Part shown: positions 1 to 49,811 of the stretch, in pieces
Position numbering within the stretch: position 1 is the first letter of the stretch
Layout: every line of letters starts with the position of its first letter
Origin: Paracoccaceae bacterium
GTDB lineage: Bacteria > Pseudomonadota > Alphaproteobacteria > Rhodobacterales > Rhodobacteraceae
Direction of reading: 5' to 3'
Length of the DNA stretch: 49,811 nucleotides
Assembly (NCBI GenBank): GCA_013042605.1
Contig: JABDPT010000131.1
Coordinates: 1 to 49,811 of the forward strand
Made by a program: the position numbers and the translations under genes
The notes under the pieces: generated by a model
What the model saw: the letters and a program-made list of their open reading frames with translations, nothing else
What the model was told of the DNA's origin: nothing
The model's database searches: none

Positions 1-328
1 GGCTTGAGACCAATTCGACATAGGCGTTGAGATAGGTCGTGTTGCGCACCGCCTCGTAAAACGGCACGGCAAGCATCAGCGGCAACACCGTGAAGGTTGC
101 CAGAAGCGCGATCAGGTGGCTGCGCCCCTGCCGCCGGATGCGGTAGCCCGAGGTCGCGATGGCGATCAGGACAAAGAGGATCAGGAACAGGATCGAGAAA
201 TAGAAGAACGCCCGCGCAACGTGATGGTCGTCGATCACCACCGCATGAACCGCCGGAAGCATCATCGACGCCGCCCCGATCCCCATCACCAGAACGATCA
301 GCGGCAGGGCAAGAAGCCGGTCGATCAT
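1..328 (-). CDS. trkH: TrkH-family potassium uptake membrane subunit, N-terminal part (cut by window edge)
   Basis: The minus-strand frame opens with an ATG at 328-326 that shares one base with the trkA stop (TGATG), so translation is probably coupled. The visible 109 residues begin MIDRLLALPLIVLVMGIG and hold two hydrophobic segments. A TrkH-like stretch follows (LLATFTVLPLMLAVPFYEAV), corresponding to the start of the first pore region. TrkH is the ion-conducting inner-membrane subunit of the Trk K+ uptake system, gated by the NAD-binding TrkA encoded just upstream. The gene continues past position 1, so the rest of the pore cannot be assessed. The call rests on this short N-terminus plus the conserved ntrYX-trkAH gene order of alphaproteobacteria. 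Confidence 0.8.
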   Translation of the reverse strand, partial: MIDRLLALPLIVLVMGIGAASMMLPAVHAVVIDDHHVARAFFYFSILFLILFVLIAIATSGYRIRRQGRSHLIALLATFTVLPLMLAVPFYEAVRNTTYLNAYVELVSS

Positions 329-1704
329 CAGAAATAGTCGATCGACACCTGAAACAGGCGCTCGACCTCTGGCACGTCCGCCGCCATGGCGAAAAGCGTG
401 ATGATGTCGCCTTCGTCGATCCGTGTGCCGCCCACCGGGCGAATGACCTCGCCCCCCTTCATCACGGCCCCGACAAGCACGCCCTCGGGAAAGTCGATGT
501 CGCGCACCATCCGCCCGGCAATGGGTGAGGTCGACAGAACCTGGGCTTCGATCACCTCGGCCTCGGCGTCACCGATGGAATAAACACCGCGCACCCGGCC
601 ATGCCGGATATGGCGCAGGATCGAGGATACGGTGGTGGCGCGCGGGTTGATATAGGCGTCGATCTTCAGCGGGCCCATCAGCGGGATCAGCGTCGGATCG
701 TTGATCAGACATATCGTGAAGGGACAGCCCGCCGATTTGGCACGCACCGCCGCCAGAAGGTTCGTCTTGTCGTCATCGGTAACCGCCAGAACGGCATGGG
801 CGCGATCCACCCCGGCCTCGTTCAAAAGCTCGATCGACAGACCGTCCCCGTGCAGAACAATCGTCCGCTCAAGCGCATCGGCGGCCATTTCGGCGCAGGC
901 CCGGTTTCGTTCGATCACCTTGGCGCGAATGCGCTCGGGCCGCGCCTCAAGCGCGCGCGCAACCGCCAACCCGACATTGCCGCCGCCGATGATCACAACG
1001 CGGTCTTGTTTCTGAACCGTCTTGCCGAAGATCTCGACCGTGCGGTTCACATCCTCGGTATGCACGAAGACATAGATCTGGTCTTGCGCGAAAAGCTGGT
1101 CTTTCGGCTCCGGCGCAAAAAGTCGCTCGCCCCGGCGCACGCCCACGACAATGGCCCGAAGCGTCGAAAAAAGGTCGGTCAGCTGGCGCAGTGGCGTGTC
1201 GAGAACCGGGCAATCGTCGTCAAGCTGAAGGCCCAGAAGCTGCACATGCCCGTCAAGAAAGCTTTGCGTGTCGAAGGCCGCCGGTGCCGCCAGACGCCGC
1301 AAGGCCGCTTCGGCGACCTCGCGTTCAGGCGAAATCACCACATCGATGGGCATGTGATCGCGGCGGTAAAGGTCGGAATAGATCGCCGTGAGATAGGATT
1401 GCGACCGCAAGCGAGCGATCTTGCGCGGCACGCCGAAGACGGAATGCGCCACCTGACAGGTGACCATATTCACCTCGTCCGAATGGGTGGCGGCGATCAT
1501 CATATCGGCATCGCGCGCGCCCGCCCGTTCGAGAATGTCGGGATAGCTCGCGTGCCCCGCGATCCCCTGAACGTCCAGCGTATCGGTGGCCCGGCGCACA
1601 AGATCGGGATTGTTGTCAACGACGGTAACGTCGTTGTTTTCACCGGAAAGATGCCGGGCGATCTGCCACCCCACCTGACCCGCGCCGCAGATGATCACCT
1701 TCAT
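328..1704 (-). CDS. trkA: Trk system potassium transporter regulatory subunit TrkA
   Basis: A 458-residue cytosolic protein with the usual duplicated TrkA layout. The first Rossmann RCK-N domain has GAGQVG at residues 7-12, the second has GGGNVG at about 240-245, and each is followed by a TrkA-C domain. TrkA binds NAD(H)/ATP and gates the TrkH channel. Full length for the family, with an ATG start. It lies 58 bases downstream of ntrX on the same strand and its stop overlaps the trkH start, so it is probably the penultimate gene of the ntr operon. The Ntr-Trk linkage is common in alphaproteobacteria and suggests joint control of nitrogen and K+/osmotic balance, which is an inference from context. 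Confidence 0.95.
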   Translation of the reverse strand: MKVIICGAGQVGWQIARHLSGENNDVTVVDNNPDLVRRATDTLDVQGIAGHASYPDILERAGARDADMMIAATHSDEVNMVTCQVAHSVFGVPRKIARLRSQSYLTAIYSDLYRRDHMPIDVVISPEREVAEAALRRLAAPAAFDTQSFLDGHVQLLGLQLDDDCPVLDTPLRQLTDLFSTLRAIVVGVRRGERLFAPEPKDQLFAQDQIYVFVHTEDVNRTVEIFGKTVQKQDRVVIIGGGNVGLAVARALEARPERIRAKVIERNRACAEMAADALERTIVLHGDGLSIELLNEAGVDRAHAVLAVTDDDKTNLLAAVRAKSAGCPFTICLINDPTLIPLMGPLKIDAYINPRATTVSSILRHIRHGRVRGVYSIGDAEAEVIEAQVLSTSPIAGRMVRDIDFPEGVLVGAVMKGGEVIRPVGGTRIDEGDIITLFAMAADVPEVERLFQVSIDYF

Positions 1705-1762
1705 GGGTTCACCCTGAATGCTCGTTGGCCAGAGGCATGGCAGATGCCCGCCGGGGCGTCAA

Positions 1763-3166
1763 TCAGGCGTCTTCCCCATCGACATGAGCCACGCGCGCGC
1801 CGGCCTTGGTCGAGGTCACGACATTCAGGCTTTTCAACTTGCGATGCAGGGCCGAACGCTCCATGCCGACAAAGGTCGCCGTGCGGCTGATATTGCCGCC
1901 AAAGCGGTTGATCTGGATCAGCAGGTACTCCCGCTCGAAAAGCTCGCGGGCCTCGCGCAGGGGCAGCGTGGCAAGCCCGGCGGACAGGACCACCCGGCTG
2001 TCCTCCACGACCCGTGGCTCTGGCTGCGGGAGTTCTTCTGCCGTGATCTCTCCCTTATCGGGGCCAAGGATCAGCACTCGCTCGATCACGTTGCGCAACT
2101 GGCGGACGTTTCCGGGCCATGGCATCGTCTGAAGCAGTGCGGCCGCCTCTTCGCTCAACTCGCGCTGGCTCAGCCCCTGTTCCCGGTTCAGAACATCGAC
2201 AAAGAAGGTCGCAAGCTCTGGAATATCCTCGCGGCGTTCTTCCAGTGACGGCACTGAAATCGGCACGACATTGAGACGGTGATACAGCTCTTGTCGGAAG
2301 CGGCCGCTGTCAACTTCGGCCTGCAAGTCCCTGTTGGAACTTGACATTACCCGAATATCGACACGAACGGTTGAGGTGCCGCCGACGCGGGTGAACTGCT
2401 GGTCGGTCAACACGCGCAGGATCTTCGACTGGGTACCGATCGGCATGTCCGCGACTTCGTCGAAATAGATGAAACCGCCATGCGCCTGTTCCAGAAGGCC
2501 CGGTTCGATCCCGCGTTCGGCGGATTCTCGGCCGAACAAGACCTCTTCCATCCGCTCGGGTTCGATCGAGGCGGAACTGACCGTCACAAACGGCGCGCCC
2601 GAACGTGGCGAATGGGCGTGCACATAGCGCGCGGCGGTTTCCTTGCCCACACCAGCCGGGCCGGTCAGCATGACCCGCCCGTTCGACGCCGTGACCTTAT
2701 CCAGCTGCGACTTCAGCGCCTTGAACGCCGCACTGCTACCGACCATTTCGGCGGCGCGCGAATCCTGCCGGCGCAGCGACATGTTTTCACGCCGGAGACG
2801 CGAGGTTTCCATGGCACGGCCGATCACCACCATCAACTGGTCGATGTTGAAGGGCTTCTCGATAAAGTCGTAGGCGCCCTGCTTGATCGCGGCGACGGCA
2901 ATCTCAATGTTTCCATGTCCGGATATAATCACCACCGGAATGTCGGGATTGTCGCGCTTTACGGCCTTCAGAATATCGATCCCGTCCATACGGCTGTCCT
3001 TGAGCCAGATGTCCAGGATGATCAGCCCGGGCGGATCGGAATTGATCTCGTTCATGCACTGTTCGGAGTTCGCCGCAAGGCGGGCGGTATAGCCCTCGTC
3101 GCGCAGAATGTCTCCGATCAGTTCGCGAATATCACGCTCGTCGTCCACAATAAGAATATCAGTCAT
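1763..3166 (-). CDS. ntrX: Nitrogen regulation response regulator NtrX
   Basis: A 467-residue NtrC-family regulator. The receiver domain comes first (acidic pair D8-D9, phosphoacceptor Asp52 in LIILDIW, Lys104 in FIEKPF), then an AAA+ domain (Walker A GPAGVGKE near 169-176, Walker B-like FIYFDEVAD) and a C-terminal Fis-type helix-turn-helix. The loop that in classical sigma-54 activators carries GAFTGA is absent; that stretch reads roughly ESAERGIEPG, which is usual for alphaproteobacterial NtrX. It pairs with the sensor kinase NtrY encoded 30 bases upstream. In related bacteria NtrYX affects nitrogen metabolism, redox response and envelope functions. Full length, ATG start, and the family assignment is secure. 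Confidence 0.95.
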   Translation of the reverse strand: MTDILIVDDERDIRELIGDILRDEGYTARLAANSEQCMNEINSDPPGLIILDIWLKDSRMDGIDILKAVKRDNPDIPVVIISGHGNIEIAVAAIKQGAYDFIEKPFNIDQLMVVIGRAMETSRLRRENMSLRRQDSRAAEMVGSSAAFKALKSQLDKVTASNGRVMLTGPAGVGKETAARYVHAHSPRSGAPFVTVSSASIEPERMEEVLFGRESAERGIEPGLLEQAHGGFIYFDEVADMPIGTQSKILRVLTDQQFTRVGGTSTVRVDIRVMSSSNRDLQAEVDSGRFRQELYHRLNVVPISVPSLEERREDIPELATFFVDVLNREQGLSQRELSEEAAALLQTMPWPGNVRQLRNVIERVLILGPDKGEITAEELPQPEPRVVEDSRVVLSAGLATLPLREARELFEREYLLIQINRFGGNISRTATFVGMERSALHRKLKSLNVVTSTKAGARVAHVDGEDA

Positions 3167-3196
3167 GATTATACCCTCTTGCCTGTCTGGGGTTTG

Positions 3197-5518
3197 TCAT
3201 TGCCCTTGCTCCTCTTCGTTGGTCAGTGGCAGCCGGACCTCTGCCAGCGCACCGCGCTGGCCACTCTCGTCCAGCGGCTCGCCATCGGTCAGCCGCAGCG
3301 TGCCACCATGCTCTTCTATAATTTTCTTGACGATGGGCAGGCCAAGGCCGGTGCCCTTCTCGCGGGTCGTTACGTATGGCTCAAAAAGCTTGGCGCGGTC
3401 CTCGGGAAGGCCGACGCCATTGTCGGCGATCCGGATCGTGACATCGGATTCGTCGATCTCAAGCGACACAGCAACCCGGGCGATGTGACCCACGGGCGCA
3501 CCGTTTTCTCGCAATGTTTCAATAGCTTCACAACCGTTCTTGATCAGGTTCGTCAGCGCCTGACCGATCATGGTGCCGTCGACTTCGGCGCTGACGGGGT
3601 CGTCAGGCAGGTCAGCCGTTACCAAGATGTCGTCATAAGCCGTGTCCTGAAGAACCGTCGCATCGCGCACCAGTGCCACAAGGTCGACGACCCGGCGTTC
3701 GGGCTCGGGCATGCGGGCGAACTTCGAAAACTCATCGACGATCCGGCGAAGGTCGCCGGTCTGGCGGATGATCACATCCGTGTATTGCTCAAGGGCCTGC
3801 GCCTCGTCCCCCGCCATCGGGCCGAACTTGCGGCGGATGCGTTCGGCGGACAGCTGGATCGGGGTCAGCGGGTTCTTGATCTCATGCGCGATGCGGCGGG
3901 CCACGTCGCCCCAGGCCGCCATCCGCTGGGCCGACACGAGGTCTGTCACATCGTCAAAGGCGATAACGTAACCTTCAAGCCCGCCATCGTCGCCGCGCCG
4001 GGTGGCGATGCGCACAAGCAGGTTTTCCACGCGCCCGCTTCGGATCAGCCTGATTTCCTCCTGCGCCACCTCGCCCCGAACCGACTGAAGCCTTTCGAAG
4101 AGAGCGCCGAACTCCGGCACGGCAACCGTCAGCGCGACAGGGCTGCCATCTTCGACATCGACCTGCAAAAGACGTTCGGCCGACCGGTTTGCGAACGTCA
4201 GCAGGCCCTTGTCATCCAGCCCGATCACCCCCGCAGTCACCGATGAAAGCACAGAATCGAAAAGTCGCCGACGCCGGTCGATCTTGCTGTTGGTATCGAG
4301 AAGTGTGTCGCGCTGGCCCTTCAGCTGTCGCGTCATCTGGTTGAAGATGCGCCCGAGCATGGCAATCTCGTCGTCGCCGGTTTCTTCGATGACCTGAATG
4401 TCGAGATCCCCGGCCCCGACGCGCTGTGCCGCACCCGCAAGCCGGCCCACGGGCCGCGACAGACGTTCGGCAAACCACATGCCCAGCCAGATCGACGCAA
4501 GGATCAGGATCACGGCGAACCCGAGGTAGAGAAGCCCGAACTCGAACACCAGCCGGCCGCGTTCGCTTTCCAACTGATTGTAAAGACGGGCGGTTTCCTC
4601 GGCATCGTCGAGAAGCGCAAGGATATCCCCGTCGACCTCGCGGCTGACATATAGGTATCGGTCGGAATACCGATCCAGCGCGGTGATCGCCCGGTATTCG
4701 TTATGCGACAGATCCTCGATCAGCATGGTTTCGCCGTTCTGGGCCTCGATGATCAGGTCCTCGGACGGCTTTTCGAAATCAAACAGATACGACCGTTCGC
4801 CGCGCGCCCGGATCTCTCCGGATCCGTCGATGACATAGGCTTCGCGCAGGCCGCGTTGCACCAGCCCCTGTCCTTGGGTCAGCAACTGGCGCAATTCGCC
4901 ATCGGTGACAAAGAAATCTGCCTCGCGGGCCGCTTCGAGAAAACCGGCAAGCGCTTCGGTATCGGCGATCAAATCGCGCCGCTGTGTGTCCTGATAGGCC
5001 TCTGCCGCCGCGATCGAGGCGCCCACAACCTGCCGCACCCGGTCGGAAAACCAACCCTCAAGCCCGACATTGACGGTCAGACCGGCAAAGACAGCAACCG
5101 TCACGGTCGGGATCAGCGCGATCAGCGCGAAAACCCCGGTAAGACGCAGGTGCAGCCGCGATCCGGCGGACCGGGCCCGGCGGGCGGCGATCATCCGAGC
5201 GATTGTGCCAAAGACAAGCGTGGCGACGACCAGCACATAGACAAGGTCGGCCAACAGAACGAGGCGCAGCGACAGCGCCGACGCGCCCTGATCGAGCGGT
5301 CCGAGAACAAGGAAGGTTGCGAGGGCCAGAATAGGCCCGAGGATCACCAGCCCAAGCGTGGCGACATTCTGGAACCGGCGCATTTTGCGCAGACGCAGGA
5401 AGCGTTCGAATGTTGCCTTGCGCGCAGCACCGGCCACTGGGCTACCCCACCTGATGTGCCGCACGAGGCGGCTACCGCCAAATCTGGCTACCGTTTTCCG
5501 CCATCGGCGGATCGGCAA
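3197..5518 (-). CDS. ntrY: Nitrogen regulation sensor histidine kinase NtrY
   Basis: A 773-residue inner-membrane kinase. Membrane segments lie near 53-73, 84-106 and 126-150, followed by a roughly 175-residue extracytoplasmic sensor region, a fourth segment near 327-349, HAMP at about 350-403, PAS at about 415-525, HisKA with His545 in RRIAHEIKNP, and a GHKL ATPase domain (NLIKNGCEAIE, DNGVGLPED, KGTGLGLPIV). It phosphorylates NtrX. The called start is a TTG 16 bases after the ntrC stop with AGGAG close by; the spacing is short, so the exact start is less certain than the gene. It sits between ntrC and ntrX in one operon. Confidence 0.94.
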   Translation of the reverse strand: MPIRRWRKTVARFGGSRLVRHIRWGSPVAGAARKATFERFLRLRKMRRFQNVATLGLVILGPILALATFLVLGPLDQGASALSLRLVLLADLVYVLVVATLVFGTIARMIAARRARSAGSRLHLRLTGVFALIALIPTVTVAVFAGLTVNVGLEGWFSDRVRQVVGASIAAAEAYQDTQRRDLIADTEALAGFLEAAREADFFVTDGELRQLLTQGQGLVQRGLREAYVIDGSGEIRARGERSYLFDFEKPSEDLIIEAQNGETMLIEDLSHNEYRAITALDRYSDRYLYVSREVDGDILALLDDAEETARLYNQLESERGRLVFEFGLLYLGFAVILILASIWLGMWFAERLSRPVGRLAGAAQRVGAGDLDIQVIEETGDDEIAMLGRIFNQMTRQLKGQRDTLLDTNSKIDRRRRLFDSVLSSVTAGVIGLDDKGLLTFANRSAERLLQVDVEDGSPVALTVAVPEFGALFERLQSVRGEVAQEEIRLIRSGRVENLLVRIATRRGDDGGLEGYVIAFDDVTDLVSAQRMAAWGDVARRIAHEIKNPLTPIQLSAERIRRKFGPMAGDEAQALEQYTDVIIRQTGDLRRIVDEFSKFARMPEPERRVVDLVALVRDATVLQDTAYDDILVTADLPDDPVSAEVDGTMIGQALTNLIKNGCEAIETLRENGAPVGHIARVAVSLEIDESDVTIRIADNGVGLPEDRAKLFEPYVTTREKGTGLGLPIVKKIIEEHGGTLRLTDGEPLDESGQRGALAEVRLPLTNEEEQGQ

Positions 5519-5534
5519 CTCTCCTGTTGCGGTT

Positions 5535-6905
5535 TTACATCAACTTGCGGCGGCGTGTCACGCGAATATCGAGGTCGGTGATCTTCTTGCGCAGGGTATT
5601 TCGGTTGATCCCGAGCAAATCGGCGCATTTCGCCTGATTTCCGCCCGTCGCATCAAGCGCGATCTCGATCAACGGGGTCTCAACCTCGCGCAGGATTCGC
5701 TGATAAAGCCCCGGCGGCGGCAGCACCCCGCCATGCAGATCGAAGTACCGGCGCAGGTGCTTGCCGACCGACACGGCGAGCTTTTCGCCATCGCCGCCGC
5801 CCTTCAGCGGTTCCATCGCCGGTTGGTTGCCAAGTACGAACTCGACCTCTCCGCGCGTGATCTCTTCCTCTGCCCCGGTCACCACCAACCGCCGGATCGT
5901 GTTTTCAAGCTGCCGCACATTGCCCGGCCAGCTATAGGCGCGCACGAGATCGATGGCGCCGTCATCGAACGACCGCTTGGGAAGACCGTCGCGTTCCGCC
6001 CGGGCCAGAAAATGCTCGGCCAGAAGCGGGATGTCGTCGACACGCTCGCGCAGCGACGGCACCGCGATGGACACGCCGCCCAGCCGGTAGAACAGGTCTT
6101 GCCGAAACCGCCCGTCTTCCATCTTGACCGACAGGTCCGCCTGACTGGTCGCCATGATCCGCGGCGCGTTGTCGGTAAGGCTGTCGAGCATCCGCACGAT
6201 GCGCGCCTGCGCGTCATCGTCCAGATCCCCCACCTCATCGAACAGGATCGATCCACCCTTGGCCCGGCTGAGGATCGTCGCGGGCCCTTCCATCGTGGCC
6301 AGATCGGCCGCGCCCACCACGACGAATGGCAGGGTGCGCCGGTCCGATAAATCATGAATGGCGCGCGCGATCAGCGATTTCCCCGTGCCGCTTTCGCCGG
6401 TGATCAGCACCGCCAGATCGGTGTTCATCACCCGCGCGACCAACCGGTAAAGCGCCTGCATCGTGGGCGTTCGGCCGACCAGCGGAAGGTCGTCGGGCGG
6501 TGCACCGGTGGATGCCTTGGGTTGCGTCGTGTTCAGCCGCCGCTTGACCTCAAGCGCGCGGGCCGCGCGTTTCATCAGATCCGGCAGGTCGAAGGGTTTG
6601 GGCAGGTAATCGAACGCATCCGCCTCGGCGGCCTGAATGGCCGTCATGATCGTGTTTTGCGCCGAGATCACGATCACCGGCAGCCCCGGACGCTCTTCCG
6701 CGATCTTGGGAAGCTGATCAAGGCCATTGCCATCGGGCATGACCACGTCCGAAATGACCAGATCGCCTTTGCCCTCTTCGACCCAGCGCATCAGTGTCAC
6801 GATGCTTGACGTGGCATGCACCTTGCAGCCCGCCCGCGTCAGCGCCTGTGTCAGAACGGTGCGAATGGTCCGGTCATCATCGGCAACAAGGACGGTTCCA
6901 TCCAT
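5535..6905 (-). CDS. ntrC: Nitrogen regulation response regulator NtrC, Rhodobacter type without GAFTGA loop
   Basis: A 456-residue protein: receiver domain (Asp53 in LVISDVVMP, Lys103 in LPKPF), AAA+ domain (Walker A GESGTGKS at 170-177, [13 protein letters not shown]) and a C-terminal Fis-like helix-turn-helix ([20 protein letters not shown]). Between Walker A and Walker B the protein runs straight through [15 protein letters not shown]. The segment that normally holds GAFTGA is missing and this part of the domain is shortened. R. capsulatus NtrC is known to lack this loop and to activate the sigma-70 holoenzyme, so the same mode is inferred here. The gene starts 2 bases after the ntrB stop; partner kinase NtrB. 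It controls nitrogen-limitation genes. Confidence 0.95.
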
Positions 6906-6907
6906 GG

Positions 6908-7984
6908 TCAGTCTCCACTCTCTTTTGGCGCGACAGGTAGGGATATGCGAAAAATCGTCCGCCCCGGCACGCTGTCGACGGAAATCCAGCCGTCATGATC
7001 CGAAATGATCTTCGAGACGAGCGCCAGGCCAAGCCCGGTGCCGTTTTCGCGGCCCGATACGAAGGGTTCGAACACCTCGCCCGCGATCTCGGGCGGCAGG
7101 CCCGGGCCGTCATCGATGATCTCGACCTGAAGGGGCAGTGTCGCGGTGCCGTCCTTGCGGCGCAGGCGCAGCGACATGTCATAAAAGGTGCGAATGCGGA
7201 TCGACCCGTTTTCACCGCCTGACGCCTCTGCCGCGTTCTTGAGCAGGTTCTGAAACACCTGAAGCATCTGGTCGCCATCGACGTAAGTCGGCGGAAGCGA
7301 CGGATCATAGGCTTCCTGAATGGTCATATGCGCGGCAAAACCGACGGCGGCGGTCTTGCGTGCACGCTCAAGCAGGTCATGCACGTTGATGGCCTGGCGT
7401 TCCGGCGGGCGCAGGTTGCCGAACTGTTCGACCTGTTCGAGCAGTGCCAGAATGCGCCGCGCCTCGGCCACGATGAGATCAGTCATTTCCTGGTCATCGC
7501 CGCTCAGGTTCATCGACAAGAGCTGTGCCGCGCCGGTGATACCCGCCAGGGGGTTCTTGATCTCATGCGCCAGCATCTCGGACATGCCGATGGCGGACTT
7601 TGCGGCGGTCTTGACCGAATGCGCCCGGCCCAAACGGTCGGCCAGTTGACGCGGTTCCATCAGGATAAGGACAAAGCCCGGCATCGCCAGCATCGGGGCG
7701 ATCTGCACATTGCAGCTGACCGGGCGCGCATTGCCCGACCCGACATCGACGTTGTTGATCGAAAGCGACGACTGATCGCCGCGGACCCGGCGGAACGCGT
7801 CGTCAAGCGGGGCGTCGATCATCAGCTTGTCGAAGACGGGTGCCCCGCGCAGGGACCGCACGGAGGTGTTGAGGAATAGCTCGGCGGCCGGGTTCACCTC
7901 GGATATCACGTCCCCGGGGTCGAGCAGGAAGGCCGGCACGGGCAGCGAGGCCCAGATGGCTTCTCCGAAAGATGCGGGTTTCAT
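6908..7984 (-). CDS. ntrB: Nitrogen regulation sensor histidine kinase NtrB
   Basis: A 358-residue soluble kinase/phosphatase: N-terminal PAS domain (about 10-115), HisKA with His140 in [20 protein letters not shown], and a GHKL ATPase domain ([35 protein letters not shown]). There are no membrane segments, as expected for a cytosolic NtrB that responds to PII rather than to an external signal. It controls phosphorylation of NtrC, encoded immediately downstream. Its ATG overlaps the dusB stop by four bases (7981-7984), the typical nifR3-ntrB coupling of Rhodobacter. Family length is normal and the active-site blocks are intact. Confidence 0.95.
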
Positions 7985-8961
7985 GCGGCCACCGCCTGTC
8001 GGGACAGCGCGGGACGCAGAAGCGACAGAACCCGGGCGGGGTCAGCGGCGGTGAGAACCTCGCGCCGCAGGCCGGGCGGCGTTTCCGCCTGATCCATGTA
8101 CCAGCCAAGGTGTTTGCGAATGACGCGACCGCCTAGGGCCGCGCCGTAAAACGCCAGCGTGTCTTCGTAATGCTCGGCGACCATGTCCGCAAAATCGACG
8201 CCTCTCGGCACCACGGGCGCGGCACCTCCCGATAGACCGGCCCCGATCGCCGCCAACAGCCAAGGCCGCCCCTGAATGCCGCGTCCCACCATCACGCCAT
8301 CTGCGTGAGATGCCTCAAGTGCTGCACGCGCGGTCGCAAGATCGACGATATCGCCATTGGCGATCACGGGAATGTCCACGGACCGTTTCACGGCCCGAAT
8401 GGCCTGCCAATCGGCCCGGCCCTTATAGAACTGACAGCGCGTGCGCCCATGGATCGCAATCATCTGAATGCCCGCCGCCTCGGCCCGACGGGCCAGTTCC
8501 GGCGCCGTGATGATCTGATCATCCCAGCCAAGGCGCGTCTTCAGCGTGACCGGAACCCGCACCGCCTGCACCACCGCCTCGATCAGCCGAAGCGCATGGT
8601 CGAGGTCGCGCAACAAGGCCGAGCCTGACAGGCCGCCCACGACCTTTTTGGCCGGACAGCCCATGTTGATGTCGATGATCCGCGCACCATTGCCTTCGAC
8701 CATGCGCGCCGCTTCGGCCATCCAGTAAGGATCGCGCCCGGCAAGCTGAACAGCGGTGTTGGCGGACCCGAACCCAAGCTCCGCCCGCTCGCGCACCCCC
8801 GGCTTGGCCTGCACCATTTCCTGACTGGCCACCATCTCGCTCACGACAAGGCCCGCGCCAAAGCGCGACACCAGCCGACGGAACGGCAAATCGGTGATCC
8901 CGGCCATCGGCGCGAGCAAAACCGGCAGCTCCGTCGGAAAAAATGCCTTATCGTTAAACAA
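7981..8961 (-). CDS. dusB: tRNA-dihydrouridine synthase DusB (NifR3)
   Basis: A 326-residue FMN-dependent TIM-barrel enzyme that reduces specific uridines in the tRNA D-loop using NADPH. Visible marks are the N-terminal LLAPMAGITDLPFR, the catalytic-cysteine motif NMGCPAKK with Cys102, KTRLGWDD, AIHGRTRCQFYKG and IPVIANGDI. The called start is a TTG at 8961-8959 supported by AAGGA eight bases upstream on the coding strand. No ATG would keep the first flavin-binding strand intact. In rhodobacteria this gene heads the ntr operon and was first named nifR3. The divergent neighbour is ispDF, with a 186-base shared upstream region. Confidence 0.95.
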   Translation of the reverse strand: MFNDKAFFPTELPVLLAPMAGITDLPFRRLVSRFGAGLVVSEMVASQEMVQAKPGVRERAELGFGSANTAVQLAGRDPYWMAEAARMVEGNGARIIDINMGCPAKKVVGGLSGSALLRDLDHALRLIEAVVQAVRVPVTLKTRLGWDDQIITAPELARRAEAAGIQMIAIHGRTRCQFYKGRADWQAIRAVKRSVDIPVIANGDIVDLATARAALEASHADGVMVGRGIQGRPWLLAAIGAGLSGGAAPVVPRGVDFADMVAEHYEDTLAFYGAALGGRVIRKHLGWYMDQAETPPGLRREVLTAADPARVLSLLRPALSRQAVAA

Positions 8962-9136
8962 ATGCCCAATCCTTGTGCATGCGCCCTCGAGGTATATCCC
9001 TGCTTGCCAAAAGGCAAACCAGCGGCGGGCCCTGTCACGGGCTATGACACGTGTTGCCTAAAATTTAGGCGCTGACGCCCGATTACTGGTGGAGATTGTC
9101 ACCGGACAAATCAGACCATAGACAGAGCCAAAGAAC

Positions 9137-9150
9137 GAAAGGCCTGCACG
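9137..9150 (+). promoter_or_regulatory. Ribosome binding site and probable ACG start for ispDF
   Basis: GAAAGG at 9137-9142 is followed by five bases and then ACG at 9148-9150, in frame with ispDF. No ATG, GTG or TTG occurs in this frame between the upstream stop at 9073 and the first TTG at 9238, and that TTG lies beyond the essential CTP-binding motif. The ACG is one base from ATG and the spacing to the purine-rich run is ideal. The site may be a genuine rare start or a T-to-C change, natural or from sequencing. Confidence 0.5.
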
Positions 9151-10341
9151 ATACCTGTCGACCCCCTCATCAGCGACCCCGCCCGTACGGCCGCGATCAT
9201 CGTCGCGGCGGGGCGTGGCACGCGCGCCGGAGAGGGGTTGCCGAAACAGTGGCGCACGCTGGCGGGACGGCGTGTGATCGACTGGACGATTGCCGCCTTC
9301 GAGGCGTCGCCCCATGTCGGCCAGATCGTCGTCGTGCTGCATGCCGACGATCTTGACCGGCTTGCCCCCCGCGAAGGGCTCAGCGTTGTAACTGGTGGCG
9401 CCACGCGGGCGGCCTCTGTCCGTGCGGGGCTGGAGACGCTTGCCGACACCGACACCCAGTTGGTTCTGATCCATGATGCCGCCCGCGCCTGTGTGCCTGA
9501 CATCACGATCACCGACATGACCCGGATGCTTGAGAAATACGTGGCCGTTGCCCCCGGGCTGCCGGTGACGGATGCGCTTTGGAAGGGTGGCGAGGAGAAG
9601 CCCGCCTTCCACATGGTCATCGGCACGCAGGACCGAACCGGCCTTTATCGCGCGCAAACCCCGCAAGCCTTCCGCTTTCCCGAAATCCTTGCCGCGCATC
9701 GTGCCTATGCGGGCGACGCGGCCGATGATGTCGAGGTTGCCCGCGCCGCCGGAATCGACGTGCGCATCGGGCCGGGGCATGAGGACAATATCAAGATCAC
9801 CACCGCACGGGATTTCACCCGCGCCGAACGCATTCTGAAAGACCGCATGACGACAAGCATCCCCGATATCCGCACCGGCAACGGGTTCGACGTTCACCGC
9901 TTTGGTCCCGGCGACCATGTCACGCTATGCGGGATCGACATTCCGCATGGGCGCGGGCTTCAGGGGCATTCGGATGCCGATGTCGGATTGCACACCGTGA
10001 CGGACGCGATCTATGGCGCGCTGGCGGCGGGGGATATCGGGCGGCACTTCCCGCCCACGGATCCACAATGGAAGGGTGCGGCAAGCCGGATCTTTCTGGA
10101 ACACGCCGTGGGATTGGCCAGAGACCAGGGTTTTATGATCACGCATATCGACTGTACCCTGATTTGCGAGGCTCCGAAAATCGGCCCGCATGCCCCTGGG
10201 ATGACCGCAAAAATGGCAGAGATCACCGGGCTCGACCCGACACGCATTTCAATCAAGGCGACGACATCCGAACGGCTTGGCTTCACGGGCCGGGAAGAAG
10301 GGATCGCGGCGCTGGCCACCGTGACACTGGTGCGCGCATGA
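9148..10341 (+). CDS. ispDF: Bifunctional IspD/IspF enzyme of the MEP isoprenoid pathway
   Basis: The fusion carries an IspD domain (2-C-methyl-D-erythritol 4-phosphate cytidylyltransferase), including [19 protein letters not shown] and later [15 protein letters not shown]. An IspF domain (MECDP synthase) follows from about residue 243, with GNGFDVHRF metal ligands, [13 protein letters not shown] and [11 protein letters not shown]. Fused IspDF is standard in alphaproteobacteria. The motif starting AAGRG must be translated for activity, so the gene has to begin before 9205. I place the start at ACG 9148 because a ribosome binding site precedes it, giving 397 residues. The only ordinary start, TTG 9238, would remove the nucleotide-binding loop. 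The stop overlaps pgpA by four bases. Confidence 0.88.
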
Positions 10342-10832
10342 GCCGGCTTATCGCGACATGGTTCTATGTCGGCTATCTGCGCCCGGCTTCGGGCACCTGG
10401 GGCTCGGCCGCCGCCCTGCCCTTTGGCTTCGTTTTGCACGGTCTGGGCGGGTTCACGGCGCTGGCCATCGCGACCATCGCGCTCTTCGCCATCGGGACGT
10501 GGGCGACCGCAGCCCATATGGAGGCGACCGGCGGCGACGACCCGTCAGAGGTCGTCGTCGATGAGGTGGTCGGCCAATGGGTCGCGCTTTGGCCCTTGTC
10601 GATCGGTCTGGCGCAGGCGGGTGTGGACCCGTGGGTCTTTCCCTGGCCGGGCTGGGTCGCGGCATTCTTTCTCTTTCGCTTCTTCGACATCTTCAAGCTG
10701 GGTCCCGCCGCCTGGGCCGACCGGCGGCACGATGCGCTTGGCGTGATGCTCGATGACGTGTTCGCCGGCATATATGCCGGCGTTGCGGTCGCCCTTGGCG
10801 CGGCCCTTGCACACGGTGTGCTTGGCGTATGA
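10338..10832 (+). CDS. pgpA: Phosphatidylglycerophosphatase A
   Basis: A 164-residue membrane phosphatase that removes the 3-phosphate from phosphatidylglycerol phosphate, the last step of PG synthesis. PgpA hallmarks are the opening [17 protein letters not shown], the acidic block [18 protein letters not shown] and [18 protein letters not shown], with about four hydrophobic segments. The ATG lies inside the ispDF stop (ATGA, 10338-10341) and the frame continues to a stop overlapping the next gene, so three genes are translationally coupled. A longer open frame extends upstream, but it is antisense-free shadow of ispDF; the overlap start gives the normal PgpA N-terminus. Confidence 0.93.
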
Positions 10833-11302
10833 CGGCCGCAGACGCCCTTGTCACCGAGGCCAAGTCCGCGGGCGTGATGATTGCGACCGCCGAAAGCTGT
10901 ACCGGCGGCATGATCGCGGCGGCAATCACCGATGTTGCGGGGGCGTCATCGGTGCTGGAGCGGGGCTTTGTGACCTATTCGAACACGGCCAAGCAAGAAA
11001 TGCTGGGTGTGCGCGCCGAAACGCTGGAAGCGCACGGCGCCGTTTCCGAGCCCGTCGCTTCCGAGATGGCCGAGGGCGCCCTGGCGCGGTCCGGCGCAAG
11101 TCTTGCCGTTTCCGTTACGGGGATCGCGGGACCGGGCGGGTCTGAGCACAAGCCAGAGGGCCGGGTCTGTTTCGGGCTGGCACAAGACGGGGTCGAAACA
11201 AGAACCGAAACGATCGACTTCGGCGCTTTGGGGCGCGCGCGCGTCCGCACTGCCGCGACCGATCATGCCTTGGCTCTGTTGCGGGATGCGTTGAAGATCT
11301 AG
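10829..11302 (+). CDS. pncC: CinA C-terminal domain protein (nicotinamide-nucleotide amidohydrolase PncC type)
   Basis: A 157-residue stand-alone CinA C-terminal (PncC) domain. Visible motifs are [32 protein letters not shown] and [11 protein letters not shown]. The family deamidates NMN to NaMN in pyridine-nucleotide salvage. The first ATG overlaps the pgpA stop (10829-10832). The 3' end overlaps the convergent ratA stop by four bases, leaving no room for an intergenic terminator. No N-terminal molybdopterin-like half is present, which is normal for the short form. PncC activity is known for the family but has not been shown for this protein. Confidence 0.9.
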
Positions 11303-11742
11303 CTGTAAAGCTCTGCTGCGCGCCGCTCGAACGCCCGCACGATCCGGCGCATGGCATCATTGAACACCACACCGATCACGGATTGCAGGATCGCATTGCG
11401 AAATTCGAAATCCACGAAGAAGGTCACTTCGCACCCGCCCTCGACATCCGCAAAGGCCCAGTTCGACTTCATGTATTTGAACGGCCCTTCAAGATACTCG
11501 GTATCGATCCGCTTTTCCTCTGGCCACAGGGTCACCCGGCTGCCGAACTTTTCGCGGAACACCTTGAACGAGATCACCAGATCCGCATCCATCACCTGCG
11601 CCGCGCCCTTTGGCGTGACCGACCGCACGCGCGACGCCGCACACCACGGCAGGAATTCGGGATACCGCGCCACGTCGGCGACAAGATCGTACATCTGCTG
11701 CGCGGTATAGGGCAGCTTTTTGGTTTCAGAATGGGTCGGCAT
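11299..11742 (-). CDS. RatA/Coq10-family START-domain protein
   Basis: A 147-residue polyketide-cyclase/START fold protein opening [20 protein letters not shown], followed by [21 protein letters not shown], a strongly conserved alphaproteobacterial form. In mitochondria and related bacteria Coq10 binds ubiquinone and supports respiration. The E. coli homologue RatA was described as inhibiting 70S ribosome assembly. The Coq10-like role is more plausible here, but sequence alone does not decide. It is convergent with pncC (four-base overlap at 11299-11302) and divergent from hpt, with about 70 bases between the two starts. Confidence 0.88.
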
Positions 11743-11814
11743 CGCTCTTACGTCTGGTGTCGTGCCCGGGGGATTTCGTAGAGTGAGCGCGGGAAATCAA
11801 GGGGGAATGGCGAA

Positions 11815-12348
11815 GTGACGCGACCTTATGCGATCGACAAGATGATCTCGGCCAAGGCTATCGCGGCCCGGATCGAGGAATTGTCGCGCGAAATCCGCGC
11901 GGCTTATGCCACCTCTGACAAGCTGATCGTGGTGGGATTGTTACGCGGATCCTTCGTGTTCATCGCCGATCTGGTGCGCGAGCTGGACATGAATGTCGAG
12001 GTCGACTTCCTCGAAGCCTCGTCTTATGGCGACGGCATGGAAAGTTCACGGGAAGTGCGCATTCTCAAGGACTTGCGCGGCAAGATTGAAGGGCGCGATG
12101 TGCTTTTGGTGGAAGACATCGTCGATACCGGGCACACGCTGGCGCAAGTCGTCCGCTTCCTTCAAAACCGCAACCCACGCCGGCTTGAAACCATCGCCCT
12201 GCTCGACAAACCCACGCGGCGCGAGGTCGATGTCAAAGCGACCTGGACCGGGTTCGAGATCCCCGATGAGTTCGTCGTGGGCTATGGCATCGACTATGCC
12301 CAGAGAAACCGAAACCTGCCCTACATCGGCAAGGTCCGCTTCAAATGA
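11815..12348 (+). CDS. hpt: Hypoxanthine phosphoribosyltransferase
   Basis: A 177-residue purine salvage enzyme converting hypoxanthine (and probably guanine) plus PRPP to IMP/GMP. The PRPP-binding loop is clear ([14 protein letters not shown]). Also present are the N-terminal [15 protein letters not shown] loop, the flexible-loop [11 protein letters not shown], and the C-terminal base-binding [20 protein letters not shown]. The start is GTG 11815 with GGGGGA about eight bases upstream; an ATG inside that spacer would give only three codons. The stop overlaps the start of a 42-residue membrane ORF. Length and motifs are normal. Confidence 0.93.
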
Positions 12349-12473
12349 GTCCGTGGTTTGTTCGCATGGCGCTTTGGGTGCGCAAGCCGCCCGGTGAAAA
12401 GCGGGTCAAACTTGTACTTGGCGTGATTGCGATTTGCGGGCTGATCTATGGGGTCGAACAGCTGGTGAGCTAG
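12345..12473 (+). CDS. Small single-span membrane protein coupled to hpt, unknown function
   Basis: The ATG at 12345 overlaps the hpt stop as ATGA. The frame runs 42 residues to TAG at 12471. The protein starts [20 protein letters not shown] and ends in one hydrophobic helix ([16 protein letters not shown]) followed by VEQLVS. A basic N-terminal half before the helix suggests an N-in inner-membrane peptide. Overlap coupling and the lack of other signals in this gap make it likely to be translated. It ends three bases into the 3' end of the convergent sugar-transferase-like gene. I do not recognise a named family; homologues downstream of hpt in other rhodobacteria would confirm it. Confidence 0.6.
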
Positions 12474-13398
12474 GCGACAGGATCCGACCCGATTGCCTGC
12501 CGTGCCAGGGTGTGCAGAGGGGCCAGATCGTCCCGAAACCGTTTGAGGTACCTGTCCAGCAACAACGGTGGCACCGACGCATTGAGGATCTCCAGAGACG
12601 CCTTGCCGTACCGCGAGGCCGCAAGATCCTGAAACCGGTGGTAGTGCGCCAATCTCGGTCGAAGCGTTTCGGGCGCATCCCGGCGCATGATGTTGCAGTT
12701 ATACTCTGACGGAAGCAGCCGCAGCGTCATGCCCAGCTTGCGCGCGGCAATTGGCAAGGCGTCTGGTCGATGTTGATGCGCGGAAATTCGGCGTCATCCG
12801 CGGTCAGCTTGTCGATCTCGAGCGCAACGTCGAGCCAGGTGCTTGCGAATTCGCCATCGGTTTCGAACCCGACCACCCCGGAATTGACATAAGGAAAGAA
12901 GGTCAGACGTCGTCCGCGCAAAAGCTGCACCCGTTCTTCCGGCGGTTCGAGGCCGAAATGCCGGTAGAGCCGTGGCCACGCCTCGGGGTCATCCAGCCGC
13001 GCGGCATAGTCCGAGACGACCGCGCTCACCGCCCCGGGCGACGCGAGTTCGGAAAACTCCATCGGCGCCGTGGCCACGATATCGCTATCGAGGAAGAAGC
13101 TGATCTCGGCGTCGCGCGGCTCACACGCCGCGAGGATCTTGTTGCCGATGGGATAAGGCGTGGTCCAGAAATCGTCGGTGTCGATCGTGTGAATGGACAC
13201 GCCAAGGGTCCGCAGGATGCGGCGGGTATTGCGCAGGATATTGGGGGCATTGGACGCAGGCGTATAGGCATCAATCACCAGATCGGGGCCGTTATGATGG
13301 CGCAAGGTGGCGGCCAATAGAACCGATTGCGCTTCGATCTTCGGGCCGTCGATGATGAAGAACACCGACGCGGATCGGGGCGGACGGAGAAATCCCAA
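12470..13398 (-). pseudogene. Nucleotide-sugar transferase-like protein, disrupted by a one-base frameshift
   Basis: Two overlapping minus-strand frames (12727-13398 and 12470-12757) join into one protein of about 309 residues if one base is added near 12760. The first frame runs on to FPRINIDQTP and the second resumes with LPIAARKLGM. An ACGGCC hexamer shortened to ACGCC explains the break exactly. The N-terminal part has a GT-A-like look: SVFFIIDGPKIEAQSVLLAATL, then the acidic FFLDSDIVATAPMEF (DxD-like) and FFPYVNSGVVGFE. It may be a glycosyltransferase-fold enzyme, but no specific donor can be named. The TTG start at 13398 is uncertain. The break is either a real loss or an assembly indel. 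Confidence 0.7.
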
Positions 13399-13456
13399 GT
13401 CTTGGCTCCTGCTATGCCTGTCGTGCGCCCGTGCGTGTTGGGGTCAGATGGGCGGG

Positions 13457-14041
13457 CTAGGCCTCAAGCTCCGCATCCCAATAGAGAAAATCAAGCCATG
13501 TTTCATGAAGATGGTTCGGCGGGAATTTACGGCCCTGATTGCGCAGTTCTTCGGCCCCCGGCTGACGCGGCGGTTTGCGCAGGTTGAGACCGACCTGTGT
13601 CAGGCTTTTCGACCCCTTGCGCAGGTTACACTTCGAACAGGCCGCGACCACGTTTTCCCAGCTTGTCACACCACCGCGCGCGCGTGGGATGACGTGGTCG
13701 AAGGTCAGATCGCCCTTCGTCCCGCAATATTGGCAGCAAAACTCGTCGCGCAGGAACAGGTTGAAGCGGGTGAACGCCACGCGTTTCTGCGGCTTGATAT
13801 AGTCTTTGAGAACCACGACCGACGGGATGCGAATCTCGGTCGAGGGGCTGCGCACGACCTCGTCGTATTCGGCCAGTATGGTCACACGGTCGAGAAACGC
13901 TGCCTTGACCGCCTCTTGCCACGGCCAAAGCGACAGCGGGTAATACGACAGCGGGCGGTAATCGGCATTCAGGACCAGTGCCGGGTTATGACGCAGGCTG
14001 TTGGGCTCGCGCACAAAACTCGTTCTGAATTCACCGTCCAT
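13457..14041 (-). CDS. HNH endonuclease
   Basis: A 194-residue protein with an intact HNH/zinc module: CQYCGTKGDLTFDHVIPRAR, then GGVTSWENVVAACSKCNLRKG. It contains two CxxC pairs and the catalytic His in the DHV element. The N-terminal domain (NPALVLNADYRPLSYYPLSL) is the conserved arrangement of a widespread bacterial family of small HNH nucleases. The biological role is unsettled; DNA repair or phage restriction are guesses. A longer frame reaches 14107, but ATG 14041 (MDGEFRTSFV) gives the usual N-terminus. It is followed 58 bases later by the broken transferase gene on the same strand. Confidence 0.87.
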   Translation of the reverse strand: MDGEFRTSFVREPNSLRHNPALVLNADYRPLSYYPLSLWPWQEAVKAAFLDRVTILAEYDEVVRSPSTEIRIPSVVVLKDYIKPQKRVAFTRFNLFLRDEFCCQYCGTKGDLTFDHVIPRARGGVTSWENVVAACSKCNLRKGSKSLTQVGLNLRKPPRQPGAEELRNQGRKFPPNHLHETWLDFLYWDAELEA

Positions 14042-14242
14042 CACAGACCTCACTTTCGCCAACGCGACGCACCCTTCAGCCCTTGGAAGCCAGTGCGCGC
14101 CGCGCAACTGCTCCGGCCTTGTGCGAACTATATATGGCGGCTACCGCCTGACAACCCCCATGATTTGCCGAGGTGTCGCAGGGATGACCAGGACGATTCC
14201 CTCACACCGATGTAACAGCGCAAACCGTGTCGCGTGGCCTGC

Positions 14243-14908
14243 TCAGGTGATCCCAAGCTTGTCGCGCATGAAGCCAAGCGCAACCGACAAGCCATCCGGC
14301 GCAATTCCGTGACCTGTACCGCGCATGACGTGGGCATACGTCTCGAACCCGGCCTTGGTCAAAGCCTCACCCGCGACGCTCATCTCGGCAAAGGGCACCA
14401 CGTCGTCGGCGTCGCCGTGGATCAACAGCACCGGGGGCTTGGAAACCGCTTCCGCCTCAAGCGTATCGGGCACCAGCAACCGCCCCGAAAACGCCACCAC
14501 GGCGGCAACCGGCTCGACACGGCGCGGCGCGATGTGAAGGCTCATCATCGTGCCTTGGCTGAACCCGAAAAGGACAAGCTGGGCGGGCGCGATGCCTTCC
14601 TCGTCGATCAGCGCATCAAGAAAGGCATCGACATCCGCGATCGAACGGATCATGGCCGCGCTGGCTTCCGCCTCGCTGGACCCATCGATAAACGGGATCG
14701 GTGACCACTGAAATCCCATCGGATTGGCGGTTGAGCGATCGGGCGCGTCGGGTGCAACAAACAGGGTGTCGGGCATGTGCGGTGATAATGGATCGGCGAG
14801 GCCCAGAAGATCACGCCCGTCCGCGCCATAGCCATGCAGGAAGACCACGACGGATTTTGTCGCGCCTGAAGCCGGCTCGCGGCGGTGAATCGTCAGATCG
14901 CGTGTCAT
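14243..14908 (-). CDS. Alpha/beta-hydrolase, phospholipase/carboxylesterase family
   Basis: A 221-residue serine hydrolase. The fold starts VVVFLHGYGADGRDL. The nucleophile elbow GFSQGT places Ser117, the acid is in LLIHGDADDVVPF, and the histidine is in RGTGHGI near the C-terminus, so the catalytic triad is complete. The family hydrolyses short-chain carboxyl esters and some lysophospholipids or acyl-protein thioesters; the substrate here is unknown. ATG 14908 overlaps the alkA stop by four bases, which decides against the longer frame from 14977. It is the last gene of the cobK-alkA-esterase unit. Confidence 0.88.
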   Translation of the reverse strand: MTRDLTIHRREPASGATKSVVVFLHGYGADGRDLLGLADPLSPHMPDTLFVAPDAPDRSTANPMGFQWSPIPFIDGSSEAEASAAMIRSIADVDAFLDALIDEEGIAPAQLVLFGFSQGTMMSLHIAPRRVEPVAAVVAFSGRLLVPDTLEAEAVSKPPVLLIHGDADDVVPFAEMSVAGEALTKAGFETYAHVMRGTGHGIAPDGLSVALGFMRDKLGIT

Positions 14909-15537
14909 CTCGTGCCTTCCCGTTCCTTTGCCACGCGGTAATAGGCCCAGAGCAGCCGGGCCGCAACGCCGCGCCACGGGGACCAGTCTTCGGACATGGT
15001 GCGAAGCGCGCGTTCCGTCGGGCGCGCGTCAAGGTCGAACAGGACACGCGCGGCTTCCTGAAGGGCAAGATCACCGGGGGCAAAGACATCCGCGCGGCCA
15101 AGCGAGAACATCGCATAGATCTCTGCCGTCCACTGACCGATGCCCGGCACGGCAATCAGGGTGGCAATCACCTCGTCCGTGGGACGGTCGCGCAAATCGG
15201 AAAAGCGAATGCCCGACCGGGCAAGTTCGCGGGCATAGCGTATCTTTTGCCGCGACAACCCGCAGGCCCGCAGATCGTCATCGCTGGCCCGGATGATCTT
15301 GCGCGGTCCGGTAAGACCGGCGGATTTGAGACGGCCCCATATCGCGTTGGCGGAGGCGACGGACACCTGCTGGCTGACGATCGCGTCGAGAAGAGCGGCA
15401 AAGCCGTCTTTCTTGCGCCTGAGCGGAAGGGGACCGGTCAGCGACAGCGCGGCGTCAAAGCGCGGCTCGATCTGCGCAAGATAGGCCGCGCCTTCGGACA
15501 CGCAGTCAGGCGTTTCGATGATGCGTCCGACGCTCAC
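14905..15537 (-). CDS. alkA: DNA-3-methyladenine glycosylase II (HhH-GPD family)
   Basis: A 210-residue base-excision repair enzyme. The helix-hairpin-helix is IAVPGIGQWTAEIYAMF (about 128-145) and the catalytic Asp155 is in FAPGDLALQ. The upstream LLDAIVSQQVSVASANAIWG is the HhH-GPD core helix. There is no FeS cluster cysteine set and no AraC-like or N-terminal AlkA beta domain, so this is the compact form. It removes alkylated purines from DNA. Both ends overlap neighbours by four bases (cobK stop/start and the esterase), implying one polycistronic, coupled transcript although the three functions are unrelated. Confidence 0.9.
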   Translation of the reverse strand: MSVGRIIETPDCVSEGAAYLAQIEPRFDAALSLTGPLPLRRKKDGFAALLDAIVSQQVSVASANAIWGRLKSAGLTGPRKIIRASDDDLRACGLSRQKIRYARELARSGIRFSDLRDRPTDEVIATLIAVPGIGQWTAEIYAMFSLGRADVFAPGDLALQEAARVLFDLDARPTERALRTMSEDWSPWRGVAARLLWAYYRVAKEREGTR

Positions 15538-16271
15538 AACCGGCGCCGGACCCAGGCCAGCGCCTCGGATATGGTGTGTATGCGCATGGCTTCGGGCTGT
15601 GGCGGACGGCGGATCATGGCGATGGGTATACCCAGCCGCCGCGCGGCCTCAAGCTTGCCGGCGCTTGTCCCGCCCCCGGAATTGCGCGCAACGATCCAGT
15701 CGATGCCAAGATCGTGCAAAAATGCTTCTTCTGCCGCCACCGTTCCCGCAGCCGGGCGCAGCACGAAACGCCCCGGCGGATAAGGAAACGGCATATAGAC
15801 AGGTTCATTCACCCGCGATACAAGCGTGCGCCCCTCGGCAAGTCCGTTAAAGCGTTCGATCTTTCGGCGACCGGTCCCAAGCAGCACCCTTGCACCGGGC
15901 GGGATGTGAAGCTCAGCGTCTTCTTCGCGGTTCAGAAACTCCCACCGGTCATCATCGCCGGGCGTCCATTGCGGGCGCAGGAACTGAATGTAGGGAACGC
16001 CCAATTCGCGACAAACGTCGCAGGTCCGCATACTGATGCGGGCCGCAAATGGATGCGTGGCATCGAGGACCGCTTCGACCCCTTCGCGCTCCAACCAAGT
16101 GGCGAACTCCGAACGGCCGCCCCAACCGCCAATGCGGGTCGGTAACTGCAAAGGAAGGGGCGTGCGTCCGGCCCGCGCCTGTGACGCGGTGGCAATCACG
16201 CGATCTTCCCGCGCCAGAGCCTGAGCGATCTGAGTGGATTCACTGGCCCCGACCAGCAACAGCATTCTCAT
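15534..16271 (-). CDS. cobK: Precorrin-6A reductase (CobK/CbiJ family)
   Basis: A 245-residue cobalamin-synthesis enzyme reducing the precorrin-6A macrocycle with NADPH. The N-terminus MRMLLLVGASESTQIAQAL gives the CobK nucleotide-binding start. Other family marks are EAVLDATHPFAARIS, RVLLGTGRRKIERF and IDWIVARNSGGGTSAGKLEAA. ATG 16271 was preferred over the longer frame to 16439 because it opens directly on the conserved strand. An alternative ATG lies two codons in. No other cob genes are in view, so this is a detached member of the B12 pathway; its stop overlaps alkA. Confidence 0.88.
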   Translation of the reverse strand: MRMLLLVGASESTQIAQALAREDRVIATASQARAGRTPLPLQLPTRIGGWGGRSEFATWLEREGVEAVLDATHPFAARISMRTCDVCRELGVPYIQFLRPQWTPGDDDRWEFLNREEDAELHIPPGARVLLGTGRRKIERFNGLAEGRTLVSRVNEPVYMPFPYPPGRFVLRPAAGTVAAEEAFLHDLGIDWIVARNSGGGTSAGKLEAARRLGIPIAMIRRPPQPEAMRIHTISEALAWVRRRL

Positions 16272-16483
16272 CTTCGCGCTCCACACCCACCTCTGAAGCA
16301 GGCCTCCCTCGCGAATACAAAATACGCCCGGCTGGAGACCATCCGGGGCGCTATCGTGCATTCCTTGGTATACAGTTATAGGTGGACCAAACCGCAAAAC
16401 CAGTCGCCGAAAAAAGACTTTGCGTCGCACGGCATGCACGCGTGCCCTTGCCCCTGCCCGGCCGCGCGATTAGTCACAAATCC

Positions 16484-17707
16484 ATGACCGCAATTGCCGA
16501 AGATCGCCGCGCATATCGCAACGTTGCCGTTCTGGTGACCGCACAGGCTTTGCTGGGCAGCCAGATCACCATGATCTTCGTGATTGGCGGGCTGGCGGGC
16601 CAGCAAATGGCCCCGCATGTCTGCCTTGCCACATTGCCGATCTCGATGATCGTCTTCGGGTCGATGACAACCGCCCCGTGGCTGTCGAACGTGATGCAGC
16701 GCTATGGCCGGCGCAACGGATTTCTTGTTGGCGCGACGGGCGGGCTTCTGGGGTCGTTTCTGGCGGTCTACGCCATCAGCATCGACAATTTCTGGCTCTT
16801 TCTCGCAGGCAGTTACCTGACCGGTATCTACATGTCCGCGCAAGGATTTTACCGCTTTGCAGCCGTCGATACCGCGTCGGAGGCGTTTCGTCCCAAGGCG
16901 ATTTCCTATGTCATGGCGGGTGGGCTTTTGTCGGCGCTTATCGGACCACAGCTTGTGTCGCTTCTGACATCGGGCTCGCCCGTGGCCACCGTTGACCGTT
17001 TCATGCCGGTCTATTACGCGGCAATTGCGATCAACGTGTTCGGTATGGCGATCTTCTTTGCGCTGGACATCCCGACCCCGCCCAAGCCCGAGGCGCATAG
17101 CCCCAAGGGACGCAGCCGGATCGCGCTTTTGTCCTCACCGGGCATCGCGGTCGCGGTGATCTGCGGCATGGTTTCATACGCGCTGATGAACCTCGTGATG
17201 ACCTCGACCCCGCTTGCCGTTGTCGGCTGCGGATTTGCGGTGTCCGATGCGTCGAACGTGGTGACGGCCCATGTGCTGGCGATGTTCGCCCCGTCGTTTT
17301 TTACCGGCCACCTGATCGCGCGCTTTGGCGCAGAGCGGATCGTCGCCATCGGACTTCTCATACTCGCGCTGGCCGGCGGGGTCGCGTTGCAGGGGGTTGA
17401 GCTTGGCAACTTCTTCGTTGCTCTCGTCTTGCTTGGGATCGGCTGGAACTTCGGGTTCATCGGGGCAACAACAATGCTGGCCGCACATCATGACGTCCAC
17501 GAACGGGGTCGCGTGCAGGGGTTGAACGACGCCATCGTCTTTGGCTGCGTGACCTTTGCCTCACTGGCCAGCGGCGGTTTGATGAACTGCGCCGGTGCAG
17601 ATGTCGTGCAGGGCTGGAGCGCCGTAAACCTTGCGATGGCGCCGCTTTTGATGCTGGCCGGTGGCGCGCTCATCTGGCTGGTGATGCGCGACCGTCAGCC
17701 CGCCTAG
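16484..17707 (+). CDS. Major facilitator superfamily transporter, substrate unknown
   Basis: A protein of 407 residues with about twelve hydrophobic segments. An MFS loop motif follows TM2 (NVMQRYGRRNGFLVGATGG) and its counterpart follows TM8 (HLIARFGAERIVAIG). The frame is open back to 16382, giving 34 more residues, but that stretch is basic and not membrane-like. ATG 16484 begins MTAIAEDRRAYRNVAVLVTA, directly before TM1. No convincing ribosome binding site is visible for either start. It is convergent with the TRAP dctM gene, with a four-base 3' overlap at 17704-17707. Exporter and importer roles cannot be separated from sequence. Confidence 0.85.
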   Translation: MTAIAEDRRAYRNVAVLVTAQALLGSQITMIFVIGGLAGQQMAPHVCLATLPISMIVFGSMTTAPWLSNVMQRYGRRNGFLVGATGGLLGSFLAVYAISIDNFWLFLAGSYLTGIYMSAQGFYRFAAVDTASEAFRPKAISYVMAGGLLSALIGPQLVSLLTSGSPVATVDRFMPVYYAAIAINVFGMAIFFALDIPTPPKPEAHSPKGRSRIALLSSPGIAVAVICGMVSYALMNLVMTSTPLAVVGCGFAVSDASNVVTAHVLAMFAPSFFTGHLIARFGAERIVAIGLLILALAGGVALQGVELGNFFVALVLLGIGWNFGFIGATTMLAAHHDVHERGRVQGLNDAIVFGCVTFASLASGGLMNCAGADVVQGWSAVNLAMAPLLMLAGGALIWLVMRDRQPA

Positions 17708-19056
17708 AACATCACGCCCACAAGCCACAGCGTGATCCCCGGAAACGCCACCAGAATGACCACACGAATGAGGTCCGAGGCCACGAAGGGCGCCACGCCC
17801 GCATAGGTGCGCGAAATCGGGATATCACGCGCGACCTGGTTGATGATGAAAAGGTTCATCCCCACCGGCGGCGTGATCAGCCCCACCTCGACCACGATAA
17901 GCGCCAGAATACCGAACCAGATCGCCGCCTGTTCCGGGGTCAGCCCGAAGTCGAGCGCCATGACGATGGGAAAGAAGATCGGGATCGTCAGCAGGATCAT
18001 CGACAGCGAATCCATCACGCAGCCGAAGATGAGGTAGGCGATCAGCATGACCATCAGCACCATCAGCGGGGCAAAGCCTTGCGTCGCCACCCATTCGGCC
18101 AGTTGCTGAGGCGCCTGCGTAAAGGCAAGGAAGGAATTGAACAGCTGCGCACCGAAGATGATGAAAAAGATCATGGCACTGGCCGAGGCCGTGGACAGGA
18201 TCGAGTCCTTGAAGGACGACCAGTTGAGCCCGCCGGTCAGCAAACCGTAAAGCCCGGTCGCCACCGCCCCCACTGCGGCCCCTTCGGTCGGTGTGAAAAG
18301 GGCCTGCACCCCGCTTTGCGCCCAGTTCCAGTCGGCAGCGATGCCGCCCATGACAAGGCCGAAGATCACCACCACCGGCCAGACCCGCAGAAGGGTGCGG
18401 AACCGCTGCATATAGGGCTTGCGCTCGGCGGTCGTTGCCGCGTCCGGGCGGATGCGCACATAGATCGCAACTGTCAGGATATAGCCAAATGCCGCCAGAA
18501 TGCCCGGCACCAGCGCGGCGATGAACATCTTGACGATATTCTGCTCGGTCAGGATCGCATAGATCACAAGGATCACTGAGGGCGGGATCAGGATGCCAAG
18601 CGTGCCCCCGGCGGCCAGCACGCCGGTCGACAGGCTGTCGGAATAACCGCGCTTGCGCATTTCGGGCAGAGCCACCTGCCCCATCGTGCTGGCCGTGGCC
18701 AGCGACGACCCGCAGACCGCGCCGAACCCGGCACAGGCCCCGACCGCGGCCATGGCCACTCCGCCCTTGCGATGGCCCAGCCAGTCGGACGCGGCCTCGA
18801 AAAGCGCCGAGGACATGCCCGACTTGGTCGCGAACTGCCCCATCAGAAGAAAGAGCGGCACGATCGACAGCGAGTAGCTTGAAAATGTGTCATAGGTCAG
18901 CGTCTTCATCTGCGCGAGCGGCGCATTCGGGTTGCCCAGCACGATCCACGTTCCGAAGAACCCGGTCAGGCCCATGGCCAGCGCGATCGGCACTCGCAGG
19001 AAGATCGCGCCCAGCATCACGGCAAAGGCGGTAAGGGCCAGTTCAAGACCTGTCAT
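17704..19056 (-). CDS. dctM: TRAP transporter large permease subunit (DctM type)
   Basis: A 450-residue inner-membrane protein with a dozen or more hydrophobic segments. DctM signatures include FLRVPIALAMGLTGF near the N-terminus, SGSS/ATASTMG-like turns (CGSSLATASTMGQVALPEM) and GTLGILIPPSVILVIYAILT. A C-terminal LITPPVGMNLFIINQVA completes the set. It is the Na+-driven channel subunit of a tripartite ATP-independent transporter for organic acids. Its start overlaps the dctQ stop by four bases (19053-19056). It is the last gene of the dctP-monooxygenase-dctQ-dctM operon. Confidence 0.94.
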   Translation of the reverse strand: MTGLELALTAFAVMLGAIFLRVPIALAMGLTGFFGTWIVLGNPNAPLAQMKTLTYDTFSSYSLSIVPLFLLMGQFATKSGMSSALFEAASDWLGHRKGGVAMAAVGACAGFGAVCGSSLATASTMGQVALPEMRKRGYSDSLSTGVLAAGGTLGILIPPSVILVIYAILTEQNIVKMFIAALVPGILAAFGYILTVAIYVRIRPDAATTAERKPYMQRFRTLLRVWPVVVIFGLVMGGIAADWNWAQSGVQALFTPTEGAAVGAVATGLYGLLTGGLNWSSFKDSILSTASASAMIFFIIFGAQLFNSFLAFTQAPQQLAEWVATQGFAPLMVLMVMLIAYLIFGCVMDSLSMILLTIPIFFPIVMALDFGLTPEQAAIWFGILALIVVEVGLITPPVGMNLFIINQVARDIPISRTYAGVAPFVASDLIRVVILVAFPGITLWLVGVMF

Positions 19057-19637
19057 ACCGACCCCTCGGCCCCGGCCAGCACCCAGTTCAGGCTGCGCCA
19101 GACGGTGTAGAGCGAGACCGCGAAAAACACCGCAGCGCCGAAGGTGGCGGCGGCGTAAGGAATCCAGATCGGCAGTTCGAGCTCATAGGTCGTCTCGACA
19201 AAGAACGGCTTGAACCCAAAGCCGAGCGTGTCGCGCAGCGCGTCAGACCCGTAGGGAAACTTCTCGCCAAGCCCCAGCCAGATACGCCACAGGATCACGC
19301 CCGAGGCCAGCGTGATCAGCACGTCGCCGATCATCCCGAAGACGGCCTGAAGGCGTGCCGAGAATTGCGAAACCAGGACATCCACCGTCACATGCCCGCG
19401 CCGCAACTGGCACCAGGGGAGAAAGGCAAAGATAGCGATGGCGCATCCGTTCTCGACCAGTTCGAAGTCGCCCCTGATCGGTGAGCCGCCAAAGGGGACC
19501 AGCGCGCGCCCCGTGATCGACACCACCGTCAGCACCGCGATGCCGACAAGGATGATCCCGCCACACCACGCCAAGGCCCGGGCCAGCGCTTCCAGAACCG
19601 TGCCCGTCCGGGCCATTGCCTGCGGTGCAAGCGTCAT
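19053..19637 (-). CDS. dctQ: TRAP transporter small permease subunit (DctQ type)
   Basis: A 194-residue protein with four membrane segments. The DctQ core is recognisable: GDFELVENGCAIAIFAFLPWCQ, followed by RRGHVTVDVLVSQFSARL. It bridges the binding protein and the DctM channel. The start overlaps the stop of the flavin monooxygenase gene (19634-19637) and the stop overlaps dctM, so the three downstream genes are translationally coupled. The segment GEKFPYGSDALRDTLGFGFK between TM3 and TM4 is longer than the typical short loop, which is modest variation within the family. Confidence 0.9.
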   Translation of the reverse strand: MTLAPQAMARTGTVLEALARALAWCGGIILVGIAVLTVVSITGRALVPFGGSPIRGDFELVENGCAIAIFAFLPWCQLRRGHVTVDVLVSQFSARLQAVFGMIGDVLITLASGVILWRIWLGLGEKFPYGSDALRDTLGFGFKPFFVETTYELELPIWIPYAAATFGAAVFFAVSLYTVWRSLNWVLAGAEGSV

Positions 19638-20908
19638 GGTCGCCCTGTCCCTTCCGTTGCGACCGCGATAAGCGGCGCCCTCGCGTTTAGCGCGGCGATA
19701 TCCATGCCCGCAACCTGCTTGTAGCCATCGGCGAATTGCTGACGTTCCGTCAGCGGCATGACGTCTTCGATATCGTCGAACCCCTCCGGCGCGCGGTCGG
19801 CCACGATATCGAGGATCCGGTCGGGGCCGTCCCCGCGATTGGCCAGAACCAGCGCATTCACCGCCTCGCGCCGCGTGGATTCATAGGCTTCCAGCGCCTC
19901 GGTCGTCGGCCCATTGTCGCGCATGGCGGCGGCCAGCACGCGCGCGTCGAGAATGCCCTGGCTCGCCCCGTTCGACCCGATGGGATACATCGCATGTGCT
20001 GCGTCCCCCAACAGGGTCAGGCGGCCATGGGTCCACCGGTCAAGCGGATCGCGGTCGACCATCGGGTATTCATAGACATGCTCGGCCGCACGGATCACGG
20101 TCGGGATATCCAGCCAGTCAAAGCGCCAATCCGCGAATGGTCCAAGAAAGTCGTCCAGCACGCCGGACCGGTTCCAATCCTGTTTGCGCCATTCGTAATC
20201 GGGCGGCATCGTCAGATCGGCGATCCAGTTGATCAGGCTGCCGCCTTCGCCCGTGTCGCCGATGGGATAGGCCACGAATTTCACATCCTTGCGGCCCGTC
20301 ATCGTCACGCTGCGCCCGGTCAGGAACCTTGGCCCGCGCGTCAAACCGCGCCACATCATCGTTCCACCCCAGCGGGCAGCACCTTCATCGGGGTAAAGCC
20401 CGGCGCGCAGGGTCGAATTGATGCCATCGGCCGCGATGAGAACTGCCCCTTCGACCTGCCCCAGCGACGCGCCGGTCTGCCGGTCGGTCAGATCGATCCC
20501 GACGCCGTTCGCCGTGTCGCGCCAGCCAGTAACGGCGGCCCCCGTAGTCACCACGTCACCGCATCTGTCCTGCAAACTGCGAAGCAGCAGCATCTGAAGC
20601 CCGCCGCGATGGATCGAGTATTGCGGCCAGTTATACCCGGCATGCCGCCCGCGCGGTTCGCGCCAGATCAACTGGCCATGCTGCGAGAAATAGGCGACCT
20701 CCTCGGTCCGAAGCCCGATCTCATCAAGCCCGGTTTCCAGTCCCAGTTCGAAAAGCTCTCGGCTAGCGTGCGGCTGCAGGTTGATACCGACGCCAAGGGG
20801 TCGGATTTCCCGCACCGCTTCGAAGATCCGGAACGGGATGCCGACCTGATGCAGCGACAGGCCAAGGGACAGCCCGGCGATACCGGCGCCGGCGATCAGG
20901 ACGGTCAT
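19634..20908 (-). CDS. PhzS-like FAD-dependent monooxygenase in a TRAP operon
   Basis: A 424-residue class A flavoprotein hydroxylase. The N-terminal Rossmann GAGIAG is at about 7-12, then EIRPLGVGINLQPHA, EPRG, QYSIHRGGLQMLLL, the DG-type motif VLIAADGINSTLRAG and the flavin-contacting LLGDAAHAMYPIGSNGASQ. These blocks match by memory the pattern of PhzS (5-methylphenazine-1-carboxylate 1-monooxygenase) better than that of salicylate hydroxylases, although the whole family acts on aromatic acids. There is no phenazine operon here, so the substrate is unknown. Its place between dctP and dctQ, with overlap into dctQ, suggests it hydroxylates the imported compound or a close derivative. Confidence 0.85.
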   Translation of the reverse strand: MTVLIAGAGIAGLSLGLSLHQVGIPFRIFEAVREIRPLGVGINLQPHASRELFELGLETGLDEIGLRTEEVAYFSQHGQLIWREPRGRHAGYNWPQYSIHRGGLQMLLLRSLQDRCGDVVTTGAAVTGWRDTANGVGIDLTDRQTGASLGQVEGAVLIAADGINSTLRAGLYPDEGAARWGGTMMWRGLTRGPRFLTGRSVTMTGRKDVKFVAYPIGDTGEGGSLINWIADLTMPPDYEWRKQDWNRSGVLDDFLGPFADWRFDWLDIPTVIRAAEHVYEYPMVDRDPLDRWTHGRLTLLGDAAHAMYPIGSNGASQGILDARVLAAAMRDNGPTTEALEAYESTRREAVNALVLANRGDGPDRILDIVADRAPEGFDDIEDVMPLTERQQFADGYKQVAGMDIAALNARAPLIAVATEGTGRP

Positions 20909-20943
20909 TGCGCAAGACCTGCTATTGGCATGATCGAAGACTG

Positions 20944-20965
20944 CCCCGCCGCCGCGACGGCGGGG
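20944..20965 (-). terminator. Stem-loop between dctP and the monooxygenase gene (attenuator-like)
   Basis: A perfect 8-base-pair stem, CCCCGCCG at 20944-20951 with CGGCGGGG at 20958-20965, and a 6-base loop. It lies nine bases past the dctP stop on the coding strand. No U-run follows, so it is unlikely to be a full terminator. Hairpins in this position after binding-protein genes commonly stabilise the upstream mRNA or reduce read-through, which would give excess binding protein over permease. That role is inferred. Confidence 0.6.
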
Positions 20966-20973
20966 TAATTGGC

Positions 20974-22014
20974 TTAGCTCCCCTCGGAGTGCTTGGCGAC
21001 AAGCGCGCGCGCATCTTCCACCATCTCGGCGCCCGGAAGACCCTTGGACGTCATCTCGGCGGCCCAGGCTTCGGTCTGCGCCTCGCCGATGGCACGCAGT
21101 TCGGCCACCACATCGTCGCTGAGCGTGTGGATGGCATTGCCGCTTTCGGCCACGATCGTTTCGCCGACATCGTCGCCCTGATCCATGGCGCTTCCGGCCC
21201 AGGCAGAAGTTTCGATGCCGGAATTGGCGTCGATGACCGCCTTAAGATCGTCTGGCAGACTGTTGTAGGTATTGGGGTTCATGCCCCAAATGAAGAAGGT
21301 GTTGTAAAGCGCGCGGTCGCCCCCGATCTGGGTGTGACTGTCGCTAAGCTCATGCACCTTGAGCGGGGGCACGATCTCCCACGGGATCACGCCGCCATCC
21401 ACGACGCCCTTGGACAAGGCTTCGGGGAAGGCCGGAACCGGCATGCCAACAGGCGTCGCGCCCAGTGTTTCCAGCAGGGCATTTGCCTGACGCGACGGAC
21501 CGCGCAGTTTGAGCCCGTCGAAATCGGCGGTCGACATGATCGGATCGCCCTTCTTGTGGATCACGCCGGGACCATGCACGTGGACGGCCAACACCTTGAT
21601 GTCGCCGAAACGCTCCATCGCGTATTTCTCAGTGAACTCCCACGCCGCACGTGACGAGGCTTCGGCACTCATCGACGTCATGAAGGGCAATTCAAAGGCT
21701 TCGGATTCCGGAAATCGCCCGGGCGTATAGGCCGGAAGCGCCCAACCGCAATCGATCACGCCATCGCGGATCTGGTCGTAAAGCGCCGGTGGGCTGCCGC
21801 CAAGCTGCATGGCGGGATAGATCTCGACCTTGATGCGGCCGTTCGAATCCGCCTCGACCTTGCGGGCCCAGGGTTCGATGAAGAATTTCGGAACAGAGCC
21901 TTGCGGGCTCAGGAAATGCTGGCAGCGCAGGGTCACGTCCTGCGCGACCGCCACGGTCGTGCTGAGGCCCAGAGCAACCGCTCCGGCCAGCGCCGTCATC
22001 AGCGCATGTTTCAT
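20974..22014 (-). CDS. dctP: TRAP transporter periplasmic substrate-binding protein (DctP type)
   Basis: A 346-residue exported protein. The signal peptide is MKHALMTALAGAVALGLSTT, followed by VAVAQ with likely cleavage after AVA. The mature DctP/SBP_bac_7 domain follows: VTLRCQHFLSPQGSVPKFF, ELPFMTSMSAEASSRAAW, and the ligand-carboxylate arginine region FDGLKLRGPSRQANALLETL, then GATPVGMPVPAFPEAL. GGGAGG sits six bases before the ATG, so the longer frame to 22212 is rejected. TRAP proteins of this type mostly bind carboxylates. The neighbouring monooxygenase hints at an aromatic or other hydroxylatable acid. It is the first gene of the operon and its promoter lies in 22015-22130. Confidence 0.93.
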   Translation of the reverse strand: MKHALMTALAGAVALGLSTTVAVAQDVTLRCQHFLSPQGSVPKFFIEPWARKVEADSNGRIKVEIYPAMQLGGSPPALYDQIRDGVIDCGWALPAYTPGRFPESEAFELPFMTSMSAEASSRAAWEFTEKYAMERFGDIKVLAVHVHGPGVIHKKGDPIMSTADFDGLKLRGPSRQANALLETLGATPVGMPVPAFPEALSKGVVDGGVIPWEIVPPLKVHELSDSHTQIGGDRALYNTFFIWGMNPNTYNSLPDDLKAVIDANSGIETSAWAGSAMDQGDDVGETIVAESGNAIHTLSDDVVAELRAIGEAQTEAWAAEMTSKGLPGAEMVEDARALVAKHSEGS

Positions 22015-22130
22015 GGTAGTCCTCCCAATTGATCTTTTTGTCTGCCGTAATTCATGCAGAGCGGTTGGATCATTGCAAGTGAAATGACCCTGATTTTGGC
22101 CCGCTGGCATCACTTTTTTCGACCAGACGG

Positions 22131-22715
22131 TCAGGTTTGTTTGTCTTGCGCCCGCAGCCGTGCATTGGCGGCCGCGTCCGCGACCTCCCACTCGGCGACC
22201 CGGGCGCGCCATTCGTCCCGCAGCGCCTTCGCCGCAGCCACCAAATCCTCATCGGGATGTATCAGCGCCGCTTCGAAGACCGCCACCACGGCCGGGTCTT
22301 TCAGATCGGCGTCGTCCCAAAGCACCCTGTCCAGCAGCCGAAGTCCGAAATGCCTGATCTGCGGGTCGCCGTCGGCCAGAAAAGCGGGCACCCAGTCAAG
22401 CGCCCGGCGATCCGCGAAAGCCCGCAAAAGCTCCACCGCGCCCTGACGGTCGCTCAATGGCCGGTCACTTTCGAAGACGACCCGGCAATACTCCATCGCC
22501 GATCCGGGCTGCGCCAACGACAGAACAGAGCGCACAAGCTCGTATCCCGGGCGCGCGGCGATATAGTGTTCGACCGCGTCCTGCCAGGCTACCTCACCAA
22601 CGATCCGGTCCAACGCCTGTTGGGCAAGGTCGCTTCCGCCGGTTTCGGCCACCGCGCCCCCAAGGGCAAATCGTGTACCCAGATCGCGGGACAGGGCCGT
22701 CCAGTCGATGGTCAC
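22131..22715 (-). CDS. Hypothetical protein, helical repeat-like, paired with a zinc metallopeptidase
   Basis: A 194-residue soluble protein with no signal peptide or membrane segment. It is mostly alpha-helical by composition. Stretches such as FLADGDPQIRHFGLRLLDRVL and HPDEDLVAAAKALRDEW resemble HEAT/ARM-type helical pairs, so a small repeat scaffold is possible. I recognise no named family. The ATG overlaps the stop of the upstream YpfJ-type peptidase gene (22712-22715), so the two proteins are probably made together. The function is unknown. The C-terminus is charged (WRARVAEWEVADAAANARLR). Confidence 0.7.
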   Translation of the reverse strand: MTIDWTALSRDLGTRFALGGAVAETGGSDLAQQALDRIVGEVAWQDAVEHYIAARPGYELVRSVLSLAQPGSAMEYCRVVFESDRPLSDRQGAVELLRAFADRRALDWVPAFLADGDPQIRHFGLRLLDRVLWDDADLKDPAVVAVFEAALIHPDEDLVAAAKALRDEWRARVAEWEVADAAANARLRAQDKQT

Positions 22716-23563
22716 AGGCGCGAGGCCCCGAAGGTGTCGCAGGCCGTGATATCCCCGGATTCATAGCCGCGCGCGAACCAGCGCTGACGCTGCGCGCTGG
22801 TGCCGTGACTGAAGGTATGGGGCTGGGGCACGCGCCCGGCATTGCGCTGCAACGTATCGTCGCCGATCTGGCGGGCGGCGTTCATCGCCTCTTCCACGTC
22901 GCCCGGCTCAAGCGAGCCAAAGCGCGCCTGTGCCTCGCGCGCCCAGAGACCGGACAGGCAATCGGCCTGAAGCTCGATCCGGACAGAGATCGCGTTCGAC
23001 TCCGACTGGCTGACCTGCCGGCGCAGGGTGTTGGCCTGCCCCAGAATGCCCAATTCGTTCTGAACGTGGTGGGCGACCTCATGCGCCATGACATAAGCCG
23101 CCGCGAAATCGCCCTTGGCTCCAAGCCGCCGCGACAGCGTAGTGAAGAATTCGGTATCGAGATAGGCTTTCTTGTCGGCCGGGCAGTAAAACGGCCCCGT
23201 CGCGCCGCTGGCCCCGCCACAGGGCGATTGTGTCACGCCCTTGAAAAGCACCAATGTGACCGGCGTGTAGTCGCGCCCAAGCTGGCGGGCGAAGATATCG
23301 GTCCAGACCTCTTCGGTATCGGCCAGCGTGACCGACACGAACTGGCCCGCCTGACGATCCGCTTCAGTCAGTTCGACCGGACCGCTGCGCTGGGGCTCAA
23401 GCGCGCCCTGTTGCAACAGCGGGGTGACGTCGATTCCAAGGAAATAACCGACCACCAGAATAATGATCAAACCGACCCCGCCGACCCCACCGGCCGCGCG
23501 CGCGCCGCCCGATCTGCGCCGATCCTCGATATTCCGGCTTCCGCGCCGCCCTTGCCATTTCAT
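22712..23563 (-). CDS. ypfJ: Neutral zinc metallopeptidase, YpfJ family
   Basis: A 283-residue protein with one N-terminal membrane anchor (VGGVGLIIILVVGYFLGIDV) and a large extracytoplasmic domain. The zinc motif HEVAHH sits at about residues 161-166 in YVMAHEVAHHVQNELG. The third-ligand region is QADCLSGLWAREAQARFG. The family signature CGGASGATGPFYCPADKKAY is intact. Members are predicted membrane-anchored metallopeptidases with unknown targets. ATG 23563 (MKWQGRRGSRNIEDRRRSGG) is the family N-terminus; the open frame upstream to 23614 is not used. It overlaps the downstream hypothetical gene by four bases. Confidence 0.92.
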   Translation of the reverse strand: MKWQGRRGSRNIEDRRRSGGARAAGGVGGVGLIIILVVGYFLGIDVTPLLQQGALEPQRSGPVELTEADRQAGQFVSVTLADTEEVWTDIFARQLGRDYTPVTLVLFKGVTQSPCGGASGATGPFYCPADKKAYLDTEFFTTLSRRLGAKGDFAAAYVMAHEVAHHVQNELGILGQANTLRRQVSQSESNAISVRIELQADCLSGLWAREAQARFGSLEPGDVEEAMNAARQIGDDTLQRNAGRVPQPHTFSHGTSAQRQRWFARGYESGDITACDTFGASRL

Positions 23564-23646
23564 ACTCGCGCCCCTGTCACGCCACATCAACAGGGTTGAC
23601 GTTACCGCACCCACGTGACTTTTGAACCGAAAATCTGGGCAGCCCC

Positions 23647-24225
23647 ATGATCCGACGCCTTTACGACTGGACTATATCGCTGGCTTCGTCGCGCTACGCC
23701 TTCTGGGCGCTGGCGATCGTGGCGTTTGTGGAAAGCTCGGTTTTCCCAATCCCGCCCGATGTTCTGATGATCCCGATGATCCTTGCCCAGCCGCGCCGCG
23801 CCTTCGAGATCGCGGCATTGGCGACTGTCTCTTCGGTGCTGGGCGGTTTGGCCGGGTACTGGATCGGTGTCGGCCTTTTCGAAACCGTGGGCGAACCGGT
23901 TCTCGCGTTCTATGGCAAGGACGCCTATTTCGATGAGTTCGCCGCGTCCTACAACGAATGGGGCGCCTGGGCGGTACTGATCGCCGGGGTAACGCCCTTC
24001 CCCTACAAGGTCATCACGATCATGTCCGGGGCCACGGGCCTGAACCTGACGGTGTTCCTGATCGCCAGCGTGATTGCGCGGGGGCTGCGGTTCTTCATCG
24101 TGGCCACCTTGCTATGGAAATTCGGCGCACCGATCCGTGACTTTATCGAGCGCCGTCTGGGCCTTATGTTCACCCTGTTCTGCCTCCTGCTGGTGGGCGG
24201 GTTCTACGTGTTGAGGTTTCTCTGA
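23647..24225 (+). CDS. YqaA-type DedA/VTT membrane protein
   Basis: A 192-residue inner-membrane protein. SNARE-associated (VTT) family features are AFVESSVFPIPPDVLMIPM near the N-terminus, ATVSSVLGGLAGYWIGVG, GAWAVLIAGVTPFPYKVITI (re-entrant-loop-like) and SVIARGLRFFIVATLLWKFG. About four to five hydrophobic segments are present. DedA-family proteins support membrane homeostasis, and some act as undecaprenyl-phosphate or other lipid flippases; the YqaA branch is not well characterised. It is divergent from ypfJ, with 83 bases between starts. dsbB follows after one base. Confidence 0.9.
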   Translation: MIRRLYDWTISLASSRYAFWALAIVAFVESSVFPIPPDVLMIPMILAQPRRAFEIAALATVSSVLGGLAGYWIGVGLFETVGEPVLAFYGKDAYFDEFAASYNEWGAWAVLIAGVTPFPYKVITIMSGATGLNLTVFLIASVIARGLRFFIVATLLWKFGAPIRDFIERRLGLMFTLFCLLLVGGFYVLRFL

Positions 24226-24226
24226 C

Positions 24227-24706
24227 ATGGTCAACGATTTGCTGACACGCCAAAGACTAATCTTGCTGGCCGCCGCGGGATCGGCGGCGATGCTGCTGTC
24301 GGCTTGGGCGTTTCAATATATCGGCGGGTTGGCTCCGTGCACGATGTGCATCTGGCAGCGTTGGCCGCATGCCGCGGCGGCAGTGATCGGCCTTCCTGCG
24401 CTGGCGGTGGCCGGGCCCCTTCTGCCGTTGCTGGGCGCTTTGGCGGCGGCGACAACCGGCGGCATCGGCATCTACCACACGGGGGTCGAACGGAACTGGT
24501 GGCAGGGTCCGACCACCTGCACCTCGGGCGGTGTCGAGGGGCTAAGCCCGCAGGAATTGATGGATCAGATCATGGCCGCACCGCTGGTCCAGTGCGATCA
24601 GGTCGCGTGGGAGATGTTCGGGCTGTCGATGGCAAGCTGGAACGCGGTCGTGTCCTTCGGGCTGGCGGCGATCTGGATTCTGGCGATGCGGAAACGCGCG
24701 GGATAA
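24227..24706 (+). CDS. dsbB: Disulfide bond formation protein DsbB
   Basis: A 159-residue four-helix membrane oxidoreductase that reoxidises DsbA and passes electrons to quinone. The first redox pair is Cys38-Thr-Met-Cys41 in GLAPCTMCIWQRWPH. The second pair is Cys98 (GPTTCTSGG) and Cys123 (LVQCDQVAW), both expected on the periplasmic face. Length and spacing are normal for alphaproteobacterial DsbB. The start is one base after the yqaA stop, indicating a two-gene operon. It is convergent with hlyU, with 34 bases between the stops and no obvious terminator. Confidence 0.93.
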   Translation: MVNDLLTRQRLILLAAAGSAAMLLSAWAFQYIGGLAPCTMCIWQRWPHAAAAVIGLPALAVAGPLLPLLGALAAATTGGIGIYHTGVERNWWQGPTTCTSGGVEGLSPQELMDQIMAAPLVQCDQVAWEMFGLSMASWNAVVSFGLAAIWILAMRKRAG

Positions 24707-24740
24707 GGGCGAAGCCGAAGCGTTGGTCAAGCTGCGATGG

Positions 24741-25013
24741 CTAACCGAAGATCCGATCACCCTGTTCGTCAATGACCTGCTTTGCCTTGCGGATCGACGC
24801 CTCAACGGCCACATCCTGATCGTCCAGCGTATCCGCGCGTATCAACTGGTGGGTCTTGGTGGCGCCGTCGATGTCTTTCTCGATCCGCGCCGCGACACGG
24901 AACGTCGCGCCGTCCTTCACCGGCTCGGGATAGATCGTGTAGCCGTTATATCGTGTCGGTTCGGCTTCGGCCTTGGAACTTCCGCCGCCGAAAAGCTTTG
25001 AAAAGAGAGACAT
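24741..25013 (-). CDS. HlyU-family protein
   Basis: A 90-residue protein of the HlyU family. It begins MSLFSKLFGGGSSKAEAEP, then a beta-rich core (YNGYTIYPEPVKDGATFRVA, ARIEKDIDGATKTHQLIRAD) and a C-terminal helix VEASIRKAKQVIDEQGDRIF. The name comes from a transcriptional activator described in Vibrio, but the ArsR-type HlyU there is a different fold. Most members of this short alphaproteobacterial family have no tested function and no DNA-binding motif is visible. ATG 25013 gives the family N-terminus; the frame to 25070 is rejected. Confidence 0.82.
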   Translation of the reverse strand: MSLFSKLFGGGSSKAEAEPTRYNGYTIYPEPVKDGATFRVAARIEKDIDGATKTHQLIRADTLDDQDVAVEASIRKAKQVIDEQGDRIFG

Positions 25014-25172
25014 TCCAGCACCCCTTATTGCCGTCGCGAAAACACTAGGCCCCGATTCATTCTGAAGCAATCATGGGAGGCGACTCTGGCCCGGAAACCG
25101 CCTCCGCCGATTGAAAATTTGCGGTTCGAGTGCGAAGATTTGCGAATTGAAGGAAATTCTTTGGAGATAAAA

Positions 25173-25625
25173 ATGGCTTTTGAATTCTGGTTCGAAGATG
25201 AAACGCGCAGTCTGTTGCAGAGTTTTTTGAAACAGCTTCAGCAAATAATGAACAGCATTGTATATGAAGGGTACCTGTTTAAGCATGAAGTCCGCCTTCA
25301 TGACGAGCCACGAGAATACTTGATCCCTGTCTTTGAAAGCGAATTGCCAGAGGCGTTTTCTCGCACAGAGACGGCAATATTTGAAGCTTCCGACGAGGCG
25401 CTTTCGCGCCACGGACTTTCCGGCGCCGCTTTGCAGTCAAAACTTCGACTGCTACAGTTTCTAGGTCGGCGGTTTATCGACGGTTTGGTCGATACGCTTC
25501 GCTTTCTTCTTGTTCAGATAAATTCTTTACTCGGCTCAATCCAGAATGCGACCGGCTGGGGAGACTTTATAAAAGAGATAAAGGACGCAATCGAAAACTC
25601 GATCGACTACGTCCGCCGGGCTTAG
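25173..25625 (+). CDS. AT-rich orphan gene beside rpoD, unknown function
   Basis: A 150-residue protein starting at ATG 25173, with GGAG six bases upstream. The same frame is open further up through a TTG at 25119, and that stretch is also AT-rich. The protein is mostly helical, with aromatic MAFEFWFEDETRSLLQSFLK at the start and a leucine-rich amphipathic region near the C-terminus (LLQFLGRRFIDGLVDTLRFL, LVQINSLLGSIQ) ending IENSIDYVRRA. No family is recognised. Base composition and codon use (many TTT, AAA, ATA, GAA) differ sharply from all neighbours, pointing to recent acquisition. Its stop is 26 bases from the convergent rpoD stop. No integrase, transposon end or repeat is visible nearby. 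Confidence 0.65.
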   Translation: MAFEFWFEDETRSLLQSFLKQLQQIMNSIVYEGYLFKHEVRLHDEPREYLIPVFESELPEAFSRTETAIFEASDEALSRHGLSGAALQSKLRLLQFLGRRFIDGLVDTLRFLLVQINSLLGSIQNATGWGDFIKEIKDAIENSIDYVRRA

Positions 25626-25651
25626 ATCGCGTATAGCTAGGCCGAAAAAGC

Positions 25652-27643
25652 CTACTGATCCAGGAAACTCCGCAATTTGCGCGACCGGCTGGGGTGCTTC
25701 AGCTTCCGCAGTGCCTTCGCCTCGATCTGGCGGATCCGTTCTCGGGTCACGCTGAATTGCTGGCCCACTTCCTCAAGCGTGTGGTCGGTGTTCATCCCGA
25801 TGCCGAAGCGCATGCGCAGCACGCGTTCCTCGCGCGGGGTGAGCGACGCCAGAACCCGGGTCGTGGTTTCTTTCAGGTTCTCCTGAATGGCCGAATCCAG
25901 CGGCAGCACCGCGTTCTTGTCTTCGATGAAATCGCCAAGCTGGCTGTCTTCCTCATCGCCGATGGGCGTTTCAAGCGAGATCGGTTCCTTGGCGATCTTC
26001 ATCACCTTGCGGACCTTCTCAAGCGGCATCTGAAGCTTTTCGGCCAGTTCTTCGGGCGTCGGCTCGCGGCCGATCTCGTGCAGCATCTGGCGGCCGGTGC
26101 GCACCAGCTTGTTGATCGTTTCGATCATATGGACCGGAATACGAATCGTGCGCGCCTGGTCGGCGATCGACCGCGTGATGGCCTGCCGGATCCACCAAGT
26201 CGCATAGGTCGAGAATTTATAGCCCCGGCGGTATTCGAACTTATCCACCGCCTTCATCAGGCCGATGTTACCTTCCTGAATAAGATCAAGGAATTGCAGG
26301 CCGCGGTTCGTGTACTTCTTTGCAATCGAGATCACGAGGCGCAGGTTGGCTTCGACCATTTCCTTCTTGGCCTGACGCGCCTCTTTTTCGCCCTTCTGGA
26401 CCTGGCTGACGATGCGGCGGAATTCGGGGATGTCGACGCCCACATACTGGCCCACCTGGGCCATCTCGGCGCGCAGATCTTCGACCTTGCCGGACGACCG
26501 TTCGATGAAGGCCTGCCAGCCGCGGCCGGATTTTTCGCCCATTTCATCAAGCCAGGTCGGGTCGAGTTCGCGCCCGCGGTATTCTTCGATGAATTCACGG
26601 CGGTTGATGCGGGCCTGGTCGGCCAGCTTCACCATGCTGGAATCAATCGACATGATCCGGCGGTTGATGCCGTAAAGCTGGTCGATCAACGCCTCGATCC
26701 GGTTGTTATGCAGGTGAAGTTCATTCACAAGCGTCACGATCTCGGCGCGAAGTTTCTGGTATTCCAGCTCTTCGTCCGAGGTGAAGCTGTCATCTTCGTT
26801 CAGCGTCGCAGACATCCGCAGATCCTGCATCTCGCTCAACCGGATATAATCGCGGGCGATCAGTTCAAGCGTTTCAAGCACGCGCGGCTTCAGCGCGGCC
26901 TCCATCGCGGCCAGCGACATGTTGGCCTGATCGTCTTCGTCTTCGTCATCATCCTTGACGATCGGGTTGCCATCGGCGTCCAGCTCGGGCTGATCCTCCG
27001 CCTTGTCTTCGGTCTTCGCTTCCACCGCGACGCCGCCAACGGTTTCCTCTTCCTCGTCGCCGTCTTCGCCCATCGACCGGCCGAAGGTGGTTTCAAGGTC
27101 GATCACATCGCGCAACAGGATCTCTTCGTTCAGAAGTTCGTCGCGCCAGATCGTAATCGCCTGGAAGGTCAGCGGGCTTTCGCACAGGCCAAGGATCATC
27201 GTGTTGCGGCCGGCCTCGATCCGCTTGGCAATCGCGATTTCACCCTCGCGGCTGAGAAGCTCGACCGAGCCCATCTCGCGCAGGTACATCCGCACCGGGT
27301 CATCCGTCCGGTCGAGCTTTTCCTGCTCGGTCGCGGCCACCGCCACTTCGCGCGATGAAGAGGCTTCGACCACTTCGGTCGAACCTTTCGGGTCGTCGTC
27401 TTCGACTTCGTCGTCTTCGATGACGTTGATGCCCATTTCGCTGAGCATCGACATCACATCTTCAATCTGTTCCGACGACACCTGTTCGGGCGGCAGAACC
27501 TGATTGAGCTGATCATAGGTGATGTACCCACGCTCGCGCGCTTCGGCGATCATCTTTTTTACGGCGGTCTGGCTCATATCGAGCATTGCGTCGCCGTCTG
27601 CATCGTCCTGCTTGCGGTCTTCGGCGGTGTCCTTGGCGGCCAT
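25652..27643 (-). CDS. rpoD: RNA polymerase primary sigma factor RpoD (sigma-70)
   Basis: A 663-residue housekeeping sigma factor. Region 1.1 is followed by region 1.2 ([20 protein letters not shown]) and a long acidic non-conserved insert (DEDEDD-rich, about 235-265). Then come region 2 ([40 protein letters not shown]), region 3 ([17 protein letters not shown]) and region 4.2 ([20 protein letters not shown]). It directs general transcription. The dnaG-rpoD order is conserved in bacteria. The 106-base dnaG-rpoD gap carries an unusual palindrome and four GANTC sites, annotated separately. Confidence 0.97.
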
Positions 27644-27673
27644 CCGGCTGTCTCCTCATGCTCGAAAAAGGAT

Positions 27674-27718
27674 GATTCTATTCCCAGCGAATCATTTAGT
27701 GCGAATCAGTGATTCGCA
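27674..27718 (-). promoter_or_regulatory. GANTC (CcrM) site cluster and 19-base palindrome upstream of rpoD
   Basis: Four GANTC sites lie in 42 bases: GATTC 27674-27678, GAATC 27689-27693, GAATC 27703-27707 and GATTC 27711-27715. The last two form a perfect palindrome with 9-base arms around one central base (27700-27718, TGCGAATCA-G-TGATTCGCA). The first two form a second inverted pair (ATGATTC...GAATCAT). Two more GATTC sites at 27793 and 27834 lie in the dnaG 3' end. GANTC is the target of the alphaproteobacterial cell-cycle methylase CcrM, so methylation-sensitive control or a repressor operator is possible. The sites are read directly; the function is inferred. Confidence 0.5.
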
Positions 27719-27749
27719 ACCCGTTTACCTTGAATTCTTTAGGATTGTG

Positions 27750-29702
27750 TCACTCTGGCTCAAGTTTTTCCGGGCCTGATCCCCGTCGCGCTGATTCGAG
27801 AATGGCATCAAGCGCGTTCCTCTCGTCCCGACTGATTCGCACACCATTCGGGGCAACCTCATATTCCGTCTTATCCTCAGCATCGCCGCGGCCGGCACGA
27901 CCTAGTGCTTCGGCCGCCTGACTCAACCGCCACGTAAGGCCCTCATCGGCCAGATCTTCCATATCGCGCGCCGCATCCTCGATTTCACGCGCATGCCCGC
28001 GCCGGGCGGCCAGCTTGGCGAGTTCTTCGGCCACGCATTGCGCGGCAAGATCGGTGTCTTCGGTGTTTCTGACCGCCGGCGCTATTCGGACATGGCGGGC
28101 CGAGAAGAGCTTTTCAAGGGCGGCGGGGCCCACGGCCTGAGAGATTTCTTCGCGCCCTTCATGGCGCAGCAGGGCGGCGCGCACCGCCTCGTGTTCCGGC
28201 AGGCTGACGTCAAGCGTTTCAAGCGCCGTTTCAAACCGTTCGATCAGATCGGGATGCGTCACCAATGTCGCCAGAATGACCGCCTCGCGCAGAACATCCT
28301 CAACCGCGCCCTGTGCCGCGGCCAGAAGCGAGGATTTCGTGCTGGGCAACACCGTCGGTCCCGCCGGCCGAAATGAGCGCTGGCCACCGGCGCGCCGATC
28401 CATCGGACGGCTCTGACCGCCGCGAAACAGCTCGCGCCGCATCTCGTTGATCGCATCGCCATAGTGTCGCTTGATCGACGGATCGGCGATCTTGGCGATC
28501 GCGGTGCGCAGCGATTTGTCGAACGCGGCGCGGCGTTCGGGGCTGTCGAGAACCTTGCCCTCGGTCTCGCGGCGCCAGAGAAGCTGGACCATCGGCATCG
28601 CTCCGTCGATCAGCGTCTGCATCGCGCCTTTGCCCTGCGCCCGCAGCAGATCGTCGGGGTCCTGCCCTTCCGGCATCAGCGCAAAGCGCAGAGATTGCCC
28701 CGCTTCAAGCAGTGGAAGGGCGATATCGATTACCCGCATCGCGGCGCGCAGCCCCGCCGTGTCGCCATCCAGCGCGATGATCGGTTCGGGGTGGATACGC
28801 CAGAGAAGGCGCAGTTGATCCTCGGTAATCGCGGTGCCAAGCGGGGCGACGGTTGCGCCGAACCCCGCCTCGCTCAGCGCGATGACGTCCATGTACCCTT
28901 CGGCCACGATCAGCGGTTGGCCTTTGCCCGCCGCCTCGCGGGCGCGGCCTTGGTTGTAAAGGCTGCGGCCCTTGTCGAAAAGATCGGTCTCGGGCGAATT
29001 CAGATATTTCGCCCCATCTTCGGGGTCCATCGCACGCCCGCCAAAGGCAATCGCCCGCCCGCGCGGATCGCGGATCGGAAACATGATGCGGTTGCGAAAG
29101 GTGTCGTAGGGCTGCTTGCCGCTGTTCGACGGCTTGGCCAGCCCCGCAGCCATGATCAGGTCCTCGGCCACGCCTTTGCCGCGCAGGTGATCCCAAAGGC
29201 CCTGCCAACCCGGTGGCGCAAAGCCGATTTCCCAGCGATCCAGCGCGGCCTCATTCAACCCGCGCCCGGCCAGATAATCGCGCGCGCCCGACGCCCCGGC
29301 GGTCTTTAGCTGAAGGCGGTAATGCTGCACCGCCTGTTCCATCACATCGGCAAGGTCGCTTCGGTGGTCGGCCTTCTGCTGGGCTTGCGGGTCGCGTTCG
29401 GGCATCGGCATCCCGGCTTCACGGGCAAGGATTTCAATCGCCTCCATGAACCCGATATTCTCGGTCTCGCGGACAAAGGAAATCGCATCGCCCTTGGCGT
29501 GACAGCCGAAGCAGTAATAAAACCCTTTGCGATCATCGACATGGAAACTTGCCGTCTTTTCCTGATGGAACGGGCACGGCGCCCACATATCGCCCTTGCC
29601 CTGGTTCGACTTGCGGCTGTCCCAGATAAGCTTGCGCCCGGCCACCTGCGCCATGGACGTGCGGCTGCGCAATTCATCAAGGAAACCGGGGGGCAGACTC
29701 AT
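27750..29702 (-). CDS. dnaG: DNA primase DnaG
   Basis: A 650-residue replication primase. The N-terminal CHC2 zinc finger has Cys43, His46, Cys64 and Cys67 (APCPFHQEKTASFH, FYYCFGCHAKGD). The core has the RNA polymerase basic region (NRIMFPIRDPRGRAIAFGGR). The Toprim domain carries LIVAEGYMDVIALSEAGFGA and the metal-binding acidic IIALDGDTAGLRAA. The C-terminal helicase-binding region is less conserved. It synthesises Okazaki fragment primers at the fork. It is followed by rpoD, the classical macromolecular-synthesis arrangement without rpsU in view. Full length with an ATG start. Confidence 0.96.
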   Translation of the reverse strand: MSLPPGFLDELRSRTSMAQVAGRKLIWDSRKSNQGKGDMWAPCPFHQEKTASFHVDDRKGFYYCFGCHAKGDAISFVRETENIGFMEAIEILAREAGMPMPERDPQAQQKADHRSDLADVMEQAVQHYRLQLKTAGASGARDYLAGRGLNEAALDRWEIGFAPPGWQGLWDHLRGKGVAEDLIMAAGLAKPSNSGKQPYDTFRNRIMFPIRDPRGRAIAFGGRAMDPEDGAKYLNSPETDLFDKGRSLYNQGRAREAAGKGQPLIVAEGYMDVIALSEAGFGATVAPLGTAITEDQLRLLWRIHPEPIIALDGDTAGLRAAMRVIDIALPLLEAGQSLRFALMPEGQDPDDLLRAQGKGAMQTLIDGAMPMVQLLWRRETEGKVLDSPERRAAFDKSLRTAIAKIADPSIKRHYGDAINEMRRELFRGGQSRPMDRRAGGQRSFRPAGPTVLPSTKSSLLAAAQGAVEDVLREAVILATLVTHPDLIERFETALETLDVSLPEHEAVRAALLRHEGREEISQAVGPAALEKLFSARHVRIAPAVRNTEDTDLAAQCVAEELAKLAARRGHAREIEDAARDMEDLADEGLTWRLSQAAEALGRAGRGDAEDKTEYEVAPNGVRISRDERNALDAILESARRGSGPEKLEPE

Positions 29703-29745
29703 GCCCTGAGTATCTGCCTGCCCGCGATGAGGTGCAAGCGTCCCC

Positions 29746-30207
29746 TCAGACCGGCAGGGCCGTCGTTTCGATCATCTCTTCCATCACGAAACTCGCCGAG
29801 ACGTCCTTGAGCGGGATACGCTTGATCAGGGCGCGGTATAGGTCGTCATACCCCTTCACATCGGGCACCCGCGCGTGGATCAGGTAATCAAGGTCACCCG
29901 ATGTGCGATAGGCGCCGATAATCTGGGGAAAGGCCTTCAACGCCTTGGTCAGGTCCTCGGCCCAGGCCGCATCGTGGCGGTCGGTACGCACAGAGATGAA
30001 CACCGTCAGACCCAGACCAAGCTTTTCAGGGTCAACCAGCGCGACGCGGCCCGTTACGACCCCCTGCTCTTCCAGCCGCCGGATGCGCCGCCACGTGGCA
30101 TTGCGCGACAGGCCGATCGCATCGGCAAGCGCTTCGACGGGCCGTCCGGCATCCCGTTGCAATTCGGTGAGCAAACGGCGGTCATAGTCATCAAAATTCT
30201 CGGGCAT
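29746..30207 (-). CDS. Lrp/AsnC-family transcriptional regulator
   Basis: A 153-residue regulator with an N-terminal winged helix (DDYDRRLLTELQRDAGRPVE, EALADAIGLSRNATWRRIRR) and a C-terminal RAM/AsnC ligand domain (YRTSGDLDYLIHARVPDVKG, LKDVSASFVMEEMIETTALP). ATG 30207 (MPENFDDYDRRL) is the family start; the frame to 30279 is not supported. Members sense amino acids and form octamers on DNA. It is divergent from a small DUF6356 gene, with 114 bases between the starts, which makes that gene a possible target. The effector amino acid cannot be inferred. Confidence 0.92.
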   Translation of the reverse strand: MPENFDDYDRRLLTELQRDAGRPVEALADAIGLSRNATWRRIRRLEEQGVVTGRVALVDPEKLGLGLTVFISVRTDRHDAAWAEDLTKALKAFPQIIGAYRTSGDLDYLIHARVPDVKGYDDLYRALIKRIPLKDVSASFVMEEMIETTALPV

Positions 30208-30321
30208 CTTGCGTCCAGTGGTGTTTTTTCTCGCTTTCGATAGCAAATGAAGGGCAGTTTGGGAAGACATCTCACCCAAGACATGGCACTCTGACCGGAT
30301 AAATCAGGCAGAGAGGTCAAA

Positions 30322-30555
30322 ATGAACCGCATCCTATCGGCATTCACCGCCCACCCCGCTTCCGTGGATGAGACGTATTTCGAACATATGCGCTTTGCGG
30401 GCTGGTTCGCAGGAACGCTGTTTCTGGCGGCCAGCGCGGCGCTGATCCACGCAATCCTGCCGTTCCTTTTCGACAAAACGGCAAGCCGCATCGTGGCGCG
30501 CCTCTATGACCGCACGCACAACCGCGGTGCACCACAAGGGGTCGCCGCCGAATAG
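30322..30555 (+). CDS. DUF6356-family small membrane protein
   Basis: A 77-residue protein with the recognisable family pattern HPASVDETYFEHMRFAGWFA, then a hydrophobic stretch GTLFLAASAALIHAILPFLF and a basic tail RIVARLYDRTHNR. One or two membrane helices are predicted by eye. AGAGG precedes the ATG by six bases. Function unknown; the family is common in alphaproteobacteria. It is divergent from the Lrp-type regulator, so regulation by it is plausible. Its stop faces the end of soxG, two bases away. Confidence 0.8.
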   Translation: MNRILSAFTAHPASVDETYFEHMRFAGWFAGTLFLAASAALIHAILPFLFDKTASRIVARLYDRTHNRGAPQGVAAE

Positions 30556-30557
30556 GC

Positions 30558-31094
30558 TTAGCCGAGTGCGGCCACCGACCGCATCGCACGCTCCAGCTCA
30601 TGCACGGCCGTCTGGGCCATGGAGCGGAAAACAAGGATCTCGTACCGCTCGGCCCCGGTGCGTATCATCGTGCAGGTCATATGCCCCAGCAGAGTTTGCG
30701 CGGCATGCCCCACGTCAAACTCCCCGTCCCGCAGATCGGCGGGACAAAGCCGCGCCAACACCGCCCGCGCATCGCCGCCTTCCAACGCCATAACCGCCCA
30801 GGCATCCGACTGATCGGTGCATGCGGCGCCGTCGATGGCCACCGGCCGCCCGAGCACGAACGCCTTGCCGGGACCGATGGAAACGATCTTTACACCATCC
30901 GACCCCTCGAACCGGTTCGTGGCCGGAAACCCAAGGCCCAGTGCATCCGCCAAGGCCTTTGTTGCATCCGCATCGGAACCGCCAAGAAGAGCAACCGATG
31001 TGATCGCCTCTGGCAACACCTCGTCGAGCATCGCCGCCCCATGGCTCACCGGCAGCAACCCGTCACAGGGCGATTTGGCAACAAGATCAACCAC
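30558..31094 (-). CDS. soxG: Sarcosine oxidase gamma subunit
   Basis: A 178-residue protein beginning at GTG 31094, eight bases inside the end of soxA; upstream in-frame sequence belongs to soxA on another frame. It has the gamma-subunit features GPGKAFVLGR and WAVMALEGGDARAVLARLCP, then LRDGEFDVGHAAQTLLGHMT and a closing YEILVFRSMAQTAVHELERA. The family shares the folate-binding GcvT-like fold with SoxA. It is part of the heterotetramer that oxidises sarcosine to glycine, H2O2 and (with tetrahydrofolate) 5,10-methylene-THF. It is last in soxB-soxD-soxA-soxG. GTG with overlap suggests coupled, lower-level translation. Confidence 0.87.
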   Translation of the reverse strand: MVDLVAKSPCDGLLPVSHGAAMLDEVLPEAITSVALLGGSDADATKALADALGLGFPATNRFEGSDGVKIVSIGPGKAFVLGRPVAIDGAACTDQSDAWAVMALEGGDARAVLARLCPADLRDGEFDVGHAAQTLLGHMTCTMIRTGAERYEILVFRSMAQTAVHELERAMRSVAALG

Positions 31095-34020
31095 GCACCC
31101 GCCCTCCCTCTGGATCGAAGAACACCGGGTCGCACACCTCGCACAAGGTTTCGACGTCGCGCAAATGGTCGACCATGCGCACAACCTCGCCAACGCGCTC
31201 GGGCCCGCGTCGCAGGAACCCAAGGCCCAGATAGCTCTCCAAGGTCGGGGACCAGCCGACCGAAGTGATATAGCCCTGATCATGCGCGCGCGTCGCCGGA
31301 TCGTCCTTGTTGAACAGATGCGCCCCAGCCGTGATCTGGCGGACCGATCCCACAGGTTTCAGCCCCACCAACCGCTCACGATCCGGGTCCACCAGCCCGG
31401 GGCGCGCCGCCGCCGATTTGCCGATGCAATCCTTCTTGGCCGAAATCATCCTTTCCATCCCGATATCGAAAGCCGTCACGCGCCCGTGGATTTCCGAGTG
31501 GGTGATGAACCCCTTCTCGATCCGAAGCACATTAAGCGCTTCCATCCCGTAGGGCCCGCCGCCCATGCTCTCGGCAAGGCTCAGAAGATGCCGGAACAGG
31601 GTATCGCCATAGCGCGCCGGTACCGCGACCTCATAGGCATGCTCACCCGAGAAAGAGATGCGGAAGAGCCGCCCCGGCACGCCAGCCACCGTGACCGCGC
31701 CACAGGCCATGAAGGGCCAGCTCTCACCGTCGATCGGTGTATCGAGCACATCATTGAGAAGATCGCGCGCCTTCGGCCCGGCCACGGCAAACTGCGCCCA
31801 TTGCTCTGTCACCGACATGATCCGAACACGCAGATCGGGGCGCAGGCATTGGTGCACGAACTCCAGATGCTGCATCACCTGCCCGGCCGCCGCGGTGGTG
31901 GTGGTCATGACGAAATGCGCATCGCCAAGCCGCGCGGTCGTGCCGTCGTCCATCACATGCCCGTCTTCGCGCAGCATCAGCCCATAGCGCACGCGCCCGA
32001 CCTTCAGGGTCGAAAACATGTTGGTATAAACGAAATCAAGAAACGCGCCCGCGTCCGGGCCCTGAATATCGACCTTGCCAAGGGTCGACACGTCGCAAAT
32101 GCCGACATGATTGCGCACCATCGCAACCTCTCGGTCGCAAGCCTCGCGCCAGAATTCGCCCTCGATTGCCGGGAAATAGGACGGCCGATACCAAAGCCCC
32201 GCCTCGATCATCGGCGCGCCGCGCGCCACTGTTGCCGAATGCGACGTCGTGAACCGCTCGGGCGCGAACCCCTTGCCGCGTGCCCCGGCCCCCATGGCCG
32301 ACAGGGACACCGGCACGAAAGGCGGGCGATAGGTTGTCGTCCCCGTCTCGGGGATCGCACGCCCGGTGGCGTCGGCCAGAACCGCCAGCGCCCCGATGTT
32401 GGAGTTCTTGCCCTGATCGGGCGCCATGCCTTGCGTGGTATAGCGCTTCATATGCTCGACCGACCGAAAGTTCTCTTTCGCAGCCAGTTCCACGTCCTTG
32501 ACCGTGACATCGTTCTGAAAATCAAGCCACGCCCGGCGCCGTCCCGGCACACGCCATTTCGGTTCGAAGGCAAAGGGCGTGTCGTCGCCCCCTGGAATGT
32601 CCACGGCGGAAACCGCGAGCCCGAGCGCCTCTGCCGCCGCCTGCCCGGCCCGCGCGCCATCCTCAAGGCAGCCTGCCGTTGAAAAGACGCCCCGCGCCGC
32701 ACCCACCGGGGTCATCCCCGGCACAGCGCCTTCAGCAGGGATAAAGGCGGCAAGCCCGTCGTCCCAAACCGGCCGCCCGTTCATGTGACAGGTCAGATGC
32801 ACGGTCGGGTTCCAGCCCCCGGAGACCGCAAGGCAGTCGGTCCAGATCGACCGCTCGCCGCCGGAATGCCGGATCTTGATTTCCCTAAGCCCGCGGCGCC
32901 CCGCCGTCCCGGTGACTTCGCCCCCGGAAAAAACCGGAAAATCACCATCCGCGACCGACACGTCCCTACGGCTATCGATCAGACCGGCGATCTTCACCCC
33001 TGCTGCCGCGAGATCCCGCGCCGTGCGATGCGCATCGTCATTGTTGCCGAAAACCGTCACGAGTTTGCCCGGCGCCACACCCCAGCGATGCAGATAGGCG
33101 CGCACCGCCGCCGCCGACATGATGCCCGGGCGGTCGTTATCGGCAAAAGCGATGGGCCGTTCGAGCGCACCTGCCGCCAGCACGCATCGCTTGGCCACGA
33201 TCCGCCAGAACGTCTCAAGCGGTGCGTCGCCGGGGTCGGCCAAGTGCAGTGCGACCCGCTCCAGCGCGCCGTAAGTGCCTTGATCGTAAGCTCCGGTGAC
33301 GGTCGTGCGCGTCATGATCCGGACGTTGGGAAAGTTGCCAAGTTCGCCCCGCACATCCTCTACCCACCCAACACCGGATTTCGCCCCGATACGCTCATCC
33401 TCGGCCAGCAATCGCCCGCCCAGTCGGCTATCCTCCTCGGCCAAAATCACATCCGCCCCCGCGCGCGCCGCCACCAGCGCGGCCATCAGCCCCGCAGGCC
33501 CCGATCCCACCACCAGCAGATCGCAATGCGCAAAGGCCTTGTCGTAATGTGCGGTGTCGGGCTCGCCGGACAAGGCGCCAAGCCCGGCCGCGCGCCGGAT
33601 GATCGGCTCGTAGAGCTTTTCCCAGAATGCCTGGGGCCACATGAAGGTCTTGTAATAGAACCCCGCCGACAGAAAGGGCCCCGCGAGGTCATTAACGCTC
33701 ATCACATCGCGTTCCAGCGTCGGCCAGCGGTTCTGGCTGACCACTTCAAGGCCCTCGAAAAGCTCCTGAACTGTCGCGCGCGTGTTCGGCGTCTGCGCCG
33801 CCCCGCGCCCGACGGTGACAAGCGCATTCGGCTCTTCCGACCCGGCCCCGAAGACACCGCGCGGGCGGTGATACTTGAACGACCGCGCCACCAGCCGCAC
33901 GTCATTGGCCAGAAGCGCCGAGGCCAGCGTATCGCCCGGATGCCCCGAGTATCGCCGCCCGTCAAAGGTGAAGGCCACCTCGCGCGTGCGGTCGATCAGG
34001 CCGCGCCCCTCAAGCCTCAT
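31087..34020 (-). CDS. soxA: Sarcosine oxidase alpha subunit
   Basis: A 977-residue subunit. The N-terminal 2Fe-2S-ferredoxin-like fold (VAFTFDGRRYSGHPGDTLAS) has lost cluster cysteines, as usual for SoxA. It is followed by an NAD-binding Rossmann domain (LLVVGSGPAGLMAALVAARA, glycine motif at 171-177). A C-terminal aminomethyltransferase/GcvT domain, from about residue 595, handles tetrahydrofolate. The second nucleotide motif VTVFGNNDDAHRTARDLAAA is present. ATG 34020 overlaps the soxD stop by four bases, so the longer frame to 34170 is rejected. In the complex, alpha carries NAD+ while beta carries FAD and FMN. Confidence 0.95.
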   Translation of the reverse strand: MRLEGRGLIDRTREVAFTFDGRRYSGHPGDTLASALLANDVRLVARSFKYHRPRGVFGAGSEEPNALVTVGRGAAQTPNTRATVQELFEGLEVVSQNRWPTLERDVMSVNDLAGPFLSAGFYYKTFMWPQAFWEKLYEPIIRRAAGLGALSGEPDTAHYDKAFAHCDLLVVGSGPAGLMAALVAARAGADVILAEEDSRLGGRLLAEDERIGAKSGVGWVEDVRGELGNFPNVRIMTRTTVTGAYDQGTYGALERVALHLADPGDAPLETFWRIVAKRCVLAAGALERPIAFADNDRPGIMSAAAVRAYLHRWGVAPGKLVTVFGNNDDAHRTARDLAAAGVKIAGLIDSRRDVSVADGDFPVFSGGEVTGTAGRRGLREIKIRHSGGERSIWTDCLAVSGGWNPTVHLTCHMNGRPVWDDGLAAFIPAEGAVPGMTPVGAARGVFSTAGCLEDGARAGQAAAEALGLAVSAVDIPGGDDTPFAFEPKWRVPGRRRAWLDFQNDVTVKDVELAAKENFRSVEHMKRYTTQGMAPDQGKNSNIGALAVLADATGRAIPETGTTTYRPPFVPVSLSAMGAGARGKGFAPERFTTSHSATVARGAPMIEAGLWYRPSYFPAIEGEFWREACDREVAMVRNHVGICDVSTLGKVDIQGPDAGAFLDFVYTNMFSTLKVGRVRYGLMLREDGHVMDDGTTARLGDAHFVMTTTTAAAGQVMQHLEFVHQCLRPDLRVRIMSVTEQWAQFAVAGPKARDLLNDVLDTPIDGESWPFMACGAVTVAGVPGRLFRISFSGEHAYEVAVPARYGDTLFRHLLSLAESMGGGPYGMEALNVLRIEKGFITHSEIHGRVTAFDIGMERMISAKKDCIGKSAAARPGLVDPDRERLVGLKPVGSVRQITAGAHLFNKDDPATRAHDQGYITSVGWSPTLESYLGLGFLRRGPERVGEVVRMVDHLRDVETLCEVCDPVFFDPEGGRVRG

Positions 34021-34277
34021 CGATCCGCCTCCGCCGCGGCCTGCGATCCGGCCACGTGATGGGTCAACGTATCCCGTTCGACCACCGCCCAGGTGCCGCA
34101 GGGGTCGTGATACCAAAGCTCGCGCGTCAAACCGGCCGGATTGTCGCGATTGTGCAAGTAATCGTCCCAAGCAGCGGCCTCGGCCCCCGGATCAGGTCGC
34201 AAAAGTGCAAGCGCATCGCCGCGATATGTGAACTCCCGGCGGTCCCGCTTACCGCAATGGGGGCAGTCAAGTCTCAT
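34017..34277 (-). CDS. soxD: Sarcosine oxidase delta subunit
   Basis: An 86-residue zinc-binding subunit. Cys5 and Cys8 (LDCPHCGKRD) with His57 and Cys60 (LWYHDPCGTW) form the expected four-ligand zinc site. The family core REFTYRGDA and the C-terminal VERDTLTHHV are intact. ATG 34277 starts MRLDCPHCG; the longer frame to 34382 is not used. The stop overlaps the soxA start. A short intergenic repeat lies between this gene and the upstream soxB. The subunit is structural, with no catalytic role known. Confidence 0.94.
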   Translation of the reverse strand: MRLDCPHCGKRDRREFTYRGDALALLRPDPGAEAAAWDDYLHNRDNPAGLTRELWYHDPCGTWAVVERDTLTHHVAGSQAAAEADR

Positions 34278-34290
34278 GACCCCGCCCCGT

Positions 34291-34320
34291 CTTCTGGCCC
34301 CAAATACTCCCGCCGGAGGC
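34291..34320. repeat. Copy of a Rhodobacteraceae-type intergenic repeat between soxB and soxD
   Basis: In the 67-base gap between soxB and soxD the plus strand reads CTTCTGGCCCCAAATACTCC followed by CGCCGGAGGC (complement: GCCTCCGGCGGGAGTATTTG...). From memory, close variants of this element are scattered between genes in many Rhodobacteraceae genomes, usually just after stop codons. It contains a short GCCTCCGGCGG self-complementary patch. I found no second clear copy in this window, so the repeat claim rests on prior knowledge rather than on this sequence. Confidence 0.5.
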
Positions 34321-34344
34321 ATCCCGACATCGCAATCATCCCCA

Positions 34345-35598
34345 TCAATGCAAGTTGTGCTGAGACCCCGTGGCCTCTTCATCCATCAGACCCGCGCCGG
34401 TCCGAAAACGGTCCAGCCGATACCGCGCCGCGCTCTCATGCGGCCGGTCCTGTGCGATCAGATGCGCATAGGCAAAGCCCGACCCGGGCACCGCCTTGAA
34501 GCCGCCATAGCACCAGCCGCAATTCAGATAGAGCCCGTCGATATGCGTCTTGTCGATGATGGGCGACCCATCGGGCGACATGTCCATGATCCCGCCCCAG
34601 CTGCGCAACATGCGCGCCTTGCCGACCATCGGCATCAGCGTGATCGCCGCTTCGACCACATGTTCGGCGGTAGGTAGGTTGCCGCGTGCGGCGTAAGAGG
34701 CATAAAGGTCGAGGTCACCGCCGAAGACCAACCCGCCCTTGTCGGACTGGCTGATATAGAAATGGCCCGCGCCGAATGTGATGACGTTGTCGAGCACCGG
34801 TTTCAGCCCCTCGGTCACGAAGGCCTGCAAGACATGGCTTTCGATGGGCAAACGCATGCCCGCAAGGGCGGCGACCTGGCCCGAACGCCCCGCCACCACC
34901 ATCGCCACTTTCTTCGCACGGATCGGTCCGCGCGAGGTTTGCACGCCCGTCACCTGCCCGTTTTCGATGTCGATCCCGGTCACTTCGCAATTCTGGATCA
35001 GGTCCACGCCCCGGCTATCGGCGCCACGCGCATAGCCCCAGGCCACCGCATCGTGGCGCGCCGTGCCGCCGCGCGGGTGATAGAGCCCGCCATAGATCGG
35101 AAAGCGGATGTTGTCGAAATCGAGATAGGGCAGCAGATCGCGCACCCCGTTGCGGTCGAGCAGGATTGCGTCATCGCCCTGATTGATCATCGCATTGCCC
35201 CGGCGCGCGGCCGCATCCCGCGCGCCGTCGGAATGGAACAGGTTGATGATCCCGCGCTGAGAATGCATCACGTTGTAATTCAGGTCCTGCTCAAGCCCTT
35301 CCCAAAGCTTCAGGGAATGGCTGTAGAACTCCGAATTCCCGGGAAGCCCGTAATTGGCGCGCACGATCGTGGTATTCCGCCCGACATTGCCGCCGCCGAG
35401 ATACCCTTTTTCCAGCACGGCGATGTTGGTCAGCCCGTGTTGCTTGGCAAGGTAATAAGCCGTGGAGAGACCATGCCCGCCGCCGCCAATGATCACGATG
35501 TCATAGGATGCTTTCGGTTCGGGATCGCGCCAGGCCGGACCCCAGCCCTTGTTGCCCCGCAACCCTTCGGCCAACACTCTCAGGCCGGAATAGCGCAT
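34345..35598 (-). CDS. soxB: Sarcosine oxidase beta subunit
   Basis: A 417-residue FAD/FMN subunit containing the sarcosine oxidation site. The start MRYSGLRVLAEGLRGNKGWG is typical. FAD-binding GGGGHG is at 38-43 (YDIVIIGGGGHGLSTAYYLA), followed by LEKGYLGGGNVGRNTTIVRA. The block YHPRGGTARHDAVAWGYARG holds the histidine region where family members attach FMN covalently. NCGWCYGGFKAVPGSG closes the flavin domain. ATG 35598 is used; an upstream frame of nine codons is ignored. It is the first gene of soxBDAG and lies 145 bases downstream of a tadG-like gene on the same strand. Confidence 0.95.
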   Translation of the reverse strand: MRYSGLRVLAEGLRGNKGWGPAWRDPEPKASYDIVIIGGGGHGLSTAYYLAKQHGLTNIAVLEKGYLGGGNVGRNTTIVRANYGLPGNSEFYSHSLKLWEGLEQDLNYNVMHSQRGIINLFHSDGARDAAARRGNAMINQGDDAILLDRNGVRDLLPYLDFDNIRFPIYGGLYHPRGGTARHDAVAWGYARGADSRGVDLIQNCEVTGIDIENGQVTGVQTSRGPIRAKKVAMVVAGRSGQVAALAGMRLPIESHVLQAFVTEGLKPVLDNVITFGAGHFYISQSDKGGLVFGGDLDLYASYAARGNLPTAEHVVEAAITLMPMVGKARMLRSWGGIMDMSPDGSPIIDKTHIDGLYLNCGWCYGGFKAVPGSGFAYAHLIAQDRPHESAARYRLDRFRTGAGLMDEEATGSQHNLH

Positions 35599-35743
35599 GC
35601 CCCTGTCTCCACCTGCCACGCGCAACTCAAACGCGTCGGCGGACAGAATTCAACGCCCCCCAAACAAAACCGCGCCCGCCGCCGACATCCAGAGGACTGT
35701 CAGCGACGGGCGTCAGTGTTTACAGACGTTGCGCGTCGGGCCG

Positions 35744-37114
35744 TTATTGAACCATGCGGAAGTAATCAACCTCGATGATCGTCTCCATCCCGTTGTCGCA
35801 AAAGCCCATGTCCATGTTCGAGGTCCCCGAGATCACACCACCAGAGATGAACGACGCGCCCTCGATGCCATCGGCATTCGCGGTGAATAGGATGTCGCCT
35901 TCGGCAATGATCTGGCCGCCATAGACCTCAAGCCCGGCCGCCACGTCGAACGTGCCGCGCGTGAGGATATTCGCGCCGCCACCAGTTCCGCAGGTATCGT
36001 TTCGGCCCAGGCGGAAGCCGCTGGGGGCCGATATCGACTTGTTGCCGGTGCTTTCCGTGATCAGTGTCGTGTTTTCCAATGCGGCACCGCTATTGAATTT
36101 GATGTCGCAATCGGTGTGGATGACCATGTTTTCCAGGATGACGTCGTTTTCGATGGTGACGGTCCCGTTGCCGGTCGTCCCGCAATAGAACATGTTCACC
36201 CGGTTTTCGGTGAGCATGCCGTCCGTGATCTTGGTATTCGATCCGATCGAATTGTGCAGGATGTAATCCGTCGACGTCGCCCCGACAATATGGCTTTCCT
36301 GCCGGCTTGAGGTCGGATCCTTGTATTGCTCGATGATCGGCGTGATCTGATTGAGCAACCGCAGGTTCATGCCGCCAGAGCGAAGTGCCTCGCGCAGACC
36401 TTCGTTTTTCTCATAGCCGGAATTGGGCAGCTGGATATCCCCGGAATTCGGCATCGACACGACTGTGCCGCCAAAACCGTTGTCGCCTTCAAAATAGTTA
36501 TCCTGGTTGATTTCCACATGCGTGTTCGAATGCACGCAGAACCCGTCGCGGAAGTTGTTGTTTGACTGCAAGTCAACGATGTCTTCGGCGACGAAGCCTT
36601 CGCGCATGCATCCTTGGTGGAACGTTTCCCAGACCGAGTCCGCGTAAAGGTCGAAGCTGTTCAGCCCCACCATCCGAAGAAGCATGGTTCCCATCGCATT
36701 GTCCGTGGCCGCGGTACGCCGGGCCATGACACGCACAGCCGTGATCGAACCCGGGGATGGCGTGAAGGTGCGCGTCGCCGCATCCCATGTACCAAACTCA
36801 ACATCCGCCGTGGCAAGAATGTTTCCGAACGCGTCCACCGGCATATTCGCTTTCGCGACCTCGATGGCCTTGTCCTTGGCCTCTTCTTCCGACTTCCATT
36901 CCGTCCAGTACAAAGCGGCATGTGCGGCTGCGTCTGCCGCATTCTGAAGCTGGGCACGGTTCTTGATGGCATTGCTTGTATCAAGGGCAAGCCCGCCCGC
37001 TATCATCACGCCAAGAAAGAGAAAGAGCCCGAGAATGGTGATGCCGCCCTCTTCGTCGCTTTTGAGTTTGCGCAGCGCCGCCAGGGACGGCTTGCTCAGA
37101 AGTGGATGCAGCAT
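35744..37114 (-). CDS. TadG-like pilus/secretion protein with repetitive, beta-helix-like C-terminal domain
   Basis: A 456-residue protein. The N-terminus has the TadG/TadE-type prepilin-like segment: DEEGGITILGLFLFLGVMIA, then GGLALDTSNAIKNRAQLQNA, an EEG cleavage-like site, one membrane helix and AADAAAHAAL. The long exported C-terminal half reads as short beta-rungs (GTVTIENDVILENMVIHTDC, DIKFNSGAALENTTLITEST, ILTRGTFDVAAGLEVYGGQI), resembling a right-handed beta-helix. It contains about seven cysteines, suggesting disulfides. No vWA metal site is visible. It follows the tadE-like gene after one base. It is probably surface-exposed, as part of a Tad pilus or matrix-binding; the function is inferred. 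Confidence 0.75.
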   Translation of the reverse strand: MLHPLLSKPSLAALRKLKSDEEGGITILGLFLFLGVMIAGGLALDTSNAIKNRAQLQNAADAAAHAALYWTEWKSEEEAKDKAIEVAKANMPVDAFGNILATADVEFGTWDAATRTFTPSPGSITAVRVMARRTAATDNAMGTMLLRMVGLNSFDLYADSVWETFHQGCMREGFVAEDIVDLQSNNNFRDGFCVHSNTHVEINQDNYFEGDNGFGGTVVSMPNSGDIQLPNSGYEKNEGLREALRSGGMNLRLLNQITPIIEQYKDPTSSRQESHIVGATSTDYILHNSIGSNTKITDGMLTENRVNMFYCGTTGNGTVTIENDVILENMVIHTDCDIKFNSGAALENTTLITESTGNKSISAPSGFRLGRNDTCGTGGGANILTRGTFDVAAGLEVYGGQIIAEGDILFTANADGIEGASFISGGVISGTSNMDMGFCDNGMETIIEVDYFRMVQ

Positions 37115-37115
37115 A

Positions 37116-37526
37116 TCAAAGCTCCCGCAATTGTTGGGCCTGAACCGTGAAGGTCAAACCTCGGAACAGCCCCGTCACGCCGGAAAGATCGATATCCGAC
37201 GCTGGCACGGTCACAGTCGTTGAAACGAAGGACGGCCCCACCGCGGGTGTCGCGACAGCCCCCGGGGCAATGGGATCAAGCGACGTTTCGACCCAGCTTT
37301 TGAAGGCCGCATCGCTTGAAAAGAAGTTCACGGCATAAAGCCGGTTGCCGTCCTGCACGACGCGCAGGATGCGCGCCTGGTTCATGAAAATGGTGGCTGC
37401 GTCGATCAGCATGACGAAAACCAGAAAGAAGACCGGGAACCAGAGGACCGCCTCGATGGTCGCTCCGCCGTCCTCCCGACGTGCAAACCGCCGCAGTTTC
37501 AGTTTCGAAAGCCCAGAGTCCAGCAT
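37116..37526 (-). CDS. TadE-like minor pilin/pseudopilin
   Basis: A 136-residue protein with a basic N-terminus and the TadE segment REDGGATIEAVLWFPVFFLV, then FVMLIDAATIFMNQARILRV. Glu of the ATIEAV element matches the prepilin conserved acidic residue. The exported part is short and polar. GAGGG sits four bases before ATG 37526, which decides this start over the frame to 37562. It is encoded immediately before the TadG-like gene (one-base gap). TadE pseudopilins are processed and assemble with the Flp pilus; no tad ATPase or secretin genes are in this window. Confidence 0.8.
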   Translation of the reverse strand: MLDSGLSKLKLRRFARREDGGATIEAVLWFPVFFLVFVMLIDAATIFMNQARILRVVQDGNRLYAVNFFSSDAAFKSWVETSLDPIAPGAVATPAVGPSFVSTTVTVPASDIDLSGVTGLFRGLTFTVQAQQLREL

Positions 37527-37550
37527 GTTACCCTCGCAAAATAGTGAATC

Positions 37551-37667
37551 GTCCGTCTTCAAACGGACCTTCTCACGAAGGCTAATGGCGGGGCTTTGTG
37601 TCCAAACTTTGGCAGGTCAGCGCCGAAAAACACTGTTTCCAGAGCGCAAAAAATCCAATGCGCTCTG
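37551..37667. repeat. Two inverted repeats between the tadE-like gene and glutamate dehydrogenase
   Basis: The 176-base gap holds two perfect stems. GTCCGT 37551-37556 pairs with ACGGAC 37563-37568 (6 bp, 6-base loop) close to the tadE-like start. CAGAGCGCA 37640-37648 pairs with TGCGCTCTG 37659-37667 (9 bp, 10-base loop) 36 bases past the glutamate dehydrogenase stop. The second is followed on the minus strand only after ten bases by TTTTT, so it may be a weak terminator or an operator. The stems are directly read; the roles are inferred. Confidence 0.5.
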
Positions 37668-37702
37668 TAACTATCTGAAAAGGAGATGTTTTGATTGTCG
37701 CG

Positions 37703-39142
37703 CTATAGCCCCTTCGCGCGGTAGCTCGCGACCACCCGTTCAATCCCGACGAGATACGCCGCAACTCGAAGATCAGGCACATCATCGCGCTCATGCCAGA
37801 CGGCGCGCATTGCCTGATAGGCGGTGCGCATCGTGTCATCGAGGCCAGAGCGCACAAGCTCCAACTCTCCGGCGCCGCGTAGGTACCTGTCCTTGAAATC
37901 CGGCGACAGGGTCCAGCCAATCCCGCTATCGCGCGACAGCCGCTCAAGCTCATCGACGACCAACTGGTGGCGCGACTCTTCCTGACGCCGCTGCATCCGG
38001 CCAAAGCGGATATGGCTCAGGTTCTTGACCCATTCGAAATAGCTAACGGTCACACCGCCGGCGTTGGCATAAAGGTCCGGGATGATCACCACGCCTTTTT
38101 CGCGCAGAATGTCATCCGCACCCGCCGTCACCGGCCCGTTCGCGGCTTCGATGATCAGGTTCGCGTTGATATGGGCGGCATTGCCAAGATGGATCACCCC
38201 CTCGATCGCCGCCGGGATCAGGATGTCACAGTCATGTTCAAGGACCGACATGCTGTCTTTGACATATTGCGCATCGGCATAGCCTGACACGCCGCCATGC
38301 CGGGCGATCCAGGAATGAACCGCCTCTACATCAAGGCCGCGTTCGTCGATCAAGGCTCCGTCGCGTTCGATGATGCCGGTGATAAGGGCGCCGTCTTCGG
38401 CCGCCAGAAACTTGGCCGCGTGGTAACCCACGTTGCCAAGGCCCTGAACCACGATGCGCTTGCCGTCGAGCTTGCCCTCCATATTCGCCTTGGCCACATC
38501 TTCGGGATAGCGGAAGAATTCCTGCAAAGCATATTGCACGCCGCGCCCCGTCGCCTCGACCCGGCCCTGAATGCCCCCCGCATGGGGCGGCTTGCCGGTC
38601 ACGCAGGCGTTTGAGCTGATGTCGGTGGTGTTCATCCGGCGATACTGGTCGGCGATCCACGCCATCTCACGTTCGCCCGTGCCCATGTCGGGCGCCGGTA
38701 CGTTCTGACTGGGATGGATCAGGTCGCGTTTGGCCAGCTCATAGGTGAAGCGGCGGGTGATCTGTTCAAGCTCGTGTTCTTCGTAATCGCGCGGATCGAT
38801 GCACAGCCCGCCTTTCGAACCACCGAAGGGTGCCTCCACCAAGGCGCATTTATAGGTCATGAGCGCGGCCAGCGCCTCGACCTCGTTATGGTTGACGGTC
38901 GGCGCATAGCGGATACCTCCCTTGACTGGCTCCATATGTTCGGAATGTACGGATCGATATCCCGTGAAGGTCTGAATGCCACCGCGCAGGCGCACGCCGA
39001 AGCGCACCGTATACGTTGCGTTGCAAACCCTGATCTTCTCTTCCAGCCCCGGCGTCAGGTCCATCAGCGCGACGGCCCGATTGAACATCAGATCAACGGA
39101 TTCGCGAAACCCAGGCTCTTTAAGCCGCTCTTGTCGTGACAT
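37703..39142 (-). CDS. gdhA: Glutamate dehydrogenase (Glu/Leu/Phe/Val dehydrogenase family)
   Basis: A 479-residue cytosolic enzyme interconverting glutamate and 2-oxoglutarate plus ammonia. Features are the substrate-site VKGGIRYAPTVNHNEVEALA and catalytic-lysine motif APFGGSKGG (Lys near residue 110). The NAD(P) Rossmann VVQGLGNVGYHAAKFLA is near 232-248, with LIIEAANGPVTAGAD and YANAGGVTVSYFEW later. Two ATG codons are adjacent; GGGAGG lies four bases before the second (39142), which I prefer. The family includes NAD- and NADP-linked forms and the cofactor cannot be fixed here. It is flanked on both sides by Tad-type genes. Three GANTC sites lie upstream. Confidence 0.95.
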   Translation of the reverse strand: MSRQERLKEPGFRESVDLMFNRAVALMDLTPGLEEKIRVCNATYTVRFGVRLRGGIQTFTGYRSVHSEHMEPVKGGIRYAPTVNHNEVEALAALMTYKCALVEAPFGGSKGGLCIDPRDYEEHELEQITRRFTYELAKRDLIHPSQNVPAPDMGTGEREMAWIADQYRRMNTTDISSNACVTGKPPHAGGIQGRVEATGRGVQYALQEFFRYPEDVAKANMEGKLDGKRIVVQGLGNVGYHAAKFLAAEDGALITGIIERDGALIDERGLDVEAVHSWIARHGGVSGYADAQYVKDSMSVLEHDCDILIPAAIEGVIHLGNAAHINANLIIEAANGPVTAGADDILREKGVVIIPDLYANAGGVTVSYFEWVKNLSHIRFGRMQRRQEESRHQLVVDELERLSRDSGIGWTLSPDFKDRYLRGAGELELVRSGLDDTMRTAYQAMRAVWHERDDVPDLRVAAYLVGIERVVASYRAKGL

Positions 39143-39483
39143 CATCCCTCCCTTCGGGGCTCATTTCCGGCCCCGACTCACCTGATCGTACAACACAGAG
39201 ATGAATCCGTCGGAGAATCTTTTGGTTCAATTGGCGACTTTTACCCCGTGCGGACGGGATAATGTACGTTTCCGGTGACCAATCGCTGCTCGAAACAGGC
39301 ACTGTCTCGCGTGCATCACCAGCCAGCGAATGGTCCGAACAAACTCTAAAATTTGCCATAATTCCTCATCTACAGGGTCTCGCGGTATTCCAGCATTGTT
39401 CGTTGGAACCGGGTCTGGCCCTTCCCAAAGGCAGTATCACAGGCTTGGAAATCCGCGGATGTAGTGAGTAACGAGGAAGCTTA
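39143..39483. other. Divergent intergenic region between glutamate dehydrogenase and the vWA TadG gene
   Basis: This 341-base gap has no open frame that looks coding. On the gdh side are three GANTC sites (GACTC 39175, GAATC 39203, GAATC 39215) within 45 bases. A short inverted repeat CCCGT-GCGG-ACGGG lies near 39244-39258, next to GATAATG. AT-rich patches that could be -10 elements are TAAAAT at about 39349 and CATAAT at about 39357. GAGGAA, five bases before ATG 39484, is the ribosome binding site of the tadG-like gene. No repeats or RNA genes are recognised. Confidence 0.5.
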
Positions 39484-41116
39484 ATGTCTGTTATGTATCA
39501 CGGTCGTGGATCTCATGGTTCGAGGTCAAAGCTGTTGCCCTTCAAGAAAGGCATCAATGCAGTCAAGCCAACCCTCACTCGGTTCAAGGAAGACGAGGAC
39601 GGTTCCTTCACGGTTCTGTCACTCTTCATCTTTCTGGGCATCCTGATGGTGGGCGGAATGGCCGTCGACATAACGCGCCTGGAACTGGAGCGGACCAAGC
39701 TTCAGAACACGATCGACAACGCGGTACTCGCCGCCGCCGATCTTGACCAAAGCCTCGATACCGAAGCGGTGCTTCTCAGCCATATCACCACCGCCGGTTT
39801 CGACGCCACTGACGTGGACATCGATATCCAAAAGGACAGCCTGCTTAACGGTGAGGTGATGGGCAAAACCATCACAGCGAGATCGCGCATCGATATGCAG
39901 ACCGCGTTCATGAACATGATCGGGATCGATGAGCTTCGCGCCCCTGTGCGCAGCGGCGCCATCGAAACCATCCAGAACGTCGAAATCTCGCTTGTTCTCG
40001 ACATCTCCGGCTCCATGCGCTGGGACAAGAACGGCAATGAAAACAGCGATAACCGCATCACGGACCTTAAGGATGCGGTGGAAAACTTCATCAACACGGT
40101 GATGCAGGTCGAATGCGACGTGAACGGGAACAACTGTGCAGCCCACCAACACTTCCAGCACGACTATAAATATCATTCCCTATGCTGGCCACGTGAACCC
40201 GGGACCTGAGCTTTTCGACATCATGGGCGGCGCGCGCTGGCACCCGTTCTCGTCGTGCAAAGAAATCACGAGCGCCGACTTCGACGATGCCGACCTTCCC
40301 GATGCGACGGCCGATCAACTTCCCCATTTCATGGAATGGACCATCAATTGGGACTGGATGGCTTGGGGCTGGTGCCCGAAGGACAATGCCGGAATTCTCG
40401 TCGCCGAGAACGACGCCCAGGTGATGAAAGACTACGTGAAGAACCTCAAGCTGCATGACGGCACGGCCACGCATGTTGGGATGAAATACGGCCTTGCCCT
40501 GCTCAACCCGACATCGCGGGACGCGTTCCAGACGCTCAATGACCGCGGCGTTATCGCCGATGTCTACAAAAACCGTCCAGCGGATTTCGACGATGATGTT
40601 GTCAAATACGTCGTGCTGATGACCGATGGCAAAATCACCGATCAAAAGCGTCCCAATGCCGTCAATTACTCAACCGTCTACAACCCCGGGGCCAGTGGCC
40701 ACGAAAGCCTCATGGATGAATGGGCCGATGTAAACGGAGGGGGCAATCCGACCGGCAACACGTCGGATATCGAAGATCGCTATCCGAATACCTCGAACTA
40801 CAACGATGGTGGGAAGGTCCACAACAAGACACGGAATGTTGAGCATTTCCTTGATATGTGCGCCTCTGCCAAAGAACCGGTCTATGCGATGAACGGCGAC
40901 GGTGACATCCTGACGATCGAAGGTGAGCCGGTTATTGCCAAGGAAGATCGTGTCACCGTCTTCACCATCGCCTTCCTCGCCCCCAGTGAGGCACAGACGC
41001 AGATGAAGACCTGCGCCAGCAGCGAATCGCATTACTTCAACGTTCAGGATCTGACGATTGACAATGCGTTCTCGGCGATCGCGAAGACCATCAATCAGCT
41101 GAGGTTGACCCAATGA
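39484..41116 (+). pseudogene. vWA-domain TadG-like protein, interrupted by a one-base frameshift
   Basis: Two frames (39484-40209 and 40136-41116) combine into a protein of about 543 residues if one surplus base near 40134-40140 is skipped. The first ends its real sequence at VECDVNGNNC and the second takes up PTNTSSTTINIIPYAGHVNPG. The N-terminus has the TadG membrane segment (DEDGSFTVLSLFIFLGILMV). The vWA-type metal site DISGSM is at 173-178 and the continuation IIPYAGHVNPG is classic for vWA TadG. The second half has several cysteines. TadG proteins anchor or regulate Flp pili. The site is not a known slippery sequence, so mutation or sequencing error is more likely than recoding. The stop overlaps the next gene by four bases. 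Confidence 0.75.
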
Positions 41117-41664
41117 AGATCCTGTCTTCGTGGAAACGATTTCGTCGCGCCTTCGGGCGCGACGAGCGCGGAACATCGACGGTGGAATTCGCTATTCTCG
41201 TTCCACTGTACCTCGGTGTCCTGATCGCGGCGTTTGAATCCGGGTTCATGATGATCCGCTACACGATGCTGGATCGCGGTGTGGATCTCGCCGTACGCGA
41301 CCTGCGCCTTGGCACTCCGACGCCGCCGACCTTCGATGAGTTCAAGCAGGACATCTGCGCGAACACGGTCCTGATGGGCGATTGCGACGAAACGGTTCTG
41401 GTCGAGCTTCGCCCGATCAGCACGACGTCCTGGAACCTGCCGACAGGCGAGACGAACTGTATCGAACAGGGATCGGGCATCGATCCTATCGATCAGACCG
41501 AGTATTCGGTGGGGACCAATAACGAGCTGATGTTCGTGCGCGTTTGCGCGCTGTTTCGACCCTTCTTCCCGACAACCCCGTTCGGGTTGGGAATGCCCGC
41601 GGATGACGACGGCAACTATGCGCTCGTCGTCACCTCGGCCTTTGTGAACGAGCCAAGCCGATGA
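41113..41664 (+). CDS. TadE-family minor pilin
   Basis: A 183-residue protein. The basic N-terminus is followed by DERGTSTVEFAILVPLYLGV, then LIAAFESGFMMIRYTMLDRG, the TadE cleavage-and-helix region with its conserved Glu. The mature part carries four cysteines (DICANTVLMGDCDETV, ETNCIEQ, VRVCALF), probably forming disulfides in the periplasm. Its ATG overlaps the vWA tadG stop and its stop overlaps the next tadE, so the three genes form a coupled operon on the plus strand. It is predicted to be processed by a TadV-type peptidase encoded elsewhere. Confidence 0.85.
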   Translation: MKILSSWKRFRRAFGRDERGTSTVEFAILVPLYLGVLIAAFESGFMMIRYTMLDRGVDLAVRDLRLGTPTPPTFDEFKQDICANTVLMGDCDETVLVELRPISTTSWNLPTGETNCIEQGSGIDPIDQTEYSVGTNNELMFVRVCALFRPFFPTTPFGLGMPADDDGNYALVVTSAFVNEPSR

Positions 41665-42215
41665 AACGTCTATGCAATTTGCCCCGCCGGTTCACCCGGT
41701 CCGAAGAGGGAACCCTCTCGGTCGAAACCGTGATCGTGTTTCCGATCGTCCTTTGGGCGCTGTTCGGGATGTTCGTCTTCTGGGACGTTTTCAGCACGGT
41801 CAACCGGAACACGAAGGCAACCTATACGATCGCCGACCTGATCTCGCGCGAGCCCGATCCGATCGACCCGAATTACCTCGATGGCTTGGGCGGTGTTTAC
41901 AACATGCTGGTCCGTGATGCGGACGCCAACAGCACGCTGCGTGTGTCCGTGGTCAGCAACAAGGTCAACGAGGCTGGCTTTGAGGAGCTGACGCTTGAGT
42001 GGTCCTACGGGACCGGTGACATGCCGGACCGGACAACGCTTGACGGTCTTCTCGGCAATATCCCGATCATGGCGGTCGGCGACAACCTCATCGTGGTGGA
42101 AACCAAGACGTTCTGGGAACCGGCGCTGACCATCGGCATCGGGTCGCGCGACATCACCAACCGCGTGGTCACCAGCCCGCGTTTCGTGGCACAGGTTCTG
42201 TACCAGACAAGCTGA
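41661..42215 (+). CDS. TadE-like minor pilin (second copy)
   Basis: A 184-residue protein with the N-terminal EEGTLSVETVIVFPIVLWAL, then FGMFVFWDVFSTVNRNTKAT, again the prepilin-like Glu plus single helix. The exported domain contains the conserved run YTIADLISREPDPIDPNYLD, then GLGGVYNMLVR. This is recurrent in rhodobacterial pilus genes and differs from the preceding TadE, so the two are paralogous subunits rather than duplicates. The ATG overlaps the previous stop (41661-41664). A strong intrinsic terminator follows 56 bases after the stop, ending the operon. Confidence 0.83.
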   Translation: MKRLCNLPRRFTRSEEGTLSVETVIVFPIVLWALFGMFVFWDVFSTVNRNTKATYTIADLISREPDPIDPNYLDGLGGVYNMLVRDADANSTLRVSVVSNKVNEAGFEELTLEWSYGTGDMPDRTTLDGLLGNIPIMAVGDNLIVVETKTFWEPALTIGIGSRDITNRVVTSPRFVAQVLYQTS

Positions 42216-42270
42216 CGCCAAACTGGCGCTTGCAGGAATGCGGGGCCAGTTCCAGTAAGCCCTGAATTCG

Positions 42271-42315
42271 ACAGCGTCCGATCCTTCGCAAAGGTTCGGG
42301 CGCTGTTTTCCTTTT
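42271..42315 (+). terminator. Rho-independent terminator of the tadG-tadE-tadE operon
   Basis: The stem CAGCGTCCGATCC (from 42272) pairs with GGTTCGGGCGCTG (to 42305), giving twelve of thirteen pairs including one G-T wobble, with an eight-base loop TTCGCAAA. It is followed by TTTTCCTTTT at 42306-42315. Placed just after the last tadE stop, it also lies next to the 3' end of the convergent membrane-protein gene. Confidence 0.88.
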
Positions 42316-42320
42316 AGGGA

Positions 42321-42803
42321 TCAGTCGGTTGGCGCGTCGCGCTGGGCGATCAGCATCGACAGGATTTCGGCCACCGCCTTGGCCTCATTGGCCGGTGTCA
42401 CGCCACCCACGCCAACGAACTTTCCGACCCGCCACCAAAGCCCCGGAACCCAGGCCCGCACGCCCGGGGCGCGCAGATGCAGCAGAAACCCGTTCGACGG
42501 CTTGAACGCGAATGCCCCGCGATCCACGCCCGTGATCTCATCGATCGTCGCCAGCACGCGCCCGGAACTGTCGCGCAGTTCGGTTTCGGTCAATTCGATA
42601 TAATGCTCTGTCGCGCGGTAAAGCCGTAAAGCCCCCACCAGCATGAACAACCCAAAGGCCAAAAGCGCCGCCTGCACCAGAAAGGGCGCATTCTGCACGG
42701 CAAAGGCCACGGACAGGATCAATCCGCCAAGCGCCACCTGAATGGCGACCCCCACCCAGCGGCGCGCAGGGCGCGGGGTTATGGTTGCAAGGATATCGCT
42801 CAT
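42321..42803 (-). CDS. Conserved membrane protein with PH-like cytosolic domain
   Basis: A 160-residue protein with two adjacent membrane helices (VGVAIQVALGGLILSVAFAV, APFLVQAALLAFGLFMLVGA). A C-terminal beta-rich part follows (YIELTETELRDSSGRVLATI, DEITGVDRGAFAFKPSNGFL), resembling a small bacterial PH (bPH2/YdbT-type) domain, then PGLWWRVGKFVGVGGV. Function unknown. ATG 42803 (MSDILATITPRPARRW) is chosen; the frame extends far upstream but runs through the pirin promoter region. It is divergent from the pirin gene. Confidence 0.7.
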   Translation of the reverse strand: MSDILATITPRPARRWVGVAIQVALGGLILSVAFAVQNAPFLVQAALLAFGLFMLVGALRLYRATEHYIELTETELRDSSGRVLATIDEITGVDRGAFAFKPSNGFLLHLRAPGVRAWVPGLWWRVGKFVGVGGVTPANEAKAVAEILSMLIAQRDAPTD

Positions 42804-42957
42804 GTCCGGGTCCACCTCTCGTTGCGATCTCCTATCGTGGTCCCGCACGATTGGCGAGGGCGCACAGACCCTCTTTGCCTGCGCACAGTGAAATGGGTTC
42901 TCTGCACCGCCCGATGCCTTAGATAAGGTGAACCACCAGATGAAAGGCCCCTGCCCC

Positions 42958-43869
42958 ATGTCGATCCGCCCCGTCCTTTCGCGCACCCCCTCGCAACCCA
43001 CCATGGAAGGCGCGGGCGTAAAGCTGCACCGCGCCTTCGGGTTCACCGATCCGACGATGCTGGACCCGTTCTTGCTGTTCGACGATTTCCGCAACGACCG
43101 GCCCGAGGATTTCTTGCGTGGCTTCCCATGGCATCCGCATCGGGGGATCGAAACGATCACCTATGTTCTCAACGGCACCGTCGAACATGGCGACAGCCTT
43201 GGCAATCATGGAACGCTCGGTGCGGGCGATGTGCAATGGATGACCGCCGGGTCCGGCATCCTGCATCAGGAAATGCCCAAGGGGAACGCCCGCGGGCAAA
43301 TGCACGGGTTCCAGCTTTGGGGCAATCTTCCCGGATCGCTGAAAATGACCGCGCCACGTTATCAGGACGTCGCGGGAAGCGAGATCCCGGAAGTGATCGA
43401 TGATGACGGCACCCGCGTGAAGGTAATCGTGGGCGAGTTCTGGGGCAAGCGCGGCCCGGTCGACGGGATCGCCGCCGACCCGCAATATCTGGACGTCTAC
43501 GTACCCGCCGGGCTGCGCAAGACGTTCAAGATCGACACCTATCGCCGGGCCTTCGCCTATGTCTTCGATGGCGCGGCGTCTTTTGCCGATGCCTCCGCTC
43601 CGCAAGGCGTCCTTCTGGAAAAAGAGGTGATGGGCGAAGAAGTGAACATCCGCGACCTGTCCGGCGACCGCACCTTGATCCGGTTTGGCACGGGCGACGA
43701 GGTGACGGTTCAGGCCGGGCCGGACGGCGTGCGTTTCCTGCTGATCTCTGGCGCGCCGATCGAGGAACCGGTGGCCTGGCACGGTCCGATCGTGATGAAC
43801 ACACAAGCCGAATTGCGTCAGGCGATACAGGACCTGAACAACGGCACGTTCATCCGCCCCGCGCACTGA
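42958..43869 (+). CDS. Pirin family protein
   Basis: A 303-residue bicupin. The N-terminal cupin has the metal ligands HPH (WHPHRGIETITYVLNGTVEH) and HQE (AGSGILHQEMP), as in metal-binding pirins. FLLFDDFRNDRPEDFLRGFP precedes the site. The C-terminal cupin (about 175-290) lacks ligands, as usual. Bacterial pirins vary: some have quercetinase activity, others interact with metabolic enzymes. The role here is not indicated by neighbours. ATG 42958 is preferred; two ATGs lie upstream at 42928 and 42940 in frame and are possible. It is divergent from a membrane-protein gene. Confidence 0.92.
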   Translation: MSIRPVLSRTPSQPTMEGAGVKLHRAFGFTDPTMLDPFLLFDDFRNDRPEDFLRGFPWHPHRGIETITYVLNGTVEHGDSLGNHGTLGAGDVQWMTAGSGILHQEMPKGNARGQMHGFQLWGNLPGSLKMTAPRYQDVAGSEIPEVIDDDGTRVKVIVGEFWGKRGPVDGIAADPQYLDVYVPAGLRKTFKIDTYRRAFAYVFDGAASFADASAPQGVLLEKEVMGEEVNIRDLSGDRTLIRFGTGDEVTVQAGPDGVRFLLISGAPIEEPVAWHGPIVMNTQAELRQAIQDLNNGTFIRPAH

Positions 43870-43878
43870 CCGTTTGTA

Positions 43879-44157
43879 TCAAGTCCAGTGAACCGCCTCG
43901 CCGCCCGGCAACAGCGCCCGGGCGCGCATCAGGCTGTCATAGGGGATGTCCTGCGCATCGCTGGCGGCGATAATCCATGCGTCATCCATTAACAGAAAAT
44001 CAAGCACGGAGCCGAGGAACTCGGGCTCTGCCGCACGGGCCCGCAAATCGGCCTCGGACGCCCCGCTTGCGCCAAGAAACACAGGCAAAAGCTCTTCATT
44101 TCCGGCCAACCAGGCGAGCGCCCGAAGCGCCAGAGTTTCGGCGAATTCCTGCTGCAT
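43879..44157 (-). CDS. DUF3572 family protein
   Basis: A 92-residue helical protein matching the DUF3572 pattern ETLALRALAWLAGNEELLPV, then FLGASGASEADLRARAAEPE, then FLGSVLDFLLMDDAWIIA. Function unknown. The frame extends to a GTG at 44178, adding seven residues; ATG 44157 (MQQEFAETLALR) gives the family N-terminus. It is divergent from the PleD-type gene, an arrangement recurrent in rhodobacteria by my recollection. Its stop is nine bases past the convergent pirin stop. Confidence 0.82.
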   Translation of the reverse strand: MQQEFAETLALRALAWLAGNEELLPVFLGASGASEADLRARAAEPEFLGSVLDFLLMDDAWIIAASDAQDIPYDSLMRARALLPGGEAVHWT

Positions 44158-44252
44158 GACGTCTCTGATACCGCTCACGGAAAGGGTTTCTTAACCAATA
44201 TCGCCAATACCTCAACAGTAACAGGCGAAGTTAACTCAAACTGTGAGGTTTC

Positions 44253-45583
44253 ATGGCAGGGCAGGTTCTTGTGGCGGACGGGGTGGCAACGTCGCGGATT
44301 CTCCTCCGGGTGATCCTTGCCGCCGCCCATTACCATGTGAGATTGGCCGCCGATGCCACCGCCGCAAAGCGACTAATCGACACCACGCAACCCGATTTCA
44401 TCTTGCTTGGCGACACGCTTGAGGATGGGCCGTCCGACGACCTTCTCCGCTACCTGCGCAACCGACCCGATACCCGCAACGTTCCGGTCATTCTGCTGTC
44501 GGATCGCGCAACATCAGAGCGGCGGATCGCGGCGTTGAGCGCCGGGGCCGACGAGTTGATGCGTAAACCGGTTGGCGAAGCGGCCCTTCTGGCCCGGATG
44601 CGCAGCTTGTTGCGGGCGCATGAGACCACCGACGCCCTTGATCAGCGGCAAGCCGCAGTGCACGACCTCGGATTTGCCGAAACGAAAGCCGCCTTTGCTC
44701 CCCCGGCCAAGATCGCCCTGATCGCCGACGACACGGCACGCGCAGCGCGCTGGGCCATAATGACGTGCTCGCAAGGGCACAGCAGGGGTCGGTCGCCGAT
44801 GTCTATGTGATCGAGGCCTCGGTCAGCGACCCGGGCGCGGGCCTGCGCCTTTTGACAGAGCTGCGCGCCCGTCCCCAAAGCCGCCATGCCGCCATTGTCA
44901 TCGTGCATGACGTGACCGACACCGAAACTGCCGTGAACGCGCTGGATCTTGGCGCGAGCGACCTTCTCGAGCTTGGGTTTCACCCACAGGAAATGGCGCT
45001 TCGCCTTACGATCCAGCTTGACCGGAAACGCGATGCCGACCGGTTGCGGGAAACCGTGGCCGAGGGGCTGCGCCTTGCCGTTCTCGACCCGCTGACCGGG
45101 CTGTTCAATCGGCGCTACGCCATGGCTCATATCGCCCGCACCGCCGAACGCGCCGCGCAGACCGGAAAACCCTATGCCGTCGTCTTGGCGGATATCGACC
45201 TTTTCAAGTCCGTCAATGATCGGTTTGGTCATCCTGCGGGCGACGCCGTGATTGCCCATGTCGCCCAAAGCCTGCGCAACCATTTGCGCCCGATCGACAT
45301 GGTGTCGCGCATCGGTGGTGAAGAGTTCATGATCGTGATACCCGAAACCAGCCCCGCGCGGGCCGAGGCCACGGCCAAACGGCTCTGCGCGGCGGTGCGG
45401 GCGAGATCCGCCCCGGTTGCCGGGGCAATGGGCGGTTTGCCGGTCACAGTATCGCTTGGGGTATCCATGGGCGCGCCAGGCAAGCGGCCCGAAAACGCCA
45501 TCGACCGCGCCGACCGCGCGCTTTATGCGGCCAAAGAGGCCGGGCGCGACAAGGTTTCGGTCGACAGCATGAACGCGGCCTAG
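44253..45583 (+). pseudogene. pleD: PleD-type diguanylate cyclase response regulator, interrupted by a one-base frameshift
   Basis: Two frames (44253-44810 and 44765-45583) give one protein of about 443 residues if one G is restored in the GGG run at 44752-44754; the joined sequence reads ARAARW-GHNDVLARAQQG. Receiver 1 has an altered acidic pocket (VLVADGVATSR) and reads FILLGDTLEDG where a phosphorylatable ILLD is expected. Its Lys is kept (MRKPVG). Receiver 2 lacks an obvious phosphoacceptor, as in other PleD proteins. The GGDEF domain is intact: LDPLTGLFNRRYAMAHI, GGEEF, and an inhibitory RPID five residues before it. It would make cyclic di-GMP if the frame were whole. Confidence 0.8.
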
Positions 45584-46077
45584 CGGTTGGTCACGCGGCG
45601 CAGCGATCTGTCTAGCCGCTCGGCATAGGCGCGACGCTCGTCCACGTTCATCTCGCCTAGCCGGTCGAGCAGTATTCTTTCGCCGATCAACTGACGCTCG
45701 ATCCCGATATCGCGCTGTTCGGCCAGCAATCCGCGCACGGTCTCGGCGTCGAACGTGTCGGCCCGGATAGCGGCAAGAAGGGCCTCGAACCGCACGCGAA
45801 GTTCCTCGCGGTTCTGCCGCAGCGACGACGCCTCACTTCGTAGGGCGCGGCCAAGGGCCCGCCGATCCTGCGGCTCAAGCGCCATCACAAACGGCAAAGG
45901 CCCAAGATCACGCGCCGCTCCAATCTGCGCGCCGGGCGCGCCCCGGTCGCGATCCCGCGTCGCAACGGAGCCCATCACGATGCCCACCACCAGAAGGTTC
46001 AGGGCGAGTGAGACGACAAGCGTCACGCGGATCCAAAGCGGGGTGCGCGTGACCGGGGTTGGTTGCGTGTCGGTCAT
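45580..46077 (-). CDS. CpxP/CnrX-like periplasmic heavy-metal-sensor-type protein
   Basis: A 165-residue protein with one N-terminal membrane anchor (LWIRVTLVVSLALNLLVVGI, then VMGSVA). The periplasmic helical domain is rich in Arg/Glu (ALEPQDRRALGRALRSEASS, LRQNREELRVRFEALLAAIR, FDAETVRGLLAEQRDIGIER). This matches the metal_resist/CpxP-like pattern of antiparallel long helices. No histidine metal site is evident, so metal binding is unproven. It is the last gene of the EF-hand/sigma/anti-sigma group, starting four bases after the probable anti-sigma stop. Its own stop overlaps the convergent pleD stop by four bases (45580-45583). Confidence 0.8.
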   Translation of the reverse strand: MTDTQPTPVTRTPLWIRVTLVVSLALNLLVVGIVMGSVATRDRDRGAPGAQIGAARDLGPLPFVMALEPQDRRALGRALRSEASSLRQNREELRVRFEALLAAIRADTFDAETVRGLLAEQRDIGIERQLIGERILLDRLGEMNVDERRAYAERLDRSLRRVTNR

Positions 46078-46081
46078 GTTC

Positions 46082-46441
46082 TTACCCCTCTTCCGCGATG
46101 AAATCGCCGTAGCCGGGAACCAGATCGACCAGTTCGAAGGCCGTCGTCTCGGACGAGAGCGGCACGAAATTGGTCGTCAGGTCCGGCACCGCCACGCCGA
46201 TCCAGATACCGGCGGCTGTCGCCGTGGCAAGCCCGGCCACGCTTGGCCAGCCGCCAATAGCCTCCAGCATCCGTCGCAAGGGCGAAGCGGGCGCCGACCG
46301 GATCGCGGGGGCCGCGCGTTCGGCAGTTACCGCCGCCGCGTCCGCAGCAAGCCGGGCGAGAAAGGCGTCGTTGGGCTCGGCCCGTTCGGTACGGGCGGCC
46401 TCGAAGAATGGCTCCAGCGGATCTTTGTCAGTCATAGTCAT
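46082..46441 (-). CDS. Probable anti-sigma factor (single-span membrane protein)
   Basis: A 119-residue protein. The cytosolic N-terminal part is helical (DPLEPFFEAARTERAEPNDA, FLARLAADAAAVTAE). It is followed by one hydrophobic segment (WPSVAGLATATAAGIWIGVA) and a short periplasmic tail ending DLVPGYGDFIAEEG. No HxxxCxxC zinc motif is visible. It starts inside the end of the sigma gene (overlap 46428-46441; a second ATG lies at 46435). Position and topology make it the likely membrane anti-sigma partner, which is inference. I recall that similar rhodobacterial proteins are often mis-named dihydroorotate dehydrogenase; nothing here supports that. Confidence 0.65.
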   Translation of the reverse strand: MTMTDKDPLEPFFEAARTERAEPNDAFLARLAADAAAVTAERAAPAIRSAPASPLRRMLEAIGGWPSVAGLATATAAGIWIGVAVPDLTTNFVPLSSETTAFELVDLVPGYGDFIAEEG

Positions 46442-47015
46442 ATCCCAACTCTTCGCGCCGGTCCGACAAGATGCGCACCAACGCCCGTTTTCCCCTGGCG
46501 GTCAGACTTTCCACCGCCTCTGTCCCGATGTCCATGATCCCGGCGATCTCGGGATTGGACAGCCCCTCGATATGCCGCAGCACGACCGCCTGTCGCTGCC
46601 TCTCCGGCAGGGTTTCCAGCGCGGTCTGCAAGGCCGCCGCACGATCCGTTTGAATCAGCGTGGCCTCGATACTGGCGCGCCCGTCATCGGGTTCGACCAC
46701 CGCGTCGATTTCGACCGACCGCCCTGATTTTCGCAAACGGTCGGTGCAGAGGTTCACCGTCACGCGGTAAAGCCATGTCGTGACCTTGGCTTCCCCCTGC
46801 CGCCAGTCCGGCGCGATGCGCCACAGGCGCAGCATCGCCTCTTGCACCACGTCCTCGGCCTCGGCCCGGTCGCCCAGAACCCGCGCGGCATAGCCAAGAA
46901 CCCGGGGCGTCAGACGCATCACCAGCGCAGACGCAGCGGCGTTGTCGCCATTTCCGTAGGCAACAAGCAAGGCTTCGTCACTGGCGTCGCTCAAGGCGTC
47001 GAAGGGCATGGTCAT
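46428..47015 (-). CDS. ECF-type RNA polymerase sigma factor
   Basis: A 195-residue two-domain sigma factor. Sigma2 is ALVMRLTPRVLGYAARVLGD followed by RAEAEDVVQEAMLRLWR, with region 2.4-like KVTTWLYRVTVNLCTDRLRK. Sigma4 is LETLPERQRQAVVLRHIEGL followed by SNPEIAGIMDIGTEAVESLT. Sigma1 and sigma3 are absent, as in ECF factors. It directs polymerase to a small stress or envelope regulon. It is encoded between an EF-hand protein and a probable anti-sigma, suggesting it responds to a periplasmic or membrane signal sensed by the neighbouring proteins. A second in-frame ATG two codons later is possible. Confidence 0.92.
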   Translation of the reverse strand: MTMPFDALSDASDEALLVAYGNGDNAAASALVMRLTPRVLGYAARVLGDRAEAEDVVQEAMLRLWRIAPDWRQGEAKVTTWLYRVTVNLCTDRLRKSGRSVEIDAVVEPDDGRASIEATLIQTDRAAALQTALETLPERQRQAVVLRHIEGLSNPEIAGIMDIGTEAVESLTARGKRALVRILSDRREELGYDYD

Positions 47016-47063
47016 TGTCCGTCAGCGGTATCCTGTCACGCCGCGCGCGGCAATCCTGGCGAT

Positions 47064-47086
47064 GGGGCCGGCAATGCACCGGCCCC
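47064..47086 (-). terminator. Hairpin between the EF-hand gene and the sigma gene
   Basis: A perfect 8-bp stem, GGGGCCGG at 47064-47071 with CCGGCCCC at 47079-47086, and a seven-base loop. It lies ten bases past the EF-hand gene stop on the minus strand. No U-run follows, so it may attenuate rather than stop transcription. That would let the EF-hand protein be made in excess of the sigma factor, which is inference. Confidence 0.5.
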
Positions 47087-47096
47087 TGTTGCCGCT

Positions 47097-47570
47097 TTAC
47101 TGGTTACGCGGGCCACCGCGCGGACCACGCTCTTTGCGCATATCCGCCCGGCGCATTTTCATGGCCTCGAATTCCTCTTCCGAGACAGCGCCGTCACCAT
47201 CCGTATCAAGGCGTGCGATCATGTTGCCACGGTCACCCCGGGGCCCAAGCTCGTCGGGTGCGATCAGGCCATCGCCATTGGCATCCATCCGTTCGATCAT
47301 GCGCTCGGCCCGGGGGCCCATCTCGCGCTGCATGCTGGCCGCGATCTCTTCGGCAGACAAAAATCCGTCGCCGTCGGTGTCGCGTTCGGCAAAGCGGGTG
47401 GCGCGGAAGGCGTCGAATTCGGCCTGCGTCACCTTTCCGTCGCCATCGGCGTCAAAGGTTTCAAAGGATACGGGGCCACCTTGCGGCCCGCGTGCTTCTG
47501 CCATCGGCACCACCAGCGCGGTGCTGGCAAGGGCGGCGATGAGAAGGGTCATTACTGTTTTCGTTTTCAT
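47097..47570 (-). CDS. Exported EF-hand calcium-binding protein
   Basis: A 157-residue protein with a signal peptide (MKTKTVMTLLIAALASTALV, then VPMAEA with likely cleavage after AEA) and four EF-hand loops. They are at about 40-51 (DADGDGKVTQAE), 64-75 (DTDGDGFLSAEE), 96-107 (DANGDGLIAPDE) and 122-133 (DTDGDGAVSEEE). All have the 1-3-5-12 acidic ligands, so calcium binding in the periplasm is well supported. The tail is Arg/Gly-rich (RKERGPRGGPRNQ). It is followed on the same strand by the ECF sigma cluster after an 81-base gap with a hairpin. Divergent neighbour: the DUF983 gene. Confidence 0.87.
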   Translation of the reverse strand: MKTKTVMTLLIAALASTALVVPMAEARGPQGGPVSFETFDADGDGKVTQAEFDAFRATRFAERDTDGDGFLSAEEIAASMQREMGPRAERMIERMDANGDGLIAPDELGPRGDRGNMIARLDTDGDGAVSEEEFEAMKMRRADMRKERGPRGGPRNQ

Positions 47571-47767
47571 TGGTTCTCTCCGGTTCAAAAGGCGTCTTGC
47601 CCCAAGCAGGTCTGTCATTCGCCCGCTTTATGAACATCAAACGCACCAGCCGCCCGATTCCGTCGCGCCCGGCGAAAGTTTTTCGCGACATCGCGCCGCA
47701 AGGACATTCTGCGGGGTTCCGTAGACAGGGGGTTGGCGGGCATCAAAGACACATCGAGCGTAGTTAG

Positions 47768-48184
47768 GTGCAGAAAAAAATGTTGAGTGGTTCACATTCC
47801 GATCCGGCGGCCCCCAACGGGGAAGACCGTGTTTTGCGCCCCGCGCTCTTTCGCGGATGGCGGCGGCGGTGCCCGAAATGCGGTGCGGGCCCGATGCTGA
47901 ACGGCTATCTCAAGGTGCGCGACGCCTGCCCCGTCTGCGACGAGGATTTGAGCCATCACCGCGCCGATGACGGGCCGGCCTACCTGACGATCCTCATCGT
48001 GGGGCATTTGATGGCCCCCCTCATCATCTGGGCGTTCACGACCTTCCGGCCCGATCCGATGATCCTGGCTTCGGTGTTCACGGTTGGCTGCACCGCGCTT
48101 TCGCTTTACCTTCTGCCCCGGCTCAAGGGGCTTATCGTGGCGTTCCAATGGGCCCGGCGGATGCACGGGTTCGGCGCCACCTGA
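47768..48184 (+). CDS. DUF983 family membrane protein
   Basis: A 138-residue protein. A cytosolic zinc-ribbon-like stretch has two CxxC pairs (RCPKCGAGPMLNGYLKVRDA, then CPVCDEDLSHHRADDG). Two membrane helices follow (ILIVGHLMAPLIIWAFTTF, ILASVFTVGCTALSLYLLP). The DUF983 pattern DDGPAYLTILIVGH is intact. Function unknown. The frame starts at GTG 47768; ATG 47780 (MLSGSHSDPA) is an alternative, and neither has a strong ribosome binding site. The NUDIX gene follows 27 bases later on the same strand. Confidence 0.85.
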   Translation: MQKKMLSGSHSDPAAPNGEDRVLRPALFRGWRRRCPKCGAGPMLNGYLKVRDACPVCDEDLSHHRADDGPAYLTILIVGHLMAPLIIWAFTTFRPDPMILASVFTVGCTALSLYLLPRLKGLIVAFQWARRMHGFGAT

Positions 48185-48211
48185 CGAAACCCCGCCTTGC
48201 AAGGGGGATCC

Positions 48212-48889
48212 ATGGACAAGACGGCAATCCGCGATGCGGCGACGATCGTTCTGGTGCGCGATGCCGCCCGGACACCCCGGGTCCTGATGGGACAGCGCGG
48301 GGCATCCGCGGCGTTCATGCCCAACAAGTTCGTCTTCCCCGGCGGGGCCGTGGATGCAGGCGATGCGCATATACCCTTTGCCGCGCCCCTGGCCCGCGCC
48401 TGTGCGACGCGGCTGACCGATCAGGCGGGCGATGTCGCAGACGCGCTGGCGGCGGCCGCCATCCGCGAGCTTTGGGAAGAAACCGGTCTCATGCTCGCGC
48501 GTCCCGGCGATTGGCCCGATGCGCCGGCCGATTGGGCGGGTTTTGCCGCCAAGAGGCATCGACCCGACGCCTCCGGTCTCAGCTTTGTTTTCCGGGCCAT
48601 CACACCGCCCGGGCGTCCGCGCCGCTTCGATGCGCGGTTCTTTCTGGCCGATGCCGAACACGTGGCGGGCGACCTTGACGACTTTACCGACGCCTCAGAC
48701 GAACTCTCACACCTCCAATGGATTCCGCTTGATGAGGTGCGCGATTTCAACCTGCCCTTCATCACCGAGGTCGTTCTGGCCGAGATCGCCGCACAGCTTC
48801 CCGATCTGGGCCCGCCTGCCTCGGTGCCGTTCTTCAAGAACAACGACGAGGAAAGCCTGTTTTTGCGGCTGAAGGGGCGCGTGGGTTAG
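48212..48889 (+). CDS. NUDIX hydrolase
   Basis: A 225-residue hydrolase. The NUDIX catalytic helix reads AAIRELWEETGLML; the distal Glu of the box is replaced by Asp in this region (DVADALAAAAIRELWEETG). The opening is AIRDAATIVLVRDAARTPRV, with KFVFPGGAVDAGDAH marking the fold entry. The size and this start resemble NUDT19-like or alphaproteobacterial CoA/ADP-sugar pyrophosphohydrolase-type proteins, but the substrate is not determinable. AAGGGGG precedes ATG 48212 by four bases, which selects it over the frame to 48197. It is convergent with the EamA gene (four-base overlap). Confidence 0.88.
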   Translation: MDKTAIRDAATIVLVRDAARTPRVLMGQRGASAAFMPNKFVFPGGAVDAGDAHIPFAAPLARACATRLTDQAGDVADALAAAAIRELWEETGLMLARPGDWPDAPADWAGFAAKRHRPDASGLSFVFRAITPPGRPRRFDARFFLADAEHVAGDLDDFTDASDELSHLQWIPLDEVRDFNLPFITEVVLAEIAAQLPDLGPPASVPFFKNNDEESLFLRLKGRVG

Positions 48890-49788
48890 GCGACTGCGAC
48901 CAGCACGACGATCGACACCGTCAAAAGCCCCATTCCCAGGTATTCGCGCCGCGTGATCCGTTCGCCGAAGAACAGCACCGCCGCGAGGATCGAAAAGATC
49001 AGTTCGACCTGCCCCAAGGCGAACACGTAAGCCGCGTTTTGCAGGGCGAAGGCCGTAAACCAGCCGAAGCTGCCCAGCATCGAAAAGAGACCGACAAGCC
49101 CCGCAACCCGCCAGGCCCGGAACACCGCTCCGATCTGGCCCGGTTCCCGCCATGCCAGCCAGGCGCCAAGGGCAAGCGCCTGAGCGGTCGTGACGATGGC
49201 CAGCGTGATGCCGGCGCGCAGGGCCGTGTCGCCACCATCCAGCGCCAGAACAGCCCCCCGATAGCCCACGGCAGAGATCGCAAAGAACACGCCCGACAGA
49301 AGACCAAGTCCCGCGGCCTTGTTCAGAATGCGGTCGATCCATCGCCCCTGCCCGCCCGGCGGGTCCGACAACCAAAGCACGGCAAGAAACCCGATTGCGA
49401 TCGCAAGCCCCCCGGCTGGCGACACCGCATCGCCCAAGACCAGAAACCCCATGACGGCCGTCAGCATCACCTCGGTCTTCTTGAAGGTGATCCCAACCGC
49501 GAAATTGCGGTGTCCGAACAGGGCCACCACGCACATCGTCGCCAGAATCTGCGCCAGACCGCCGACCATCGCAAAGGGCCAGAAACCACCCTGAAAGACC
49601 GGCAGGGCCTGCCCCGAAACGGCGGCGTAAAGTACGATCAGCACCGCGACCAGAGGCGCCGAATAGACGAACCGTGCCAGCGTCGCGCCGCCGGTCGACA
49701 GGCTGGTCGACTTGAGATGCTTTTGCGCCATGAATCGCAGGGTTTGGGCCGCGGCGGCGAAAATGGTGAGGGCGATCCAGGGTTCCAT
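48886..49788 (-). CDS. EamA-family (DMT superfamily) transporter
   Basis: A 300-residue protein with ten hydrophobic segments in two EamA repeats. The first repeat includes LVAVLIVLYAAVSGQALPVF and FWPFAMVGGLAQILATMCVV; the second includes FALGQVELIFSILAAVLFFG followed by ERITRREYLGMGLLTVSIVV. Members export amino acids or other metabolites; no substrate is indicated. ATG 49788 is the first in frame. The gene ends overlapping the NUDIX stop (48886-48889). The 23 bases beyond its start hold no recognisable feature. Confidence 0.88.
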   Translation of the reverse strand: MEPWIALTIFAAAAQTLRFMAQKHLKSTSLSTGGATLARFVYSAPLVAVLIVLYAAVSGQALPVFQGGFWPFAMVGGLAQILATMCVVALFGHRNFAVGITFKKTEVMLTAVMGFLVLGDAVSPAGGLAIAIGFLAVLWLSDPPGGQGRWIDRILNKAAGLGLLSGVFFAISAVGYRGAVLALDGGDTALRAGITLAIVTTAQALALGAWLAWREPGQIGAVFRAWRVAGLVGLFSMLGSFGWFTAFALQNAAYVFALGQVELIFSILAAVLFFGERITRREYLGMGLLTVSIVVLVAVA

Positions 49789-49811
49789 GGCCTGTCATGC
49801 CATGCTCCTGC

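Follow-up and report, generated by a model that had tools for sequence, protein, structure and literature searches.

Layout and conservation of the locus

The window, that is, the whole analysed stretch of 49,811 nucleotides from a Paracoccaceae bacterium, carries four genes on the minus strand (Table 1). Their coordinates, order and shared strand are as the original prediction had given them. Behind the gene for an exported EF-hand protein lie those of the ECF sigma factor, the one-span protein and the anchored periplasmic protein, and the one-span and sigma genes overlap by 14 nt (46441 vs. 46428).

Table 1. Positions of genes, protein segments and promoter of the four-gene unit in the window
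Feature	Position	Strand	Basis
EF-hand gene, gene 1 of the unit, CaBP-like, exported, 157 aa	47097..47570	(-)	PF00036, loops, neighbourhood
EF-hand loop 1, DADGDGKVTQAE	47418..47453	(-)	canonical loop pattern
EF-hand loop 2, DTDGDGFLSAEE	47346..47381	(-)	canonical loop pattern
EF-hand loop 3, DANGDGLIAPDE	47250..47285	(-)	canonical loop pattern
EF-hand loop 4, DTDGDGAVSEEE	47172..47207	(-)	canonical loop pattern
ECF sigma factor, 195 aa	46428..47015	(-)	NF009176/PRK12524 family
Candidate one-span anti-sigma, 119 aa, without zinc motif	46082..46441	(-)	position, GxxxG helix, profile
Transmembrane helix (probable) in the one-span protein, with invariant G78xxxG82	46181..46249	(-)	alignment A2; extent by eye
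PF13801 protein, 165 aa, helical and CpxP/Spy/CnrX-like, membrane-anchored and periplasmic; candidate sensor	45580..46077	(-)	PF13801, PDB profile
Membrane anchor (probable) at the N-terminus of the PF13801 protein, SLALN...GxxxG	45967..46035	(-)	alignment A4, column counts; extent by eye
Candidate autoregulated ECF promoter, GCGACGGAA-N14-CGTT (-35, 47658-47666; -10, 47640-47643)	47640..47666	(-)	exact match, conservation

Gene neighbourhoods were surveyed at the family and the class level. The family loci comprise one per genome plus two paralogues (L104 and L105), with 16 family genomes that had only weak sigma matches left out; the class set consists of 86 loci from the matches listed, best first, with a few passed over. 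Related loci are not independent of one another. All four genes occur together in 93 of the 103 family loci, and they are one conserved unit, as had been proposed. The proposal had been tied to conservation of the EF-hand gene with the sigma gene: the two are adjacent in 98 of the 103 family loci and, among the class matches listed, best first, in 44 of 86 loci, the EF-hand gene being missing at 42. This outcome does not refute the proposal. The one-span and PF13801 genes are retained in 76 of the 86 class sigma loci (matches listed, best first). That four unrelated genes are neighbours by chance has next to no probability; this explanation is already refuted because the four-gene arrangement is conserved, and a single promoter common to the unit (see below) likewise speaks against it.

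EF-hand protein and sigma factor

The EF-hand protein matched Pfam PF00036 in four stretches (E 3.4e-20), and each of the four loops follows the pattern D-x-[DN]-x-D-G-x6 and has E as its twelfth residue. By eye, its N-terminus resembles a Sec signal peptide. These features bear out the description as an exported four-EF-hand calcium binder. The gene was the sole PF13499 match in the whole 3.54 Mb genome. Lanmodulin identity was rejected, with 41.7 bits for the NCBIfam LanM model against a cut-off of 135. The sigma factor scored 312.8 bits for NCBIfam NF009176 (cut-off 264), in agreement with the predicted ECF identity, and this cut-off was exceeded in 85 of 120 family genomes.

The anchored PF13801 protein

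The fourth protein matched PF13801 (Metal_resist) with an E-value of 8.9e-15 and 55.4 bits (gathering cut-off 29.2). Of the 45 sequences in alignment A4, 44 matched this family with an E-value of at most 0.01. Searched against the PDB, the profile of 45 homologues matched CpxP, Spy, NccX and CnrX (the last deposited as CnrR), with CpxP as the best match (E 3.3e-5). The predicted anchored, CpxP-like helical protein is borne out. In the protein, S23, N27 and G32 are conserved at 99%, 100% and 91%, respectively. CpxP and Spy, which belong to the Cpx and Bae envelope-stress responses, are soluble periplasmic proteins, and CpxP partners a histidine kinase. The present protein differs from both in being anchored and encoded next to a sigma factor.

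CnrX employs several His residues. Across 173 homologues of the PF13801 protein plus the window copy, no alignment column exceeded 20% His or Cys, and the window copy contains neither residue. A CnrX-type metal site in the anchored protein is therefore unlikely, and the earlier suggestion that a CpxP-like protein reads metal load finds no backing in these columns.

The one-span protein as candidate anti-sigma factor

The spot right after a sigma gene is the usual location of a membrane anti-sigma gene. The one-span gene lies directly 3' of the sigma gene in 100 of the 103 family loci and in 81 of the 86 class loci (matches listed, best first). GxxxG in the transmembrane helix is present in 169 of 173 one-span proteins, and the cytoplasmic helices are conserved in the alignment. 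From position, topology and conservation, we infer that the one-span protein binds the sigma factor as its anti-sigma.

No family in Pfam or NCBIfam matched the one-span protein, nor did Pfam reveal a recognisable anti-sigma domain. HxxxCxxC was found in 0 of 173 homologues, in keeping with the predicted lack of a zinc motif. This is the motif of the class I zinc anti-sigma domain (ASDI), not universal among ASDI members. CnrY was not among the PDB-chain profile matches, in a comparison of short, divergent proteins. AlphaFold predictions for the one-span and anchored proteins, each made from a single sequence, were too poor for use (pLDDT 52 and 47).

We also considered that the one-span protein has no anti-sigma role, that the sigma factor is controlled mainly at the level of transcription (e.g., by SigT/EcfG), and that the membrane pair is otherwise employed. 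The missing family match fits this explanation, as does the reported SigT dependence of cabp and sigV in Caulobacter (PMC13171946). It is nevertheless very improbable, given the conserved position of the overlapping gene right after the sigma gene and the conserved cytoplasmic helices.

A conserved candidate promoter upstream of the EF-hand gene

A search for an autoregulated promoter upstream of position 47570 had been suggested, and a candidate is present there as a conserved motif. In the window, the sequence GCGACGGAA-N14-CGTT is separated from the EF-hand start codon by 69 nt. Of 99 family loci, 90 carry the motif ahead of the EF-hand gene (0-8 of 99 in shuffled controls), 89 of them with a spacer of 14. 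Among class loci with an EF-hand gene, the motif lies upstream of that gene in 33 of 48 and upstream of the sigma gene in 1 of 48; where the EF-hand gene is missing, it precedes the sigma gene in 11 of 42. No conserved motif was detected between the EF-hand and sigma genes of the 99 family loci (best, 13 of 99 vs. 8-10 after shuffling). Because the bipartite ECF-type promoter precedes the EF-hand gene and not that of the sigma factor, an autoregulated operon that begins with the EF-hand gene is probable.

An RND efflux pump as candidate target

In the window's own genome, the motif, with one mismatch to the searched core, ends 82 nt upstream of an RND adaptor gene (C219:14476-15945(-)), which is followed by an AcrB-family transporter gene. 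The one-mismatch search of this genome gave 23 sites vs. 22 for a reversed-pattern control and is uninformative save for the adaptor site. Orthologues of the adaptor were taken by protein rank and not by motif, the query adaptor itself having originally been found by motif. At a motif-score threshold of 12.5, chosen with the own-genome site already in view, the motif lies upstream of the adaptor in 38 of 40 sigma-carrying genomes (the window's genome among them) vs. 0 of 9 genomes lacking the sigma factor; shuffled controls gave 12 of 980. Two sigma-lacking genomes (G035 and G058) were dropped, as the adaptor start was not located. At a threshold of 13.5, the contrast was 29 of 40 vs. 0 of 9. 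Fisher's test returned P 2.7e-8 for the adaptor contrast, which is overstated since the relatives are not independent. The adaptor test is the sole evidence on the regulon because 20 further motif regions had been picked partly for the motif start GCGACGGAAATA or GTAG. It suggests that the sigma factor may also switch on the RND efflux pump. In Caulobacter, no RND adaptor was among 15 exact motif sites.

The motif also precedes another EF-hand gene (L275) and rpoH (L253, L281 and L282).

A pump as likely target, together with gene kinds as in CnrYXH, raises the possibility of a CnrX-type heavy-metal sensor, in which the anchored protein would bind Ni, Co, Cu or Zn directly, free the sigma factor and induce an RND metal pump. 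PF13801 membership, NccX and CnrX among the PDB matches, and some similarity of the adaptor to CzcB/NccB, below cut-off, are in line with this idea. The adaptor, however, clears the cut-off of the general RND adaptor model TIGR01730 but none that is metal-specific, and no His or Cys column is conserved in the anchored protein. We therefore consider such a sensor improbable.

Relation to the CaBP-SigV circuit of Caulobacter

The original prediction knew of no well-described system with exactly this membership; it has been overtaken by a report of May 2026 that links the EF-hand protein CaBP to the adjacent ECF sigma factor SigV in Caulobacter vibrioides (PMC13171946). Among the papers listed in literature searches, ECF group catalogues aside, this report alone describes an ECF sigma factor next to an EF-hand protein. 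It limits novelty. According to the report, cabp and sigV are monocistronic, sigV has its own promoter within cabp, cabp is assigned partly to SigT, and the membrane component between CaBP and SigV is left unknown. Calcium limitation and acid are described as inducers, CaBP overexpression potentiates sigV expression, and induction of cabp by EGTA requires CaBP. The cabp promoter, placed by 5'RACE (-35 GGAAA, -10 CGTTCA; PMC13171946), resembles GCGACGGAA-N14-CGTT.

The Caulobacter loci, located by the published primer sequences (PMC13171946), match our EF-hand and sigma profiles (sigma vs. profile A1, E 1.9e-64 to 2.8e-65) and share the gene order. In both cases, an exported EF-hand gene lies directly upstream of an ECF sigma gene, the sigma factors belonging to the same broad clade. 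The order cabp-sigV-one-span-PF13801 was found in 4 of 4 extended Caulobacter loci, 3 of which carry an exact copy of the motif before cabp. The one-span profile matched the Caulobacter-type protein (hhalign, 97.5%). Because their genes directly follow sigV in Caulobacter, the one-span and PF13801 proteins are candidates for the missing membrane link. The genes are most likely CCNA_02836 and CCNA_02835, as the numbering leaves two tags from sigV (02837) to MsrP (02834) and related loci have two genes there. Unlike the published pair of monocistronic genes, the present four genes form a unit behind a single conserved promoter, include candidates for an anti-sigma and for a sensor (the PF13801 protein), and have a motif-based RND regulon.

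Proposed mechanism

CnrYXH of Cupriavidus controls the cnrCBA pump through a sigma factor, a one-span anti-sigma and an anchored sensor (PMC4803752). CnrYXH and NccYXH resemble the present unit in combining a sigma factor of the ECF type with a one-span protein (a candidate anti-sigma here) and an anchored protein of the CnrX fold (a candidate sensor here); the RND pump, a likely target here by motifs only, would correspond to cnrCBA. They differ in gene order (Y-X-H there; sigma, one-span, sensor here), and the present unit adds an EF-hand gene and has a PF13801 protein without a conserved His/Cys site.

We favour, with moderate confidence, an autoregulated envelope-stress switch that follows the CnrYXH plan and adds an EF-hand gene to it. 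In the resting state, the one-span protein would keep the sigma factor at the membrane, and the anchored CpxP/CnrX-like protein would hold the one-span protein through membrane helices containing GxxxG and Asn. An envelope signal would open the complex and release the sigma factor, which, judging from conserved motifs, may use GCGACGGAA-N14-CGTT promoters to transcribe its own operon, EF-hand gene first, and the RND pump operon. The exported EF-hand protein, depending on its calcium state, may feed back on the anchored sensor, as suggested by co-conservation and by the reported influence of CaBP on sigV expression in Caulobacter (PMC13171946).

Calcium could then be the signal. It is not essential to the core switch, given that the EF-hand gene is missing at 42 of the 86 class loci (matches listed, best first). 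In a plausible though less favoured explanation, the EF-hand protein is a mere output, acting as a periplasmic calcium buffer or envelope protector, while the PF13801 protein alone senses envelope damage and calcium is no signal at all. The EF-hand gene is the first under the sigma promoter, the module is otherwise mostly kept at the class loci that lack it, and another EF-hand gene and rpoH stand behind the same motif. Moreover, the anchored-protein profile is nearest to CpxP and Spy, which sense misfolded protein. The potentiation of sigV expression by CaBP and the CaBP-dependent EGTA response of cabp instead favour feedback (PMC13171946).

Within the favoured switch, the stronger version, in which the EF-hand protein, Ca-free or Ca-bound, binds the anchored protein and sets sigma release onto the RND pump and envelope genes throughout the class, is rather doubtful. 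If true, it would couple an ECF sigma factor to a reader of periplasmic calcium, with all parts named. Little is understood of how bacteria sense calcium in the periplasm. The survey supplies two candidates for the CaBP-SigV link, a motif for the cognate promoter and, as a likely target, an RND pump; the CnrYXH plan would, if the reading holds, serve signals beyond heavy metals.

In gene layout, the unit also resembles the autoregulated ECF26 rpoE1 operon of Sinorhizobium, in which a secreted-protein gene comes first, followed by genes for an ECF sigma factor and a membrane anti-sigma (a candidate here) (PMC3511301, PMC6180224). In these reports, a PF13801 gene is not described, the secreted protein is of the 'lipoprotein 15' type, and the promoter is GGAAT-type (PMC3511301, PMC6180224).

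Conservation of the four-gene unit

The draft genome from which the window derives comprises 3.54 Mb. The four genes of the unit are arranged on one strand as listed in the table. All four loops of the EF-hand protein contain the canonical ligands. Loops 1 and 2 are spaced by just 12 residues, and the protein matches the lanmodulin model at E 1.1e-10, with a score that falls well short of the model's cut-off; judged by sequence, lanthanide binding is conceivable. Family searches with the one-span protein returned no family match. The PleD-like gene on the opposite strand is divided between two frames, owing either to a real frameshift or to an assembly error.

Coordinates of the features discussed (in the window unless a contig or locus is named)
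Feature	Position	Strand	Details
Exported four-EF-hand protein	47570-47097	minus	PF00036, E 3.4e-20, four stretches
ECF sigma factor	47015-46428	minus	NF009176, 312.8 bits (cut-off 264)
119-residue protein, one membrane span	46441-46082	minus	14-nt overlap with sigma gene
165-residue membrane-anchored helical protein	46077-45580	minus	PF13801, E 8.9e-15
Operon promoter motif	47640-47666		exact copy
TTGCG-N9-CGCAA element	about 47674-47700		imperfect copy
PleD-like gene, receiver 1	44253-44810	plus	response regulator
PleD-like gene, receiver 2 and GGDEF	44765-45583	plus	second frame
RND adaptor orthologue	C219:14476-15945	minus	contig of the same genome
msrP- and msrQ-like genes	L206:3270-4973		Caulobacter-group locus

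NF009176 matched in 118 of the 120 Rhodobacteraceae-level (family) genomes and exceeded its cut-off in 85. One locus per strong-match genome plus two paralogues, excluding the window, gave 103 family loci, and iterative profiles were used to detect the partner genes in them. At 98 of these loci the sigma gene is preceded by the EF-hand gene; downstream, the one-span protein is encoded at 100 and the PF13801-like gene at 98. Surveyed for co-occurrence, the four families that the original prediction had combined into one unit are found together at 93/103 family loci. By a stricter start-position count, all three partners of sigma are present at 83/105 loci.

In the wider Alphaproteobacteria-level (class) sample, 125 of the 289 genomes contained matches to a sigma profile built from 29 sequences, with E-values no higher than 1e-25. 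Among 86 class loci fetched, 81 encode the one-span protein, 78 the PF13801 protein and 76 both, versus 44 with the EF-hand gene and 39 with all four genes. Thus, the core of the module is sigma, one-span protein and PF13801 protein, and the EF-hand gene is common yet dispensable. When their profiles are compared, the one-span proteins of family and class prove related (97.5% probability, E 7e-12); in L098, a member of the family, the N-terminus is of the long type seen in the class.

Candidate promoter of the unit

Unbiased enumeration 5' of the EF-hand gene revealed GACGG-N16-CGTT in 67/99 loci, compared with at most 7 in shuffles; before the sigma gene of family loci, the same enumeration yielded nothing comparable. 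The refined motif, GCGACGGAA-N14-CGTT, scored 13 or more at 90/99 family loci (shuffles, 0 to 8), with a spacer of 14 in 89 of these 90. This conserved motif is a candidate for the autoregulated promoter upstream of position 47570 for which the original prediction had called. In the class counts, which take in Caulobacter loci, the motif precedes the EF-hand gene at 33 and the sigma gene at 1 of 48 loci possessing the EF-hand gene; where this gene is missing, it precedes sigma in 11/42. The location of the motif 5' of the EF-hand gene rather than of sigma argues that the EF-hand gene belongs to sigma's own operon.

The partly palindromic TTGCG-N9-CGCAA element 5' of the operon promoter occurs in 29/99 family loci and may pertain to the divergent DUF983 gene.

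Candidate regulon

The exact motif was found in 84/120 family genomes, and an RND efflux adaptor gene recurred among the sites outside the operon. In a test free of motif selection, adaptor orthologues were collected by protein search (92/120 family genomes) and their upstream 180 nt scored. The motif preceded the adaptor in 38/40 sigma-carrying genomes versus 0/9 without sigma (shuffles, 12/980). In the window's own genome, ACGACGGAA-N14-CGTA ends about 80 nt upstream of the adaptor, and an AcrB-family gene follows next.

Further motif-linked genes are rpoH, TolC-like, cytochrome b561-like, secreted hydrolase and DUF1800-like genes, all named by eye except the TolC family. The motif before the rpoH-like (sigma-32) gene, seen in three genomes (L253, L281, L282), points to a possible cascade from sigma to heat shock. 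The secreted alpha/beta-hydrolase-like (L278, L338, L339) and DUF1800-like (L263, L348, L350) genes are motif-linked in both the window's family and Caulobacter.

Membrane pair and proposed mechanism

The profile of the PF13801 protein retrieves CpxP, Spy, NccX and CnrX. NccX is the sensor of an ECF switch in Cupriavidus. CnrX has the same role in CnrYXH of Cupriavidus (PMC4803752). The membrane helix of the anchored protein conserves S23 (99%), N27 (100%) and G32 (91%), and GxxxG is near-invariant in the one-span protein (169/173), which suggests that the two helices pair.

The metal ligands of CnrX are several histidines. Column counts for such ligands in the anchored PF13801 protein found His or Cys nowhere above 20%, leaving the CnrX ligands without a counterpart. 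Given the CnrX/NccX kinship and the helices, yet no equivalent metal ligands, we read the unit as a putative CnrYXH-like switch with a non-metal signal; sensing of metal load by the CpxP-like protein, as originally envisaged, is not supported. Gene order, families, and the promoter and target motifs are directly observed here; we infer sigma binding, a membrane complex and calcium gating, and the EF-hand protein would be a feedback element or an output of the switch. The lack of the EF-hand gene at about half of the class loci counts against this scheme.

Comparison with Caulobacter CaBP-SigV

For Caulobacter, PMC13171946 demonstrates mutual influence between the periplasmic EF-hand protein CaBP and its neighbour, the ECF sigma SigV, and leaves the membrane component of the circuit unnamed. 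Primer sequences from that paper located the loci in four Caulobacter-group genomes. All four extended loci encode the EF-hand, sigma, one-span (~150 residues) and PF13801-like proteins in that order; Pfam confirmed PF13801 in one locus, and the one-span proteins matched the family profile weakly (E 3e-4 to 0.07). The published cabp promoter (-35 GGAAA, -10 CGTTCA) resembles the family motif (PMC13171946). In contrast to the single operon proposed here, cabp and sigV are described as transcribed separately, with SigT involved (PMC13171946).

The msrP- and msrQ-like genes lie directly after the module in the Caulobacter-group loci. As MsrPQ corresponds to CCNA_02834-02833 (PMC8224329), the two module genes after sigV should be CCNA_02836 and CCNA_02835; a literature search for these two tags found no mention in further papers. 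The msrP and msrQ genes are reported to be under SigF control (PMC8224329).
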